From the NCBI RefSeq assembly GCF_000428825.1, contig NZ_AUAR01000003.1, forward strand, positions 124,001-188,000: a stretch of DNA of 64,000 nucleotides, read 5' to 3'. Source of the stretch: Desulfomicrobium escambiense DSM 10707 (lineage in GTDB: Bacteria; Desulfobacterota; Desulfovibrionia; Desulfovibrionales; Desulfomicrobiaceae). The position numbers and the translations under genes were made by a program. Positions 1 to 64,000 of the stretch are shown in pieces. The notes under the pieces are model-generated. The model saw nothing but the letters and a program-made list of their open reading frames with translations. It was not told where the DNA came from and did not search any database. How positions within the stretch are numbered: the stretch's first letter is position 1; the number at the start of each line of letters is the position of its first letter.

Positions 1-1837
1 CCTCTTCGTCGGCGGCCTGATCATGGCGATCAAGATGCCGGCCACTGTCAAACGGCCCATGGCCGTGGCCCTGCTCGTCGTCGGCCTCATGTACATGGGC
101 TGCTTCGAGTGGATGCGCGAGGCCGGACGCCGCCCGTACCTCATCCACGGGCACATGTACTCCAACGCCATCCTGGCCGGGACCGAGGACGCCATCGCCG
201 CGCAGGGCTTCCTGGCGACCTCGGGCTGGAACCGCTACCAGGAGGTCACCCCCGAGAACGCCGTGGAAGCCGGGCGGGAGATCTTCCGCGGCCAGTGCTC
301 GTCCTGCCATTCCATCGGCGGCCCACTGAACGACATCAAGCCCCTGACGGCGGCATTCGACCAATTCGGCATGGAGTCCATGATCCGGGGCATGGGCACG
401 GTCCACGCCTACATGCCGCGCTTCGCGGGCACGGCCCGGGAGCGGGAAGCCCTGGCGTCCTTCATCGTGCAGAAACTGAACAGCCGGACGCCCGCAGCCG
501 ATCCTCCCGCGCCGCCAGCTTTGGCAGGGCCGGAAATTCCGCCCTTTGATGCGGAAAACGGGGAATATGTGCTGCTGGCGTGGTGCACGCTTGGCGAAAA
601 GTGCATCTCGGACTGCGACGCGCATTTCTCCTTTCTCCCGCCCGGCAGCGTCCTGACGGCCCAACTCGTGCGTCGCGACCCGCGTCCGGAGATCGTGACC
701 CAGGGCGTGAAGATCTCCTACATCCCGCCCGCGGGCTTCGAAAACCCGAGCAAGCACGTGGACTTCTGGAAATACGCGCCGTCGCTGGTCGGCAAGGAAC
801 TCCCGGAAAACGTCAGCGCCAAGGGGCTCGGCCTGTCCGGGGACATGAAGCTCAACGAAAAGAACCTGACCTTCGTGGCCGACGGCATCCCTGTGCTGCC
901 CTACACGGACGACGGCGGCGTCAACCCGTACCCCGTCTTCACCATCGAGGCCCGGGACGCCGCCAGCGGCGAACTCCTGGCCACGACCAGGGTCGTGGCG
1001 CCCGTGTCCACGGAGATCGGGTGCAAGCACTGCCACGGCGGCGAGTGGAGACGCGACGACGTCACGGGCATCTCCGCCGCGACCGCCTCGGACGTCCTGG
1101 CCCGCCACGACCGCCGGCACAAGACCGACCTCCAGGCCCAGGCCGCGAGCGGCCGGCCCGTGCTCTGCCAGAGCTGTCACCCCGACCCGCTGCTGAACGC
1201 CGCAGGCCGCCCGGAACTGCTCAACCTGCCGACGGCCATACACGGGTTTCACGCCAATTACATGACCGGCATGGAGGGGGCTCAGGCCTGCCGCGCCTGC
1301 CATCCGGAAAGCTTCACCCGTTGCGCCCGCGGCGTGCATGCCACGCAGGCCGGGCTGACCTGCGTCAACTGTCACGGCACCATGGAGGACCACGCCCTGT
1401 CCCTGCTCAAGGCCGAAAAAGAGGCGGGCAAGGCCAAGGCCGAACGGCTCATGCGGCACGTCAGGCCCAGACTCGTGGCCACGGTGGATGAAATCGTGCC
1501 GCGCCAACCCTGGAAGGACGAGCCCGAGTGCCTGACCTGCCACGTGGACTTCGCCCCCCCGCAGGGCGACCAGGCCTTCAACCAGTGGGTGCGCGGCCCC
1601 GAGGGGCTCTACCGTACCCGCACCGACGACGCGGGGCTGATGTGCGAGGCCTGCCACGGGCCGACCCACGCCGAATACCCGGCCGTGAACCCGTTCCACC
1701 CCGACCTCGACGCCATCCAGCCCCTGCAGTACCAGGGCGCGCCCGGCCCCATCGGCTCGGGAGGCAACTGCGCCGTGTGCCACACCGAGGAAATGCTGGA
1801 CGAGTTCCACCACCCCAACATCCTGGGCGGCAACTGA
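1..1837 (+). CDS. Membrane-anchored octahaem c-type cytochrome, 5' end outside window
   Basis: The reading frame is open from the first complete codon, and the first in-frame ATG (base 23) falls inside an apparent hydrophobic helix, so the true start is probably upstream. Counting from that ATG, a second hydrophobic helix (about residues 13-28) is followed by eight CxxCH haem-c motifs at about residues 92, 334, 382, 423, 447, 503, 541 and 583. The first haem lies in a class I cytochrome-like domain. The other seven lie in the last half, after a roughly 150-residue haem-free domain. This suits a periplasmic electron-transfer subunit tethered to the membrane. Partner and substrate cannot be named. 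The missing N-terminal part may be a larger membrane oxidoreductase domain. No CxxCH motif looks broken. A perfect stem-loop follows the stop codon. Confidence 0.8.
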   Translation, partial: LFVGGLIMAIKMPATVKRPMAVALLVVGLMYMGCFEWMREAGRRPYLIHGHMYSNAILAGTEDAIAAQGFLATSGWNRYQEVTPENAVEAGREIFRGQCSSCHSIGGPLNDIKPLTAAFDQFGMESMIRGMGTVHAYMPRFAGTAREREALASFIVQKLNSRTPAADPPAPPALAGPEIPPFDAENGEYVLLAWCTLGEKCISDCDAHFSFLPPGSVLTAQLVRRDPRPEIVTQGVKISYIPPAGFENPSKHVDFWKYAPSLVGKELPENVSAKGLGLSGDMKLNEKNLTFVADGIPVLPYTDDGGVNPYPVFTIEARDAASGELLATTRVVAPVSTEIGCKHCHGGEWRRDDVTGISAATASDVLARHDRRHKTDLQAQAASGRPVLCQSCHPDPLLNAAGRPELLNLPTAIHGFHANYMTGMEGAQACRACHPESFTRCARGVHATQAGLTCVNCHGTMEDHALSLLKAEKEAGKAKAERLMRHVRPRLVATVDEIVPRQPWKDEPECLTCHVDFAPPQGDQAFNQWVRGPEGLYRTRTDDAGLMCEACHGPTHAEYPAVNPFHPDLDAIQPLQYQGAPGPIGSGGNCAVCHTEEMLDEFHHPNILGGN

Positions 1838-1844
1838 TGAACCC

Positions 1845-1876
1845 GTCTGCCCGGACCGGACACGGTCCGGGCAGAC
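1845..1876 (+). terminator. Strong stem-loop after the cytochrome gene
   Basis: A 13-bp perfect inverted repeat (1845-1857 with 1864-1876) with a 6-base loop begins 7 bases after the cytochrome stop codon. Only a short T stretch follows, so termination may be inefficient. A second, smaller hairpin (about 1890-1908) lies just downstream. Confidence 0.6.
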
Positions 1877-2023
1877 GCCTTTCCGGAAAGGTGCGACTCC
1901 AGCGCACCTGCCGCCGCGAATCAGAATTTCCTTTACCCTCCCGCGGCCTTGGGTTAGCCTTCGCGCAAGGTTCCACCGGAATCCCGTCGCGCCCGACGCT
2001 TCCCCCCACACAGGAGAACCGCC

Positions 2024-2275
2024 ATGACGTATCTCCCCTGCGTTGGATGCGGGTGGTGCTGCATGCACGATCAGTGCACCGACTCACTGCGTCGGCACGG
2101 GTATCTGCCGCGCTGTCCCGAGCTTTTCTGGAGCGACGAGGCCGGGCGCTACCTCTGCCGGACCATGCTCGAAGGCGATACGGGAGACGCGATCAGGCGC
2201 AACCAGCATACCGGCAAAGGATGCTGCGCCCCCCTCAATTCCTGGCGCATGGACGTCCACAACCGGGACACATGA
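2024..2275 (+). CDS. Small cysteine-rich protein, YkgJ-like
   Basis: This 83-residue protein begins after a good ribosome binding site (AGGAG). It has a high cysteine content: CxxCxxCC near residues 6-13, then single cysteines and a CC pair near residue 67. This resembles small YkgJ-type CxxCxxCC proteins thought to bind a metal or Fe-S centre, but the protein is shorter than most of that family. It stands alone between the cytochrome and a sensor kinase. The function is unknown, and the family assignment is tentative. Confidence 0.65.
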   Translation: MTYLPCVGCGWCCMHDQCTDSLRRHGYLPRCPELFWSDEAGRYLCRTMLEGDTGDAIRRNQHTGKGCCAPLNSWRMDVHNRDT

Positions 2276-2297
2276 AACCGCATCGACCGGACCACGC

Positions 2298-3986
2298 ATG
2301 AGCCACGCCTCGCCCGAGACGGACACGTCAGCCGAACCCGTCAGGAAAATCCCTTCCCCCAGAATGATGAGCGGGCAGCTCACCGTCCTGACCATCCTGG
2401 TGGCCATGGTGCCCCTGGTGTGCCTGGGCACCCTCGGCTACGTCTTTTACGACTCGGCCTACAGGACCAATGCCCGCGCCGTCCTCGGCAAACAGGCCAT
2501 GAGCGCGGCCCAGAGCGTGAACGCCTTTCTCGAAGAGAAAATCTCAAACCTCCGCCAGGAGGCGGGGACAGCCGGCTTTGCCCAACTGTCCGATCCGGCC
2601 CGCCTGCGCGACAGGCTGCACATGCTGCAGGACGCCTACCAAGGGGTCTTTCTCGGTCTCGATGTCCTCGACGCCTCGGGCATGATCGTCGCCGACACCG
2701 GCCCCACCGCGGCTGCAGCCGACGCGCCGTGGTTCCAGCAGGCCATCAGCCGGCCGCAATTCATCAGCAGCCTCGGCATGAGGGACTCCCAGCTCTTCAT
2801 CACCGTGCGCGTCGCCTCGGGTCAGGCGCCCTGGCTCCTGCGGGCGCACCTGGACCCGGCGCAGATCGACGACAGAATCCGGATCTTTCAGCCCGCCGGG
2901 CCGGGCGGCTCGTTCTTCCTCGACCGGCACGGCGCGCCCGACCCGTCCGCGAGCGGAACGAGCACGCGGGAAACGACGGCGATCCTCGCCGGACAGGTCT
3001 TTCCCGAAGGGCGGCCCGTGGTCATCGAAGCGCGCGACGACAGAAACGAAATGCGCATGTACGGGTGCGCCCCGGTCAAGGCCTCGGGCGGCATCCTGGT
3101 CATCCATCAGGCCATGGACGATGTCCTGCGTCCCCTGGTCAATGCCCGCATGCTGGGGCTGGCCATCGTGCTCCTCGGGGCGGCCGGCATCGTCGCCACG
3201 GCTCTGGCCCTGGCCCGCCGCACCGAGCAGCGGCTGCTCAAGGCCGAGCTCACCCAGCAACACATGCAGCGGCAGCTGGTCGAGGCCGGCAAGCTCGCAG
3301 CCATCGGCGAACTGGCCGCAGGCGTGGCCCACGAGATCAACAACCCCCTGGCCATCATGATGGAAAACGCCGGCTGGATCGAGGACCTGCTGTCCTCGGA
3401 CGATCCCTACAGCGTTGAAAACGTCACGGAAATCCGTTCCTCGCTGCAGACCATCACCATTCAGGGCCACCGCTGCAGGGAGATCACGCACAAGCTCCTG
3501 AGCTTCGCCCGCAAGACCGACACCACCGTGCGGGCGGTGCGGGTCAACCCGCTGCTCGAAGACATCGCGGGCTTCGCCCGGCAGAAGGCCAAATACCGGG
3601 AGGCCGAAATCCGGCTCGCCCTGGACCCCGACGTCCAGGAGGTCTCGGGTTCCCCCACCGAGCTGCAGCAGATCCTCCTCAACCTGGTCAACAACGCCAT
3701 CGACGCCATCGACAGGCCCGGCGGTCTGGTCGAACTTCGCTCCCTCCGGGAACCCGACGCGGTCTGCATCACCGTCAACGACAACGGACAGGGCATCCCC
3801 GCCGACGTCCTGCCCCGCATCTTCGACCCCTTCTTCACCACCAAGGCCGAGGGTCAGGGCACGGGCCTGGGCCTGGCCATCTGCCGAGACATCCTGTCCA
3901 AGATGAACGGCACCATCAGCGTCGAATCGACGCCCGGCAAAGGCTCCGCCTTCAGCATCCGCCTGCCCCTGCGGGACGAGGTATGA
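2298..3986 (+). CDS. Membrane sensor histidine kinase, orphan
   Basis: A 562-residue two-component sensor. The first membrane helix lies at about residues 25-50 and a periplasmic Cache-like sensing region follows to about residue 270. The second helix is at about 280-300. The kinase core has the phospho-accepting His345 (AGVAHEINNP) and the N, G1 (DNGQGIP) and G2 (GTGLGLA) boxes of the ATPase domain. The H box is of the NtrB-like type. No response regulator is adjacent, so the partner is unknown. The start is uncertain because neither this ATG nor the in-frame ATG pair near 2364 has a clear ribosome binding site. The gene starts 22 bases after the small Cys-rich gene and could be co-transcribed with it. 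Confidence 0.8.
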   Translation: MSHASPETDTSAEPVRKIPSPRMMSGQLTVLTILVAMVPLVCLGTLGYVFYDSAYRTNARAVLGKQAMSAAQSVNAFLEEKISNLRQEAGTAGFAQLSDPARLRDRLHMLQDAYQGVFLGLDVLDASGMIVADTGPTAAAADAPWFQQAISRPQFISSLGMRDSQLFITVRVASGQAPWLLRAHLDPAQIDDRIRIFQPAGPGGSFFLDRHGAPDPSASGTSTRETTAILAGQVFPEGRPVVIEARDDRNEMRMYGCAPVKASGGILVIHQAMDDVLRPLVNARMLGLAIVLLGAAGIVATALALARRTEQRLLKAELTQQHMQRQLVEAGKLAAIGELAAGVAHEINNPLAIMMENAGWIEDLLSSDDPYSVENVTEIRSSLQTITIQGHRCREITHKLLSFARKTDTTVRAVRVNPLLEDIAGFARQKAKYREAEIRLALDPDVQEVSGSPTELQQILLNLVNNAIDAIDRPGGLVELRSLREPDAVCITVNDNGQGIPADVLPRIFDPFFTTKAEGQGTGLGLAICRDILSKMNGTISVESTPGKGSAFSIRLPLRDEV

Positions 3987-4027
3987 CACGCGGACAAAAC
4001 ACCAGGGCCTTTCTCTACCCTGCCTAT

Positions 4028-4056
4028 TTGACTCGACTTATTTCTGCGGATAATAG
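4028..4056 (+). promoter_or_regulatory. Candidate sigma-70 promoter for the GspE-type gene
   Basis: TTGACT at 4028-4033, a 17-base spacer, then TAATAG at 4051-4056, in an AT-rich stretch of an otherwise GC-rich window, 37 bases before the ATPase gene. A shifted -10 (GATAAT, 4049-4054) has better sequence but a 15-base spacer. Pattern match only. Confidence 0.45.
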
Positions 4057-4092
4057 CCTGGCGAATCCATCAACCATCTCTGTGGAGCCCTC

Positions 4093-5970
4093 ATGTCCGA
4101 GGCCGGCACGACACGTCAGACGTCAGCTCACGGCGAGCTCATCGACATCCTCATCAAGGAAGGCCTGCTGACGGAAAAGCAGGCCGTGCATGCCTCCAGG
4201 CTGCGCAGCAAGCTCACCCGTTCCAAGCCGCTCCTCGAAATCGTCAAGGAGCTGGGCTACGTCACCGACGAGCAGGTCACGGCCGCCATCCGCAAGAACA
4301 AGCTGTCCATGCGCATCGGCAGCCTGCTGGTGGAGCTTGGGCTCATCAGCGAGGCCGACCTGGAGTCCGCGTTCCAGATCCAGCGCGCAAGCCAGACTCC
4401 GCAGAAGCTCGGCGAGGTGCTGGTCAAGAACAACTTCATCAAGGAATTCAAGCTCCTCGAAGCGCTGTCCTTACAGCTCGGCTACCCGTTCATCGACCCA
4501 CGCTTCACCAACCTGGATCTTTCCCTGCTGCATCAGGTTCCCTCGACCTACCGCGCCAAGGGTGCGTACATCCCCATCGGGCGCGTCGAGAACAGAATCG
4601 TCGTGGCCTTCGCCAACGTTCTGGACCAGGAGGAACTGGACGAGGCCCGCACCATGTTTCCCGAGGGGATCAGCCCTGCCATCGCCACCCGGGAGGCCAT
4701 CGTCGAGGCTTACCAGCGCTTCGAACGCGGGGCGCAGTCGCGGGAAACGAGCGAGGAGGACTCGGCCGCGGGCATCGTCGAGCGCATCATCCTCGACGCC
4801 ATCGATTTCAATGTCAGCGACATCCACATGGAGCCCCTGCCGGACCGGCTGCGCGTGCGCTTCCGGCGCGACGGCGTGCTCGAACCGTACAAGGAGTTCC
4901 CGCGCGACATCATCCCCAACATTTCGAGCCGCCTGAAGATCATGTGCAAGGCGGATATCGCCGAGAAGCGCCGCCACCAGGGCGGCCGCATTCTCTTCGA
5001 GTATCCGGGAGGCGAGCTCGACATGCGAGCCTCTTTCTACGTGACCATCCACGGCGAGGCCATCGTCCTGCGCCTGCTGAACCGCCAGGGCAACCTCATC
5101 GACATCACCGGCATCGGGATGTACCCGAAGATTCTCAAGCGCTTCATCGAAAGCGCCCTCTCGCGGCCAAGCGGCGTCGTCATCGTCACCGGCCCAACGG
5201 GCTCGGGCAAGACGACCACGGTCTACAGCTGCATCCACCACCTGAACACGCCGCTTCTGTCCATCATCACGGCCGAGGAGCCCGTGGAGTACGTCATCCC
5301 GGGCATCTCCCAGTGCTCCATCGACCCCAAGATCAACCTGACCTTCGAGGAGACCCTGCGCCACATCGTGCGCCAGGACCCGGACGTCATCCTCATCGGC
5401 GAGATCCGCGACAACTATTCGGCTGAAGTGGCCGTGCAGGCCGCCCTGACCGGGCACAAGGTCCTGACCACCTTCCACACCGAGGACTCCATCGGCGGCC
5501 TCATCCGCCTCATGAACATGGACATCGAGGCCTTCCTCATCTCCTCGACCGTGGTCAGCGTCGTGGCACAGCGCCTGCTGCGCCGCGTCTGCCCGGAGTG
5601 CTCCAAGCCCTACAAACCCACGCCGGGCGAACTGCAGATGTTCGGGTACACCCAGGCCATGGTGCAGGGCGCGAACTTCCGCAAGGGCGCCGGCTGCTCC
5701 CACTGCCGCTACACGGGCTACCGCGGACGGGTCGCGGTCTTCGAGCTGCTCATCCTCGACGAGATGGTCCGCAACGCCATCCTGGAGCGGCGCACCAGCT
5801 TCGACATCCGCAAGATCGCCCTGGAGAGCGCGGGGCTCGTCACACTGTTCGAGGAAGGCCTGGTCAAGGCTTCCGAAGGCATCACCTCCCTGGAGGAGGT
5901 CATGCGCTGCCTGCCCCTGGTCCTCAAGCCCCGCTCCCTCGAAGAAACCCGCCGCCTGCTCGGAGTCTGA
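4093..5970 (+). CDS. GspE/PilB-type secretion or pilus ATPase with MshEN-like N-terminus
   Basis: A 625-residue hexameric-type ATPase of the type II secretion/type IV pilus family. Residues about 1-150 hold repeated LGxxLVxxxxIxxxxLxxAL segments, the MshEN fold known to bind c-di-GMP in MshE-type ATPases. The ATPase core has Walker A GPTGSGKT (367-374), an Asp box with Walker B around DPDVILIGEIRD, and a zinc-binding CxxC pair (Cys500/503 and Cys535/538). Length and order fit PilB/GspE. No pilin, GspF or secretin gene is nearby, so the machine it powers is not in the window. An HDOD gene follows after two bases, so the two are probably co-transcribed. Confidence 0.88.
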   Translation: MSEAGTTRQTSAHGELIDILIKEGLLTEKQAVHASRLRSKLTRSKPLLEIVKELGYVTDEQVTAAIRKNKLSMRIGSLLVELGLISEADLESAFQIQRASQTPQKLGEVLVKNNFIKEFKLLEALSLQLGYPFIDPRFTNLDLSLLHQVPSTYRAKGAYIPIGRVENRIVVAFANVLDQEELDEARTMFPEGISPAIATREAIVEAYQRFERGAQSRETSEEDSAAGIVERIILDAIDFNVSDIHMEPLPDRLRVRFRRDGVLEPYKEFPRDIIPNISSRLKIMCKADIAEKRRHQGGRILFEYPGGELDMRASFYVTIHGEAIVLRLLNRQGNLIDITGIGMYPKILKRFIESALSRPSGVVIVTGPTGSGKTTTVYSCIHHLNTPLLSIITAEEPVEYVIPGISQCSIDPKINLTFEETLRHIVRQDPDVILIGEIRDNYSAEVAVQAALTGHKVLTTFHTEDSIGGLIRLMNMDIEAFLISSTVVSVVAQRLLRRVCPECSKPYKPTPGELQMFGYTQAMVQGANFRKGAGCSHCRYTGYRGRVAVFELLILDEMVRNAILERRTSFDIRKIALESAGLVTLFEEGLVKASEGITSLEEVMRCLPLVLKPRSLEETRRLLGV

Positions 5971-5972
5971 AC

Positions 5973-6827
5973 ATGAACCAGGAAAAATCCTTCCTCGACA
6001 GCCTGAAGGAGCACGTGGTCTCGGGCAAGGCGCAGCTACCGGCCTTCGACCGCACGGGCCTGGCCATCCAGGAGGAGATGGCCAAGCCGGACCCGGACAT
6101 GCAGGCCATCGAAAAGCACATCCTGCGCGACCCGGCCCTGACCAGTCAGCTGCTCAAAATGGCCAACTCGTCCTTCTACCGCGGCATGCTGGAGATCACC
6201 ACGGTCCGCAACGCCATCGTCCGCCTGGGCCTGGCCGAGGTGTCGGGCCTCGTGACCATGCTGACCCAGAAGAAATCCTTCGCCACCCAGGACCCGTTCA
6301 TCCGCGAGTACATGGACGAACTCTGGATCCACTCCGTGGCCTGCGCCCTGGGCGCCAAGTGGATCGCCAAGGAATGCCGGCTGCCGAGCAAGATGAACGA
6401 GGCCTTTTTCGCCGGTCTGCTGCACGACATCGGCAAGGCGTTTCTCCTGCTGGCCATCTCCGACATGAAGAAAAGCGGGGAGCTTGGCGAAAACGTCCCC
6501 CGCACCTTCATCGAGGAGGCCCTGGACTCCCTGCACGCGGCCCTGGGGGCGCAGCTCCTCAAGGCCTGGAACCTCCCGGACGTCTACTGCATGGTTGCCA
6601 GGCACCATCACGACGAGGACATGCAGGACCGCGACGTCGTCCTGCTCATGGTCAGCCTGGCCAACAAGGTCCTGGCCAAGGCCGGCATCGGCATCACCCG
6701 CACCCCGGACATCGACTTGGCCACCAGTCCCGAGGCCATCCAGCTCGACCTGTCGGAGATCAAGGTCGCGGAACTGGAGCTGACCATGGAGGATTACGTG
6801 GCCTTCATCCAGGAAGGGGAAGCCTAG
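5973..6827 (+). CDS. HDOD domain signalling protein
   Basis: A 284-residue protein made almost entirely of an HDOD domain, a relative of HD hydrolases that usually lacks full catalytic residues and acts in regulation. The alpha-helical core includes LLHDIGKAFLLL and a later RHHHDED segment, so some HD-type metal ligands are still present. The start two bases after the ATPase stop codon indicates translational coupling. Similar HDOD genes often lie beside motility or c-di-GMP genes, and here the partner is an MshEN-bearing ATPase. A convergent stem-loop follows. Confidence 0.8.
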   Translation: MNQEKSFLDSLKEHVVSGKAQLPAFDRTGLAIQEEMAKPDPDMQAIEKHILRDPALTSQLLKMANSSFYRGMLEITTVRNAIVRLGLAEVSGLVTMLTQKKSFATQDPFIREYMDELWIHSVACALGAKWIAKECRLPSKMNEAFFAGLLHDIGKAFLLLAISDMKKSGELGENVPRTFIEEALDSLHAALGAQLLKAWNLPDVYCMVARHHHDEDMQDRDVVLLMVSLANKVLAKAGIGITRTPDIDLATSPEAIQLDLSEIKVAELELTMEDYVAFIQEGEA

Positions 6828-6857
6828 CTCCGCCGAACTCCCCCAGCTCAAACAGAT

Positions 6858-6887
6858 CGGGCCGGCTCCTGTCATGGAACCGGCCCG
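6858..6887. terminator. Stem-loop between convergent genes
   Basis: A 12-bp stem with one mismatch (6858-6869 with 6876-6887) and a 6-base loop lies in the 68-bp gap between the HDOD gene (plus) and the DUF2207 gene (minus). T runs are short on both sides, so it may serve both directions weakly. Confidence 0.5.
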
Positions 6888-6895
6888 TCTCGTTT

Positions 6896-8764
6896 CTACC
6901 AGCCGCCGCCTCCGCCGCCGCCTCCACCGCCGCCCGAGGAGCCGCCCCCGCCCATGCCCGAAGAACTCCCCGGAGCGGAAGAGGCCGAGGACACGGCCGA
7001 CGACACGCCGCTGCCCAGGCCCGTCGCGAAGCCGCCGGGGTGCAACGAATTCCAGTGGCGCCCGGCATACCACCCCGGCTCGTACCCCGCCCGGCTCAGG
7101 ATGTCGGCGAACCGTTCGCCCCACTCGTTCTCCACATCCAAGGCCATGGCGTAGGGCAGGAACTTCTCGAAGAGTTCCGGCGTCTCGTCGGGCGGGTGGA
7201 TGAAATTGAGGCGGTCCTCCTCGGCCACGGACAGGTAGAGCCGAAACCCCTCGATCTCGTCGAGGACGCGGCGGCCGGCCTGGGTCGGGGCCTTGAGCAG
7301 CTCGTAGAAGACGGCGTTGGTCAGGATCATCCCCAGAAAGACGGCGCCAGGCGCCAGGCCGGTCTGGCTGAGCAGGAAACTCAGGCCCATGACCTCCCCG
7401 CCCAGGAAAGGCAGGGAAAAGGCCAAAAGCGCCATGGCCCCGACCTTGCCCATGACGCCCCGCGCCTGCCAGGCGGCAAAGGCTCTGCGCAGCAGCGTGA
7501 CGCAGCCGAAGGTCCAGCCCGTCAGCCAGACGCAGAGGAAAAGAACCACGGGCGGAACGTCCGCACCGAAGGCCATGGCCCCGACCGTGGCCAGGGTGAT
7601 GACCACACCTGGGGCCACCCAGCCCGAATTGGCCAGGAAATACGTAGAGGACAGCTCCTTGCCGAGCTTGTCCTTCATGGCCTGCCGGGCCCGGCTCACG
7701 ACCTTGTGGTTGGTGTTCTTAAGCTCCACGGAAGGGCCGGCCTTGCGCAGCTCGTCCCAGACCGCCCGCTCTCCGGCGGACAGATCGGCAGGGGCCCGCT
7801 CGGCGAGTTCGAGCCGCACGCTGGCGTTATCCGCTATCCTGAGACCGCCCTTGACCGCGATGTTCACGATGCCCGCCGTGAAGGCCGTGTTGTCGAATTT
7901 CATGCGCCACAGCATGCGCACCATGGCCGGCGAAAAACCCTTGGGCGGGGCGAAGCGAGGGATGATCACGCCCTTGGCCGGGTCCCGGCCGACCCTGAGC
8001 CAGGCCAGCAGGTAGTAGGTTAAGAGCAGGGCGGCCCCGAAGCCGACGAACGCAAGGCTTCCGCCCTCGGCCATGATCGTCTCGGCCACGCCGGGCGCAG
8101 GAGGCTCGGTCACGAAGCCCTTGGGCCAGGACACCGCGATGGTCAGGCCTTCGCCTGGAGCGTACGGCCGGGACGAGTCGAAGACGACGCGGTTCTCACC
8201 GGCCGCGAAATTCCGGCTATCCGTGCTGCCCTGGGGTCCCTCGTAGGCCACGGCCTCCAGGGACGCGGCCCCGCCCGGCAGGTGCACGACGCAGCCGACC
8301 CGGTCCAGGGGCAGCCGCCAGCCGTTGCCGTTCACGTTCCAGTAGAGCTCGTCGTGATCCCGGAAGAAGCCCAGCTGGCGGGTCGTCGAGTAAGTCAGGG
8401 TGTACGTGTAGGTACCGGGCGCAAGGATGACGTCCTTCTGCCCGATGTAGATCGCCACGCCGTTGGACCTGCTTTCCGTGTGGTAGGGCTCGGGCCGCCC
8501 GTCGCGCCGGACGTCGGCGAGGGTGAAGCCCACCCGCACGGTCTTCCCGTCCGCGCCCTGGTACGTGGTCGGAAACTCGCGCACGATGCCGCGCCTGATC
8601 TGATCCCCCGCCGCCAGGACCGTGATGTTCTCCGTAACCACGAGGGACCCGTCGGGGTCGATGACGACCGTGGAGGTGAAATCGAGGATACGCTCCGTCT
8701 GGGCGTACAGCGGACAGGCGACGACAAACGTCAGGAGAAACGCCAGAACAAGTCTGCTGCGCAT
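6896..8764 (-). CDS. DUF2207 family membrane protein
   Basis: A 622-residue protein with an N-terminal signal peptide (positively charged start, hydrophobic core, cleavage after a CPLYAQ-like site). An extracytoplasmic DUF2207 beta-rich domain follows (about residues 25-240), then several membrane helices (about 245-265 and 380-480). The C-terminus is made of serine/glycine runs ending in a long poly-glycine stretch, a hallmark of this family. The biochemical role is unknown. It starts 9 bases after the lemA-like gene; LemA and DUF2207/TPM proteins commonly occur together, which supports both calls. Confidence 0.85.
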   Translation of the reverse strand: MRSRLVLAFLLTFVVACPLYAQTERILDFTSTVVIDPDGSLVVTENITVLAAGDQIRRGIVREFPTTYQGADGKTVRVGFTLADVRRDGRPEPYHTESRSNGVAIYIGQKDVILAPGTYTYTLTYSTTRQLGFFRDHDELYWNVNGNGWRLPLDRVGCVVHLPGGAASLEAVAYEGPQGSTDSRNFAAGENRVVFDSSRPYAPGEGLTIAVSWPKGFVTEPPAPGVAETIMAEGGSLAFVGFGAALLLTYYLLAWLRVGRDPAKGVIIPRFAPPKGFSPAMVRMLWRMKFDNTAFTAGIVNIAVKGGLRIADNASVRLELAERAPADLSAGERAVWDELRKAGPSVELKNTNHKVVSRARQAMKDKLGKELSSTYFLANSGWVAPGVVITLATVGAMAFGADVPPVVLFLCVWLTGWTFGCVTLLRRAFAAWQARGVMGKVGAMALLAFSLPFLGGEVMGLSFLLSQTGLAPGAVFLGMILTNAVFYELLKAPTQAGRRVLDEIEGFRLYLSVAEEDRLNFIHPPDETPELFEKFLPYAMALDVENEWGERFADILSRAGYEPGWYAGRHWNSLHPGGFATGLGSGVSSAVSSASSAPGSSSGMGGGGSSGGGGGGGGGGGW

Positions 8765-8773
8765 GGCCGCCGC

Positions 8774-9328
8774 CTAGAACGCAACCGTGGGCACGGCCCG
8801 TTCCGCCGCGCTCTCCAGTTCGAAGAACTCGGCCTTGGCGAACCCAAAGTGCCCGGCGATCAGGTTGGACGGAAAGGACTCCACGGCGATGTTCAGGTTG
8901 CGCACGGCGCCGTTGTAGTAGCGGCGAGCCAGCTGGATCTGTTCCTCGATCTCGCCCAGGGAGGCCTGCAGCTGGGCGAAGTTGGCGTTGGCCTTCAGGT
9001 CCGGGTAATTCTCGGCAAGAGCGAAGAGCTTGCCCAAGGCCTGGCCAAGAAGCCCCTGGGCCTGGGCCGTCTCGCCCACGCCGTGGGCGTTCTGGGCCAG
9101 CCCCCGCAGCCGGATGACCTCCTCCAGCGTGCCCTTCTCGTGGGCCGCGTAGCCCTTGACCGTGGACACGAGGTTGGGAATCAGATCCGTGCGCCGCTTG
9201 AGCTGCACGTCGATGCCGCTCCAGGCTTCCTCCACCATGTTGCGCATCCGCACCAGGCCGTTGTAGACCGCGACGGCCCACAGAACCACTGCCGCGACCA
9301 GACCGAGCACCACGACGAGACCGATCAT
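8774..9328 (-). CDS. lemA: LemA family protein
   Basis: A 184-residue protein with one N-terminal membrane helix (about residues 2-20) followed by the LemA helical core with the conserved RRxDLIPNLV motif and a FALAENYPDLKA segment. The start was set at a methionine with a clear GGAGG ribosome binding site; an open frame continues upstream but has no signal. It is first in a two-gene minus-strand unit with the DUF2207 gene. The molecular function of LemA is not established. Confidence 0.88.
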   Translation of the reverse strand: MIGLVVVLGLVAAVVLWAVAVYNGLVRMRNMVEEAWSGIDVQLKRRTDLIPNLVSTVKGYAAHEKGTLEEVIRLRGLAQNAHGVGETAQAQGLLGQALGKLFALAENYPDLKANANFAQLQASLGEIEEQIQLARRYYNGAVRNLNIAVESFPSNLIAGHFGFAKAEFFELESAAERAVPTVAF

Positions 9329-9463
9329 AAACCCTCCGAAATCATGCTGTTTATGCTGCCCTTCTAGGCCAAAGGGCCATTCTTGAAAAGCGCGGCCTTG
9401 CTTTTTGGACCGGACCTTGCCAGACCATGGACACCAGACACCCTTCAGCCGCGCGAGGTGCTC

Positions 9464-12400
9464 ATGTCCACCGCAAAGAACTGGGTCATCGTCCTGCTCC
9501 TGCTCGTCGTCGCCGGCCAAGCCTGGCTGCTGCGGGACCGCTATTTCCCGCCCGTGCCTCAAGGGCTGGCCGTGAGCGCCGTCAGCCTGGACAGCGCCAT
9601 GCGCACGGCCATCGCCGTGGAGTTCGACCGCGCGGTACCGGACGACAGGCGCGCCATGCCCGCGCCGGCCACCATCGCCCCCGCGGCCGAGGGGCAGTGG
9701 GTCTGGGCCAACCCCTTCACCCTCAAGTTCCTGGCCCAGACCCCGCTGCCCATGGACATGCAGTACACTCTGACCCTGAGTCCCGTGGTCTTCCCGGCGG
9801 ACGTCCTGGGCGGCGAGCGCGACCTCGTCGTGCGCACCGGCAGCTTCGAGGTCCGCGAGCTGACCGTGAACGAGCTGGCCTCGGAGGCCGGTCCCGACAT
9901 GGTCGAGCTTGAGGGCAACATCGTCTTCAACGCGCCCGTGGACCCGCAGCAGCTCCTGCCCGCCCTGCGCCTGGCCGAGGGCAACGGCACGCAGGTCGAA
10001 CTCGTCCTGCAGACCCGCTGGCGCTCCACGAGCTTCGGGTTCCGCAGCGTCCCCGTGCGCAAGGCCCCCCAGGCGCGGACCCTGACCATCGGCCTCGACC
10101 CGGCCCTGACCGTGGCCGGCAAGAGCCTGACGCTGGGCCGGGAGTTCCGACGCGAGATCGTTCTGCGCCTGGACCCGGTGCTGCGCGTGGACGGCGTCTC
10201 GCCCCAGTCCGACAAGGGACAGGCGCGCATCCAGATCGAGTTTTCCGCGCCGGTCGACGCGGCCGCCCTGCGGGAACGGCTGCGCGTCGACCCGCTGGCC
10301 GAGGTTTCGGTTTCAGCCCGCGGGCGGACCGCGACCGTGAGCGGGGCCCTGGCCCCGGGCCGCCAGTACGTGCTGCGCATCGCCAAGGGTCTCAGGGCCG
10401 CGGACGGGGCGGAGCTTTCGGCCGACCACGAAACGCCAGTGCGCATGCCCGACCTGCCGCCGAGCGTGGACTTCTCGGCCACGGGCATGTTCCTGCCCCG
10501 CCAGGGCAGCGGACTCCTAGGCGTGGAACACGTCAACGCCGACAGCGCGGACCTGACCGTGAGCCGCGTCTTCCTCAACAACCTCGGCCCCCTCTTCCAG
10601 GACTACGGGTATTCGATCTTCGACGGCGGCGGGGCCAGGGACACGGTGCCCTACCACCTGGGAACGGAGATCCTGCGCGAGACCATCGCCCTCACGTCCG
10701 CGCCCAACGAGGTGCAGGAGCGGACCCTGTCCCTGTCGGAGCTCATCCCCGACGGCCGGCCCGGCCTCTACAAGCTGGGCCTGAGCCTGCCCGGCGACTA
10801 CCGCGGGACCACGCGCTGGGTCCTGCGCACGGACATCGGCCTGGTGGCCAAGCAGGAGGCGGCCGGGTTTCTGGTCTGGGCCGCGTCCATCGAGGACCTG
10901 CGGCCCCTGGAGGGCGTGGAGGTGCGTCTCGTCAGCACCCGCAACCAGGTCCTGGGCACGGCCCGCACCGACGCCGCCGGCCTGGCCCACATCCCCTCCG
11001 TCGGCGATGACGAGGCCGGCTTCCCGGCCATGATCCTGGCCGCATCGGGCGAAGACTTCAGCTTCATCTTCCTGGAGCGCTTCCGCGTCGACACCACGGG
11101 CCTCGACGTCAGCGGCGCGACCATCGGCGCCGCCGACCTGCAGGCATATGTCTACGGCAAGCGCGACATCTTCCGGCCAGGCGAAACCGTCGACGGCGCG
11201 GCCCTGGTCCGCGACGGCCGCATCGGCGTCTCCCCCGACCTGCCCCTGACCATGGAGCAGCGCGACCCCGAGGGGCGCCTGCTGCGCACCCTGAACCTGG
11301 CCCCGGACCGGGGCATGGCCTCCTTCAGCCTGGACATCCCCGACTGGTCCCTGACCGGGCGTTATCTGCTGCAGGCCATGAGCGCGGGCCAGGCCATCGG
11401 GTCTTGGACCTACCAGGTCGAGGAGTTCATCCCCGACCGCATCAGCGTGGAGATCGCCACGAACAGCACCGGGGCCGCGCCCGGCCAAGTCCTGCCCTTC
11501 GAAGTGGCTTCTCGCTACCTCTTCGGCCCGCCGGCCTCCAATCTGGCCGTCAGCGCCAAGGCCCGGCTCGTGGCCGCGGGTTTCGCGCCCAAAGGCTTCG
11601 AGGCCTACTCCTTCGGCGACCCCGGCCGCGCCTTCGAACCCCTGTCCATCCTGGCCTCCGAAACCAGGCTGGACCACGAAGGACGCGCCGTCTTCACCGT
11701 CGACATCCCCAAAGATCTCACTCCGCCCCTGGCCCTCGAAGCCGAATTGACCGGACGCGTGCGCGAACAGGGCGGACGAGGGGTCACTGCCAGGCGGCGC
11801 GTGCCGGTGCATGTCTACGCCCTCTACCCCGGCCTCAAACGGCCCGACTCCATGGAACTGGAACCGCGCAAAACGGCGGTCTTCGAATTCGTGACCGTGG
11901 CCCCCGACGGTTCGCGCACGCAGCACCCGGAACTGGTCGCCACCCTCTTTCAGGACCGCTGGCAGACGATCATGCGGCGTACGGAACAGGGCTTCGCCTA
12001 CGAGTCCGTGCGCAACCCCGTCGAAGTCTCGACCCAGCGCGTGGCCGCGGGCGACGGTGCGGGCTCCTTCAGCGTGGTCCCGCCGGACTACGGCTCCTAC
12101 CGGGTGCGCCTGGCCGACCCGCAGGGCGGGGCCGCAGCGGAGATCGAATTCTACTGCGGCGGGTGGGGCTACTCGCCCTGGGCGGTCAAGAACCCGGCCC
12201 GCTTGGAACTGATCCCGGACAAGGACGGGTACAGGGCCGGCGAGACGGCCTCGGTCCAGATCCGCGCCCCCTTCCCCGGCAAGGCGCTGGTCACGGTCGA
12301 GGGACGCGGCGTGGAGCACCTCGAAATCGTCGAACTGACGGGCAACACGGGCCAACTGCGCATCCCCGTGCGCGAGGACTGGCAGCCCAACGTGCACCTC

Positions 12401-14818
12401 ACGGCCACCCTGGTCCGCCGGGCCGGGGACATCCTGCCCGGCACCCCGGGCCGCGCCTTCGGCGCAATTCCGCTGTTCGTGGACAGCCTGTCCAACAGGA
12501 TGGACGTGCGCGTAGACGCCCCGGCCGAAACGCGCCCCGAGACGGACCTGCGCATCACGGTCCAGGCCGAACCCGGCGCGCGCGTGACCGTGGCCGCCGT
12601 GGACGAGGGCATCATGCAGCTGGCCGGCGGCCGCAACCCCGACCCCTTCGGGCACTTCTACGCCAAGCGGGCCCTGGACGTGGCCAGCTTCGACAACTTC
12701 GCCCTGCTCTTCCCGCACCTGGCCCTGCACCGGCCCCTGGCCGGCGGCGGCGACGCCCTGGCCGCGGCCTCGTCCTTCATGCGCACCGAAGGCATCCGCA
12801 GGGTCCGTCCCGTGACCTTCTGGTCCGGCGTGCTCACGGCCGGAGCCGACGGTTCCGTAACCCACAGCCTGCGGCTGCCCGACTTCCAGGGCGCCCTGCG
12901 CATCGTGGCCGTGGCCAACCGCGACCGCTCCTTCGGCACGGGCACGGCCATGACCCGCGTGCGCGGCCCCCTGGTCCTGACCCCGACCCTGCCGCGCTTC
13001 CTGTCCCCTGGCGACACCGTCGAAATTCCCCTGACCCTGCGCAACGACACGCCGTCGGCCGGCGAGTTCCGCGTCAGCGCCACGGTTTCCGGCCCGGCCG
13101 GCCTCGGCGACATGCCCGCCCCCCTGACCCTCGATCCGGGACGCGAAGGCACCGTGTACGTGCCCCTGCGCTGCGGCGCCGAAGAAGGCAAGGTCAGCCT
13201 GGCCTTCACTGCCGCCGGGAACGGGGAGACGGCCACGGCCGGGGAGGAGCTCGACCAGCGCTCGCCCCTGCCCGTGGAGCGCCTGCTGGAGAACACGGCC
13301 CTCGGGGAGGAGTCGGGGCGGATCGCCGGGCCGGCCCCGGACAGGCTGATCCCCGGCACGGTCCGGCGCACGGTGCGCCTGTCCACGTCGCCGCTGACGC
13401 GTTTCGCGGGGCAGCTGGAGAACCTGCTGGGCTACCCGTACGGCTGCGCCGAGCAGACCGTGTCCAAGGCCTTCCCGCTGCTGCATTTCTCGGCCCTGGC
13501 CGCCGATCTTGCGCCCGGACAGTTCACCGCCTCCGGACCGGCCGGGCTGGTCCAGACGGCCATTCGCCGTCTGCAGACCATGCAGACCCCGTCCGGCGGC
13601 TACGGATTCTGGCCCGGCGACACGGAACCCAATCCCTGGGTCTCGGCCTACGTCTGCCATTTCCTGCTGGAGGCGCGTCAGGCCGGACACACCGTGCCCG
13701 GCGACATGCTGAACGGAGGCCTCGGCTACATCGCCACCCTCGCCGCCCCGGAACCCGGCAGCCCGCCGGACAAGGTCGAGCAGGCCGCCTACGCCCTCTA
13801 TGTCCTGGCCCTGGGGCAAAGGCCCGACCTGGGCAGCCAGGACTACCTGCGCGCCACCTTCAGCAAATCCCTGAACGGCGTGGCCCGCACCCTCCTGGCC
13901 GGGGCTTATCTCTCCTCGGGGAACCAGGCGCCAGGCTTCGAGCTCCTGCACCTCGCGCCGACCTTCGACGACGCCCGGCGCGAGAGTGGGGCCAACCTCG
14001 GCTCGGGCCTGCGCGACAGGGCGCTGACGGCCCTGGTCCTGCTGGCGGCCATGCCCGACGACCCGCGCCTGCCGGACCTCATGAACCGGCTCGGACAGGA
14101 TCTGGGCGCGAACGTCTGGTACTCGACCCAGGAAACGAGCCTGGGCTTCATGGCCCTGGGCAAGTACCTCTCCGGCCGGGACGACGACCGCCCCTTCGCC
14201 GGCTCCATGACGTGGGCCGGCGGGGCTCGGGACTTCGACGAAACGCGGCTCCTCGTGGTCCGGGACATCGCCGCGGCCGGGGCCGTCGAATTGCGCAAGA
14301 CCCCGGCCGACCGCGTGGTCTACGCCAGCGTCCTGACCTCCGGCACGCCGCGCAGGGACGGCCACGCGCCACGATCCGAAGGGCTGGAGATCGAGCAGAC
14401 CTTCCTGGACGAAGGCGGGCGGCCCCTGGACCTGACCGCCGTGCGCCAGGGCCAGCTCGTCGTCATGAGGACGCGGGTCCGCAGCACCACCGGCCGCGTG
14501 GACAACGTGGTCGTGCAGAGCCTGCTACCCGCGGGCCTGGAGGTGGAAAACCCGCGCCTGGCCACGACCGAGCGCCTCGACTGGATGGAGGAGGAAAAGA
14601 CGCTGGAAGGCTACCAGGACCTGCGCGACGACCGCATCCTGGTCTTCACGGACCTGCGCGACGGCGACTGGCGCGTGCGTCACGCCGTGCTGCGGGCCGT
14701 GACTCCGGGGACCTTCGCCTGCCCCCCGGTCCAGGCCGAGGCCATGTACGTCCCGAGCCTGCGAGGGAGCGGCCCCGTGGGCGAAATCCGCGTCGTGCGC
14801 GACGAACCGGCTCCATGA
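9464..14818 (+). CDS. yfhM: Bacterial alpha-2-macroglobulin
   Basis: A 1784-residue envelope protein of the bacterial alpha-2-macroglobulin family, thought to trap proteases that breach the outer membrane. It has an uncleaved-looking N-terminal membrane segment (about residues 7-22), no lipobox, many beta-sandwich (MG-like) domains, a bait region and the thioester motif YGCAEQ (Cys1328, Gln1331) followed by the alpha-helical thioester domain. The intact thioester suggests a covalent-trapping form. The ATG was chosen for its GAGGTG ribosome binding site. Its stop overlaps the start of the PBP1C gene (ATGA), the same pairing known for yfhM-pbpC in Escherichia coli, where the two are thought to act together in defence and wall repair. 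Confidence 0.93.
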   Translation: MSTAKNWVIVLLLLVVAGQAWLLRDRYFPPVPQGLAVSAVSLDSAMRTAIAVEFDRAVPDDRRAMPAPATIAPAAEGQWVWANPFTLKFLAQTPLPMDMQYTLTLSPVVFPADVLGGERDLVVRTGSFEVRELTVNELASEAGPDMVELEGNIVFNAPVDPQQLLPALRLAEGNGTQVELVLQTRWRSTSFGFRSVPVRKAPQARTLTIGLDPALTVAGKSLTLGREFRREIVLRLDPVLRVDGVSPQSDKGQARIQIEFSAPVDAAALRERLRVDPLAEVSVSARGRTATVSGALAPGRQYVLRIAKGLRAADGAELSADHETPVRMPDLPPSVDFSATGMFLPRQGSGLLGVEHVNADSADLTVSRVFLNNLGPLFQDYGYSIFDGGGARDTVPYHLGTEILRETIALTSAPNEVQERTLSLSELIPDGRPGLYKLGLSLPGDYRGTTRWVLRTDIGLVAKQEAAGFLVWAASIEDLRPLEGVEVRLVSTRNQVLGTARTDAAGLAHIPSVGDDEAGFPAMILAASGEDFSFIFLERFRVDTTGLDVSGATIGAADLQAYVYGKRDIFRPGETVDGAALVRDGRIGVSPDLPLTMEQRDPEGRLLRTLNLAPDRGMASFSLDIPDWSLTGRYLLQAMSAGQAIGSWTYQVEEFIPDRISVEIATNSTGAAPGQVLPFEVASRYLFGPPASNLAVSAKARLVAAGFAPKGFEAYSFGDPGRAFEPLSILASETRLDHEGRAVFTVDIPKDLTPPLALEAELTGRVREQGGRGVTARRRVPVHVYALYPGLKRPDSMELEPRKTAVFEFVTVAPDGSRTQHPELVATLFQDRWQTIMRRTEQGFAYESVRNPVEVSTQRVAAGDGAGSFSVVPPDYGSYRVRLADPQGGAAAEIEFYCGGWGYSPWAVKNPARLELIPDKDGYRAGETASVQIRAPFPGKALVTVEGRGVEHLEIVELTGNTGQLRIPVREDWQPNVHLTATLVRRAGDILPGTPGRAFGAIPLFVDSLSNRMDVRVDAPAETRPETDLRITVQAEPGARVTVAAVDEGIMQLAGGRNPDPFGHFYAKRALDVASFDNFALLFPHLALHRPLAGGGDALAAASSFMRTEGIRRVRPVTFWSGVLTAGADGSVTHSLRLPDFQGALRIVAVANRDRSFGTGTAMTRVRGPLVLTPTLPRFLSPGDTVEIPLTLRNDTPSAGEFRVSATVSGPAGLGDMPAPLTLDPGREGTVYVPLRCGAEEGKVSLAFTAAGNGETATAGEELDQRSPLPVERLLENTALGEESGRIAGPAPDRLIPGTVRRTVRLSTSPLTRFAGQLENLLGYPYGCAEQTVSKAFPLLHFSALAADLAPGQFTASGPAGLVQTAIRRLQTMQTPSGGYGFWPGDTEPNPWVSAYVCHFLLEARQAGHTVPGDMLNGGLGYIATLAAPEPGSPPDKVEQAAYALYVLALGQRPDLGSQDYLRATFSKSLNGVARTLLAGAYLSSGNQAPGFELLHLAPTFDDARRESGANLGSGLRDRALTALVLLAAMPDDPRLPDLMNRLGQDLGANVWYSTQETSLGFMALGKYLSGRDDDRPFAGSMTWAGGARDFDETRLLVVRDIAAAGAVELRKTPADRVVYASVLTSGTPRRDGHAPRSEGLEIEQTFLDEGGRPLDLTAVRQGQLVVMRTRVRSTTGRVDNVVVQSLLPAGLEVENPRLATTERLDWMEEEKTLEGYQDLRDDRILVFTDLRDGDWRVRHAVLRAVTPGTFACPPVQAEAMYVPSLRGSGPVGEIRVVRDEPAP

Positions 14819-17184
14819 CGAAACTCTCCCGGACGGCGGCCGCCCTGCGGCGGGCGGCCGCCGTCTCGTCCCTTTGCCTCGTGCTGGCCGGTCTGTTCGG
14901 GGTCATCCTGGACCGGCTCTTCCCCTTCCCGACGGAGCGCCTCGATCCGCCCTTCTCCACGCGCGTCCTGGACCGCGACGGCCGCCCCCTGCGCTTCTTC
15001 CTGGCCGAGGACGGCATGTGGCGCTTCCCCCTGAGCCTGGACGAGATCTCGCCGGAACTGACCGCGGCCCTGATCGACTCCGAGGACCGGCATTTCTACC
15101 GCCATCCGGGCGTCAACCCCGTCGCGGCCCTGCGCGCCCTGTGGACCAACCTGCGTGCGGGCCGCATCGTCAGCGGCGCGTCGACCATCCCCATGCAGGT
15201 CGCCCGCCTGGCCGACCCGCGGCCGCGCACGGCCACGGCCAAGCTGATCGAATCCTTCCGGGCCCTGCAGCTCTGCGCCCGCCATTCCAAGGCCGAAATC
15301 CTGCGCTGGTACGTGAACATGGCGCCCTTCGGCTCCAACGTGGTCGGGGTGGGGGCCGCGTCATGGCACTATTTCGGCAAGGACCCGCGCGCCCTTTCCC
15401 TGGGCGAGATCGCGCTGCTCTCGGTCCTGCCGCGCTCCCCCGCCCGCTACAACCCACTGCGAAACCCCGAGGCCGCCCGCGCCGTGCGCGACAGGGTCTT
15501 GAGGCGGTTCGCGGCCCACGGCGTCTTCGAGCCCGGCCGGGTGGCCGGGAGCATGGCGCTGCCGCTTCTGGCCTCGCGCTCCCCGGTGCCGCAGGGCGCG
15601 CCCCACTTCAGCCGCTGGGTGCGCACGCGGCTGCCCGGCCAGAGCGTCATCCGCACGAGCCTCGACGCCCGCATGCAGGGCATCGCCGAAGCCCTCGTGG
15701 CAGGGCGGATGGAGAGCCTGCGGCGCGAGGACGTGGGCAACGCCGCCGTGGTCGTGCTGGACGTCGAAAGCCGCCGCATCCTGGCCTGGGTCGGTTCGGC
15801 CGACTTCTGGGCCCAGGGGGAGGGGCAGGTCGACAACGCCCTGTCGCGGCGCTCTCCCGGTTCGACCCTCAAGCCGTTCCTCTACGCCCTGGCCTTCGAC
15901 CGTGGAACCCTTGTCCCCGGTTCCATGCTCCTCGACGTGCCGACCGACTTCGCCGGCTATGCGCCCGAAAACTACGGGCAGAACTTCCAGGGGCTGGTCA
16001 GCGCGCGCACGGCCCTGGCCGCGTCCCTGAACGTCCCGGCCGTGCGCCTCCTGCACCGCCTGGGCACGGACCCGTTCCTCGATCTGCTGCGCCGCGGGGG
16101 CCTCTCGACCCTGGAGCGGCCGTCAGGCTACTACGGCCTGCCCCTGGCCCTGGGCGGGTGCGAGGTGCGCCTGCTGGAACTGACCAACCTCTATGCGTCC
16201 CTGGCCGCGGGAGGCGTGTTCAAGCCGGTGGAGCCCCTGGCCGGACAGCCGGAAAAATCCGGGAGCGCGGAGCGGCTCTTTTCCCCTGAGGCCGCGGCCA
16301 TGGTCCTGGACATCCTGGCCTCGACGAGGCGGCCCGACCTGCCCGACGCCTGGCAGTTCACCGTCGGCGCCCCGGCCGTGGCCTGGAAGACGGGGACGTC
16401 CTTCGGGCACCGCGACGCCTGGGCCGTGGGCGTGAACCGGGATCTGGCCATCGGGGTCTGGACGGGCAACCCCGACGGATCCCAGTGCGCGGGCATTTCG
16501 GGCACGCGCCACGCCGCACCGCTGCTCTTCGACCTCTTCCGGGCCCTGGCCCCGGGCGGAGGGCACCTGCCCGACTTCCCGGCCCCGGCCCTGACGCGCA
16601 CGGACGTCTGCGCCGACAGCGGGGACAGGCCGGGCCCCTTCTGCCCCACGATCTTTTGTCCCGCCATCGCCGGCGTGACCCGTCTGCCGGTCTGCGCCAT
16701 GCACCGGCAGATCTTCACGTCGCCGGAATCGGGCCTGCGCCTGCACGGGGACTGCCTGCTGCACCGCCCGTCGCGGGCCGAGACGGTCCTGGTCTGGCCG
16801 GCCGAACTGGTGGCCTACAGGCTGGCCCAGGGGGCGCCCCTGCCCGGTCTGCCCCGCATGGACCCGGGTTGCCCCGACGTGCCCGCGGAAGCGGGACCCA
16901 TCATCGATTCGCCGGACACGGACACGCCATACCTGATCCGACCGGACGCGCCGCCCGAGTTCCAACGGCTGGCGTTGTCAGCCGTCCCCGGCGCCGGAGC
17001 GACGACGCACTTCTGGTACGTGGACGGCCGCTTCGCGGGGCAGGGTCCGCCCGACCGCCCGTGCTTCGTGCCCTTGACGCCCGGCAGGCACGAAGCGACG
17101 GTCACCGACGACCTGGGCCGCAGCGCCCGCGCCGCCTTCACCGTGCGGACCCAGGCCGGTCTTGGCAGCGCAGGCGCCCCCTGA
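14815..17184 (+). CDS. pbpC: Penicillin-binding protein 1C
   Basis: A 789-residue class A penicillin-binding protein. It has an N-terminal membrane helix (about residues 14-36). The glycosyltransferase domain has catalytic Glu90 in SEDRHF and the GASTIPMQVARL motif. The transpeptidase domain has the STLK motif (Ser350), an SLN motif and KTG (525-527). A C-terminal BiPBP_C-like beta domain of about 100 residues matches PBP1C rather than PBP1A/1B. It would polymerise and cross-link peptidoglycan in the periplasm. Translation is coupled to the macroglobulin gene through an ATGA overlap. The sigma-54-type regulator downstream starts 22 bases later and may share the transcript. Confidence 0.92.
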   Translation: MTKLSRTAAALRRAAAVSSLCLVLAGLFGVILDRLFPFPTERLDPPFSTRVLDRDGRPLRFFLAEDGMWRFPLSLDEISPELTAALIDSEDRHFYRHPGVNPVAALRALWTNLRAGRIVSGASTIPMQVARLADPRPRTATAKLIESFRALQLCARHSKAEILRWYVNMAPFGSNVVGVGAASWHYFGKDPRALSLGEIALLSVLPRSPARYNPLRNPEAARAVRDRVLRRFAAHGVFEPGRVAGSMALPLLASRSPVPQGAPHFSRWVRTRLPGQSVIRTSLDARMQGIAEALVAGRMESLRREDVGNAAVVVLDVESRRILAWVGSADFWAQGEGQVDNALSRRSPGSTLKPFLYALAFDRGTLVPGSMLLDVPTDFAGYAPENYGQNFQGLVSARTALAASLNVPAVRLLHRLGTDPFLDLLRRGGLSTLERPSGYYGLPLALGGCEVRLLELTNLYASLAAGGVFKPVEPLAGQPEKSGSAERLFSPEAAAMVLDILASTRRPDLPDAWQFTVGAPAVAWKTGTSFGHRDAWAVGVNRDLAIGVWTGNPDGSQCAGISGTRHAAPLLFDLFRALAPGGGHLPDFPAPALTRTDVCADSGDRPGPFCPTIFCPAIAGVTRLPVCAMHRQIFTSPESGLRLHGDCLLHRPSRAETVLVWPAELVAYRLAQGAPLPGLPRMDPGCPDVPAEAGPIIDSPDTDTPYLIRPDAPPEFQRLALSAVPGAGATTHFWYVDGRFAGQGPPDRPCFVPLTPGRHEATVTDDLGRSARAAFTVRTQAGLGSAGAP

Positions 17185-17206
17185 TAGGCAGGGGCACGGA
17201 GGCACC

Positions 17207-18805
17207 ATGCCCATCAAGCTCCACCTCGTCTTCCGCGATCGCGTCGGCATCGTCGCCGACCTGTCGCGGCGCATCGCCGACCGCATGTTCAACATCGTGT
17301 CCATGGAAGTGGACCGCGTGGACGACCTGGCCCATGTCTACGTGGAGGTCGAGAACCGCGAGGCCGACGCCGCCCCGACGGACCTGGCGCAGGCCCTGGC
17401 CGACATCCCGGGGCTGACCAGCTCGCGGCCCATCGACACCCTGCCCCAGGAGGAACAGGCCCGCAGACTGCGCGTGGTCCTGGACAACATCGCCGACTGG
17501 GTCATCGCCGTGGACGCCGCGGGGCGCGTCACGACCATGAACGCCGTGGCCTGCGAGATCCTGGGCCTGGAGCAGGACGAGGTCCTGGGGGGCGACCTGC
17601 GCGAACTGGGCCTGTCCGACGCATCCATCCTCGAAGGCCTGCAGGGCCGCGAGTGGGCGGACGTGAAGAAGACCCTGGTCACGCCGTCGGGACGGTTCCA
17701 GTACTTCGCCACCTGCCGCCCCATCCGCGACGGCGACGGGCACATCATCGGCGCCGTGGAGATCGCCCGGGACATGCAGGAAATCCGCATGCTGGCCCGC
17801 AGCATCTCCGAGCCCTCCCAGATCAGTTTTTCGGACATCGTCGGCCAGGACCAGGCCATCAACAACCTCATCGGCTACGCCCAGCTCATCGCGGCCACGG
17901 ACTCCATCGTCTGCATCCGCGGCGCCTCGGGCACGGGCAAGGAGCTCTTCGCCCGGGCCATGCACACGGCCAGCCGCCGCCCCGGCCCCTTCGTGCCCAT
18001 CAACTGCGCGGCCCTGCCCGAGCATCTGCTGGAAAGCGAACTCTTCGGCTACGTCGGCGGCGCCTTCACGGGCGGCCTCAAGGACGGCAAGGCCGGACTC
18101 TTCGAGGTGGCCGGGGAGGGCACGGTCTTTCTCGACGAGATCGGAGACATGCCGCTGTCCTCCCAGGCCAAGCTCCTGCGCGTCATGCAGGACCACTGCG
18201 TGCGCCGCATCGGCGGGTCGAGGGAGATCCCCATCCGGGCCCGGATCATCACGGCCACCAACCGCAACCTGGAAAAGATGGTCGAGGACGGCTCCTTCCG
18301 CCAGGACCTCTACTACCGCATCAACGTCCTGCCCATCCACATCCCGCCCCTGCAGGAGCGCCCCGGCGATATCGGCCTGCTGGCCGAGCACTTCCTCTTC
18401 ACCCTGGCCTCGCGCATGGGCCGGCCGGCCAAGGCCATCGGGCCCGAGGGCCTGGCCAAGCTGCGCGCCCACCACTGGCCGGGCAACGTGCGCGAGCTCA
18501 AGAACGTCATGGACCGCGCGGCCATCCTCTGCCCCGACGACGTCATCGGCGAGCGCTTCGTCATCCTGGCCCACGAACTGGGCGACCGCGTCCCCGGCCA
18601 GGCCGCGCCAGACGTGCGCCCCGAACCCGGGCAAGCCTTGAAGACGCAGTTGGACAGGCTGGAAAAGGACATTCTGGAGGTGGCCCTGAAGCGCGCCCGC
18701 AGCGTGCGCAAGGCCGCCCAAACCCTCGGCCTGTCCCACACGGCCATCCTGAACAAGATCAAGAAGCACGGCCTGCGGGTGACGCGGCCCCTGCGCGTGG
18801 AATAG
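17207..18805 (+). CDS. ACT-PAS-AAA+-Fis regulator, TyrR-like
   Basis: A 532-residue regulator. Residues 1-75 form an ACT-like ligand domain and about 80-190 a PAS domain. About 210-440 are the AAA+ enhancer-binding core with Walker A GASGTGKE and Walker B FLDEIGD. A Fis-type helix-turn-helix lies at about 490-530. The sigma-54 contact loop reads GAFTGG at residues 285-290 instead of GAFTGA. Domain order resembles TyrR, whose members may work without sigma-54. The ACT domain suggests an amino acid as effector. A GGAGG ribosome binding site supports the start. Targets are unknown; it directly follows pbpC. Confidence 0.85.
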   Translation: MPIKLHLVFRDRVGIVADLSRRIADRMFNIVSMEVDRVDDLAHVYVEVENREADAAPTDLAQALADIPGLTSSRPIDTLPQEEQARRLRVVLDNIADWVIAVDAAGRVTTMNAVACEILGLEQDEVLGGDLRELGLSDASILEGLQGREWADVKKTLVTPSGRFQYFATCRPIRDGDGHIIGAVEIARDMQEIRMLARSISEPSQISFSDIVGQDQAINNLIGYAQLIAATDSIVCIRGASGTGKELFARAMHTASRRPGPFVPINCAALPEHLLESELFGYVGGAFTGGLKDGKAGLFEVAGEGTVFLDEIGDMPLSSQAKLLRVMQDHCVRRIGGSREIPIRARIITATNRNLEKMVEDGSFRQDLYYRINVLPIHIPPLQERPGDIGLLAEHFLFTLASRMGRPAKAIGPEGLAKLRAHHWPGNVRELKNVMDRAAILCPDDVIGERFVILAHELGDRVPGQAAPDVRPEPGQALKTQLDRLEKDILEVALKRARSVRKAAQTLGLSHTAILNKIKKHGLRVTRPLRVE

Positions 18806-18868
18806 GGCGCGGTGCTGCCAGGGCACTCGTGAAAACAATTATCCCCCTTTTGCGTTGAACCTATCCAC

Positions 18869-20539
18869 ATGATAACAAGCCAACTCATGAACGAAGGCGC
18901 CAAACAATCCCGACGATCCATCCTCATCATCGAAGACGAGGAGTTCATCCGCCTGACCGTCGCCGACCATCTCAAAGACAGCGGGCACGGCGTCGACGAG
19001 GCCGCAAGCGGTGAGGAAGGGCTGCGACTGCTTGATACGGATCGTCACGAAACCGTGCTTCTCGACTTGCGGCTCGGCGACATGGACGGGCACGCCATCC
19101 TGGCCGGAATCCGGGAGCGATCCGCCGAAATCCCGGTCATCATCGTTTCCGGAGCCGGCGACATGCACGATGTCATCAAGGCGCTGCGCGCGGGGGCGTC
19201 GGACTTTCTGACCAAGCCGATCCTTGATTTCGCCCTGCTCGATCTGGCCCTGGAAAAGGCCTGGGAGCGGCTCGACCTCCTGCGGGAGCGCCGCGAGTAC
19301 GCCCACGAGCTGGAGAAAAGGGTTCTCGAACGGACTGCCGAGCTGGCGGAAACCAACAGCAGACTGCAGGAAAGCGAAGCGCTCTTTCGCCAACTTGTGG
19401 AAAATATAAAGGAAATATTCTGGCTCCAGCAACTTGACCCCCCTCGCATGCTCTATGTCAGCAAGGCCTGCGAAGACATTCTCGGCATAACCGAGGGCGT
19501 CATCCTGGCGGACATCAAGAACCTGGCCGACCGCATTCATCCCGACGACCATGCGCGGGCATGGGACTTCTTCCGGCTCAAGACCCTGGAAAACCCTGTC
19601 GATGAATACTTCAAGTTCATCAGGCCCGACGGGGAGATCCGTTGGCTCCGATCCAAGATTTTTCCCATCGCCAACGCCGACGGGGCGGCCACCCGCGTCG
19701 CCGGCATCACCGAAGACATCACCGAACGCATCGCCTCGGCCGAAAGGGAAAAGGCCAGCCAGCGCCAGCTCATCCAGGCGGACAAGCTGATCTCCCTCGG
19801 CACGCTCGCGGCGGGCGTGGCCCATGAAATCAACAACCCCAATCATCTCCTGCGCTTGAATGCCCGGGCAATGGACCGGATCTGGAGCCTGCTCCGCGGT
19901 CAGCTTGATGAATCGATCCCCGAAATATCCACCATCTCCATCGGCGGCATGACCATGGGAGAGCTCGATGCGGAAATCCCGCGCCTGCTGGGCGGAATGA
20001 TCGGAGCCTCGGACCGCATCCGCGACATTGTCCAGCACATGAAGGATTTCGCCCGGCCGGACTCCGTGGGCACCGACCTGCCGGTCAACGTGGGAGGGGT
20101 CCTGAACGACGCCATTTCCCTGCTGCACAACAAGCTCAAGAACGCGACCGACCACCTGGAGATCGACATCGAGGAGGATCTGCCGCCAGTGCTGGGCAAC
20201 TATCAACGACTGGAGCAGGTCTTCATCAATCTCATCATGAACGCCGCCGAAGCCCTCCCGGACAAGAATGCAGGCATCCATGTCCGCCTGCGCATGAAAA
20301 ACCCGCGCCAAATGGAACTGACCGTCCGAGACGAAGGGACCGGCATCCCCGCGGAGGTGATGGAACACATCTTCGACCCCTTCTTCACTACCAAGCGCGA
20401 CTGCGGCGGGCTCGGACTCGGCCTTGCCATCAGCAAGACCATCATCGACTCCCATGGCGGAAACCTCAGCTTCGAACCGGCGGAAAACGGCGGAACCCTG
20501 GCACGGCTGACTCTGCCGACAACGGAGAAGGACGCATGA
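18869..20539 (+). CDS. Soluble receiver-PAS-histidine kinase
   Basis: A 556-residue cytoplasmic kinase with no membrane helix. An N-terminal receiver domain (phospho-acceptor Asp66, IEDEE acidic pair, TKP lysine) leads through a coiled coil to a PAS domain (about 165-285). The kinase core follows with H box AGVAHEINNP and ATPase boxes near the C-terminus. The N-terminal receiver suggests input from an upstream kinase. The start is not firmly set, because the in-frame ATG at 18887 is as good and neither has a clear ribosome binding site. The stop overlaps the next gene (ATGA), an NtrC-type regulator and its likely partner. Confidence 0.87.
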   Translation: MITSQLMNEGAKQSRRSILIIEDEEFIRLTVADHLKDSGHGVDEAASGEEGLRLLDTDRHETVLLDLRLGDMDGHAILAGIRERSAEIPVIIVSGAGDMHDVIKALRAGASDFLTKPILDFALLDLALEKAWERLDLLRERREYAHELEKRVLERTAELAETNSRLQESEALFRQLVENIKEIFWLQQLDPPRMLYVSKACEDILGITEGVILADIKNLADRIHPDDHARAWDFFRLKTLENPVDEYFKFIRPDGEIRWLRSKIFPIANADGAATRVAGITEDITERIASAEREKASQRQLIQADKLISLGTLAAGVAHEINNPNHLLRLNARAMDRIWSLLRGQLDESIPEISTISIGGMTMGELDAEIPRLLGGMIGASDRIRDIVQHMKDFARPDSVGTDLPVNVGGVLNDAISLLHNKLKNATDHLEIDIEEDLPPVLGNYQRLEQVFINLIMNAAEALPDKNAGIHVRLRMKNPRQMELTVRDEGTGIPAEVMEHIFDPFFTTKRDCGGLGLGLAISKTIIDSHGGNLSFEPAENGGTLARLTLPTTEKDA

Positions 20540-21936
20540 ATCTGTATCCCGCACATCCCGTCCTCCTGGTGGACGATGAAGAGGAAATCCTGACCAGCCT
20601 GAGAATCACGCTTGCCCTGGCCGGAATCACGAACACCATCCTCTGCCCCGACGGTTCGGCGGCGCTGGACATGGCCAGGGGACAGGAAATCGAGGCGGCT
20701 CTCCTGGATGTGCTCATGCCCGGACGCAAGGGCGACGAAATCCTCGAAGGGCTCCTGAACGTCCAGCCCGACCTGCCGGTGATCATGGTCACCGGCGTCG
20801 ACGACGTGGATCTCGCCGTTTCCTGCATGCGCAAAGGCGCCTACGATTACATCCGCAAACCCGCCGACCCGGAGCGCATCGTTTCGGCCCTGACCAGGGC
20901 CTTCGAACTTCGCACCATGCGCCGGGAGCGCCGCAACCTTTCCGCCGGGTTCCTGAACCCGGCGCCGCCCAAGTCCGAAGCGTTCAGCGAACTCGTCACG
21001 CACAGTCCGGCCATGCTGCGCATCTTCCAGTACTGCGAGGCCATCGCCGCAAGCCCGGAACCGGTCCTCATCACGGGGGAAACCGGGGTGGGCAAGGAGC
21101 TTCTGGCCAGGGCCATCCACGTTGCCAGCGCCCGCAAGGGAGAGTTCGTGGCCGTCAATGTGGCCGGACTCGACGACCAGGCCTTCTCCGACACGCTCTT
21201 CGGCCATGTCCGGGGGGCGTTCACCGGCGCGGACCGGGCTCGAGGCGGGTTCATGGAGCGGGCTGCTGGCGGCACGCTTTTTCTCGATGAAATCGGCGAC
21301 CTGCCCCTGCAGGCCCAGATCAAGCTGTTGCGCGTCCTGCAGGAACGGGAATTCTACCCCATTGGCTCGGACCGTCCCAAACCCCTGACCGCCAGAATCA
21401 TTTCGGCGACCAACCGATCTGAGGGCGAGTTGAGCGACACGCAACGCTTCCGCTCGGACTTCTATTTCCGCATCGCAACCCATTCCCTGACCATCCCGCC
21501 CTTGCGGCACCGCCCCGAAGACATCGCCCTTCTGACGGATCACTTTCTGGCCCAAGCCGCCCGGACGTACGGCCACGAGATCGAAATGCCCTCCCGCTGG
21601 CTCGAACTCCTTCGGAAGTACGCATTTCCCGGCAACATCCGAGAGTTGCGCGCCATGATCCTCGACGCGGCGGGAAGGTCCCGCAATGGCCAGCTCTGCC
21701 TGGACGCCCTGGCCGAGAAATTGTCCCCAGCCCAGCCCGCACGGCGCTGCGCCATGCCGGATCAGATGTTTTCAGGCTTTCTGGAGCTGCCCACCCTGCA
21801 GGAAGGCTCGGAGGCCCTTGTCGCCGAAGCGATGAAACGCGCCGGCGGCAATCAGCGGCGGGCGGCCATGCTTCTCGGCATCACGCCGCAGGCCCTGAAC
21901 TCGCGCCTCAAACGCCGGTCGTCCTCCCCGGCATAA
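20536..21936 (+). CDS. NtrC-type sigma-54 response regulator
   Basis: A 466-residue response regulator: receiver (Asp58 in LLDVLMP), AAA+ domain with Walker A GETGVGKE and an intact GAFTGA loop, and a Fis-type helix-turn-helix at the C-terminus. It should activate sigma-54 promoters when phosphorylated, most likely by the overlapping upstream kinase. A sigma-54-like element lies about 175 bases downstream, in front of the HD-GYP/chemoreceptor cluster, so that cluster is a plausible target (inference from position). Confidence 0.9.
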   Translation: MNLYPAHPVLLVDDEEEILTSLRITLALAGITNTILCPDGSAALDMARGQEIEAALLDVLMPGRKGDEILEGLLNVQPDLPVIMVTGVDDVDLAVSCMRKGAYDYIRKPADPERIVSALTRAFELRTMRRERRNLSAGFLNPAPPKSEAFSELVTHSPAMLRIFQYCEAIAASPEPVLITGETGVGKELLARAIHVASARKGEFVAVNVAGLDDQAFSDTLFGHVRGAFTGADRARGGFMERAAGGTLFLDEIGDLPLQAQIKLLRVLQEREFYPIGSDRPKPLTARIISATNRSEGELSDTQRFRSDFYFRIATHSLTIPPLRHRPEDIALLTDHFLAQAARTYGHEIEMPSRWLELLRKYAFPGNIRELRAMILDAAGRSRNGQLCLDALAEKLSPAQPARRCAMPDQMFSGFLELPTLQEGSEALVAEAMKRAGGNQRRAAMLLGITPQALNSRLKRRSSSPA

Positions 21937-22110
21937 AGATACGTTGATTCCGTTCCAAAATCTTGAGTTCCCTTTCCCGTCCCCCGTGCACAGGGCCGCC
22001 GGCCGGCGCCGACCTGGAAAAATAAACATATCTTGATCCCCTCTTCCCGACCCCTTCACGCATCTTCGCCCAACGCCTTGTTCTGATTCAGTTTTTATCT
22101 CAGGAAAATA

Positions 22111-22126
22111 TGGCACGCCTCTTGGT
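22111..22126 (+). promoter_or_regulatory. Sigma-54-like promoter before HD-GYP gene
   Basis: TGGCAC, 5 bases, TTGG: a perfect -24 box, correct spacing between the two doublets (10 bases), but GG instead of GC at -12. It lies 25 bases before the GTG start, leaving a very short leader that begins about at the ribosome binding site. It follows an NtrC-type regulator gene. Confidence 0.5.
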
Positions 22127-22150
22127 TATCGGCAACCAGGAGGTGCCCTT

Positions 22151-23257
22151 GTGGTCACATCAATTCACACCCAAATACCTACAGTCCTGCTCATCGACGA
22201 CGAGCGGATGTACCGCCTGATCGTAGGCGATTACCTCCGCGACAGCGGGTACGCAGTTCTCGAAGCGGAATCCGCGGCCGAGGGCATGCGCATCTTCGAG
22301 AACGTCCAGCCGGATATCGTCATTACCGACCTGCGCATGCCGGGAGGCAACGGGAACCAGGTCGTCACGCGCCTGCAGAATATAGCACCCGAAACTCCGG
22401 TCATCATCATTTCCGGAACAGCCAATCTGGAAGAGGCGCTCGGCACGCTACGCGAGGGAGCCTGCGATTTCATCCCCAAGCCGGTTCGGGAGATGGACCG
22501 CATCAAACAGGCCATCGACGCGGCCATGAACAAGGTGCGCCTGAACCAGGAGAGCCGGTTCATCAAGCGCGCCCTGGAAGAAGAGATCGCGCAGCGGACG
22601 TGCGAGTTGCGGGAACTCAACGCGCAGCTCAAGCACGCCCTTGAATCCACGGTCAACGCCCTTGGCGTCATCGTGGCCCAGAAGGACCCCTACACCGCCG
22701 GACACAACGAGCGCGTGGCGCGCATCGCCATGGCCCTGGGACATTCCATGGGCCTGGCCCAGAATCGCATCGAAACGCTGCGCGTTGCCGGGAACCTGCA
22801 CGACATCGGCAAGATCAGCGTCCCGGAAGAAATTCTGAACAAACCGGACAGACTCACTCCGGAAGAGTACGAACAGGTCAAGATCCACCCGGAAACAGGG
22901 TTCGATATCCTCAAGGACATCCCCTTCAACGGGCCGGTGGCCGAAATCGTGCTCCAACACCATGAACGCTACAACGGCACGGGCTATCCGCGCGGACTCA
23001 AGCGCGACGAGGCCCTGCTCGAAGCGCGCATCCTCTCCGTGGCGGACATCTACGAAGCGCTCACCTCGGACCGACCCTACCGGCAAGCCATTCCCCACGA
23101 TCAGGCCATGGCCCACATCATCCGCGAAGCCGGAAACCAGGTCTGCCCCCTTTGCGCATGCGCGTTCGTAGCCGCCAACAAATCCGGGGCGCTGCTCGCC
23201 ATCGCCGAAAACGCCTCTCCCGGACAACGTCCTGACTGCGGAGCCAAGCTCCCGTGA
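22151..23257 (+). CDS. Response regulator with HD-GYP domain (c-di-GMP phosphodiesterase)
   Basis: A 368-residue protein. The receiver (Asp60 in VITDLRMP, IDDE acidic pair) is joined by a coiled coil to an HD-GYP domain with the metal-binding HD pair (His217-Asp218), then HHERYNGTGYP and DIYEALTSDRPYR. HD-GYP domains hydrolyse cyclic di-GMP, and the catalytic signature looks complete. The GTG start is set by AGGAGGT six bases upstream. The last 45 residues are unusual: where FDP is expected the protein reads VCPLC, and another cysteine follows in the tail. It heads a same-strand cluster of chemoreceptor and chemotaxis genes. Confidence 0.88.
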   Translation: MVTSIHTQIPTVLLIDDERMYRLIVGDYLRDSGYAVLEAESAAEGMRIFENVQPDIVITDLRMPGGNGNQVVTRLQNIAPETPVIIISGTANLEEALGTLREGACDFIPKPVREMDRIKQAIDAAMNKVRLNQESRFIKRALEEEIAQRTCELRELNAQLKHALESTVNALGVIVAQKDPYTAGHNERVARIAMALGHSMGLAQNRIETLRVAGNLHDIGKISVPEEILNKPDRLTPEEYEQVKIHPETGFDILKDIPFNGPVAEIVLQHHERYNGTGYPRGLKRDEALLEARILSVADIYEALTSDRPYRQAIPHDQAMAHIIREAGNQVCPLCACAFVAANKSGALLAIAENASPGQRPDCGAKLP

Positions 23258-23312
23258 ACGTCAGTAGATGTATGAAAACCTCAATACGCATGACCTGTTA
23301 CGGAGCATAGCC

Positions 23313-25190
23313 ATGACCCTTCGCATCAAACTCTTATCCATCGCCATCATCGCCATCATCGGTTTTTTGTGTGTCTTCCTCGTCAACGAGTACGGGGCGC
23401 ACAGAAAGGACAAGGCGGCCCTGCTGCTCGAAGAAGCCACGGACGTGCAAATCGGGATGCTGGAGGCGCGCAGATCGGAAAAGGATTTCTTGGCCCGAAA
23501 AGACATGAAATACGCGACAATCGTCTCCGAGACGACGGCAAGAATCCTGGACGAGCTTGACCATGTTAGCGCGGAACCGGCCCTGCGCGACAAGGCTGCC
23601 GTCATCAAGGGATTGATGAACGAATACCTGACCCATTTCTCAACGGTCGTCCAAAACGAACAGTTGCTGGGCCTGAACGAAAACGAAGGTCTGACCGGCG
23701 AATTGCGGTCAAGCATACACGAAGTCGAAGAACTCATATCCGAGCGCAATAATGACTCTTTGAACGCAAGAATACTCATGCTGCGTCGGATGGAAAAGGA
23801 TTTCATGCTGCGAGGTGACATTGCGTATGTAAAGTCTTTCCAAAATGAAATGCTGCGCATGCGTACCCTGACAGGAGATGTCCTGGCAGATGACCCGCAA
23901 ACCATGCAGATTGTCAGCGAACATTTATCGACATACGAAAAAGCATTCACGACATACGCCAAAGAAGTGGAGGCCATGAAGGAAACGCAGGAGCAGTTCC
24001 GGGATATTATCAGACAAACGGAACCGCTTATCGAGGAGCTTGCCGCGACAACGCATCAACTCATCGAAGATCAGCAAAAATCCATCCGCCGGTTCACCAT
24101 TATCGGAGTGCTGATCTTTTCGACCCTGACGCTGGGAGTCATCGCTCTGGTGATGCGTTCCATCACGGCGCCCCTGAATCATCTGGCCGCCCAGAGCCTG
24201 AAAGTCGCCCAAGGGGACTACACGGTGTCCATCTCCTACAAGGTCAAGGACCCCATCGGGCATCTGGCGGATTCCATGAACACCATGATCGAGCGCACCA
24301 AGGCCATGCTCGCGGAGATTACCGCCGCCACCCAGACCTTGGCCGCATCCTCATCCGAACTCTCCACCATTTCGGGGCAGATGACGGCAGGCGCCGGCCA
24401 GACCGCTTCCATGGCCGCCACGGTCAACACATCCGCCGAAGAGGTCAGCGCAAGCATGAACTCTGTTTCCGCGGCCATGGAGCAGGCCACCAGCAATATG
24501 GGCACTGTGGCCGCGGCCGCCGAGGAAATGTCCGCCACCATCCAGGAAATCGCCCAGAACTCCGAACGCGCCAGATCCACGACATCCAGCGCCGTCGACA
24601 AGGCCCGGGAAACCTCCGGAAAAGTCAACGAACTGGGCCTGGCGGCCAAGGAAATTTCCACCGTCACCGCAACCATCGCGGCCATTTCCTCCCAGACCAA
24701 TCTGCTGGCCCTGAACGCCACCATCGAGGCGGCCAGGGCGGGAGAATCAGGACGCGGATTCGCGGTTGTCGCCAACGAGATCAAGGAGTTGGCTCAGCAG
24801 ACGGCCCGCGCCACTGAGGACATCCGCGAAAAGATCACGGACGTTCAAGAGGTTACCGCCGGAACCGTGCATGAAATCCAAGAGATCACAGGGCTCATCC
24901 ACGAGATGAACGACATCATCGGCGCCATCGCCACGGCGGTCGAGGAGCAGTCCGTAACCACCCGCGACATCGCCGAAAATGTGGGCCAGGCCTCGGCGGG
25001 CATTACGGAAATAAATGAAAGCGTCGCGTCGAGCTCTGCCATGACCAATTCCATCAACGCCGACATCGCACAAGTCCGCATGGCATCCGACGAGATGAGC
25101 GTCAGCAGCCGCACCGTGCAGGAAAGCTCCACGGAGTTGTCGCAACTGGCGGAGCGACTGGCGGATCTTGTCTCACGATTCAAAATATAA
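23313..25190 (+). CDS. Methyl-accepting chemotaxis protein with HBM-like sensor
   Basis: A 625-residue chemoreceptor with a first membrane helix (about residues 5-22). The periplasmic helical region carries two RRxEKDF-type repeats (near residues 52 and 155) typical of the helical bimodular (HBM) sensor. A second membrane helix (about 265-287), a HAMP domain and a long MA signalling domain follow. The hairpin tip contains the usual [19 protein letters not shown]-like sequence. No CheR-binding pentapeptide is seen at the C-terminus. The start was placed at the ATG with GGAG upstream rather than 15 codons earlier. The sensor-coding part is visibly more AT-rich than the signalling half. Confidence 0.9.
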
Positions 25191-25235
25191 TCCAACGCAT
25201 CAAAACAAAAACAGACAAACTCAAGGAGCACTACA

Positions 25236-26900
25236 ATGCAATGGTTCATCGACATGCGCATCATGAACAAGCTTTTACTCTCGTTTGGCATCATCCTGTC
25301 CATCATGGCAGGCCTTGGATGGTTTGCAAGCATCCAAATGGCCGAGGTCAATGACAAGTCAACGGAGATAAGCCACAACTGGCTCCCCAGCGTTCAGGCC
25401 TGCGGCGAACTCAATGCGATGATCCGCGAGGTCCGCATCGCTGAATATGGGCATGTCATTTCTGAAGACGAAAAGAATATGGCTGAATTCGAAAAACGCA
25501 TTGAGCAATACACAGCCACGATGCAGCATGTCAGATCCGAATACGAAAAGCTCCCCAGCCTGGAAGAGGAAAGTCGTCTTTACAAAGAATTCGAGCAGCA
25601 TTGGGATCTCTACATGAAAGAACACGTCACGGTCATGGCCTTGTCCCGCGACATGCAGACCCAAGAGGCGATCAAGGCCATGCGCGGGGCATCGCGAACC
25701 GAATACTACGCGGCCAAGGAGGCTCTGGACAAGATCATCCAGATCCAGAAGAGCGCTTCCGACGCCGCCAGCGCCGAAGGCGACGCGATTTACGCCCACT
25801 CCCGCACATCCATCATCGTCGCCAATGTCGCCGCCATCATTGCCGGATTCCTGCTGGCTTTTCTCGTGGCCCGGATCATCACCCGCCAGCTGGGCACGGA
25901 ACCCGGCGTCATCGCGTCCGTCGCGGACCGGGTCGCCGGCGGCGACCTGACCGTCTCCTTTGGCGACACCGCGCGCCACATCGGCGTCTACGCGGACATC
26001 AAGCGCATGTGCGAACGCCTGCGCGAAATCGTGGCCGAGGTACAGAGCGCCTCTGAAAACGTGGCCTCGGGGTCGGAGGAAATGAGCGCTTCGGCCGAGC
26101 AGCTTTCACAGGGCTCAACGGAACAGGCTGCTTCCGTCGAGGAAGTGTCCTCCAGCATGGAGCAGATGGCCTCCAATATCCGGCAAAACGCCGACAATGC
26201 CGCGCAGACGGAAAAGATCGCTCTCAAGGCGGCCCAGGACGCCGACGTGAGCGGCAGGACAGTGGTCCAGGCCGTGGACGCCATGAAGAAGATCGCTGAA
26301 AAGATCTCCATCGTCGAGGAGATTGCCCGCCAGACCAACCTTCTGGCCCTTAACGCCGCCATCGAGGCCGCCCGCGCCGGCGAGCACGGCAAGGGCTTCG
26401 CCGTGGTCGCGGCGGAAGTGCGCAAGCTGGCCGAGCGTAGCGGCTCGGCCGCGGCCGAGATCAGCGACCTGTCCTCTTCCACGGTGACCGTGGCCGACCA
26501 GGCCGGGCAGATGCTGGTCAAGCTCGTCCCGGACATCCAGCGCACGGCCGAACTCGTGCAGGAAATCTCGGCCGCCTCCAACGAGCAGAACGCGGGCGCG
26601 GAACAGATCAACAAGGCCCTGCAGCAGCTCGACCAGGTCATTCAGCAGAACGCCTCGGCCTCCGAGGAGATGGCCTCCACATCCGAAGAGCTGTCCAGCC
26701 AGGCTGAACAGCTGCAAAGCACCATCGGCTTCTTCCGGCTCGGCACGGGCAGTGCCAAGGTCGTCCGCCAGGCCCCTCGCCGGAGCACCCCTCAGACTGC
26801 CCGCAAAGCCCCCAAGGCACTGGTCGCCAGAACCCCTGCCAGCGGTCTGGCCCTGGACATGGGCCGCGATGACGAAGACGACGAATTCGAACGCTTCTAA
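25236..26900 (+). CDS. Methyl-accepting chemotaxis protein with four-helix-bundle sensor
   Basis: A 554-residue chemoreceptor: N-terminal membrane helix (about residues 10-32), 4HB_MCP-type periplasmic domain, second membrane helix (about 188-210), short HAMP and MA signalling domain with [20 protein letters not shown] flexible Pro/Ala-rich tail ends in EFERF, which fits the loose CheR/CheB tethering pentapeptide pattern (aromatic, two residues, aromatic). It has a good AAGGAG ribosome binding site and follows the first receptor by 45 bases. The ligand cannot be predicted. Confidence 0.9.
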
Positions 26901-26919
26901 CCAGAGGACGAGACGACCG

Positions 26920-27411
26920 ATGAACGACAACACCATTCTGCAATACCTGACCTTCGGCCTGGGTGACGAGGTTTTCGCCCTGGAAACGGGTTGTGTGCGC
27001 GAAGTCATCGAACTCGTGCCCGTGACCCGCATTCCCAAGACTCCTCCCTTCATGCGCGGGGTCATCAACCTGCGCGGCCACGCCGTGCCCGTAGTGGACC
27101 TGCGCATCAAGTTCGACCTGCCGCAGGTCGAGGACACGGTGAACACCTGCATCATCATCGTGGATGTGGAGATCGAGGGCGAGAAGTGCCACATGGGCGC
27201 CATCGTGGACTCCGTGCTCGAAGTCTTCGAGATGGCAAACGACCAGATAACCCCGCCACCGCGCATGGGCACGGCCATCCGCCCGGATTTCATCCGCGGC
27301 ATGGGCAAGCAGGGCGACGAGTTCATCATGATCCTCGACATCGGCAAGGTCTTCTCCCCCGAGGAGCTTTCCCTGCTGAGCAATGCCGAGACCGATGACG
27401 CGGATGCCTGA
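26920..27411 (+). CDS. cheW: Chemotaxis coupling protein CheW
   Basis: A 163-residue CheW, the adaptor between receptors and CheA, with the conserved MRGVINLRG and PVVDLR segments. It lies 19 bases after the second receptor and upstream of cheA. Length is normal for the family. A weak stem-loop occurs in the 120-base gap downstream. Confidence 0.92.
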   Translation: MNDNTILQYLTFGLGDEVFALETGCVREVIELVPVTRIPKTPPFMRGVINLRGHAVPVVDLRIKFDLPQVEDTVNTCIIIVDVEIEGEKCHMGAIVDSVLEVFEMANDQITPPPRMGTAIRPDFIRGMGKQGDEFIMILDIGKVFSPEELSLLSNAETDDADA

Positions 27412-27470
27412 CGGGTGCGCCCTCCCGGCGCGCCCAACAGGCAATCCCCCATCGCCCCCCTCATACGAAC

Positions 27471-27502
27471 CGCTCCCATCGGCATGGCGACCCGATGGGG
27501 CG
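27471..27502 (+). terminator. Stem-loop after cheW
   Basis: An 11-bp stem with one imperfect pair (27471-27482 with 27492-27502) lies between cheW and the STAS gene. There is no T run, so attenuation or mRNA processing is as likely as termination. Confidence 0.3.
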
Positions 27503-27532
27503 GCCCTTGCAGCCACAAGCCAGGAGGCTTCG

Positions 27533-27850
27533 GTGTTTTCCTATTCTGTCGACAATGTTCAGGGCCGCCCTGTCGTAAGGCTCGTTGGAGATCTCACGCT
27601 GGAGCATTCCAGGGATATCCTTTCGGAACTGCTGGCCAGCCTGTCCGCGCACAGCGACATAACGATCGATCTGGGAGAGTCGACGAAAAGCGATCTCTCC
27701 TTTTTCCTGATTCTGTACGCCCTGCTCAAGCATCCGACCGCAAACATCAGATTTGCGCGCGTGCCCGGGCATCTTTTCGACAACGCCGAGACCATCGGGG
27801 CGGACGATCTCATGAAGGAGCTCTCGACCCGTATGGAGAATAACACATGA
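27533..27850 (+). CDS. STAS domain protein in chemotaxis cluster
   Basis: A 105-residue single STAS-like domain (VRLVGDLTLEHSRDIL; later SDLSFFLILYAL at the position of the usual phosphorylated-serine loop). STAS proteins next to cheA in delta-proteobacteria are common, but their role is not settled. The GTG start is chosen because AGGAGG lies five bases upstream; an open frame upstream lacks any signal. The stop codon overlaps a tiny 9-codon reading frame (27847-27876). Confidence 0.72.
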   Translation: MFSYSVDNVQGRPVVRLVGDLTLEHSRDILSELLASLSAHSDITIDLGESTKSDLSFFLILYALLKHPTANIRFARVPGHLFDNAETIGADDLMKELSTRMENNT

Positions 27851-27898
27851 GCAAGACCAGAACACTGCTGCGCTAGTCCCTCGATCCCGGAGCCGTAC

Positions 27899-29992
27899 AT
27901 GCCCAGAGAAGAAATGCACCGTCAGATATTCAAGGAAGAAGCCCGGGACCTCCTGGGCGAGTTGGAGTCCTCCCTCCTCGAACTGGAGGAGGACCCGAAA
28001 GACTCGGAAGTCATCAACAGGGTCTTCCGGGCCATGCACACCATCAAGGGTTCGGGCGCCATGTTCGGCTTCGAGGACATCGCCTCCTTCACCCACGAGG
28101 TCGAGACGGTCTTCGACCTGGCCCGCAACGGGCAGATCGCCGTGTCCAAGGAACTCCTGAACCTGACCCTGCTGGCCCGTGACCACATCCTGGCCATGCT
28201 CGAAGGCGAGGACCAGGGCGGCGAGGCCAGGGCCAGGGAGGTCATCGTCGGCCTCAAGGCCCTCACCCCGGCCACGGAGGAGCTTCCGGCCGTCCCGGAA
28301 GCCGAAGAGCCCCCCTGCTGCGACAAGGCCCCGGAGCTGGCCGCCTGGCGCATCCGCTTCGTCCCGGCCCGCAACATCTTCATGACCGGCACCAACCCGG
28401 CCGCGCTGCTCGAAGAACTGTGCGAGATGGGCGAACACCACGTCATCATGCACACCCGCGACATCCCGGAGCTCCCCGCCCTGGACCCCGAGCAGTGCAT
28501 GGTCTTCTGGGACGTCATCCTGACCACGACCCGCAGCGAGGACGAGATCCGCGACGTCTTCATCTTCGTCGAGGAGGACTGCGAGCTGGACATCCAGAAG
28601 GTCGGCAGCTGCCAGACCATCGACGAGGAGTCCTACCAGCTCATCGGCCAGATCCTGGTCGACAAGAACGACATCACCAAGGACGCCCTCGAACGCATCC
28701 TCCTGGAGCGCAAGCCCATCGGCCAGCTCCTGTCCGAGGCGGGCCTGGTCAGCCGCAGCCAGGTCGAGGCGGCCCTGGCCGAGCAGCAGGAGGTCAAGCG
28801 CCTCAAGCAGACGGCAGGCGCCGAAGTCCAGACTTCGAGCATCCGCGTGCCGGCCCAGAAGCTCGACTTCCTGGTGGACCTCGTGGGCGAGCTGGTCACG
28901 GCCCAGGCCCGGCTGACCCAGTTCGCCAGCGAACAGAACGACCCCAGGCTGCAGGCCATCTCCGAGGAGATCGAACGGCTGTCCGACGAACTGCGCGACA
29001 ACACCCTGGGCATCCGCATGCTGCCCATCGGCACGACCTTCAGCCGCTTCAAGCGTCTGGTGCGCGACCTGTCCCAGGAGCTCGGCAAGCGCATCATCCT
29101 TGAGACCCACGGCGAGGAAACGGAACTCGACAAGACCGTCATTGAGCGTCTGAGCGACCCCCTGGTCCACCTGTTGCGCAACAGCATCGACCACGGCATC
29201 GAGAGCCCCGAGACGCGCGTCTCGCGCGGCAAGAACCCCGAAGGCCGCATCGTGCTCTCGGCCGAACACTCGGGCGGCGAGGTGCTCATCCGCATCATCG
29301 ACGACGGCGCGGGCATTGACCCCGACCGCGTCCGGGCCAAGGCCGTGGAAAAGGGCCTCATCGCGCCGGACGCCCTGATCTCCGACAAGGACGCCCTCAT
29401 GCTCATCTTCGCGCCGGGCTTCTCCACGGCCGAGAAGATAACGAACGTCTCGGGCCGGGGCGTGGGCATGGACGTGGTCAAGCGCAACATCGACGCCCTG
29501 CGCGGACGCATCGCCATAGAAAGCACGCCCGGGGTCGGCACCGCCATTACCGTGCGTCTCCCCCTGACCCTGGCCATCATCGACGGCCTGCAGGTCCAGG
29601 TCGAGGACAGCTCCTTCGTCCTGCCCCTGTCCGCCGTGGAGGAATGCGTGGAACTGGTCCGAAAGGACAAGGGCCGCGCCGATCTCATCAACCTGCGCGG
29701 CCAGATGGTGCCCTATGTCAGCCTGCGCAATGGCTTCGACATTCCGGGCCGGATTCCGGACATCGAGCAGGTCGTCGTCTGCAACACCCTGGGGCAGCGT
29801 ATCGGCATTGTCGTGGACAGGGTCGTCGGGGAGCACCAGACCGTCATCAAGAGCCTGGGCAAGGTGTACCAGGACATTCCCGGCATTTCCGGGGCGACCA
29901 TCAAGGGCGACGGGAGCATGGCCCTCATCCTCGACGTGGAGGCCCTGGCCGGGGTCCAGCCGCAAACACCGGCATCACGCATCCCGGCGTAG
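27899..29992 (+). CDS. cheA: Chemotaxis kinase CheA with inserted MshEN-like repeat
   Basis: A 697-residue CheA. The HPt domain has His47 (AMHTIKGSG). A P2-like region at about 150-235 (WRIRFVP to FVEEDCELDI) resembles other delta-proteobacterial CheAs. Residues about 249-299 hold two tandem LIGQILVxxxxIxxxxL / PIGQLLxxxGLVxxxxVxxALxxQ segments, like the MshEN motif of GspE/PilB ATPases. The dimerisation domain, HATPase domain (N box LLRNSIDHGIE) and C-terminal CheW-like domain follow. It is the last gene of the cluster. Its 3' end overlaps that of the convergent kinase gene by 18 bases. Confidence 0.92.
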   Translation: MPREEMHRQIFKEEARDLLGELESSLLELEEDPKDSEVINRVFRAMHTIKGSGAMFGFEDIASFTHEVETVFDLARNGQIAVSKELLNLTLLARDHILAMLEGEDQGGEARAREVIVGLKALTPATEELPAVPEAEEPPCCDKAPELAAWRIRFVPARNIFMTGTNPAALLEELCEMGEHHVIMHTRDIPELPALDPEQCMVFWDVILTTTRSEDEIRDVFIFVEEDCELDIQKVGSCQTIDEESYQLIGQILVDKNDITKDALERILLERKPIGQLLSEAGLVSRSQVEAALAEQQEVKRLKQTAGAEVQTSSIRVPAQKLDFLVDLVGELVTAQARLTQFASEQNDPRLQAISEEIERLSDELRDNTLGIRMLPIGTTFSRFKRLVRDLSQELGKRIILETHGEETELDKTVIERLSDPLVHLLRNSIDHGIESPETRVSRGKNPEGRIVLSAEHSGGEVLIRIIDDGAGIDPDRVRAKAVEKGLIAPDALISDKDALMLIFAPGFSTAEKITNVSGRGVGMDVVKRNIDALRGRIAIESTPGVGTAITVRLPLTLAIIDGLQVQVEDSSFVLPLSAVEECVELVRKDKGRADLINLRGQMVPYVSLRNGFDIPGRIPDIEQVVVCNTLGQRIGIVVDRVVGEHQTVIKSLGKVYQDIPGISGATIKGDGSMALILDVEALAGVQPQTPASRIPA

Positions 29993-32503
29993 CGGCAGCG
30001 AGATGACGAACTTGGCCCCCCGGCCTTCGCGCGACGTCGCGGTGAGATGTCCGTGGTGGTTGTTGGTGATGATGAAGTAGGACACCGAAAGGCCGAGCCC
30101 CGTTCCCTCCCCGACCTTCTTGGTCGTGTAGAAGGGCTCGAAGATGCGTGAGAGATCGTCTTTGGGGATGCCTGGCCCGTTGTCCTCCACCTCGATCACC
30201 GCCCAACCCTGCATCTTTTTCGTGCGCAGCGTCAGGGTCGGGTTCTGCGTTCCGGCCCGGGCCATGGCCTGGGCCGCATTGCGCACGAGGTTCAGCAGAA
30301 CCTGTTCGATCTCCGTGCTCACGCAGGACACGAGCGGCAAATCGGCGTCATACTCCTTGACGATGTTCAGCCGTCTGAAGTCATAATGCTTCTTCAGATC
30401 GAAATCCTTGCCCGCCAGCTCCAGTGACTTGGACACGATGGCGCTGATGTCGTTGGATGAGAATGTCCGTTCGCTGCGCCGGCTGAAGGAAAGCATGTCC
30501 GCCACGATGGCCGCTGCACGTTCGCCCGCTTCACGGATTCCCTGAAGGTAGCGGAAAATGTTCCGCTCTTCGAGGAAGCCGGCTAGGCTGTGCAAATCCA
30601 GCCCGTGCAGCCTGGCCGCCTCGATATTGGAAACCGAGGACGGATCGAGCCTGCGCCCGATGTTTTGCGCGGCCTGCACGATGATCCCCAGAGGATTGTT
30701 GATCTCATGCGCCATTCCGGCCGCCAACCCTCCCAGAGACTGCATCTTCTCCGTCTGGATCATGAGCTGCTGCATGCGCTTCATCTCCCGCAGATCCCGG
30801 ATCACGGCAAAGACGCTCGGCTTGCCGTTTATGTCGATGACCTGGCATGACAGCAGGCAGACGATTTCCTCGCCGGTCTTGCGGAACGCGGCGAATTCAT
30901 AGTCCCGGATCGTTTCGTTGGCATTCAGCAGTTCGTACAGGCGCTCCCGCACTTCAGGCGTCTGGTAAATCCCGAGTTCGAGGGTCGTCCTGCCCAGGAC
31001 CTCTTCCCGAGCATGCCCGAAAAGGTCGACAAAGGCCTCGTTGACGTCCTGAATGCGCTGCGTGTCCAGTTCAAAGAGCACGATGGCGTCCGGGGAAAGG
31101 CGGAATATGCTCGCGAACTTCTCCTCGGACTGCCGCAGCCTGTCCTCGGCAGCCTTGCGCGTGGTGACGTCCTCGATGGTGCCGTCGAGATAGGCGGGGC
31201 GGCCTGTATCGTCGAACTGCAACGAGGCGTTGATGACGGCATAAAACGGCGAGCCATCCTTGCGCTTGAATTCGATGTCCCTGCGGATGCCCGCCGGCGA
31301 GACGAGCAACGACTCAAGCATTTCCCGGCGCGTTTCGGGATGCGGGTAGATGTCCGTCTCCAGATTCTCCACTGCCGCAAGAAGTTCCTCCCTGTCCTGG
31401 TAACCCAGCATGCGGGCGAGGGTCGGGTTGGCCTCCAGAAATCGCCCCGTGTAGCTGGTACGGAAAATCCCGATGGGCGCGTTGTTGAAGATGGCCCGAT
31501 ACTTCTCCTCGCTCTGCATCAAGGCCCTTTCCGTGCGTTTGGCATCGGAGACATCCTGGATGATCCCAAGCACTCGCTGCGGCGTGTCCCGAGTCTTTTC
31601 GAAGAACTGCCCATACTCGAACACATCGGCATACGAACCATCATTGCGCCGCAGACGGTACTCGATGACATACCTCTTTCGCTGCGACAGCGCCTCCGCG
31701 AAAAGAACCGTCGCCCTCTCCGCGTCCTCCGGATGGAGCAACGCCGTCCAGACGTCGAGGCCGCCCGTCATCTCCTCCGGGTCGTACCCCAGCACATCCA
31801 GCATGCTCCCGCTCCAGGTCAGGATGTCATGGTCCACATCATATTCGTAGAACGTCAGCTTGGCGGCAGCCGTGGTCAGATCGAATTTTTCCCGCCAGCG
31901 TTTGACGCTCTGTTCCGCCTCCTTGAGCGACGTGACGTCCACTGCTGTGGACAGGTTGTATGGTTGCCCCGCCACGGAAACCCGCGCGGCAGAAAACAGC
32001 AGATGCCGCGCAGTTCCGTCTGGCCTGACCATCCGCGTCTCTACGTTGCTGAGACGCCCTTCCCGCTCGAGCATGGCTCTGAAGCGTTGTATTTCATCAC
32101 TTCCCGCGGCGAGGTCCGTCGCCGAAAAACCGAGCACCGCTTCCCGCGAGATGCCCCACCGGGTCAAAAATGCAGCGTTGACATCAACATACGTACCGTC
32201 GAGCCGGTTGAATGCAATGGAATACGGCGAGTTGTCGAAAATGGCTTGAAATTTCTCCTCGCTTTCGCGTCGCGCCAGCGTCTGTTCCACGCCCTCCTCA
32301 TGCGCTGATTGCAGCTCGCGTCGGCATGTTTCCAACGAATCCTGAAGTGATCGAAATCGGGCACGGACACGAAAAGCCAGACAGAACAGAAGCACTCCTG
32401 CGCACAAGGCGGACAGGCTTGCAAGGAAAACAGCAGGACTCGTGTCGGAAAGCACCGCGGAAGAAAAAAACGCGTTCATCACGTCCAAGAGAGCATCCTC
32501 CAC
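29975..32503 (-). CDS. Multi-PAS sensor histidine kinase
   Basis: An 842-residue kinase with one N-terminal membrane helix (about residues 22-45), four PAS domains in a row (about 80-200, 205-330, 330-455, 455-575) and a kinase core with AGMAHEINNPLGIIVQAAQN. About 60 extra residues lie between the two dimerisation helices. The annotated GTG start has no spacing for a ribosome binding site. A TTG at 32488 lies 7 bases after GGAGGA and may be the real start. The kinase core and last two PAS domains closely resemble the 36170-39349 protein, so the two are paralogues. No regulator is adjacent on its strand. Confidence 0.85.
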   Translation of the reverse strand: MEDALLDVMNAFFSSAVLSDTSPAVFLASLSALCAGVLLFCLAFRVRARFRSLQDSLETCRRELQSAHEEGVEQTLARRESEEKFQAIFDNSPYSIAFNRLDGTYVDVNAAFLTRWGISREAVLGFSATDLAAGSDEIQRFRAMLEREGRLSNVETRMVRPDGTARHLLFSAARVSVAGQPYNLSTAVDVTSLKEAEQSVKRWREKFDLTTAAAKLTFYEYDVDHDILTWSGSMLDVLGYDPEEMTGGLDVWTALLHPEDAERATVLFAEALSQRKRYVIEYRLRRNDGSYADVFEYGQFFEKTRDTPQRVLGIIQDVSDAKRTERALMQSEEKYRAIFNNAPIGIFRTSYTGRFLEANPTLARMLGYQDREELLAAVENLETDIYPHPETRREMLESLLVSPAGIRRDIEFKRKDGSPFYAVINASLQFDDTGRPAYLDGTIEDVTTRKAAEDRLRQSEEKFASIFRLSPDAIVLFELDTQRIQDVNEAFVDLFGHAREEVLGRTTLELGIYQTPEVRERLYELLNANETIRDYEFAAFRKTGEEIVCLLSCQVIDINGKPSVFAVIRDLREMKRMQQLMIQTEKMQSLGGLAAGMAHEINNPLGIIVQAAQNIGRRLDPSSVSNIEAARLHGLDLHSLAGFLEERNIFRYLQGIREAGERAAAIVADMLSFSRRSERTFSSNDISAIVSKSLELAGKDFDLKKHYDFRRLNIVKEYDADLPLVSCVSTEIEQVLLNLVRNAAQAMARAGTQNPTLTLRTKKMQGWAVIEVEDNGPGIPKDDLSRIFEPFYTTKKVGEGTGLGLSVSYFIITNNHHGHLTATSREGRGAKFVISLPLRRDA

Positions 32504-32822
32504 TCTCGAAGCATCATTGGCCCAGCAGACAACAAAAGCTGCAATCGCACACCATCCTGCATTTTGGCAGAGCCGGCAAAGAAATTAACAGTTTTGAGAT
32601 GCCTGCCCATACACAAAGAAGCTCACGATGAAAACGATGAAATGTTGTCCGGAGGCGTGCGGCGGCAGGATGAGCCGGGAATCGGCCAACCCCGGAAACG
32701 CGCCGCTCGTTCGCCCTTGCAGGAGAACCCGATAGCGAGTCACCGGAAAAATCCGGCCCGTCCAGAAGGCGCCGGAGATCCGAGGCTTGCCAAGCCCACC
32801 CCTTCGTGGTCATAGCGACCGC
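32504..32822. other. Divergent intergenic region, 319 bases
   Basis: This gap lies between two divergently transcribed kinase genes and should hold both promoters. The AT-rich part is at 32515-32645. I see no convincing -35/-10 pair. A TGG/TTGC pair on the minus strand (about 32532-32555) resembles a sigma-54 site but has a 9-base spacer instead of 10. No small gene is supportable here. Confidence 0.4.
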
Positions 32823-33971
32823 ATGCCCGCCAGCCACCGTTTTATCCGCTTCCGGTCCCGCCGGCACAGGCTCCTGCGCATGTACCGGACCGTGGCCGAT
32901 TTCACCTACGATCTCGAAGTCTGGGTCGGCCCCGCCGGGAACCTGCTCTACATCTCGCCGTCCTGCAGTCGCGTGACGGGCTTCGAGGCCGACGACGCCC
33001 TGCGCGATCCGGGGTTCTTCGCACGCATCATCGCGGCCGACGACTTCCCGCGCTGGCGGCAGGCCATGGACGTGCGGGGGGACATCCCCTCCATGGATTT
33101 CCGCATCCGGCGCCGGGACGGCACGGAGATCTGGCTGGCGCAGGAAACGACGCGGGTCTTCGACCCCGGGGGCCGGTTCGAGGGCTGGCGCCTGTCCCTG
33201 CGCGACGTCACGGACCGGGTCAGGACCCGCATGTTCCTGGACCAGGCCAGGCTGCACCTTGAAGAGCGGGTGCGGGAGCGCACCGAGGAGCTCGAGGTGT
33301 CCCGCGAACGGTACCGGGCTCTGTCGGGCTACCTGCAGGACAGCATCGAGAAGGAGCGCGGCCGCATTTCCCGCGAGATCCACGACGTGCTCGGACAGGA
33401 CCTGACCGCCCTGAACATGGGGCTGCACCGTCTGGAACGCTCATTCCCGCAAGGGGACGCCCGCCAGGGGCAGGTCGCCGAACTGCGCGGCCTGGTGGCC
33501 GGCACCCTGGAGACCGTGCGCCGCATCTCGCGCGAGCTGCGGCCGCCCATGCTCGATGAGCTGGGCTTCGCCGAGGCCGTGGCCTGGCTGACGAGAACCT
33601 TCGCCCAGAGTTCGGGCCTGCGCATCGACCTCAAGGCCGGCCCCATCCCCGACCTGTCCACGGAACAGTCCACGGCCCTGTACCGGGTCCTGCAGGAGGC
33701 CCTGACCAATGCGGCCAGGCATTCCGGCGCCTCCTGCATCGACGTGCGCGTGCAGGCATCCGACGCGGTCCTGACCCTCGACGTGTCCGACAACGGGGTC
33801 GGGATGACCGCAGGCCGGACCGAATCATCCGACTCACTGGGCATCATGGGCATGCGGGAACGGATTCGCATGGTCGGCGGAACCCTTGAAATCACAGCCC
33901 CGGCGGCGGGCGGAACAACCATTTCAGCCAGGGTTCCCCTGGCACGGGAGGCCGGGCCATGCGCATCCTGA
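32823..33971 (+). CDS. PAS-containing NarX/DegS-type histidine kinase
   Basis: A 382-residue soluble kinase: PAS domain (about residues 25-140), coiled coil, HisKA_3 dimerisation motif ERGRISREIHDVLGQDLTAL with the phospho-accepting His, and an HATPase_c domain with DNGVGM and GIMGMRER. This core pairs with NarL-type regulators, and one follows with a 13-base overlap. The start is uncertain: a TTG at 32787 has GGAG nine bases upstream, while the ATG used here has no clear site. The signal sensed is unknown and there is no membrane segment. Confidence 0.85.
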   Translation: MPASHRFIRFRSRRHRLLRMYRTVADFTYDLEVWVGPAGNLLYISPSCSRVTGFEADDALRDPGFFARIIAADDFPRWRQAMDVRGDIPSMDFRIRRRDGTEIWLAQETTRVFDPGGRFEGWRLSLRDVTDRVRTRMFLDQARLHLEERVRERTEELEVSRERYRALSGYLQDSIEKERGRISREIHDVLGQDLTALNMGLHRLERSFPQGDARQGQVAELRGLVAGTLETVRRISRELRPPMLDELGFAEAVAWLTRTFAQSSGLRIDLKAGPIPDLSTEQSTALYRVLQEALTNAARHSGASCIDVRVQASDAVLTLDVSDNGVGMTAGRTESSDSLGIMGMRERIRMVGGTLEITAPAAGGTTISARVPLAREAGPCAS

Positions 33972-34570
33972 TCGTCGACGACCATGCCGTAGTCCGCCGC
34001 GGCACCATGAACATCATCGCCGACCGCTTCCCCGCGTGCGCCTTCTCCGAGGCCGGGACCCTGCACGAGGCCCGGCTCGTGCTGGAAAGCGCGGCCTTCG
34101 ACCTCGTCATCCTCGACATTTCCCTGCCCGACGGCAGCGGCCTCGATTTTCTCGAACTCGTGCACCACGCGCGGCCGGGACTGCCCGTCATCGTCCTGTC
34201 CATGCACCATGAAACCGAGTACGCCCAGCGCTGCATGAGCCTCGGCGCCCGCGGCTACCTGAGCAAGAACTCGGCCCCCGAGGAATTGGAGGAGGCCATG
34301 ACCTCGGTCCTGGACGGCGGAATGTTCGTCAGCCCGTCCCTGCTCGGCACGGGGGAACGGATGGACGCCCTGGACGGCCTTTCACGCCAGGAGCGCGAGG
34401 TCGCCCGCCGCCTGGGCCGGGGCGAGACCATGACCCAGATCGCAGCGGCCCTGGGCGTCAGCGTCAAGACCGCCAGCACCTACCGCACCCGCGCCATGCG
34501 CAAGCTGGGCATCGCCACCACATCCGCCCTGATCCGCTACCTCCTGGAACGCAGAATCCCCGGCCTGTAG
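33959..34570 (+). CDS. NarL/FixJ-type response regulator
   Basis: A 203-residue response regulator: receiver with acidic pair VDD, phospho-acceptor Asp53 (ILDISLPDGSG) and conserved Lys, then a LuxR-type helix-turn-helix (LSRQEREVARRLGRGETMTQIAAALGVS region). It is partner to the overlapping kinase. A perfect 7-4-7 inverted repeat lies 5 bases after the stop codon, before the next small genes, and could be its operator (inference). Confidence 0.92.
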   Translation: MRILIVDDHAVVRRGTMNIIADRFPACAFSEAGTLHEARLVLESAAFDLVILDISLPDGSGLDFLELVHHARPGLPVIVLSMHHETEYAQRCMSLGARGYLSKNSAPEELEEAMTSVLDGGMFVSPSLLGTGERMDALDGLSRQEREVARRLGRGETMTQIAAALGVSVKTASTYRTRAMRKLGIATTSALIRYLLERRIPGL

Positions 34571-34575
34571 AGCCC

Positions 34576-34593
34576 TGTCGGAATCGTCCGACA
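34576..34593. promoter_or_regulatory. 7-4-7 palindrome, possible operator
   Basis: TGTCGGA-ATCG-TCCGACA, a perfect 7-bp inverted repeat with 4-base spacer. It is not followed by T residues, so a terminator role is doubtful. A weak promoter-like pair (TTGCGT 34597, 16 bases, TATCCT 34619) starts 3 bases downstream, so a bound regulator would sit at or next to the -35 region. Confidence 0.4.
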
Positions 34594-34646
34594 AGGTTGC
34601 GTCCCGCCGTCCCACGGCTATCCTCCACGCAAACAGGAAGGATGTC

Positions 34647-34793
34647 ATGGAACAGATAGGCACGTTGCTGCTGCTGGCCGGGGCCCTGGGCCTCGTCCTG
34701 TCGATGCGTTTGCTTGGGCGCCGCAGGCCGGCCAGGCTGCTGAACCGGAATTTCGATTTCGGCGAGGCCAAACGATTCGAGAATTCGCGGTGA
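34647..34793 (+). CDS. Small single-helix membrane protein
   Basis: A 48-residue protein with one hydrophobic helix (about residues 4-21) and a basic, Arg-rich cytoplasmic tail. A strong ribosome binding site (AGGAAGGA) lies upstream. Its stop codon overlaps the GTG start of the IscU-like gene. The role is unknown; translational coupling with the Fe-S scaffold-like gene suggests a joint function. Confidence 0.6.
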   Translation: MEQIGTLLLLAGALGLVLSMRLLGRRRPARLLNRNFDFGEAKRFENSR

Positions 34794-35155
34794 GCATGAC
34801 TGAAGAGGAATTCGAGGTACTGGCCTTCGACCCGCCGCACCTGGGCATGCCGGGCAGGCCGTCGTCCTGCGGACGCAACGAGGACGATGGGCGGTTCGTG
34901 GAGATATTCCTGACCGTGGAAGCCGGACGGGTCATCGACGTGGGCTTTCTGACGAACATCCCGGGCGACGGACTGGTCTGCGCGTCCCTGTGCTGCGACG
35001 CGGCCCTGGGCCGCACGCCCCAGGACGCCGCCACCCTGGACACGGAGGCCTGCCTGGCCAGACTGCCCGAAAGCTGCCGGCTCAGGATGTCCGAGGCCGG
35101 CCTGCCGGACTTTTGCCTGCAGGCCATGCACCGGGCAATCCGGCCGGGCGACTGA
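34790..35155 (+). CDS. IscU/NifU-N-like scaffold protein
   Basis: A 121-residue protein resembling the NifU N-terminal/IscU fold used to assemble Fe-S clusters. Cys27 lies in a CGRNEDDGR segment like the CGD region of IscU. Cys64, with Cys68 and Cys69 nearby, lies in the GLVCASLCC segment, and Cys109 is near the C-terminus. The three-cysteine layout fits, but spacing and flanking residues diverge, so the target pathway is unclear. The start may be the GTG overlapping the previous stop (used here) or the ATG six bases later. No cysteine desulfurase gene is nearby. Confidence 0.7.
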   Translation: MSMTEEEFEVLAFDPPHLGMPGRPSSCGRNEDDGRFVEIFLTVEAGRVIDVGFLTNIPGDGLVCASLCCDAALGRTPQDAATLDTEACLARLPESCRLRMSEAGLPDFCLQAMHRAIRPGD

Positions 35156-35786
35156 AACGCATGCGATATTTTCCCTGGAACCGGATTCCCTGCCACGTCT
35201 CCAAAGTCTGAAAACTCGACGGCCTCACCTGCAAAGCCGCAGGAAAAACCCACGGATTCCGGCGTCAGACCTCAGCACGTTACGCGCCATGGCCATGTAC
35301 TCTCAGCTCAAACCTGACCGAAATCCCAGGCGTAAAGAAAATTTGATCATTCCAAAAAGTTGATTCCCCGCCTCTGCCTCCGCCGCATCAACTCTCAGCC
35401 GCCTTCCCCTGCCGCTCACATCAAGATTGATTGATGCGCCGCCCCTGCCTCCCGCACGCCATATGACGTCAACCTGCTGAATTTTCAATTCTTGCAGCAT
35501 TTCGTGTTCTGGCACTGCTCTTGATCAGGGAAACCGCCTCGGCTGGGAGCAGCCTCGAAGGACTCGCCATGTTCCTCGACATCAGCACGATCTTCCCGCC
35601 CGAAGGGCTTCAGGTAATGCCCCCGCATGGACCTGAGACACGCACCGGGCTGAAACGAGGGGAACCCGGCTGCATACCGGGCTGACCGTTCATCCGTCAT
35701 TGAGCCCTTCGGCGATATGGCGGGGCGTTCCCCCCTGCCCGACAGACTCGTCGAAAGGACATAACGACCCGAATCAAGGAACACGC
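35156..35786. other. Long intergenic region, 631 bases
   Basis: AT-richer than its surroundings at about 35300-35520. It holds a 12-base motif (35272-35283) that recurs exactly at 45597-45608, a sigma-54-like element (35510-35524), short hairpins (35665-35681 and near 35541) and a possible 38-codon reading frame from 35570 with an AAGGA six bases upstream. No larger gene is supportable. It may be a long regulated leader of the CheY-like gene or encode a small RNA. Confidence 0.45.
35510..35524 (+). promoter_or_regulatory. Sigma-54-like promoter in long intergenic region
   Basis: TGGCAC, 5 bases, TTGA: a perfect -24 box and correct spacing, with GA instead of GC at -12. It lies 263 bases upstream of the CheY-like gene and about 45 bases before a possible 38-codon frame. 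Confidence 0.42.
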
Positions 35787-36149
35787 ATGAGCAAGACAAT
35801 AATGACCGTGGATGACTCGGCCAGCGTCCGGCAGATGGTCAGCCTGACCCTCAAGGACGCCGGCTACTCGGTCATCGAGGCCTGCGACGGCAAGGACGCC
35901 CTGGCCAAACTGACCGACCCCGTGGACATGATCGTCACGGACCTCAACATGCCCAACATGGACGGCATCGAATTCATCCGCAACGTGCGGGCCAAGGCCC
36001 AGTACAAGTTCGTGCCCATCGTCATGCTGACCACGGAATCCCAGGCCGACAAGAAGGAGCAGGGCAAGGCCGCCGGCGCCACGGGCTGGATCGTCAAACC
36101 CTTCAAGCCGGACCAGCTCCTGGCCGTGGCCAGGAAACTGCTGCGCTGA
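35787..36149 (+). CDS. CheY-like single-domain response regulator
   Basis: A 120-residue receiver with no output domain: acidic pair Asp9-Asp10, phospho-acceptor Asp52 (VTDLNMPNMDG), TTES switch threonine region and KPF lysine. It could be the CheY of the chemotaxis cluster 6 kb upstream, which lacks one, or serve the large multi-PAS kinase that starts 20 bases downstream. An AAGGA ribosome binding site supports the start. Confidence 0.9.
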   Translation: MSKTIMTVDDSASVRQMVSLTLKDAGYSVIEACDGKDALAKLTDPVDMIVTDLNMPNMDGIEFIRNVRAKAQYKFVPIVMLTTESQADKKEQGKAAGATGWIVKPFKPDQLLAVARKLLR

Positions 36150-36169
36150 CTGCCGATCAAGGAGCGCCT

Positions 36170-39100
36170 GTGCCCAGAAAAGAACTGAAACGGACACCCT
36201 GCATGACGGCGAAAAGGGCGAAAAGCCTGCGGACCACCGCGAGTCGGGATCTTGAAATGACGTGGACAGCCGCCGGGAGAACCGACAGGGCCCACGGATT
36301 TTTCCTGTGGATGCACGCAGCCAAAATCGCCTTCGCCGTGTTCGCCCTGACAATGGCGGCAGCGCCGGAGTGCGTAGCCCTGTCACCCGGCACAGGAGAG
36401 AAGGCGTGGGGTGCCGAACGTCGCGAAATGTTCGCGGCATTGTCCGAGGAACCCGGCTCTGAGGCGAAATGCCCGAAGGACGACGACCGGATTCCCCTGA
36501 AATCCGGAGCCGTCTTCCTGCCCGAGGAACAATGGTTCCTGCAGCTCACGGTGGGCGGCCTGGTGCCTGCTCTGTTCGTCCTGGCGGCGACCGCAGCCAT
36601 GCTGCGCAGGCGCCTCGTGCGCAGGGAAAACGCCCTCCGCGCCGCCGCGGCCGAGCTACGGGACCAAAAGGAGCGGCTCGATTTGACCCTGAAGGGGACC
36701 CAGACGAGCATCTGGGAGTATTGCCCGCAGACCGGAAAGGCAACGTTCAGTGCAGACTGGTTCGCCAACCTCGGCTACGTTCCCGACGACGTCCCGTCCA
36801 GCTTCGCCGGATGGGCGGCTCTGACGCATCCCGACGACGCGAAGTCGGTCGTGCAGGTCATGGACGATTACATACAGGGCGGCGGGATCGGCATCGTCGA
36901 GACCCAGTTCCGCATGCGCACCAGGGCCGGGGAATGGCGATGGATCATGGGGAAAGGGCGGGCCGTGTCCTGGGATGAGGACGGCAGCCCCAACCGCATC
37001 ATCGGCATGAACCTGGACATCCACCGTCAGAAAACCGTGGAGTACGAACTCCGGGAAGCCGAGGCCGTCACCTCGGCCCTGTTCAATCAGGCCTTCAACC
37101 TGTTCGCGTTGCTGGATCTGGACGGCCGCATCCTGAAGATCAACCGTTCGGCGCTGGATTCCCTGTATCATGACCCGGAGATCCTGGGACAATGCTTCTG
37201 GGAAGCACCCTGGTGGCCGGACAAGGAGGAAAGCCGGCGCATCGGGCAGACGGCCATGGCCGTCGCTACGGGGGGCGGGGTGTACTGGAGCGATGCCGTG
37301 CATGTCAGCCGGACCGGCGAAGAGCGCTATATCGACTTCGCCTGTTCCGGCCTGAAGAACGAACACGGTCAATGCACGTACATCATCGCCGAAGGCAGGG
37401 ACATCACCGAGTACAGGACCATCTTGAACACAAAAGAAAAAAGCGAACGCCGGTTCAAATCCATCTTCGACCACTCCCCGTTTTCCATCGTCATCAACGA
37501 CATGGAAGACGGACGCTACCTGGACGTCAACGACGCCTTCGCGAAGAGCACCGGCTTTTCCAGGGAAGAGGCGCTGCGCATGGATTCCGCGGACTTTACC
37601 GACCTCACGTCCGAACAGTGCCGGGCCATCCGGGGCACTGTGCGACAGGGCGGCGTCTTCAATCGCGAAATCGAATCACGCAGATCCGACGGAAAAACGG
37701 CCCACGTGCTCTTCTCCTCGGTTCCGGTGCCGTACGGGGACACGGACGCCATCCTGTCCATGATCCTGGACATCACCGACAAGAAGCGCGCCGAACTCGC
37801 CCTGGCCGAGAGCGAAAAAAAATACCGGGACATCTTCAACAACGCCCCCGTCGGCATCTTCCGCTCCACCCTCGACGGCTATTTCCTGGACGCCAACCCC
37901 AGGCTGGCGAGGATGTTCGGGTATGAGAGTTCCGCGCACATCATCCGGGAAGCGAGGGACATCGCCCGGGACATATATCCGCGGCCCCAGGCCCGGGAAA
38001 CGTTCCTGAATGCGCTGCGCCGAAACCCAGTGGGAGCCACCATGGAAGTGGAGTTCAAGCGCAGGGACGGCACCCCTCTCTACGGGATCATGCATGCTTC
38101 GCTGCAGACGAAGGAAACAGGGGAAGCCTCATACCTCGACGGGACAATCGAGGACATCACCGAACGCAAACGCGCCGAGGAAGCCCTCAAGGCCTCGGAA
38201 AGGATATTTTCCGAACTTTTCATGCTCAGCCCCGACTGCATCGTCCTCTCCAATCTCGAAACGAGCAGGATCATCCAGGTCAACGAAGCATTCCTGGCCA
38301 TGCTGGGGTACGATCGCGCGGAAGTCCTCGGCCTGACGCGCGACGAACTCGGACTGCATTCCGACCTCCGGCAGCTGGAAATGCTGACGGAACAGGTCCG
38401 ACAACACGGAAAATTCCACAACGTCGAAATGCAGTTCTACCACAAGGACGGCCGCTCCTCGACCCATCTCGTTTCAGCGAAGACGATCATGATCTCAGGC
38501 CAGGCCGCGCTCATGTCCATCAGCCGGGACGTGACGGAGATGCGCAAGATCCAGGCAATGATGGTCCAGTCCGAAAAGATGGTCTCCCTCGGGGGCATCG
38601 CCGCCGGCGTCGCCCATGAGATCAACAACCCTCTGGGCATCATCGTACAGGCGGCGCAGAACCTGAAGCAACGCAGCCGGCCGGACTTCGCGAAGAACAT
38701 CCAGGCCGCCGGGGAACTGGGGCTCGATATGGCGGCCGTGGACCGGTACATGCGCGCCAGAAAACTCGACGAGTTCATCGAGCATATCCAGCAAGCGGCC
38801 GTGCGGGCGTCGGAAATCATCACGCGCATGCTGCTCTTCAGCCGCAAGAGCGAATCCAGGCGGCAGGCGTGCGATGTCCGCAAGATCATCAACGAAGCGG
38901 TCGCATTGGCCAGAAACGACTACGATCTGAAAAAGGCCTACGACTTCAAGCAGATTGTCGTGAGCATCACCGTCGAGGAACCCGTCCCGGACATCCTCTG
39001 CACGGAAACGGAAATCGAGCAGGTCATCCTGAACCTCCTGCGCAACTCAGCCCAGGCCATGGCCGAAGTCTCCCCTGCGCTGCGGGAGCCGAAGATCGAC

Positions 39101-39349
39101 ATCCAAGTCAGGGTCAACGGCGAATTCCTGCGCATCGAAGTGCACGACAACGGTCCCGGCATGCCCCCGGACGTGCAGAAACGGATCATGGAGCCGTTCT
39201 TCACGACAAAGCCGCCCGGCGTCGGCACCGGGCTGGGGCTTTCGGTGTCGTACTTCATCATCACCAAGGGCCATGGCGGACATTTCTCGGTGTTTTCGGA
39301 ACTCGGAAAAGGGACGGTCTTCTTCATCGATCTGCCTCTGGCGGGGTGA
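36170..39349 (+). CDS. Multi-PAS sensor histidine kinase, paralogue of 29975-32503
   Basis: A 1059-residue kinase. Two hydrophobic segments (about residues 44-66 and 122-148) flank a short extracytoplasmic stretch. About five PAS domains follow (from residue 160 to 800), with several PAC-type ends such as YLDGTIEDITERKRAEE. The kinase core has AGVAHEINNPLGIIVQAAQN, an extended dimerisation region and an HATPase domain ending in TGLGLSVSYFII. The core is closely similar to that of the 29975-32503 kinase. GTG start with AAGGAG upstream. It follows the CheY-like gene by 20 bases and probably forms an operon with it. Confidence 0.87.
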   Translation: MPRKELKRTPCMTAKRAKSLRTTASRDLEMTWTAAGRTDRAHGFFLWMHAAKIAFAVFALTMAAAPECVALSPGTGEKAWGAERREMFAALSEEPGSEAKCPKDDDRIPLKSGAVFLPEEQWFLQLTVGGLVPALFVLAATAAMLRRRLVRRENALRAAAAELRDQKERLDLTLKGTQTSIWEYCPQTGKATFSADWFANLGYVPDDVPSSFAGWAALTHPDDAKSVVQVMDDYIQGGGIGIVETQFRMRTRAGEWRWIMGKGRAVSWDEDGSPNRIIGMNLDIHRQKTVEYELREAEAVTSALFNQAFNLFALLDLDGRILKINRSALDSLYHDPEILGQCFWEAPWWPDKEESRRIGQTAMAVATGGGVYWSDAVHVSRTGEERYIDFACSGLKNEHGQCTYIIAEGRDITEYRTILNTKEKSERRFKSIFDHSPFSIVINDMEDGRYLDVNDAFAKSTGFSREEALRMDSADFTDLTSEQCRAIRGTVRQGGVFNREIESRRSDGKTAHVLFSSVPVPYGDTDAILSMILDITDKKRAELALAESEKKYRDIFNNAPVGIFRSTLDGYFLDANPRLARMFGYESSAHIIREARDIARDIYPRPQARETFLNALRRNPVGATMEVEFKRRDGTPLYGIMHASLQTKETGEASYLDGTIEDITERKRAEEALKASERIFSELFMLSPDCIVLSNLETSRIIQVNEAFLAMLGYDRAEVLGLTRDELGLHSDLRQLEMLTEQVRQHGKFHNVEMQFYHKDGRSSTHLVSAKTIMISGQAALMSISRDVTEMRKIQAMMVQSEKMVSLGGIAAGVAHEINNPLGIIVQAAQNLKQRSRPDFAKNIQAAGELGLDMAAVDRYMRARKLDEFIEHIQQAAVRASEIITRMLLFSRKSESRRQACDVRKIINEAVALARNDYDLKKAYDFKQIVVSITVEEPVPDILCTETEIEQVILNLLRNSAQAMAEVSPALREPKIDIQVRVNGEFLRIEVHDNGPGMPPDVQKRIMEPFFTTKPPGVGTGLGLSVSYFIITKGHGGHFSVFSELGKGTVFFIDLPLAG

Positions 39350-39381
39350 GCGGGGACAGAAACGCCCGGCCCGGAAAAGCG

Positions 39382-40827
39382 TCAACCGTCCCGGTACCGG
39401 GACGCGCTCTCCCCCATGCGGGCGAGAATCTTCTGCAAAGCCACGCGTGAAAGGCCCGAAACGCGGGCGGCCTCGGACACGTTGCCCCTGGTCTGGGCCA
39501 GCAGGTCGCGGACGTAGCCTTCGGTGAAGGCGCTGACGACCTCGGCCTTGGCGGCCTTGTACTCGCCGAGCGGGGAGTCGGGCACGCGGGTGCACCCTTC
39601 GGGCTGAGCGGACGCCCCGGCACCCTGGCAGACGAGGCGGACCAGGTTCATGTCCACCCGTTCCGACGTGGCGAAGACCGTCATGCGCCGCACGAAGTTC
39701 TGCAGCTCGCGCACGTTTCCCGGCCACGGGTTGCCGGCCAGCCAATGCATGACCTCGGGGTCGACCTCCTTCTCGGCCAGGCCCATCTCGCGACAGGCCA
39801 CCCGGAAGAAGTGCGCGGCCAGCAGCGGGATGTCCTCGGTCCTGTCGCGCAACGGGGGCAACGTGATGGCCAGTACGTTCAGGCGGTAGTAGAGGTCTTC
39901 GCGAAAGGTCCGGGCCTTCATGGCCGCCTCCAGGTCCTGATTGGTGGAGGCGATGAGGCGCACGTCGACCTGCATCGTCGAATTCGACCCAACGGGGCGG
40001 ACTTCGCCGTCCTGCAGGACCCGCAGCAGCTTGGTCTGCACGGAAGACGAGATGTCCCCGATCTCGTCGAGGTGCATCGTGCCCTTGTCGGCCGCGGCAA
40101 AGAGGCCCTTGTGGTCCCGGTCCGCCCCCGTGAAGGCGCCCTTGACGTACCCGAACAGCTCGCTCTCCAGCAGGTTCTCCGGGATGGAGGGGCAGTTCAC
40201 GGACAGGAATGCGCGGGCCGCCCTGGATCCGAGGCGGTGGATGAGCCGCGCCACCAGTTCCTTGCCCGTGCCCGACTCCCCGCGGACGAGCACCGTGTAC
40301 TCGGACTGGGCCACGGCCGCCACGGTCCGCTTGAGCTGACGCATGGCCTGGCCCTCGCCGACCAGTTCCCCGCCGGCGTCCTGCCGGGCGAGTATCTCGC
40401 GCAGGCGGTTGTTCTCCTCCAGCAGCCTGCTGCGCTCAAGCCCCTTCTCCACCACCCTGAAGAGCTGCTCCGGCTCGATGGGCTTGGTCAGAAAGTCATA
40501 GGCCCCGATCCGCAGGGCCTCCACCGCGGTCTCGATGGTCCCGTACGCCGTCAGCACGACGGTGCTCAGGCCCGGGTTGACGACCAGGGCTTCCGTCAGG
40601 AGCTGCATGCCCGTCATTTCGGGCATGCGCAGGTCCGTGATCATCAGCTGGACAGGGCCCTCGGCCATGACCCGCAGGGCTTCGCGGCCGCTTTGGACCG
40701 CGACGACATTCAATTCCGGAAAATGGCCGCCAATGAGGCGGGCCAGGCCACGGGCGAAATCCCCTTCGTCGTCGGCGACGACGACCCGGTACTCCCGGAC
40801 GCGGTCCGGTACTGCAGCAACATTCAT
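39382..40827 (-). CDS. NtrC-type sigma-54 response regulator
   Basis: A 481-residue response regulator: receiver (Asp65 in MITDLRMP), AAA+ domain with Walker A GESGTGKE and intact GAFTGA, and a C-terminal Fis-type helix-turn-helix. It overlaps the upstream haem sensor kinase by an ATGA junction and is its likely partner. A sigma-54-like element in front of the exporter gene, about 4.7 kb upstream on the same strand, is a candidate target. Only 32 bases separate its stop from that of the convergent kinase gene; I see no convincing terminator there. Confidence 0.9.
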   Translation of the reverse strand: MNVAAVPDRVREYRVVVADDEGDFARGLARLIGGHFPELNVVAVQSGREALRVMAEGPVQLMITDLRMPEMTGMQLLTEALVVNPGLSTVVLTAYGTIETAVEALRIGAYDFLTKPIEPEQLFRVVEKGLERSRLLEENNRLREILARQDAGGELVGEGQAMRQLKRTVAAVAQSEYTVLVRGESGTGKELVARLIHRLGSRAARAFLSVNCPSIPENLLESELFGYVKGAFTGADRDHKGLFAAADKGTMHLDEIGDISSSVQTKLLRVLQDGEVRPVGSNSTMQVDVRLIASTNQDLEAAMKARTFREDLYYRLNVLAITLPPLRDRTEDIPLLAAHFFRVACREMGLAEKEVDPEVMHWLAGNPWPGNVRELQNFVRRMTVFATSERVDMNLVRLVCQGAGASAQPEGCTRVPDSPLGEYKAAKAEVVSAFTEGYVRDLLAQTRGNVSEAARVSGLSRVALQKILARMGESASRYRDG

Positions 40828-43268
40828 GACGTACGTCCTCGATATCCGGATTGCGTCTGCGGGGCGCCGGACTGGGCTGGCAGGGTCACGACGAACCGCG
40901 CTCCGCCCAGGGGTGAACGTTCGACGACGACCGTCCCGCCCACGTCCCGGATCATCCCGTAGACCACGGCCAACCCCAGGCCCGTGCCCGCGCCGATGGC
41001 CTTGGTGGAATAAAAGGGGTCGAAAATGTGCGGTTCATCCGCCACCGCGACGCCCGGACCGTTGTCGTCCACGACGATGTTCACGCAGTCCCCGTCTGGC
41101 GCCACGCTGATCACGATCTCGCCGCTCCCTTCATCGACGGCGTCGAGGGCGTTGATGACCAGATTGCTTACGACCTGCTCCAGTTCGCCGATTCCCAGCC
41201 GCACGAAGAGCGGCCCGGACGGGCTCTCCATCTTCAGTCCCACACGTTTCTTGGCCGCCTGCACGGAAAAGACGTCACGCACGGACGCGGCCACGGCGCA
41301 GGCGTCCGAGGTCCCAGACCCTGCGGCCTTGGGCCGGGCAAAATTGAGCAACTCCTGCAGGACCCGCTGGGCCTGGCGGGTGTGCCGCTCGATGATGTCC
41401 AGATCCGCGGCCTGCTGCGGCTCCGTGACGGTCTGGCGCAAAAGGCCCGCGTAGCAGAGGATGACGCCCAGGGGGTTGTTGATCTCGTGGGCCAGACCGG
41501 CCGTGAGCTTGCCCACGGTCGCCATCTTCTCCGAATGCCAGACCTGGGCGCGCATGCGCTTCTCCATGGTCGTCTCGCGCACGTAGACCACGACGCGGTC
41601 GGCCTGGGCCTCCTGGCTGCGCACCGGGTACATGGACAGGGAAAAGGACCTCCCGCCGGGCAGCTCCACTTCGCGCTGGTCCGGCGCGCCGCTGCGGATG
41701 GCGTCGAGCATGGGGCAATTGCCCGCTTCGGTGTCGAAGAAGATGGCCAGCATGTTCCCGTCGGTGCGTGCGCCGTCCGTCAGTTCGGATGTCAGCTGCC
41801 GGGCTGCCTGGTTCACGGTCAGCACCGCACAGCTCGAATCCATGAGGGCAAGCGGGTCGGTGATGCCCTCGACGATGGTTTCAAGGACCCGCATCTGCCG
41901 CAGAAGGCTGTCTATGGCCGTGAGGTTCTCGGCGGCCGTGCCGAGCTGTCGGCCCAGGGCCAGCATGACGCCGCGGTCGTGGCTGGCGGCCTCCTCCTCG
42001 CTGTCCCAGGTCAGGCAAAGGATGCCCTCGGCGTTGCCGGAACTCGACTCGACGGGCACGAAGATGCGCGCCCCGGTCTGAATGCAGGCGCTGCCCGTCA
42101 GCACGTCCACGAAATCGGCCGGCAGTTCGGGCGCCCCCATGCTTTCGGGCCAGACGTAGTAATTCTGGGAGGCCATGGTGCAGACATAGGCGATGCCGCG
42201 CGCGCCGAAACGCGTGCAGATCTGGGGCAGCGCGTAGTTCCACAGTTCGGCGCGGGAACTGCTCTGGCGCATGTCCTCGAGCAGGCGCACGAACAGGCGC
42301 ACATCGGCCTGCCTCGCCTCCGCCTCGCGCGACAGCGCCTCGGTGCGTTCGTCGACCATCCGGCGCAGGTTTTCCGCATAATCCTGGAGCTGCCGCCGAG
42401 CCTCGAAAAGGTGGTCGCCCATCTGCTCCATGCCCTCGACGAGTTCCTCGATCTCGTCCCCCTGCTCGAGCCTGCTCAGCAGGTCCGAGCCCTCGGCATC
42501 GGCCACATTGCGGCGGAAGACGCTGCTCAGCCGCTTGAGGTTGTTGACCACGAGCACCCGGAACAGGATGTTGGTGGCAGAGAAGAAAAAGAGCGCGCCC
42601 AGGGCGAAGAAGGCGAAATACGTCAGGATGGTCTGCTGCACCCGGCCGACGCTGCTGTGCACCGAGATGCCGACGAAATCCACCCCCGCGATGGCCCCGA
42701 GCTGCTTGCCGAAGCCGCGCACCCCGTAGAGGGCGATAAGTTCCTGCGGGGCGTTTTCCGGCTGGCCGTGGCAATACATGCATGACTCCTCGAAGCGCAC
42801 GGACCGCACCTTGAGGTAGTACCGTTCCCCATCAATCACCCTGTAGCCCTGCCAGAACTCTTCGTCGGGATTGGCCCGGAAATACTTGATCAGCTCGCGC
42901 TCGTGCTCGTTGGCCTCGTAGGCAGGGTTGCGGGCGTCGATGGCCACGCGGCGATAGATCGTCCCGTCCCGGTCATCGTTGACCGGAGCCATGATGGCCC
43001 GGGAGATGAAGGAGGACGACATGGCCTCAATGACGAAGGAGGACGGCAGCCGTTCGTACATCGTCGGCCGAAGCACGTCCCGCACGTAATGCTGGATGGA
43101 GTCCACATGGGTGAATATGAGCAGGGCCTTGTCCCGCACCTCCTCCTCCAGGACGTTCTTCATATGCACGTAGAACCCCACGGAAAAGGCGATGCCCAGA
43201 ATGATCGAGGCCACGAGAAGCCCGGAGATGAACTTGGTCTGGATCTTTGACGGCTTGGGGATGTGCAT
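40824..43268 (-). CDS. Haem-c containing membrane sensor histidine kinase (DUF3365-like sensor)
   Basis: An 814-residue kinase with a first membrane helix (about residues 12-34). The extracytoplasmic domain has one CMYCH haem-c attachment site (Cys163, Cys166, His167), like the Tll0287/DUF3365 haem sensor. A second membrane helix (about 212-238), a HAMP-like region with coiled coil, a GAF-like domain (about 325-470), a PAS-like domain and a kinase core (AGLAHEINNPLGVILCYAG; DNGPGV; GTGLGLAVVYGM) follow. A covalent haem outside the membrane suggests sensing of redox state, oxygen or another haem ligand. The start was moved from an upstream in-frame codon to the ATG preceding the basic, helix-forming segment. 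Confidence 0.88.
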   Translation of the reverse strand: MHIPKPSKIQTKFISGLLVASIILGIAFSVGFYVHMKNVLEEEVRDKALLIFTHVDSIQHYVRDVLRPTMYERLPSSFVIEAMSSSFISRAIMAPVNDDRDGTIYRRVAIDARNPAYEANEHERELIKYFRANPDEEFWQGYRVIDGERYYLKVRSVRFEESCMYCHGQPENAPQELIALYGVRGFGKQLGAIAGVDFVGISVHSSVGRVQQTILTYFAFFALGALFFFSATNILFRVLVVNNLKRLSSVFRRNVADAEGSDLLSRLEQGDEIEELVEGMEQMGDHLFEARRQLQDYAENLRRMVDERTEALSREAEARQADVRLFVRLLEDMRQSSSRAELWNYALPQICTRFGARGIAYVCTMASQNYYVWPESMGAPELPADFVDVLTGSACIQTGARIFVPVESSSGNAEGILCLTWDSEEEAASHDRGVMLALGRQLGTAAENLTAIDSLLRQMRVLETIVEGITDPLALMDSSCAVLTVNQAARQLTSELTDGARTDGNMLAIFFDTEAGNCPMLDAIRSGAPDQREVELPGGRSFSLSMYPVRSQEAQADRVVVYVRETTMEKRMRAQVWHSEKMATVGKLTAGLAHEINNPLGVILCYAGLLRQTVTEPQQAADLDIIERHTRQAQRVLQELLNFARPKAAGSGTSDACAVAASVRDVFSVQAAKKRVGLKMESPSGPLFVRLGIGELEQVVSNLVINALDAVDEGSGEIVISVAPDGDCVNIVVDDNGPGVAVADEPHIFDPFYSTKAIGAGTGLGLAVVYGMIRDVGGTVVVERSPLGGARFVVTLPAQSGAPQTQSGYRGRTS

Positions 43269-43381
43269 GTCCTGGCCTGGGATGAAGCGGAGCCCGCAGC
43301 GCGGGAAAAAGGCTTCGGGATGGGGTGCCGAGGCGGACCGCCCTGACGTCGCGGCGCCCCTCCATCGAAGCGTACGGGACT

Positions 43382-43410
43382 GCAATAGGATGGAAGCGCC
43401 TCCCGATCAA
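43382..43410 (-). promoter_or_regulatory. Candidate sigma-70 promoter for haem sensor kinase
   Basis: On the minus strand, TTGATC (43410-43405), a 17-base spacer, then TATTGC (43387-43382), about 115 bases before the kinase start. A moderate match only. Confidence 0.3.
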
Positions 43411-43418
43411 GACGCGCG

Positions 43419-43452
43419 AAAAGGGCCGCCCCCGGAGCGGGGCGAGGGCCCC
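43419..43452 (-). terminator. Terminator after the 77-aa membrane protein gene
   Basis: On the minus strand a GC-rich hairpin immediately after the stop codon of the 77-residue protein gene is followed by TTTT. It would separate the exporter unit from the haem-kinase unit. Confidence 0.5.
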
Positions 43453-43453
43453 G

Positions 43454-43687
43454 CTATTTCTCTTCGAGGGCGAAGCGCAGGTATTCCTCCCCTTCCTTCA
43501 CCTGCTCCACGTCGGTGTAATAGTACCGGGTCGGGTCGATGCCGTTGTTGTCCAGGTACACGGACATGCGGTGCAGCACGCCGCAGGAGTTGGTCAGCAG
43601 GGGCAGGAAGAGGTAGACGAAGGCCAGGGCCGTGCCCGTGGCCAGGATGAAATTCTTGAGCCGCACCGTCAGGCTTTTCTCGTTCAT
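43454..43687 (-). CDS. Small membrane protein beside sulfate exporter
   Basis: A 77-residue protein with one hydrophobic helix (about residues 12-33) and a polar C-terminal half containing one Cys, two consecutive Asn, a YYY run and acidic residues. It has AGGA upstream of the ATG and lies 52 bases after the exporter gene, separated by a perfect 30-base palindrome. The function is unknown. Position suggests an accessory subunit or companion of the transporter. Confidence 0.7.
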   Translation of the reverse strand: MNEKSLTVRLKNFILATGTALAFVYLFLPLLTNSCGVLHRMSVYLDNNGIDPTRYYYTDVEQVKEGEEYLRFALEEK

Positions 43688-43701
43688 GGCAAATCCTGTG
43701 A

Positions 43702-43731
43702 CAGGCAGGGAGGACGCGTCCTCCCTGCCTG
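43702..43731 (-). repeat. 30-base perfect palindrome between exporter and small protein gene
   Basis: A perfect 15+15 inverted repeat between the exporter stop codon and the ribosome binding site of the next gene. There is no T run. It probably acts on mRNA stability or partial termination, lowering downstream expression. Confidence 0.65.
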
Positions 43732-43739
43732 ATTGATGT

Positions 43740-45482
43740 TTAGATCTTGGCCGTGATCTCAGGGAAGACCACGTAGAACATGATGTAAGCCATGGTCAGA
43801 GTCAGGGCCAGGTTGAAGCTCTGGCCGCAGACGTACAGGATGAGGGGCTTGCCGCCCTTGAAGTACTTGGCCAGCTCACGGAAGTTGGTCGACAGGCCGA
43901 TGGCCGCGAAGGACAGGGTGAAGAACCAGTCGCGAAGCAGCTTGGTCCCGCCGCGCACGATGCCGTACTCCATGACGGAATTGCCCAGATCCTTGCCCAT
44001 GCTCTGGTCCAGGATGGAGAAGATGATGGACGCGCCGATGAAGCCCAGAACGAACTTCGGGAAGCGGTGCCAGATCTCGCCGGCGCCGACGCTGTGGCCG
44101 GAGTCGGTAGCCTCGACCTTGGTGACCCAGTAGATGGCCACGCAGAAGGCGGTCACGCCGATCATGACGTTCTGGATCATCTTGATGGTCGCGGCTACGT
44201 ACATGGCCTTCTGGCCCAGGAACGCGCCGGCCGCGGCCACGGCGCCCGTGGAGTCGATGGTGCCGCCCATCCAGGCGCCGCCCAGGACCTCGGGGATGCC
44301 CACAGCCTTGATGAAGGCCGGCATGGCGATCATCATGATGGCGGTGAAGACCAGAGACAGGCCGATGGACAGGGTCAGCTCCTCCTTCTTGGCCCGGCAG
44401 GCCGCCGCCGTGGCGATGGCCGCGGAGGTGCCGCACACGGACATGTCCGCGGAGATGACGATGTTGAGGGTCTTGGAGGGCATCTTCAGGATGGTCTGGC
44501 CGAAGGTGTAGGTCACGACGATGACGATGGGTGTCACGACCCAGGCCACGAAGATGCCGGGAATGCCGATGGCCACGATCTTGTTGAAGAGGACCTCGGC
44601 GCCCAGGAGCACGAGGCCGGTCTTGATGAAGAATTCCACCTCGCAGGCCGGGAGCACCCACTTCGGCGTACCGATGGTGTTGGCGATGAGCATGCCGAGC
44701 ACCACGCCCCAGGCCTCGGCGCCGAAGCCGTACTGCTTGGAGATAGACTGGCCGCCGAGCATGTAGGCCAGCACGGCCACCAGGAAGACGATGGTGAAGC
44801 CCTGCATGAAGGCGGGCATGCTCTTGCCCATCATGGCGATGCCGACGCCGAAGATGGCGGCCAGGAAAACGCACAGGCCGATCAGGGTCGGGAGGTAGTT
44901 GTAGGGCTTGTTCTCGGCCTTGGACTTGGCTTCGCCCGCGGCCTTCTGGGCCGTACGCCATTCGCCGATCTTGGCGGAGGCGTCATCATTCAGGGCCTTG
45001 TCCTGGAAGGACGCGCCGGCGGCGGCTTCCTCGGCGGCCACGGCAGCGGCCAGCGCGGCCTCGGCCTTGGCCTTGGCCTCTTCATACTTGGGCATGGCCT
45101 TCTCGTTCAGGGCCTGAGCCTGGGCCTCGCTGCGGATCAAGGCGTCCATGGGATTGGTCTTCCAGGAACCCGGAGTCTTGGTCCAGTGGGTCATGAACTT
45201 GCCGAAGGGGGTGCCGGTGCCCTTGAGCTTGCCCTTGTCGTCCTGGGCCTTGTGCCAGGCGATGGTCTTGAACGGAGCCTTGGCCAGTTCAGCTTCCTGA
45301 ATCTGGTTGGCGGCGGCGATCTTTTCGGCGAACTCGGCCTTGGGGCCGAAAGTCGTGTACGCCAGGATGCTCACGACGATGATGATGAAGCCGAGCCAGA
45401 TGGCCAGGTAGTCCTCTTTTTTCCACAAGTCCGACCACTGGCTCTTGCCGTGATCGATGACGACGTTGCTGTCTTGGGCCAT
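43740..45482 (-). CDS. Putative sulfate exporter (YeiH/UPF0324 family) with large periplasmic-type insertion
   Basis: A 580-residue membrane protein. The first helix (about residues 26-44) is followed by an Ala/Glu/Lys-rich, partly coiled-coil insertion (about 46-192). Some ten hydrophobic helices of the YeiH/UPF0324 fold come next, including the [18 protein letters not shown] and [18 protein letters not shown] stretches. Typical family members are about 350 residues, so the insertion explains the extra length. Annotated members are called putative sulfate exporters, but transport is poorly proven. The AGGAGG ribosome binding site and strongly biased codons suggest high expression. A sigma-54-like element lies upstream. 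The 77-aa gene follows. Confidence 0.83.
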
Positions 45483-45551
45483 GGGTGTTTCTTCCTCCTT
45501 GCTTGTTTCAAATACATCCCCGCTGGGGGGCACCTTTTCGAAGCGTCAGCT

Positions 45552-45567
45552 AACAAAAGCCATGCCA
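45552..45567 (-). promoter_or_regulatory. Sigma-54-like promoter before exporter gene
   Basis: On the minus strand TGGCAT, 5 bases, TTGTT (45567 to 45552), with the correct 10-base gap between doublets and GT instead of GC at -12. It predicts a leader of about 58 bases. It ends in TTGTT like the element at 59655. Confidence 0.42.
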
Positions 45568-45593
45568 CGAAACGCATCCGGCACCGCCTCGCA

Positions 45594-45610
45594 ATTTCAG
45601 CACGTTACAA
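45594..45610. promoter_or_regulatory. 17-base motif shared with the SulP locus
   Basis: ATTTCAGCACGTTACAA. It matches 59625-59641 at 15 of 17 positions, and its 12-base core recurs exactly at 35272-35283. It lies 26 bases upstream of the sigma-54-like element of the exporter gene, in the reverse orientation relative to it. This is a candidate regulator site. Confidence 0.5.
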
Positions 45611-45712
45611 GCAAAGAGCACTCGACAAGCGCAAACACGACTTGTCACCTGCAAACTCAAGTTAGCACACCGCCTGTCATCTGAAGCGCAGAAATGGATA
45701 CGGGAAGAAGGT

Positions 45713-45745
45713 GCCGGCCCCGACGACGGACCCGTCGGGGCCGGC
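45713..45745 (-). terminator. Terminator after mlaA
   Basis: A perfect 13-bp stem with a 7-base loop, followed on the minus strand by a pyrimidine-rich CTTCTTCCC stretch, starting 8 bases after the mlaA stop codon. Confidence 0.65.
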
Positions 45746-45753
45746 CGGGAAGG

Positions 45754-46506
45754 CTATTTGGCGATGTCGAGTTCGCGCTTCTTGGCATAGACGAAGCGCA
45801 CCAGCTGGTACTCGAAGGGGCTTCCGGTTTCGTAGTACCGGAATTTGACCTGGTGCCGAGCGTCCACGGCCTTCACGCCGTACACGCCCGTGGTCGCCGT
45901 GCCCCGGGCAGCCCACCCCATGCCGTCAAAGAGGAAGTCCGCGGGGTTGAGGGTCAGGACCGCGTCGAAGGCCGTGCCCCCGGCGTCCCGCAGGCCAGAA
46001 GGCCCAAGGACGGGCAGGACCAGATACGGGCCGGAGGGCACGCCCCAAACGCCCAGGGTCTGCCCGAAATCCTCGTTCTCCTGCGGGATGCCGCCCTTGC
46101 CCAGCACATCGACCAGACCGCCCAGTCCGATGGTCGTGTTGAAGACGAAACGCCCGAGCGAAACCGAGGCCTTCTTGGGGTTGCCCTGCAGGACCGAGTT
46201 GACAAAAATCGGTATTTCCTTGAAATTATTGAACACATTGGAAACGCCCTGCTGCACGCTGTCCGGCAGGACCGCCTCGTAGAAGCGAAGCACCGGCAGA
46301 TAGACATAGCGGTCCAACTGGGCATTGAAATGATACATCGAGCGGTTGAACCCCTCCCAGGGGTCCTCGACCAGAAAGAGCCGCTCGACCTCCGGGTCTT
46401 CGGAAAGGCCGCGGTGCACGGGCGCCTGGAAAGGACCGGGCTGGTGCTCCGGAGTGGTGGCGCAGCCGCAGGCCAAGACGAGAAGAAGAAGGAGAAGAAC
46501 GCGCAT
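45754..46506 (-). CDS. mlaA: MlaA/VacJ family outer-membrane lipoprotein
   Basis: A 250-residue lipoprotein with a short signal sequence ending in a lipobox-like LVLAC, then the MlaA domain with the family landmarks DPWEGFNRSMYHFN, NNFKEIP, FVFNTTIGLGGLVD and DFGQTLGVWGVP. MlaA removes phospholipids from the outer leaflet and passes them to the Mla pathway. No MlaBCDEF genes are in the window. It starts 8 bases after the hydrolase stop codon with GAGG as ribosome binding site, so the two are co-transcribed. Confidence 0.92.
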   Translation of the reverse strand: MRVLLLLLLVLACGCATTPEHQPGPFQAPVHRGLSEDPEVERLFLVEDPWEGFNRSMYHFNAQLDRYVYLPVLRFYEAVLPDSVQQGVSNVFNNFKEIPIFVNSVLQGNPKKASVSLGRFVFNTTIGLGGLVDVLGKGGIPQENEDFGQTLGVWGVPSGPYLVLPVLGPSGLRDAGGTAFDAVLTLNPADFLFDGMGWAARGTATTGVYGVKAVDARHQVKFRYYETGSPFEYQLVRFVYAKKRELDIAK

Positions 46507-46514
46507 GGGTCGCC

Positions 46515-47810
46515 TCATTTGCGGAAGAAATCGAGCATGGCCGCCACATTGTCCCTGAAGCGCAGGTTGCCGCAATGGCCGCCGGCGGGAAAGACGGTCA
46601 GGCGCGACCCGAACGTGTTCTCCAGGAAGGCGAAGTTTTCCGGCGTCAGGATGGGGTCGTCGGCGTTGGTCATGACGGCGATGCCGCCAGCGCCGCGCAG
46701 AAACGGGCCGATGGCCTCCAGGCTACAGGCCGCGACGGCCTTTTCCGCGGTGATCGCCGGGTCATGGAACCGCAGAAAGGGCAGCAGGTACTCCCGAACG
46801 TAGTCCTCGAAGCTCACGCCCACGGCCGAATCGAGGTAGGGGGCCAGGGACTCGTCCTTCACGATCCGGTGCCCCCGCGGCACGATGTACCCCGCGCCCG
46901 TGCACGTGTCGCTGGTGAAAACCATGGACGCCAGCGACAGGCGGAAGGCCACGCCGATGAGGATCTTGAGTTCCTTCTCGGAGATGGAGCGGTTGCGGTG
47001 CAGGGCGAAGAGGAACTCGTCGCCGAAATTCACCTGGTCGCTGGACCGGTACGCCTCGGAAAGCTGACGCACCAGTTCGGCCACGGTGCGCGCGGCCTCG
47101 AACCGGTCGGCCACGTTGTCGGACAGCAGATGGTCGAGGCGGATGGCCGAAGTCATGAGGTTCACGGCCGGATTCAGCAGCAGCACCTTTTCAAAGCCGA
47201 AGCGCTTCTCGCGGGTGTCCAGTTCGGCCAGGAAGGCCGCCTGAGTCCCGCCGAGACTGTAGCCGGCGAGGTGGAAGGACGTGATCCTGTCCCGCCCCAT
47301 CTGGGCCGCGATGGCGTCCATGGCCTGATAGAGGTCGGCCACGTCGTAGGGGATGTAGCCCGGCACTTGGGTGGTCGAGGCGCTGACCACGAAGTTGGGG
47401 TAGGTCGGTGAGGACAGCGTGACCACGTGAAAGCCGGCCCGATGGAAGACGCGCTGCAGGAAGCTGCACGTGGCCGACTCGTGGGAGGAGCCGGTGCCGG
47501 CCAGAATGAACATCAGAGGCGCGTTGCCCCGCTGCTGCGCCAGCGTGTATTGCAGGGTGTCGTCGTACCACAGGATCTCGGGCACGGGACGGTCATGCAG
47601 GAGCATTTCCCTGCCGCGCACCGCGCCGAGGTCCCGCAGGGGGTTCAGATCCGAAAAGCCGGCCGGCCGCACGGACGCCAGATCGAACTCGTCCTGCGGC
47701 AGCGTGCCGAAAACCGTGGCCTCGTAAGGGTTCGTGAACGGGTAGTCATAGGCCTGCGCGGAAAACGCCGCGGTCAGGATGAGCAGGCAGAACAGAACGA
47801 CGCGGTGCAT
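46515..47810 (-). CDS. Exported alpha/beta hydrolase
   Basis: A 431-residue protein with a cleavable signal peptide (hydrophobic core residues 3-14, AQA cleavage motif) and an alpha/beta-hydrolase fold. It has an oxyanion-loop-like FILAGTGSSHES and the nucleophile elbow GYSLGG, with candidate Asp and His later (NADDP; GGHCG near the C-terminus). The coupled MlaA gene suggests a periplasmic esterase or lipase acting on envelope lipids, but the substrate is not known. GGAGG precedes the chosen ATG. Confidence 0.75.
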   Translation of the reverse strand: MHRVVLFCLLILTAAFSAQAYDYPFTNPYEATVFGTLPQDEFDLASVRPAGFSDLNPLRDLGAVRGREMLLHDRPVPEILWYDDTLQYTLAQQRGNAPLMFILAGTGSSHESATCSFLQRVFHRAGFHVVTLSSPTYPNFVVSASTTQVPGYIPYDVADLYQAMDAIAAQMGRDRITSFHLAGYSLGGTQAAFLAELDTREKRFGFEKVLLLNPAVNLMTSAIRLDHLLSDNVADRFEAARTVAELVRQLSEAYRSSDQVNFGDEFLFALHRNRSISEKELKILIGVAFRLSLASMVFTSDTCTGAGYIVPRGHRIVKDESLAPYLDSAVGVSFEDYVREYLLPFLRFHDPAITAEKAVAACSLEAIGPFLRGAGGIAVMTNADDPILTPENFAFLENTFGSRLTVFPAGGHCGNLRFRDNVAAMLDFFRK

Positions 47811-47912
47811 GCCGGGCCTCCACGTAAGGAAAAGGTTGCGGTCTTCTAGCCCCGGGCTTGCGACGAGGCAAGTCCGGCAGTGGACAGGCCGGCGGGGTCC
47901 GTGCACGGAGGT

Positions 47913-49307
47913 TCAGGATTCCCGGGCGGCGGTCCCGTCGGGCCCGATCGTGGAACGGATTTTTCCGAGGGCTGTCCGGGCCTGCTCAAATTCCGGGTCG
48001 CTTTGCAGGGCGGCCCGCATGTACCGGTCCGCATCCTCGAACCTCTTCATCTGAAGATAGACCATGCCGATATTGAACGGGATGAGCGGGGACTCCTGCA
48101 GGATTTCGGGCCTGGCGGCCACGGCCTTTTCGAACTGCTTGACGGCCTTCAGGTGCTCCTTGCCCTGGAAATAGGCCATGCCCATGTTGTAGTGGAGCCC
48201 CGGTTCGTCGGGGATGACCTGCAGGGCCTTCTGGTACGCGTCCACGGCGCCCTGCCAGTCGCCCTGCTTGCGCAGGGACAGGCCCATCTCGTTGACCATC
48301 CACAGGTCTGCGCGCGAAAAATCGCTACCCTTGCTCTCCAGGGCCTGGCGCATGAACGCGAGCCCCTGCTCCGGGTTGATCTCGCGCAGCTTCACGCCGA
48401 TCTCCATGTACGTCGAGGCCAGCATGTCGTTGGCCTGAGCCCGCACGATGCCCAGGGCCTCCTGATAGTACTTCTGCGCGGCATCCTCTTGGCCGTTCTT
48501 GCTGTACTGCTCGCCGATGCTGATCTTGCGCTCGTGGTTGAGAGGGGAAATCCTGTCCATAAGAAGCAGGTATTTGAGATACTTCTCCGCGTCTTCCGTC
48601 TCCAGATAGAGGTTGGCCAGCCGTTGCAGAGGCTTCAAATTCAGGCGCGACCCTTTCGACGCCTCCTTGTAGTAGTGCTCCGCGTTGCCGAAATCCATCT
48701 TGCTCTTGAAGATGTCTCCCTTGAGCATCATGCAGATGGAACTGCTCGGCTTCTCATTGAGAAGCAACTCTATCTTCGGCATCGCCTCCTCGTACAGGCC
48801 TTGGTCGATCAGCTTCTTGATCTGCTCCACCTCGACGAAAAAGCTGTTGCTCGGCCTGATGGCGAAGGCGATCTTCTGAATGAGGTTGTTTATGGAGATG
48901 GGCTTGACGATGATCGAGTCCACATCGTTCTCCGCGATGAAGGACACATGCTCTTCGGACACCTCCGGCGTCAGGCAGATGATCTTGACCTTGTCCCCGA
49001 AGCTCTCCTTGATGCGCTTGAATTCGTAGACGTTGGACTTGCCGCTGATCTTCGACTCGATGAAGAGCACTATCTGCGCGTAGGCATTCAGCAGATCCCT
49101 GCACTTCCTCACGACATCGGCAGAAACATGCGCCACGGCGAGGGAATCATAATTGAACCCGATGAAACGCATTGCGCCGCGGACGGTCTTAACGAACATT
49201 TCATCATTTGTGACAAGAAAGAAAGATCCGTTCTGGTTCTTCAGATAGTTTGAAACCATCTGGTCATAAACGACGACCTCTTCTTTGCGGATAAGCTTAT
49301 GCGACAT
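47913..49307 (-). CDS. Pseudo-receiver plus TPR repeat protein
   Basis: A 464-residue protein. Residues about 25-155 have a receiver-like fold, but the usual phospho-acceptor strand reads IVLFIES, with Glu in place of Asp, while the KP lysine is retained. About residues 165-450 form TPR repeats (for example AVDAYQKALQVIPDEPGLHYNMGMAYFQGK). Such proteins serve as scaffolds in signalling. The start is set by AGAGGAA before the ATG; an open frame upstream lacks signals. Its N-terminal half is visibly less GC-rich than the neighbours. It stands alone, divided from phoU by a terminator. Confidence 0.8.
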   Translation of the reverse strand: MSHKLIRKEEVVVYDQMVSNYLKNQNGSFFLVTNDEMFVKTVRGAMRFIGFNYDSLAVAHVSADVVRKCRDLLNAYAQIVLFIESKISGKSNVYEFKRIKESFGDKVKIICLTPEVSEEHVSFIAENDVDSIIVKPISINNLIQKIAFAIRPSNSFFVEVEQIKKLIDQGLYEEAMPKIELLLNEKPSSSICMMLKGDIFKSKMDFGNAEHYYKEASKGSRLNLKPLQRLANLYLETEDAEKYLKYLLLMDRISPLNHERKISIGEQYSKNGQEDAAQKYYQEALGIVRAQANDMLASTYMEIGVKLREINPEQGLAFMRQALESKGSDFSRADLWMVNEMGLSLRKQGDWQGAVDAYQKALQVIPDEPGLHYNMGMAYFQGKEHLKAVKQFEKAVAARPEILQESPLIPFNIGMVYLQMKRFEDADRYMRAALQSDPEFEQARTALGKIRSTIGPDGTAARES

Positions 49308-49512
49308 ATTTCCTCTTTCAAATCCAAGATGCATGTGCGCCCAGATCGTTGCGCGCGCAGCGGGCCAACGTATCCATGGATAGCCCACAAAGGCCACCAC
49401 ATCAAGGACGCACCGTCCGCCACACGCAACCATGCGGATACATGTGCTTTTTCTCGGAATAGCGACACGGACGCAGCGGAAAGCCTGCCGGCAAGGGCGC
49501 GCACTGCCCCCC

Positions 49513-49565
49513 AAAAAAGGCCGCGGGGATGGCGCGCCAGCCCTCTGGTCGCGCCATCCCCGCGG
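49513..49565 (-). terminator. Rho-independent terminator of the pho operon
   Basis: A perfect 16-bp stem (49521-49536 with 49550-49565) with a 13-base loop, followed on the minus strand by a T6 tract, 34 bases after the phoU stop codon. The best terminator in the window. Confidence 0.88.
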
Positions 49566-49598
49566 GGGAGTGGCAGTGCCTCCGGCGCAACGCCGGAA

Positions 49599-50267
49599 TC
49601 AGCGTTCGTCGAAATAGACCTTGTGCTTGATGTTCACGCCCTGGGTGATGAAGACCACGGACTCGGCGATGTTCGTGGCCAAGTCCCCGATACGCTCGAT
49701 GCGGCGGATGAGGATGATGGTGTGCACGGAGCGCTCGATGGCCGGGGTGTCGTGGATCATGTACTCGATGACCTCGCGCATGTTCTTGTGGTTGAGTACG
49801 TCGACCTCGTTGTCCAGCTTGCAGACCTCCAGGGCCTCTTCGACGTTGCCCGAGGAGAAGGCCTGGGCCGCGTGCCGCAGCATGGCCAGAGCCTTGCCGC
49901 CCATCTCGCGGACGTTGTCCTGGAACGGCAGCGCCGGACGGGAGCTGAGCATGATGGAACGCTCGGCGATGTTGACCGCCTCGTCGGCGATGCGCTCCAG
50001 GTCGACGCTGATGCGCATGCATCCCAGGATGAAACGCAGGTCTCCGGCCACGGGCTGCTCCAGGGCCAGAAGGCGCAACCCCAGTTCGTCGATCTCCACC
50101 TCCAGCCGGTTGACCTCGACATCCCCGTCCTGGACCTCTTCGGCCAGGTACAGGTCCTTGTTCACGTAGGCCTTGATGGACTTCTCGACGGCGTCCTCGG
50201 TCAGGGCCACCATCTTCAGGACCTTCAGCTTCAATGTCTCTATCTCTTCATGCAAATGCGTATACAT
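49599..50267 (-). CDS. phoU: Phosphate signalling protein PhoU
   Basis: A 222-residue all-helical protein with the two PhoU repeats, including the metal-binding ERIADEAVNIAE and ERIGDLATNIAE motifs. PhoU links the Pst transporter to PhoR and represses the Pho response when phosphate is plentiful. It is last in the phoB-phoR-pstB-phoU unit, 51 bases after pstB, with AAGGAAG upstream, and is followed by a strong terminator. Confidence 0.95.
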   Translation of the reverse strand: MYTHLHEEIETLKLKVLKMVALTEDAVEKSIKAYVNKDLYLAEEVQDGDVEVNRLEVEIDELGLRLLALEQPVAGDLRFILGCMRISVDLERIADEAVNIAERSIMLSSRPALPFQDNVREMGGKALAMLRHAAQAFSSGNVEEALEVCKLDNEVDVLNHKNMREVIEYMIHDTPAIERSVHTIILIRRIERIGDLATNIAESVVFITQGVNIKHKVYFDER

Positions 50268-50318
50268 ACTTCACTTCCTTTGAAATTTTCGCGAATTGCC
50301 GTTTCACCGGGGCACACA

Positions 50319-51080
50319 TCAGCCGAAACGCCCGGTGATGTAGTCTTCGGTCTGCTTGTTCTCCGGCCTGGTGAACAGCTTGTCCGTGGGACCGACCTCA
50401 ACGAGGCGCCCCATGTAGAAAAAGGCGGTCCTGTCCGAGACGCGCGCGGCCTGCTGCATGGAATGCGTCACGATGACGATGGTGAACCTGCTCTTGAGCT
50501 CGTGGATGAGTTCCTCGATCTTCTGGGTCGCAATGGGGTCCAAGGCCGATGCCGGCTCGTCCATGAGCAACACCTCGGGCTCCACGGCCATGGCCCGGGC
50601 GATGCAAAGGCGCTGCTGCTGCCCGCCCGACAGGCTCAGGCCCGACTGGTCCAGGCGGTCCTTGACCTCGTCCCACAAGGCGGCGAGCTTAAGGCTCTCC
50701 TCCACGCGGGCGTCGATGAAGTCCCGGTCCCTGACACCGTTGACGCGCAGCCCGTAGGCCACGTTCTCGTAGATGCTCTTGGGAAAGGGGTTGGGCTTCT
50801 GGAAGACCATGCCCACGCGCCGGCGTAGCACCACGACGTCGTGGGACGGGTCGTTGAGGTCCTGCCCGTCCATGGCCAATGCCCCTTCGATCCGCGTGCC
50901 GTCGATGAGGTCGTTCATGCGGTTGATGCAGCGCAGGAAGGTCGACTTCCCGCAGCCGGAGGGCCCGATGAGGGCCGTGGCCTGATGCTGGTACATGTCG
51001 AAGGAGATGTCCTGCAGGGCGTGGAAGTCCGAATAGTAGAAGTTGAGATTTCTGGAAGAAATCTTGACTGTATCTGCCAT
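50319..51080 (-). CDS. pstB: Phosphate ABC transporter ATPase PstB
   Basis: A 253-residue ABC ATPase with Walker [10 protein letters not shown] (39-47), signature LSGGQQQR, Walker B VLLMDEP and the PstB-typical [20 protein letters not shown]. It energises phosphate import with PstSCA, none of which lie in this window. It begins two bases after the phoR stop codon. Confidence 0.96.
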
Positions 51081-51082
51081 GT

Positions 51083-52885
51083 CTATTCCTCTGATGTCCG
51101 CCCCGCGACGGGGAGTGTGATGATGAAGCGTGAACCGGTCCCGGTCTCGGGCACCGGGCTCTGGACGGTGATCCGACCGCCGTGGCTGACCATGATGTGC
51201 CGACAGATGGCCAGGCCCAGGCCCGTACCGCCGATGGAACTGTTGCGGTCCTTCTCCACTCGGTAGAACCGCTCGAAAATCCGGCTCTGGTCCTCGGCCG
51301 GGATGCCGGGGCCGTTGTCGTCGATGAACACGGACAGCTCGCGGCCGGAGGCTTCCGCGTGGACCCGAATCCGGGCCGTTTCGGCCGGCACGTACTTGAG
51401 CGCGTTCTCCAGCACGTTGCGGAAGACCTGCACCAGTTGTTCGAAATTGGCACGCACGGCGGGAATGCCCTGGGCCAGTTCGTTGGCGAAATCGACCTTC
51501 TTGCGCAGAGGATGGCAGCTCTTCCAGGCCGAATACAGGGCCGAGGCCGGATCCACGGAGACCATGTCCACCCGCTGCTTGCCGTGCTCGAGGCGGGAGA
51601 GCTGCAGCAGCTCGTCGAGCATGGTGTTCATGTGGTTGGCGTTGCGCTGGATGACCTCCAAAAAGGTGCGCGTCTGCCCGGGGTCGTAGCTGTCCAGTCC
51701 CAGCAGCGTCTCGGCGTAGCCCTTGATGGACGTCAGGGGCGTACGCAGCTCGTGCGACACGTTGGCCACGAAATCGCGCCGGATCTGTTCCACCCGCCTG
51801 ATCTCCGTGATGTCGTGAAAGACCATGATGGCCCCGAGCTCGGCGTCGCCCTTGATGGGTACGATGGACACGTCGAAGCTCCGCCCGCTCTGGAGGGCGA
51901 CCACGACGTTGCCCTGGGAAAAATCGCCCGCCTTGCGTTTCGCCAAGGCGATGTCGCAGGCGTCCTGCAGGCCCTGCAGGAGACAGAGTTCCATGGGCTT
52001 GCGCCCGGCGAAGGTCGAGAGACCGGGAAAAATCTCCTGGGCCGCGTAGTTGCCGCGCAGGATGTGGCCCCGCCCGTCGAGGACGATGAGGCCCGCCTTC
52101 ATGCCGTTCAGCACCGCCTCGGACTCCATCTTCTGCTTGACGATGGTCTGCATGTTGGACTCGATGCGTTCCAGCATGTTGTTGAAAGCGGTGACCAGCG
52201 GCGTCATTTCCGTGCTCGGGGAGAAGCGGATGCGCTTGCCTGGCCCGCCCTGCCCGATGTCGGCCGCGGCCTGGGCAACGCTGGAGATGGCCCGCGAGAC
52301 CTGCCGCGACACCAGGGAAACCAGCCCGAAGGCCAGCACGATGCTGAAGCCGTAGACCCAGCCAGTATGCCCGTAGAGGCTGTCCAGCGTCTTGCGCATC
52401 TGGCTCTGGGGCCGGGCCACGCGCACGACCCCTTCCGGGACAGCGGCGCTTCCGCCGAACCTGCGGGCGACATAGAGCAGATTCTGGCTCAAGGTGTCGC
52501 TGTAGCGCAGACTCGTGCCGATTTCGCCGTCCATGGCCTGCAGGACTTCCGGCCGGCCGGCATGGTTCTCCATGAGGCCAACCTGTTGCGCCGCCACGCC
52601 GGAGTCCGACAGCACGGAGCCGTCCAGAGCGATGTAGGTGATGCGGATCTGCATGCTCGCCGCGAGATCCCGCAGCACGCCCCCGAGCGAGGGACGCTCG
52701 GTCACGCCGGACAGCGCCCATTCGACGGTCTGCAGGTCGCGTAGCGCGCCCTCCCTGGCCTCGCGCTCGATGGTCTGGCCCAGATTCTGGCGCAGATGGT
52801 ACGCCGGAAGTCCCAGGGCCAGCAGCAAAATGACCCCGAAGGCCAGAAGTAGCCGCAGCCGCAGGGAAATCGGTGGTGTGGTCAT
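51083..52885 (-). CDS. phoR: Phosphate-regulon sensor kinase PhoR
   Basis: A 600-residue membrane kinase with a first membrane helix (about residues 8-25), an extracytoplasmic domain of about 135 residues, a second helix (about 170-190), HAMP, PAS (about 255-360), H box [20 protein letters not shown] and an HATPase domain. The extracytoplasmic domain makes it larger than the E. coli PhoR and closer to Gram-positive PhoR. It sits seven bases after phoB and just before pstB. Confidence 0.92.
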
Positions 52886-52892
52886 GTCTGTC

Positions 52893-53588
52893 CTAGTCGG
52901 TCTGATTTTCTCGTTTCATGCGGTACCCGATGCCGCGGACCGTCTCCAGCCAGTCGGCATACGGCCCGAGCTTCTTGCGCAGCCGCCGCACATGGGTATC
53001 GACGGTGCGGGAATATCCTTCGAACTCGTACCCCCAGGCATTGCTCAGGAGCTGCTCGCGCGAAAGCACCTTGCCCTCGTTGCGCACGAATTCGCCGAAC
53101 AGGTTGAACTCCGTAGGGGTGAGGTGCGCGTCGGACCCGTCCACCAGAAGGGTGAAGGCCTCGAAATCGGCCACCAGGCCCTCGCGCTGCCAGTGGGCGA
53201 CCTTGGGCATGATGTTCACGTTGCGGCGCAGGACCGTCTTGATGCGCAGCATCAGTTCCCTCGGGCTGAACGGCTTGATGACGTAGTCGTCGGCGCCCAA
53301 CTCGAAGCCGAGGATGCGGTCGACCTCGTCCCCGCGGGCCGTGAGCATGATGATGGGTATGTGGGCGCAGTCGGAGCTGCCCTTGATGGCCTTGCACACG
53401 TCGGTGCCGCTCATGCCGGGCAGCATGAGATCCAGCAGGACCAGGTCCGGCCGTTCGCTCTGCACCAGCTGCAGACCCTTCCTGCCGTCGCGGGCCACGA
53501 AGCAGTCGTAGCCGCCCGACTTCAGATGGAAGGCCAGCAGATTCGCGATATCCGGTTCGTCTTCGATGACGACGATCTTGTGAGCCAT
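52893..53588 (-). CDS. phoB: Phosphate-regulon response regulator PhoB
   Basis: A 231-residue OmpR/PhoB-type regulator: receiver with acidic residues IEDEPD, phospho-acceptor Asp53 (LLDLMLPGMSG) and a KPF lysine, then a winged-helix domain ending in VRGIGYRM. It is the first gene of the unit, with a Pho box 68 bases upstream, which indicates autoregulation. Confidence 0.95.
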   Translation of the reverse strand: MAHKIVVIEDEPDIANLLAFHLKSGGYDCFVARDGRKGLQLVQSERPDLVLLDLMLPGMSGTDVCKAIKGSSDCAHIPIIMLTARGDEVDRILGFELGADDYVIKPFSPRELMLRIKTVLRRNVNIMPKVAHWQREGLVADFEAFTLLVDGSDAHLTPTEFNLFGEFVRNEGKVLSREQLLSNAWGYEFEGYSRTVDTHVRRLRKKLGPYADWLETVRGIGYRMKRENQTD

Positions 53589-53655
53589 TGTTCCCCCTTT
53601 TTTCCGCGCGGCCGCGGGTGACGCCGACCGTACTCTGGCGGGTTACCGGCCTTTC

Positions 53656-53673
53656 GTGACAGCATTGTGACAG
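53656..53673 (-). promoter_or_regulatory. Pho box upstream of phoB
   Basis: On the minus strand two perfect CTGTCAC repeats 11 bases apart (53673-53667 and 53662-53656), matching the known PhoB-binding pattern of tandem CTGTCA units. Centred about 76 bases before phoB. Confidence 0.85.
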
Positions 53674-53775
53674 CGACATGAAATTCCTGTAACATTCCCG
53701 ATTTGACGACTCAACAACGTTGCCGCTGCATCGTCGCACTTTTGTCACCATATCCGGAGTTGGATGGGGCCAGGA

Positions 53776-53803
53776 GAACGGCGATCGGGCACGATCGCCG
53801 TTC
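53776..53803 (-). terminator. Stem-loop at the end of the Lon-receiver operon
   Basis: A perfect 12-bp stem with a 4-base loop that overlaps the stop codon of the last gene of the Lon-receiver unit. There is no clear T run on the minus strand. Confidence 0.5.
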
Positions 53804-54563
53804 AGGGCAGGATACGGCCGGAGCGCAGCTCGTCGATGCCGCAGAGCATGAAGCCGAGGATGGGACGGCATTTTTCCGCGCACGGCGCGAAGAACCGACC
53901 GTGGGTCCGGGTGCCCGACCGATTCTCCTGGCCGACGTAGAACTCGGCCAGGGCCAGGGGGACGAGACCGTGCAGGGCGGCGTGGTGCAGGAGCTTGGGG
54001 GCGCAGCACTCGCCGGTGCCCGTGGGCATGGCCCGGCCGAGGAAGACATCGCGCAGGGCGCGCCGCTGCCCCCGAAAATTGGCCGGGCGGTAGAGGTCGA
54101 AGATGCGTTCCATCAGGCTGGCGGACAGAGCCCGACGTTCGGCCAGGAAATCGCGGCGCAGAGGGTCGTCTGGCGAGAGGGCGGCGATGCGGGCGGTCAG
54201 GGCCTTGATGCGCGGCTCGTCGTCACGGATCGTGCTCTGGAACTGCGCGGGGTCAACGATGGGCCGCACCCAGCCCGGCACCTCCCAGACGCCGTTGTAC
54301 TGTCCGGAGAAGGCCTTGAGCACCCGCTCGTTCCCCCGCCCGTCCAAGCAGACCAGCACCCCGAACATCTGGCCGCGGGCCGGCCCGAAGAGGTAGTCGA
54401 GGCCCAGGCGCGGGTCGCCGCAGGGCTGCGACGCGATGCTCCCCCGCGTCTCCATTTCCGCCATGAGGGCCAGAGCGTGCGGCTTTGCGGGGGCTGCGGG
54501 CAGGACGTGCTCCCGCCCGCAGTCCCGGCAGAACCCGACGCAGTCCTCGACGGACCGGGTCAT
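53802..54563 (-). CDS. Stand-alone RluA-associated N-terminal domain protein
   Basis: A 253-residue protein with a CxxC pair near residues 12-15, a segment FGPARGQMFGVLVCLD, a helical stretch ending in IFDLYRPANFRGQRRALRDVF, then GTGECCAPKLLHHAALHGLVPLALAEFYVG and CAEKCRPILGFML. I recall this pattern as the N-terminal domain of the long RluA-type pseudouridine synthases, but the catalytic HRLDxxTSG domain is absent here. Several conserved cysteines could bind metal. It overlaps the upstream regulator gene by ATGA and ends the operon. The function is unproven. Confidence 0.5.
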   Translation of the reverse strand: MTRSVEDCVGFCRDCGREHVLPAAPAKPHALALMAEMETRGSIASQPCGDPRLGLDYLFGPARGQMFGVLVCLDGRGNERVLKAFSGQYNGVWEVPGWVRPIVDPAQFQSTIRDDEPRIKALTARIAALSPDDPLRRDFLAERRALSASLMERIFDLYRPANFRGQRRALRDVFLGRAMPTGTGECCAPKLLHHAALHGLVPLALAEFYVGQENRSGTRTHGRFFAPCAEKCRPILGFMLCGIDELRSGRILP

Positions 54564-55969
54564 CCGTCCGCCTGCAGCCCGAAACGCTTCATCTTCCGCC
54601 ACAGGGAGGCCCGGTCGATGCCCAGGAGCCGCGCGGCCACGGTGCGGTTGCCGTCGACATGGGCCAGGGTCCACTCGATCTGCTCCCGCTCGCACTCCTC
54701 CAGGGTCATGGGCTGGCGCTCGCCGGCCCGGACCAGACGGCGCGGGGCTTCGAGCAGTTCGGGCGACAGGTGCACCGGCAGAATCTCGTCACCCGTGCAG
54801 AATACCGCCGCGCGCTCGATGATGTTCTGCAGTTCGCGCACGTTGCCCGGAAAGGCGTAGCGGGACAGGATGTCGAGCACTTCGGCCGAGACGCGCGGCG
54901 CGGGCCGCCCGCTCTCCCTGGCCGCCTTCTCGGCGAAGAAGTGGGCCAGCAGGGGCAGGTCCTCCAGGCGCTGCGCCAGGGGCGGCATGTCCAGCACCAG
55001 GACGTTGAGCCGGAAATAGAGGTCCTGGCGGAAGCGGCCGGCCTCGACCTCGGTCCGCAGGTTCTTGTTCGTCGCCGCCACCAGCCGCACGTCCACGGGG
55101 ATGTCCGCCGTGCCGCCGACGCGGCGGATGGTCCTCTCCTGCACGGCCCGCAGCAGCTTGACCTGCATGGCCAGCGACATCTCCCCCACCTCGTCGAGGA
55201 AGAGCGTGCCCCCCTCGGCGGCCTCGAACAGTCCCTTCTTCTGCCGCGTGGCGCCCGAGAACGCGCCCTGCTCGTGCCCGAACAGCTCGCTCTCCAGCAG
55301 CTCCTCGTTGAAGGCGCCACAGTTGATGGCCAGGAAGCGCGCCTCGGAGCGGCGGCTGAAGAGGTGGACCATGCGCGCGGCCACTTCCTTGCCCGTGCCC
55401 GTCTCGCCGAGGATGAGCACCGTCACGTCGGACGGGGCGATGCGCGCAATGGTGCCTTTGAGCTCACGCATGCAGGGGGCCTCGCCCAGCAGCGGCACGG
55501 GCAGGGTCCGATCCTTGAGCTGCTCGCGCAGGCGCGCGACCTCGAGCCGCAGGCGGCGCTTCTCCAGGGCCTTGTGCACCAGGAGCCGGGCCTCGTCGAG
55601 GCGGTAGGGCTTGGCCAGATAGTCGTAAGCGCCTGCGCGCATGGCCTCCACGGCCGTGTCCACGGTGGGGTAGCCGGTGATGACCACGATCTCGATGTCC
55701 GGGTGCCGCTCCTTGGCCGCCTTCAGCAGGGCCAGGCCATCCATGCCTTCCATCATGAGGTCCGTCAGGATCAGGTCGAAGTCGGCGCCCTGCAGAAGCT
55801 CCAGCGCCTCCTCCCCGCCCCCGGCCGTAACGGTCTCGTGTCCCTGTCGGGCCAGGGCCAGGGCCAGGTTGTCGCGGGAGATGACCTCGTCGTCGACCAC
55901 GAGGATCCTGGCGGCCCGCTCCGCCGCCACCCCGTCCCCTGCCCGCGCGGCACCGCGCGCCGGGCTCAT
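54560..55969 (-). CDS. NtrC-type sigma-54 response regulator
   Basis: A 469-residue regulator: receiver (Asp70 in ILTDLMMEGMDG), AAA+ domain with Walker A GETGTGKE and the GAFSGA variant of the sigma-54 contact loop, which is common in functional activators, and a Fis-type helix-turn-helix. It overlaps its upstream kinase gene (ATGA). The divergent sulfate-permease operon with a sigma-54-like promoter 3.7 kb away is a plausible target. Confidence 0.9.
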   Translation of the reverse strand: MSPARGAARAGDGVAAERAARILVVDDEVISRDNLALALARQGHETVTAGGGEEALELLQGADFDLILTDLMMEGMDGLALLKAAKERHPDIEIVVITGYPTVDTAVEAMRAGAYDYLAKPYRLDEARLLVHKALEKRRLRLEVARLREQLKDRTLPVPLLGEAPCMRELKGTIARIAPSDVTVLILGETGTGKEVAARMVHLFSRRSEARFLAINCGAFNEELLESELFGHEQGAFSGATRQKKGLFEAAEGGTLFLDEVGEMSLAMQVKLLRAVQERTIRRVGGTADIPVDVRLVAATNKNLRTEVEAGRFRQDLYFRLNVLVLDMPPLAQRLEDLPLLAHFFAEKAARESGRPAPRVSAEVLDILSRYAFPGNVRELQNIIERAAVFCTGDEILPVHLSPELLEAPRRLVRAGERQPMTLEECEREQIEWTLAHVDGNRTVAARLLGIDRASLWRKMKRFGLQADG

Positions 55970-57435
55970 CGCGCGCCCTCGGCGGCGCCGGCCAGAGGCA
56001 GCCGGATGGTGAAGCTCGTGCCCCGGCCCGGTTCGCTCTCCACCCCGATGGACCCGCCGTGCTTCTTGATGATGCCGAAGACCACGGCCAGGCCGAGGCC
56101 CGTGCCCGTCTCCTTGAGGGTGAAGAACGGGTCGAAGATGCGGCCCATGTGCTCGCGCGGGATGCCGGCGCCCGTGTCCCGGATCTGCAGCACAGCCAAG
56201 GGTGCGGACGGGTCCTTGTGCGCGGACAGGGTGATGGTGCCGGGCGGCGTGATGGCTTGGATGGCGTTGATCATCAGGTTGAGGAGCACTTCCTGGAAAC
56301 GCTGGCCGTCCAGGGGCAGCTCGATGTCCGGCGGGATGTCGGTCACGATGTTCACACCCGACGGCACTTCGCTCGACACCAGGCTCACGGCCCGCTGCAC
56401 GACCTGATGCAGGGGCGTCGCCTTCAGGCTGAAGTCCGTCTCCCGCGCGAACTCCAGCAGTCCCTTGACGATGTCCCGCGAGCGGCTGACCTCCTGGTAG
56501 ATGTTGTCGAGCATGTGCCGGGTCAGGGTGGGGTCCGGCGGCTGGGGCGCGTCGAGGTCCTCCTGCAGAATCTGGCAGGACGTGGAGATGTTGTTCAGGG
56601 GGTTGTTCAGCTGGTGGGCGATCCCCGAGGTCAGCACGCCCAGGGAGGCGAGCTTCTTCTCCTGCAGGAGCTGGCTCTGCCTGCGGTCCAGTTCGACGAT
56701 CATGTGGTTGAAGGCCTCGACCACGCCGCGGGTCTCGTCGCTGGTGTCGGGCAGGGGCAGGGCCTCGAAGTTGCCCTGCACGATCTGTCGTGCCGAGCGC
56801 TCGATGACGCCCAACGCCCCGAAGATGCGCCGCCCCACGAGCCAGGAGAAGAAGGCCGCCACGCCGGTGAAGGCCGCGATGGCCAGGACCAGCTGGTGCT
56901 TGAGGGTCGCTACGATGCCCAGGATCCTGGCCCGCTGCGTGGCCACGAACCTGTGGACCAAATCCACGAGGTCCTTGCCCTGATCGCGCAGGTGCGGGTC
57001 GGAAGTCGAGGACTGGACCATGGCGTGCGCATTGCCGTCCGTTTTCAGACCGGCGAAGGTTTCCTTGTAGGAGCTCAGGTCCTGCCGCAGTTCGAGCAGC
57101 GTCGCACGCCCCTCGCGGTCGGAGCTGCTCAGCCCGCCCTCGGGGTTCTCGATGCGGTCGATGATGCTCAGGGCGCTGTCGCAGTAGCGCATGGTCTCCA
57201 CGTAGTCGGCCTCGCCCATGTAGAGGAGGTAGTTCTTCTCGTAGCGGCGGATTTCGAGGATGTCGCTGCTCAGGTCGTCCACGACCTCGGCCAGGGCCAG
57301 GGCCTCCTCGATCTGCAGCAGGTACTTGTAGGAGATGCCGCCCAGCACGGAAAACCCGAGGATGCTCAGAATCATCCCGAACAGGACGATGCGGCGGATC
57401 TTGCCGCTGGCGAAACGGGAGATCAGTCCGTACAT
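55966..57435 (-). CDS. Membrane sensor histidine kinase with HBM-like sensor
   Basis: A 489-residue kinase with a first membrane helix (about residues 15-34). The helical extracytoplasmic region contains RRYEKNYLLY, as in HBM sensors. A second membrane helix (about 180-200), HAMP, and a kinase core follow; its H box reads SGIAHQLNNPLNNIS, with Gln where most relatives have Glu, and DTGAGIP and TGLGLAVVFGI boxes follow. It starts 13 bases inside the end of the Lon-receiver gene and overlaps the regulator gene, so all three are translationally coupled. Confidence 0.88.
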   Translation of the reverse strand: MYGLISRFASGKIRRIVLFGMILSILGFSVLGGISYKYLLQIEEALALAEVVDDLSSDILEIRRYEKNYLLYMGEADYVETMRYCDSALSIIDRIENPEGGLSSSDREGRATLLELRQDLSSYKETFAGLKTDGNAHAMVQSSTSDPHLRDQGKDLVDLVHRFVATQRARILGIVATLKHQLVLAIAAFTGVAAFFSWLVGRRIFGALGVIERSARQIVQGNFEALPLPDTSDETRGVVEAFNHMIVELDRRQSQLLQEKKLASLGVLTSGIAHQLNNPLNNISTSCQILQEDLDAPQPPDPTLTRHMLDNIYQEVSRSRDIVKGLLEFARETDFSLKATPLHQVVQRAVSLVSSEVPSGVNIVTDIPPDIELPLDGQRFQEVLLNLMINAIQAITPPGTITLSAHKDPSAPLAVLQIRDTGAGIPREHMGRIFDPFFTLKETGTGLGLAVVFGIIKKHGGSIGVESEPGRGTSFTIRLPLAGAAEGAR

Positions 57436-59450
57436 GCGCCACCTCCCTTGTGGTCCAGGACCACGGCCAGGGCCTGCTCCACCCGCTCGACCAGCGTGAC
57501 CGGCGGCAGCTCCCCGACGCTCTCGCGCAGGGCCTCCACATCAGCCGCGTTGGCCGCGGGCAGGACGACCATGGCGGCCCGTCCGCGCAGGGCCGCCAGA
57601 ATCTTCTCGCGCACCCCGCTGACCGGCAGCACCCGGCCCACCAGGGACAGCTCGCCGGACAGGGCCACGTCGGAACGCGCCGGCCGGCCCGTGAGCAGCG
57701 ACACCAGGGCCACGGCGATGGTCAGTCCGGCCGAGGGGCCGTCCTTGGCCACGCCGCCGGCCGGGATGTGGATGTGGATGTCGTGGCCCTCGAAGAAATC
57801 CTCGGCCACGCCCAGAGTCCGAGCGTTGCTGCGGATGAAGCTCAACGCGATCTGGGCCGACTCCTTGAGCACCCCGCCCAGGGAGCCCGTCAGGATGAGC
57901 TGGCCGGGCCCGGTCATGCGCGTGGCCTCGACGAAGATGATCTCGCCCCCCGTTTCGGACCAGACCAGTCCCGTGGCCGTGCCCACGATGGCCCCGGCGG
58001 CGGCCGCGTCGTGGCGGAAACGCGGCGGCCCGAGGAGCACCGCCGCGCCTTCGGCGCTCACGGGCGCGGCCACGGCCTCGGCCCCGCCGTCCAGGCGCAG
58101 ACGGGCCAGCTTGCGGCACAGGCGGGCGATCTCGCGCTCCAGGCCGCGCACGCCGGACTCGTTGGTGTATTCGCGGACAATACGCACCAGGGCCTCGGGC
58201 AAGATGTCCGGGTACGGGTTGACCAGGCCGTGCTCGCGCAACTGGCGCGGCAGCAGGAAGCGGGAGGCGATGTCCATTTTCTCGGCCTCGGAGTAGCCCG
58301 AGAACTGCACGACCTCCAGCCGGTCCAGCAGAGGGCCGGCCAGGCGTTCCACGCCGTTGGCCGTGGCGATGAAGAGGACCTCGGACAGGTCGAAGGGGAT
58401 TTCGAGATAGCGGTCCACGTAGCGCGCGTTCTGCTCGGGGTCGAGGATTTCGAGCATGGCCATGGCCGGGTCGCCCTTCACGTCCTGGCCGATCTTGTCC
58501 ATCTCGTCGAGCATGAAGACCGGGTTGCGCACGCCCACGCCCCTGAGGGCCTGGAGGATGCGGCCGGGCATGGCCCCGACGTAGGTCCGTCGGTGGCCGC
58601 GCAGCTCGGCCTCGTCGCGCAGGTCGGCCAGGGACATGCGGTAGAAGCGCCGCCCCAACGCCTCGGCGATGGCCCGACCCACGGACGTCTTACCCACGCC
58701 GGGGGGGCCGACGAAGCACAGGATGGGCGCTCGGCTGGTGTAATGGCGCGTGCGGGACTGCAGGGCCGTGCGCACGGCCTCGCGCAGCTCGCTCAAGTCG
58801 ATGGGCTTGGACAGGTAGTGCACGGCCCCGGTTTTGAGAGCGCGTACGGCCGTGTCCACCGTGGCGTAGCCCGTGACGAGAATGAACTTGGCTTCCGGGG
58901 CAACCTCCCTGGCCGCCTCCAGGAGCTGCATGCCGTCCATGCGCTCCATCTTCAGGTCCGTGACGATGCAGTCGAACTCCTTGCGCCTGAGCAGTTCCAG
59001 GGCCTCCTCGCCGTTGGCCGCGACGTCCACGTCGTAGCCCTCGCGGCCGAGCACGTGCCGCAGGTTCGAGCGGGCGATGGGCTCGTCGTCGACGACCAGC
59101 AGCGAGGCCTGGCGCTTGGTCTGCAGCACGCGGGAAGCCAGGTGCTCCAGCACCCGCTCCCGGACCTGCCCCAGGCCCGCGTGACTGCCGTCGAAGACCT
59201 TCGCCGCCTGCCCCAGGTCGAGATTGTCCTGGGTCAGGGCGCTCCACGGCAGGGCCAGAATCGTTTCCACGTAGTTCAGGGCGATGGAGTATTCCCCCAC
59301 GGACGAGTCGGTCTTCTCCATCCGGCCGATCTCTGACTCCAGCACCGCCCGCACGTTCTCGGGCACATCGGCCTGCCGGCATTTTTCCCGAAGTCCCGTA
59401 GGGTCCTCGGTCTGAGCCGGCGCCTCAACTTCCTGCTTGCGAAAAAACAT
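57423..59450 (-). CDS. Lon protease with inserted response-regulator receiver domain
   Basis: A 675-residue fusion. Residues about 20-110 match the helical segment before the ATPase in Lon (EYSIALNYVETILALPWS; TQDNLDLGQAAKVF). About 115-230 is a complete receiver: Asp121/Asp122, phospho-acceptor Asp165, Lys215. The Lon AAA+ domain follows, with Walker A GPPGVGKT (248-255), Walker B LDEMDK (Asp315-Glu316), RDEAELRGHRRTYVGAMPGR and Arg377. The peptidase domain has the catalytic dyad Ser573 (KDGPSAGLT) and Lys616. The N-terminal substrate-binding beta domain of Lon is missing. It is the first gene of a four-gene overlapping unit with a kinase and a sigma-54 regulator. Phosphorylation probably controls protease activity (inference). 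Confidence 0.92.
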   Translation of the reverse strand: MFFRKQEVEAPAQTEDPTGLREKCRQADVPENVRAVLESEIGRMEKTDSSVGEYSIALNYVETILALPWSALTQDNLDLGQAAKVFDGSHAGLGQVRERVLEHLASRVLQTKRQASLLVVDDEPIARSNLRHVLGREGYDVDVAANGEEALELLRRKEFDCIVTDLKMERMDGMQLLEAAREVAPEAKFILVTGYATVDTAVRALKTGAVHYLSKPIDLSELREAVRTALQSRTRHYTSRAPILCFVGPPGVGKTSVGRAIAEALGRRFYRMSLADLRDEAELRGHRRTYVGAMPGRILQALRGVGVRNPVFMLDEMDKIGQDVKGDPAMAMLEILDPEQNARYVDRYLEIPFDLSEVLFIATANGVERLAGPLLDRLEVVQFSGYSEAEKMDIASRFLLPRQLREHGLVNPYPDILPEALVRIVREYTNESGVRGLEREIARLCRKLARLRLDGGAEAVAAPVSAEGAAVLLGPPRFRHDAAAAGAIVGTATGLVWSETGGEIIFVEATRMTGPGQLILTGSLGGVLKESAQIALSFIRSNARTLGVAEDFFEGHDIHIHIPAGGVAKDGPSAGLTIAVALVSLLTGRPARSDVALSGELSLVGRVLPVSGVREKILAALRGRAAMVVLPAANAADVEALRESVGELPPVTLVERVEQALAVVLDHKGGGACTD

Positions 59451-59488
59451 CGGTCAATCCCCTGCCTGGCGCCCTTTCGAGTCCCGTC

Positions 59489-59579
59489 GCTGCAATCTGC
59501 AACAGCGCTGCAATCTGCAGCACCTCCGGCAAACCGGGCTTGTTATAGATTTCACGTTCTCGGCGTTGTAATTTGCAAC
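59489..59579. promoter_or_regulatory. Three near-palindromic operator-like copies (GYTGYAAnnTGCARC)
   Basis: GCTGCAATCTGCAAC (59489-59503), GCTGCAATCTGCAGC (59507-59521) and GTTGTAATTTGCAAC (59565-59579). Each is a near-palindrome of 15 bases. They lie 40-130 bases upstream of the Lon-receiver gene and 75-165 bases upstream of the sigma-54-like element at 59655, a normal place for enhancer-binding protein sites. Confidence 0.65.
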
Positions 59580-59624
59580 ATCGCACAAAACCCCGCAATT
59601 CTTCCACTCAAAATTACAGCCCTG

Positions 59625-59641
59625 ATTTCAGCATGTTATAA
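59625..59641. promoter_or_regulatory. 17-base motif shared with the exporter locus
   Basis: ATTTCAGCATGTTATAA, 15 of 17 identical to 45594-45610. It ends 13 bases before the sigma-54-like -24 box of the sulfate-permease operon. It could alternatively be part of a sigma-70 -10 region (TATAAA). Confidence 0.5.
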
Positions 59642-59654
59642 AAAAACCAACTTC

Positions 59655-59670
59655 TGGCACGGGCCTTGTT
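59655..59670 (+). promoter_or_regulatory. Sigma-54-like promoter of the sulfate permease operon
   Basis: TGGCAC, 5 bases, TTGTT: a perfect -24 box and correct spacing, with GT instead of GC at -12, giving a leader of about 27 bases before the 58-aa gene. Three operator-like copies lie upstream and a sigma-54 activator gene is in the divergent operon. Confidence 0.55.
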
Positions 59671-59707
59671 TAAGGCCAGACATCACTTTTAACGCGAGGT
59701 TAGCAAA

Positions 59708-59884
59708 ATGAGCACCATCCGAGAAACGATTGAAGACACCTACGCTGCCAATGCCTTTGCCGAACGGGGCCTGACCAAGGACGCCCAGATTCTGCTCAAG
59801 GGTGAAAGCCGCCAGACGGCGGTCAAGGCCGATGCCGTCAAGCAGGTCGAAAAGCGCCCGCGTCCCACGCTCCACGCCAAATAG
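59708..59884 (+). CDS. 58-residue soluble protein of unknown function
   Basis: A small charged, helical protein without membrane segment or cysteines (central TKDAQILLKGESRQTAVKAD). Clear GAGGT ribosome binding site. It is first in the transport operon, 27 bases before the UspA-like gene. I do not recognise a family. Confidence 0.65.
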   Translation: MSTIRETIEDTYAANAFAERGLTKDAQILLKGESRQTAVKADAVKQVEKRPRPTLHAK

Positions 59885-59911
59885 GCCCACCAACCGCGCA
59901 GGAGCGAACAG

Positions 59912-60439
59912 ATGCCTCGAAACTGGTTACGAAACACGTTGCACCCGGGCACGCCCAGCCTGCGGCGTGCCAAATCCGTCGAAGACCGCCTGGCCGACTA
60001 CACCGAAGCCGTGGCCCTGGCCGAGGCCGGGGAACAGATGCTCGCCTCGGACGTCATCCGGCACAGCGGCACGGGGCGCAGGCGCATTCTGGTCATCGGG
60101 CACGGCTGCACCTTCTCCTCGCACCTGGGGGAATACGCCCTGAGCGTGGCGGAGCGGATGGGCAGCGACCTGCTCTTCCTGAGCGTCGGCCTGCCCAAGA
60201 AAGACCCGAACTGGCGGGAGTCGTTCAGCCAGTTGGCGGACAACGCGGCAGGCCACTGGCGGGAAGCCGCGGAGCGGCAGAATCTGAATGTCCAGCACGA
60301 AGTGCGGTTCGGCACCGTGGACGAGGCTGTGAGCGAGCTCGTCCGCAGCTGCGGCAGGATCGAATTCATCCTGAGCGAACCAGAGGAAGGCGAACAGGTC
60401 CTGGGCCAGACGGGCCTGGCCCTGTTCACGGTCAAATGA
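59912..60439 (+). CDS. UspA-like universal stress protein
   Basis: A 175-residue protein. After about 55 charged residues, a Usp-type alpha/beta domain starts with RRILVIGHGCTFSSHLGEYALSVAERMGSDLLFLSVG and ends with ILSEPE and GLALFTVK. The nucleotide-binding GxxGHG loop of ATP-binding Usp proteins is not obvious, so it may not bind ATP. AGGAG ribosome binding site. Usp-like genes beside SulP or TauE permeases suggest a regulatory role (inference). Confidence 0.72.
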   Translation: MPRNWLRNTLHPGTPSLRRAKSVEDRLADYTEAVALAEAGEQMLASDVIRHSGTGRRRILVIGHGCTFSSHLGEYALSVAERMGSDLLFLSVGLPKKDPNWRESFSQLADNAAGHWREAAERQNLNVQHEVRFGTVDEAVSELVRSCGRIEFILSEPEEGEQVLGQTGLALFTVK

Positions 60440-60545
60440 TGCCCGTTCTCACCATGCGGATGGACACCACCACTTTCGTTTCCGCCCCCTCGCGAACCCG
60501 GGGCACATCCGCCAGGGGCCGCACCCTGGCGACGCAGGAGTCACC

Positions 60546-62756
60546 ATGGCCACGTTAGTTCTGAAAGTGATCCCGTTTTTCGGTTGGATCAGAACATATT
60601 CCGCCGCCCATCTCAAAATGGATTTCATGGCCGGACTGACCGTGGCCCTGGTGCTCATCCCCCAGAGCATGGCCTATGCCCAGCTCGCCGGGCTGCCCCC
60701 CTACTACGGGTTGTACGCCTCCTTCCTGCCGCCCCTGGTGGCGGCCCTTTTCGGCTCCAGCCGCCAGCTCTCCACCGGCCCCGTGGCCGTGGTCTCGCTC
60801 ATGACGGCAGCCTGCCTCGAACCCCTGGCCACCGCGGGCGGCGAGAGCTACATCGCCTACGCCGTGCTGCTGTCCCTGGCGGTCGGCTTTTTCCAGCTGT
60901 CCCTCGGCGTGCTTCGCCTGGGCCTGGTCGTCAATTTCCTCTCCCACCCCGTGGTGGCCGGATTCACCAACGCCGCGGCCATCATCATCGCCACCAGCCA
61001 GCTGGCCAAGATGTTCGGGGTGTCCGTGGACAGCGCCGAGCACCACTACGAAACCGTGCTGCGGGTCTTCCGGGCGGCCATGAACTACACGCACTGGCCG
61101 ACGCTGGCCCTGGGCGTCTTTGCCTTCGCCCTCATGTTCGCCCTGAAACGCTTCTGCCCCCGCGTCCCGAACGTGCTGGCGGCCGTTGTCCTGACCTCGG
61201 TCTTCGCCTGGGCCACGGGCTTCGAGCATAACGCATCCATCGGCATCCAGTCCCTGGAGGCCCCCCAGGCCTCCGAGGCCGTGACCGCCTACAACGCGGC
61301 CATACAGGGCCAGGCCGATCTCGCCGCCAGACGCACGGCCCTGACCTCGGCCATGGAAGAGGCCAGGGCGCACGGCGAACTCTTCGCGATCGTCGACGAG
61401 GAGCACGAACTGCGCCGCCTGTCCCTGGAAATGGAGATCACCAAGAGCAAGGCCAGAAGCCTCAGGGAAGCGTTGCGCGGCATGCTCTTCCAGGCCGTGA
61501 CGGAAGCGGACGGAAGGCTGAAATTCTACCCCTTCGGCAGCCCACTCCCCAACGGAGAGGTCAACGACGGCCGGACCTGGCGCATCCGCGTCGGCAACTC
61601 CGCCCTGGACCCGGTGTCCCTGACCATGATCGGGGGCGGCGCGGTGGTGGGCGCGGTGCCCGGCGGCCTGCCCCCCTTCAGCGTGCCGCGTTTCGACGCG
61701 GGGGTCATGCTCAGACTCCTCCCCAACGCCGTCATCATCGCGCTGCTGGGGTTCATGGAGGCCATTTCCATCGCCAAGGCCATGGCCGCGAAGACAGGCC
61801 AGAGCCTGGACCCGAACCAGGAACTCATCGGACAGGGTCTGGCCAACATCTTCGGCGCTTTCAGCAGGAGCTACCCCGTCTCCGGGTCCTTCTCCCGCTC
61901 GGCGGTCAACCTGCAGGCCGGGGCCCTGACAGGGTTCTCAAGCGTGTTCACCAGCGCCATGGTGCTCGTGGCCCTGCTCTTCTGTACCCCGCTTCTCTAT
62001 CACCTGCCGCAGTGCACCCTGGCCGCGGTCATCATGATGGCGGTCATCGGCCTGATCCAGCCTTCGGGGTTCGTTCACGCCTGGAAGGTCGCCAGATACG
62101 ACGGCGTCATCTCGGTCATCACCTTTCTGGCCACCCTGGCCTTCGCCCCCCATCTGGACAAGGGCATCATGATCGGCGTGGTCCTGTCCCTGGGCGTCTT
62201 CCTGTACCGCAACATGCGGCCCATGGTCAGCTCCCTGGCCCGGACCGAGGAAGGCGAACTGCGCGACGCGACGCGTCACGGACTGGCCCTGTGCACGCAC
62301 GTGGACCTGGTCCGCTTCAACGGACCGCTCTTTTTCGCCAACGCGAGCTTCCTGGACGAGACCATCACCCGCCGCCTGCAGTCCAAGAAGCGCCTGCGGC
62401 ACATCGTGCTGGTGGCCAAGGGCATCAACGACATGGACGCCTCGGGCGAAGAGGCCCTGTCCCTGGTCGTGGACCGCTGCCGCAGCCGGGGCGTGGACAT
62501 CTCCCTGGCCGGCGTCAACGACACGGTCATGGCCATCCTGGCCCGCAGCGGCCTCCTGGACAAGATCGGCCGGGACCACATCTACGCCAATATGGAAAAG
62601 GCCCTCTGCACCGTGCACGCCGGCGCCCACCACGGGAGCGACGAAGCGCGGTGCCCCCTGACCTCGGCCTGCCAACTGCACGTGCGGCCGCAGGTCGCGC
62701 AGCCCCGGCCCAGGGCCTTCGCGGCCGCCGGCGCCGCGCATGACGATCGACAGTAG
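60546..62756 (+). CDS. SulP family anion permease with STAS domain and large inserted region
   Basis: A 736-residue permease. The transport domain starts with DFMAGLTVALVLIPQSMAYAQLAGLPPYYGLY, here followed by the usual helices. It is interrupted at about residues 235-370 by an insertion rich in charged helix (LRRLSLEMEITKSKARSLRE) before the conserved GGLPPFSVP segment. A cytoplasmic STAS domain lies at about 590-705. SulP proteins import sulfate, bicarbonate or other anions, and in a sulfate reducer sulfate is likely. The insertion is absent from typical SulP proteins of about 550-600 residues. AGGAG ribosome binding site. A His/Cys/Ala-rich tail ends the protein. Confidence 0.9.
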   Translation: MATLVLKVIPFFGWIRTYSAAHLKMDFMAGLTVALVLIPQSMAYAQLAGLPPYYGLYASFLPPLVAALFGSSRQLSTGPVAVVSLMTAACLEPLATAGGESYIAYAVLLSLAVGFFQLSLGVLRLGLVVNFLSHPVVAGFTNAAAIIIATSQLAKMFGVSVDSAEHHYETVLRVFRAAMNYTHWPTLALGVFAFALMFALKRFCPRVPNVLAAVVLTSVFAWATGFEHNASIGIQSLEAPQASEAVTAYNAAIQGQADLAARRTALTSAMEEARAHGELFAIVDEEHELRRLSLEMEITKSKARSLREALRGMLFQAVTEADGRLKFYPFGSPLPNGEVNDGRTWRIRVGNSALDPVSLTMIGGGAVVGAVPGGLPPFSVPRFDAGVMLRLLPNAVIIALLGFMEAISIAKAMAAKTGQSLDPNQELIGQGLANIFGAFSRSYPVSGSFSRSAVNLQAGALTGFSSVFTSAMVLVALLFCTPLLYHLPQCTLAAVIMMAVIGLIQPSGFVHAWKVARYDGVISVITFLATLAFAPHLDKGIMIGVVLSLGVFLYRNMRPMVSSLARTEEGELRDATRHGLALCTHVDLVRFNGPLFFANASFLDETITRRLQSKKRLRHIVLVAKGINDMDASGEEALSLVVDRCRSRGVDISLAGVNDTVMAILARSGLLDKIGRDHIYANMEKALCTVHAGAHHGSDEARCPLTSACQLHVRPQVAQPRPRAFAAAGAAHDDRQ

Positions 62757-62809
62757 CGACCAACACAACACACCCGCTGCAAGCGGTTAACACAAACACG
62801 GAGAACACA

Positions 62810-63106
62810 ATGGCCACATCTCAATCTGACAAGAAGCCCATCGGACGGACCCTGGTTTTCGGCGCCCTGACCGCAGCCTTCTACACGGGATTTTTCGCTT
62901 ACGGCGACGCCATCGCGGCCCAATTCGCGCAGGGTTCCTTCTGGGCGGCAGGACCCATCGCCACGGTTTTCGCCGTGTCCTACCTGCACGGCGAATTCGC
63001 CAGCAACCTGTGGGCGACCCTGGGCGTTTCCGCGATCCGCAAGGATACGCGCAAGACCGCCGAAGCCACCAAGCGTCCGGCCCAGCGCCCTGTCCTCAAC
63101 GCCTGA
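62810..63106 (+). CDS. 98-residue membrane protein in sulfate transport operon
   Basis: A small protein with two hydrophobic helices (about residues 14-33 and 44-58) and a basic, Arg/Lys-rich cytoplasmic tail. It has a GGAG ribosome binding site and lies between SulP and TauE/SafE genes with short spacers, so it probably belongs to the same transcript. The family is not recognised with certainty. Perhaps an accessory subunit of one of the permeases. Confidence 0.72.
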   Translation: MATSQSDKKPIGRTLVFGALTAAFYTGFFAYGDAIAAQFAQGSFWAAGPIATVFAVSYLHGEFASNLWATLGVSAIRKDTRKTAEATKRPAQRPVLNA

Positions 63107-63132
63107 TCCCACGTCACGAAGGAGACATCGTA

Positions 63133-64000
63133 ATGGATATCTTAAGCCTCGATCCCACCAAGTTCATTGACCTCAACACCATGGCCGTCATCTTCCTCTT
63201 CCTGGTCGGCTTCATCGGCGGTCTGGTCAGCGGCTTCATCGGCTCCGGCGGCGCCTTCGTGCTCACCCCGGGCATGATGAGCCTGGGCGTGCCCGGCACC
63301 GTGGCCGTGGCCAGCAACATGTGCCACAAGTTTCCCAAGGCCCTGGTCGGCGCCATCAAGCGCTACCGCTACGGCCAGGTCGACGTGAAGATGGGCCTGA
63401 TCATGGCCGCTTCGGCCGGCATCGGCGTGCAGATCGGCATCAAGATCCAGCAGGTCATCCTGGCCATGTGGGGCCAGGCCGGGTCCGACCTCTACGTCAG
63501 CCTGTCCTTCGTTTTCGTGCTGGTCTTCGTGGGCGGCTACGTCATGAAGGATGCCATCAAGTGCGCCCGCTGCGGCGGCGAGGAAGAGACCACGGCCCTG
63601 GCCAAGCGCCTGCAGAAGATCGAGCTGTGGCCCATGATCAACTTCCCGCGCTCGGGCCTGCGCATCTCCCTGTGGTTCACCCTGCCCGTGGGCTTCGCCA
63701 CCGGCATCCTGGCCGCCACCATCGCCGTCGGCGGATTCGTGGGCGTGCCCGGCATGATCTACGTCATGGGCGTTCCCGGCCTCATGGCCTCGGCCACGGA
63801 ACTGGTCATCGCCTTCGTCATGGGCCTGGGCGGCTCCATCAACTGGGCCATGCACGGCATGGTCGACATCCGTCTCGTCCTCATCATCCTCGGCGGGTCG
63901 CTCCTGGGCGTCCAGCTCGGTGCCATCGGCACGACCTACGTCCGGCCGCACATGATCAAGATGGTCATGGCCACCATCATGCTCATCGTGGCCGTCAGCC
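63133..64000 (+). CDS. TauE/SafE family permease, 3' end outside window
   Basis: The first 289 residues of a membrane protein with the TSUP (TauE/SafE) signature: VGFIGGLVSGFIGSGGAFVLTPG at the start and a second similar module beginning LPVGFATGILAATIAVGGFVGVPG. Family members export sulfite, sulfoacetate or related anions. A cytoplasmic loop has a CARC pair. AAGGAG ribosome binding site, 26 bases after the 98-aa gene. No stop before the window end, so the gene continues. Confidence 0.88.
   Translation, partial: MDILSLDPTKFIDLNTMAVIFLFLVGFIGGLVSGFIGSGGAFVLTPGMMSLGVPGTVAVASNMCHKFPKALVGAIKRYRYGQVDVKMGLIMAASAGIGVQIGIKIQQVILAMWGQAGSDLYVSLSFVFVLVFVGGYVMKDAIKCARCGGEEETTALAKRLQKIELWPMINFPRSGLRISLWFTLPVGFATGILAATIAVGGFVGVPGMIYVMGVPGLMASATELVIAFVMGLGGSINWAMHGMVDIRLVLIILGGSLLGVQLGAIGTTYVRPHMIKMVMATIMLIVAVS

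Follow-up and report, generated by a model that had tools for sequence, protein, structure and literature searches.

Three palindromic sites upstream of a σ54 promoter, probable targets of the adjacent NtrC-type regulator, at a receiver-Lon locus of Desulfomicrobium escambiense

Three 15-base palindromes lie between a receiver-Lon gene and a divergent operon for stress and transport proteins in D. escambiense, and we consider it highly likely that they are upstream activating sites through which the adjacent NtrC-type response regulator (54560–55969) switches on that divergent operon. The sites are conserved together with a σ54 promoter, from which they stand at a near-fixed distance, and their sequence co-varies with the recognition helix of the regulator. 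Coordinates refer to the window, that is, the whole 64-kb stretch of DNA that was analyzed.

Palindromes, promoter and flanking genes

The first-pass annotation had described three near-palindromes in the Lon-receiver/SulP intergenic region, and three such sites were indeed present, with start-to-start spacings of 18 and then 58. Its form for them, GYTGYAAnnTGCARC, fitted all three without mismatch and could be refined to a symmetric 6-3-6 palindrome, GTTGCAnnnTGCAAC (GTTGCA-n3-TGCAAC). The elements of the region and the genes on both sides, with domains assigned by Pfam unless otherwise indicated, are as follows.

54560–55969, minus strand: NtrC-type response regulator (receiver, σ54 AAA+ domain with GAFSGA, Fis HTH), the proposed binder
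55966–57435, minus strand: sensor histidine kinase (HAMP, HisKA, HATPase)
57423–59450, minus strand: receiver-Lon protein, matching DVU3303 in architecture and gene order
59489–59503, no strand: palindromic regulator site 1, GCTGCAATCTGCAAC, 1 mismatch to the symmetric form
59507–59521, no strand: palindromic regulator site 2, GCTGCAATCTGCAGC
59565–59579, no strand: palindromic regulator site 3, promoter-proximal, GTTGTAATTTGCAAC
59626–59638, plus strand: putative IHF-like element, TTTCAGCATGTTA, between enhancer sites and promoter
59655–59670, plus strand: σ54 promoter (−24/−12), TGGCACGGGCCTTGTT
59708–59884, plus strand: 58-aa ORF, first gene of the divergent operon, no Pfam family
59912–60439, plus strand: Usp-like protein of 175 aa, weak Pfam Usp match below the cut-off
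60546–62756, plus strand: SulP anion transporter with STAS domain
62810–63106, plus strand: 98-aa protein, membrane-like by sequence, no Pfam family
63112–63999, plus strand: TauE/SafE permease, running off the window end

Transcription on the minus strand thus proceeds from receiver-Lon to the histidine kinase and then to the σ54 response regulator. Further along the same strand, at 49599–53588, lies what appears from its sequence to be a phosphate-type regulatory cluster (PhoU-like, PstB-like ATPase, PhoR-like kinase, PhoB-like regulator).

The pattern GYTGYAANNTGCARC matched all three sites with 0 mismatches, and a scan of the whole 64 kb found no further perfect match. When 2 mismatches were allowed, the degenerate pattern had 7 matches in the window against 6.4 expected; since it is not rare at this stringency, the clustering of the sites is what counts. 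When the 258-nt intergenic region was shuffled 5000 times, three sites with at most 2 mismatches to GTTGCANNNTGCAAC never appeared and two sites appeared once.

Conservation of the sites and their geometry

Phylogenetic footprinting had been proposed as the test that could refute the motif, which survived it. The upstream regions of 98 receiver-Lon genes, mostly from Desulfovibrionales, were gathered from the order, from named genome contigs and by direct extraction, with 4 duplicates left out. More distant Lon loci (L055 onward) lacked both the regulator and the motif, save for one partial regulator match, and were for that reason not included in the sample. With at most 2 mismatches to the symmetric pattern, 196 sites were found in 91 of the 98 regions, relatives that are not independent of one another, compared with 3.6 sites in dinucleotide shuffles of the same regions. 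None of the other 179 permuted half-sites gave more than 17 sites, and a gap of 3 between half-sites was the only one that worked, other gaps yielding at most 12 sites.

Within the genus, all three sites occupied identical places in 10 of 10 genus-level rows, and the sites and the promoter formed conserved islands, with a majority fraction of 0.88–0.96 versus 0.64–0.74 in the surrounding spacers. The closest named relative was Desulfomicrobium sp., its receiver-Lon protein being 97% identical, and the same sites were present in genome G039, taken as D. baculatum. Genomes of the genus without a full-length receiver-Lon gene had no close pair of sites with at most 1 mismatch, except for G079, in which a contig end carries the start of a receiver-Lon gene. 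It is exceedingly improbable that the palindromes are a chance or structural feature, such as hairpins or repeats, with no regulatory role: the abundance of two-mismatch matches across the whole window would fit such a reading, but conservation over 98 regions with an exact gap and a near-fixed promoter distance speaks against it, and the excess of observed over shuffled sites rules out a chance origin of the motif.

The first-pass annotation had placed the sites 75–165 bases upstream of a σ54-like promoter, which agrees with the present measurement, the start of the promoter lying 76 bp beyond the last site and 166 bp from where the first one begins. In 77 of the 98 loci, compared with 1.2 in shuffles, a σ54 promoter was found that is directed toward the Usp side and away from receiver-Lon. 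From the nearest palindrome centre to the −24 GG, the distance was 83–88 bp in most loci (84 in the window), with minorities at 60–62, 74–80 and 102–105; values of 141–164 mostly reflected a proximal site that fell below threshold. Dyad sites that hold a fixed place ahead of a −24/−12 promoter are the arrangement of a σ54 enhancer module, and the conserved sites, promoter and near-fixed geometry bear out the earlier proposal of enhancer-type sites (PMC3333781, PMC4641369).

The element at 59626–59638 is a candidate IHF site. It lies at an offset of −29 from TGGCAC; of the 76 promoters, 39 had their best TTCANNNNGTTA match at −27 to −29 from TGGCAC, where about 3.5 would be expected if matches were evenly spread. 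The window copy has 2 mismatches to the IHF consensus, which is that of E. coli, and is weakly conserved within the genus (0.64). The IHF reading is reasonable because the σ54-dependent orp promoters of D. vulgaris need IHF (PMC3897727).

The regulator and the direction of its action

In nearly all loci examined the regulator gene adjoins the receiver-Lon and kinase genes, and the GAFSGA loop is found in the window regulator and many of its relatives. In one genus (g20, 8 genomes) the recognition helix IDR[AV]S is replaced by LNRGS, with GCTGCA in place of GTTGCA as the half-site: position 2 of the half-site was C in 36 of 44 cases and T in 0 of 44 with LNRGS, whereas with IDR[AV]S it was T in 80 of 100. 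This co-variation is probably a single phylogenetic event in one clade, and it therefore supports but does not prove the pairing of regulator and operator. Asymmetric sites of the form GTTGCA-n3-TCGAAC, in fixed orientation, were seen upstream of receiver-Lon genes in several genera (L022, L024, L025, L027, L028 and L045); they occur with an unchanged IDRAS helix, which does not explain them.

Given this linkage, the helix co-variation and the D. vulgaris literature (PMC3333781, PMC4641369), the adjacent NtrC-type regulator is very probably the owner of the sites, as had been suggested. An operator for a different, unlinked regulator is very improbable. Isolated single sites elsewhere in the genome would be consistent with such a regulator, but the motif, the regulator gene and the promoter are tightly linked over many genera, the recognition helix co-varies with the half-site, and DAP-chip analysis of DVU3305 in D. 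vulgaris (PMC3333781) likewise points to the adjacent protein.

A genome-wide scan for the motif had also been put forward earlier; at 2 mismatches the scan of the organism's own genome returned 55 places against 38 in the control, a modest excess. Eight single sites among the matches listed were inspected, of which 7 are covered by an open reading frame of a putative gene, and no convincing linked σ54 promoter was found at any of the 8. Two weak σ54 matches lay within 300 bp at L011. Some repeated own-genome matches (GTGGTAGAGTGCAAC) we take to resemble tRNA genes.

We infer that in this species, too, the regulator binds these exact sites in response to a signal. The neighbouring histidine kinase would activate the regulator by phosphorylation, and regulator dimers would bind the palindromes and then assemble into an AAA+ ring. 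Aided by a bend that an IHF-like protein would introduce near 59630, the regulator would open the σ54 promoter at 59655–59670 and thereby turn on the divergent operon (58-aa ORF, Usp, SulP, 98-aa protein and TauE), producing a stress and anion-transport response.

The suggestion that one regulator could act in both directions from these sites was not supported in its σ54 form. No σ54 promoter facing the Lon-receiver gene was found in the window, and a σ54-like match in that orientation was found in only 4 of the 98 loci; the paired promoters of a bidirectional σ54 enhancer were thus not found, and no σ54 promoter faces this operon in D. vulgaris either. The regulator may still affect the Lon-receiver operon in some other way, since DVU3305 binds between both operons and its own operon is counted as a target. 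Because the sites lie 39–129 bp upstream of the Lon-receiver start with no σ54 promoter facing it, they might also control the Lon-receiver/kinase/regulator operon via a σ70-type promoter, most likely by negative autoregulation. This is a possibility that we hold tentatively and that is compatible with activation of the divergent operon. Consistent with it, the first site match lies about 23–63 bp upstream of the Lon-receiver start in most group B relatives and is also close in the genus. A weak minus-strand −10-like TATAAC (59547–59542) is accompanied by TTACAA inside site 3. Moreover, the own operon is among the DVU3305 targets of Rajeev et al. (2011; PMC3333781), and Kazakov et al. (2015) reported no σ54 promoter at DVU3303-3305 (PMC4641369). 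On the other hand, a promoter scan toward the Lon-receiver gene gave no σ70 match and TATAAC is not conserved across the genus, while the expression of the two operons was reported to be positively correlated (PMC3333781), which argues against repression.

Transporter cargo and relation to known systems

The earlier label SulP for the divergent side is too narrow, for the operon starts with the 58-aa ORF and the Usp-like gene, and SulP is local. The 58-aa ORF is kept as the first divergent ORF in many Desulfovibrionales. Of the 66 loci whose upstream sequence reached 3.9 kb or more, 38 had a divergent Usp and 32 a divergent TauE; SulP was found here in no genus but Desulfomicrobium (1 of the 66, plus short-flanked congeners) and was absent from the loci of some congeners. 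SulP is thus a local addition, and the conserved cargo is Usp together with an anion permease of varying family. The same control region precedes a Usp-like gene and a permease of another family in L160, L177, L145, L147 and L141, that of L160 being CitMHS/TrkA-C. With the same sites and promoter before a Usp-like gene and a CitMHS/TrkA-C permease in other genera, the control region is more widespread than the transporter it drives. Speculatively, the locus may be a cassette that keeps its control region and swaps its transporter cargo, with receiver-Lon restraining the response as a proteolytic brake gated by phosphorylation; we regard this as rather unlikely. Such a cassette would comprise receiver-Lon, kinase, regulator, sites, IHF-like element and σ54 promoter at near-constant spacing, and its cargo would be SulP plus TauE, TauE alone, or a CitMHS/TrkA-C permease.

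Within the literature searched, the receiver-Lon system is described solely in PMC3333781, PMC4641369 and PMC10102598, and most of the biology is already published for a relative; the present locus is a further member with a better-defined operator geometry and modest additions. For this three-component stress system of sulfate reducers, widespread yet little understood, an operator sequence and the geometry of its promoter are thereby provided, and co-variation ties the operator to its regulator. In fitness data the three regulatory genes behave as a unit and are harmful under chlorate, a condition in which the target transporter, DVU3299, is of benefit (PMC10102598). This difference in sign is unexplained, and the defined sites make the puzzle directly testable.

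In D. vulgaris the three-component system consists of DVU3303 (Lon-receiver), DVU3304 (kinase) and DVU3305 (regulator), and DAP-chip gave its own operon and DVU3302-3298 as the DVU3305 targets (Rajeev et al., 2011). Where orthologs occur, in some Desulfovibrio species, in D. baculatum and elsewhere, the Lon partner and the binding site have for the most part been retained (PMC3333781). Kazakov et al. (2015) listed DVU3305 as a GAFSGA protein with two targets, DVU3302-3298 and DVU3303-3305, of which the latter lacks a σ54 promoter (PMC4641369). Judged by its sequence, the window locus is the predicted Desulfomicrobium counterpart of the DVU3303-3305/DVU3302-3298 system of D. vulgaris Hildenborough: receiver-Lon, kinase and GAFSGA NtrC-type regulator occur together in the same gene order, a divergent Usp/transport operon with a σ54 promoter is present in both, and in both the regulator operon is without one. 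The likeness to the DVU3305 site lies in its reported conservation in D. baculatum, and the case for orthology is built on the domain architecture, the order of the genes, the GAFSGA loop and this connection through D. baculatum. Unlike the DVU3305 system, the window operon also carries a SulP gene, and the arrangement of three sites spaced 18/58 bp is peculiar to Desulfomicrobium. With the generic σ54 enhancer module with IHF, for example at the D. vulgaris orp operons (PMC3897727), the locus shares upstream activator sites, a −24/−12 promoter and a candidate IHF bend between them, IHF being suggested here by a positionally conserved element. The molybdate-related DVU0539-0545 system (PMC10102598) likewise sets a two-component regulator beside an operon that encodes Usp proteins, a putative sulfate exporter and a small transmembrane protein, but its regulator and its transporter family differ from those of the receiver-Lon locus.
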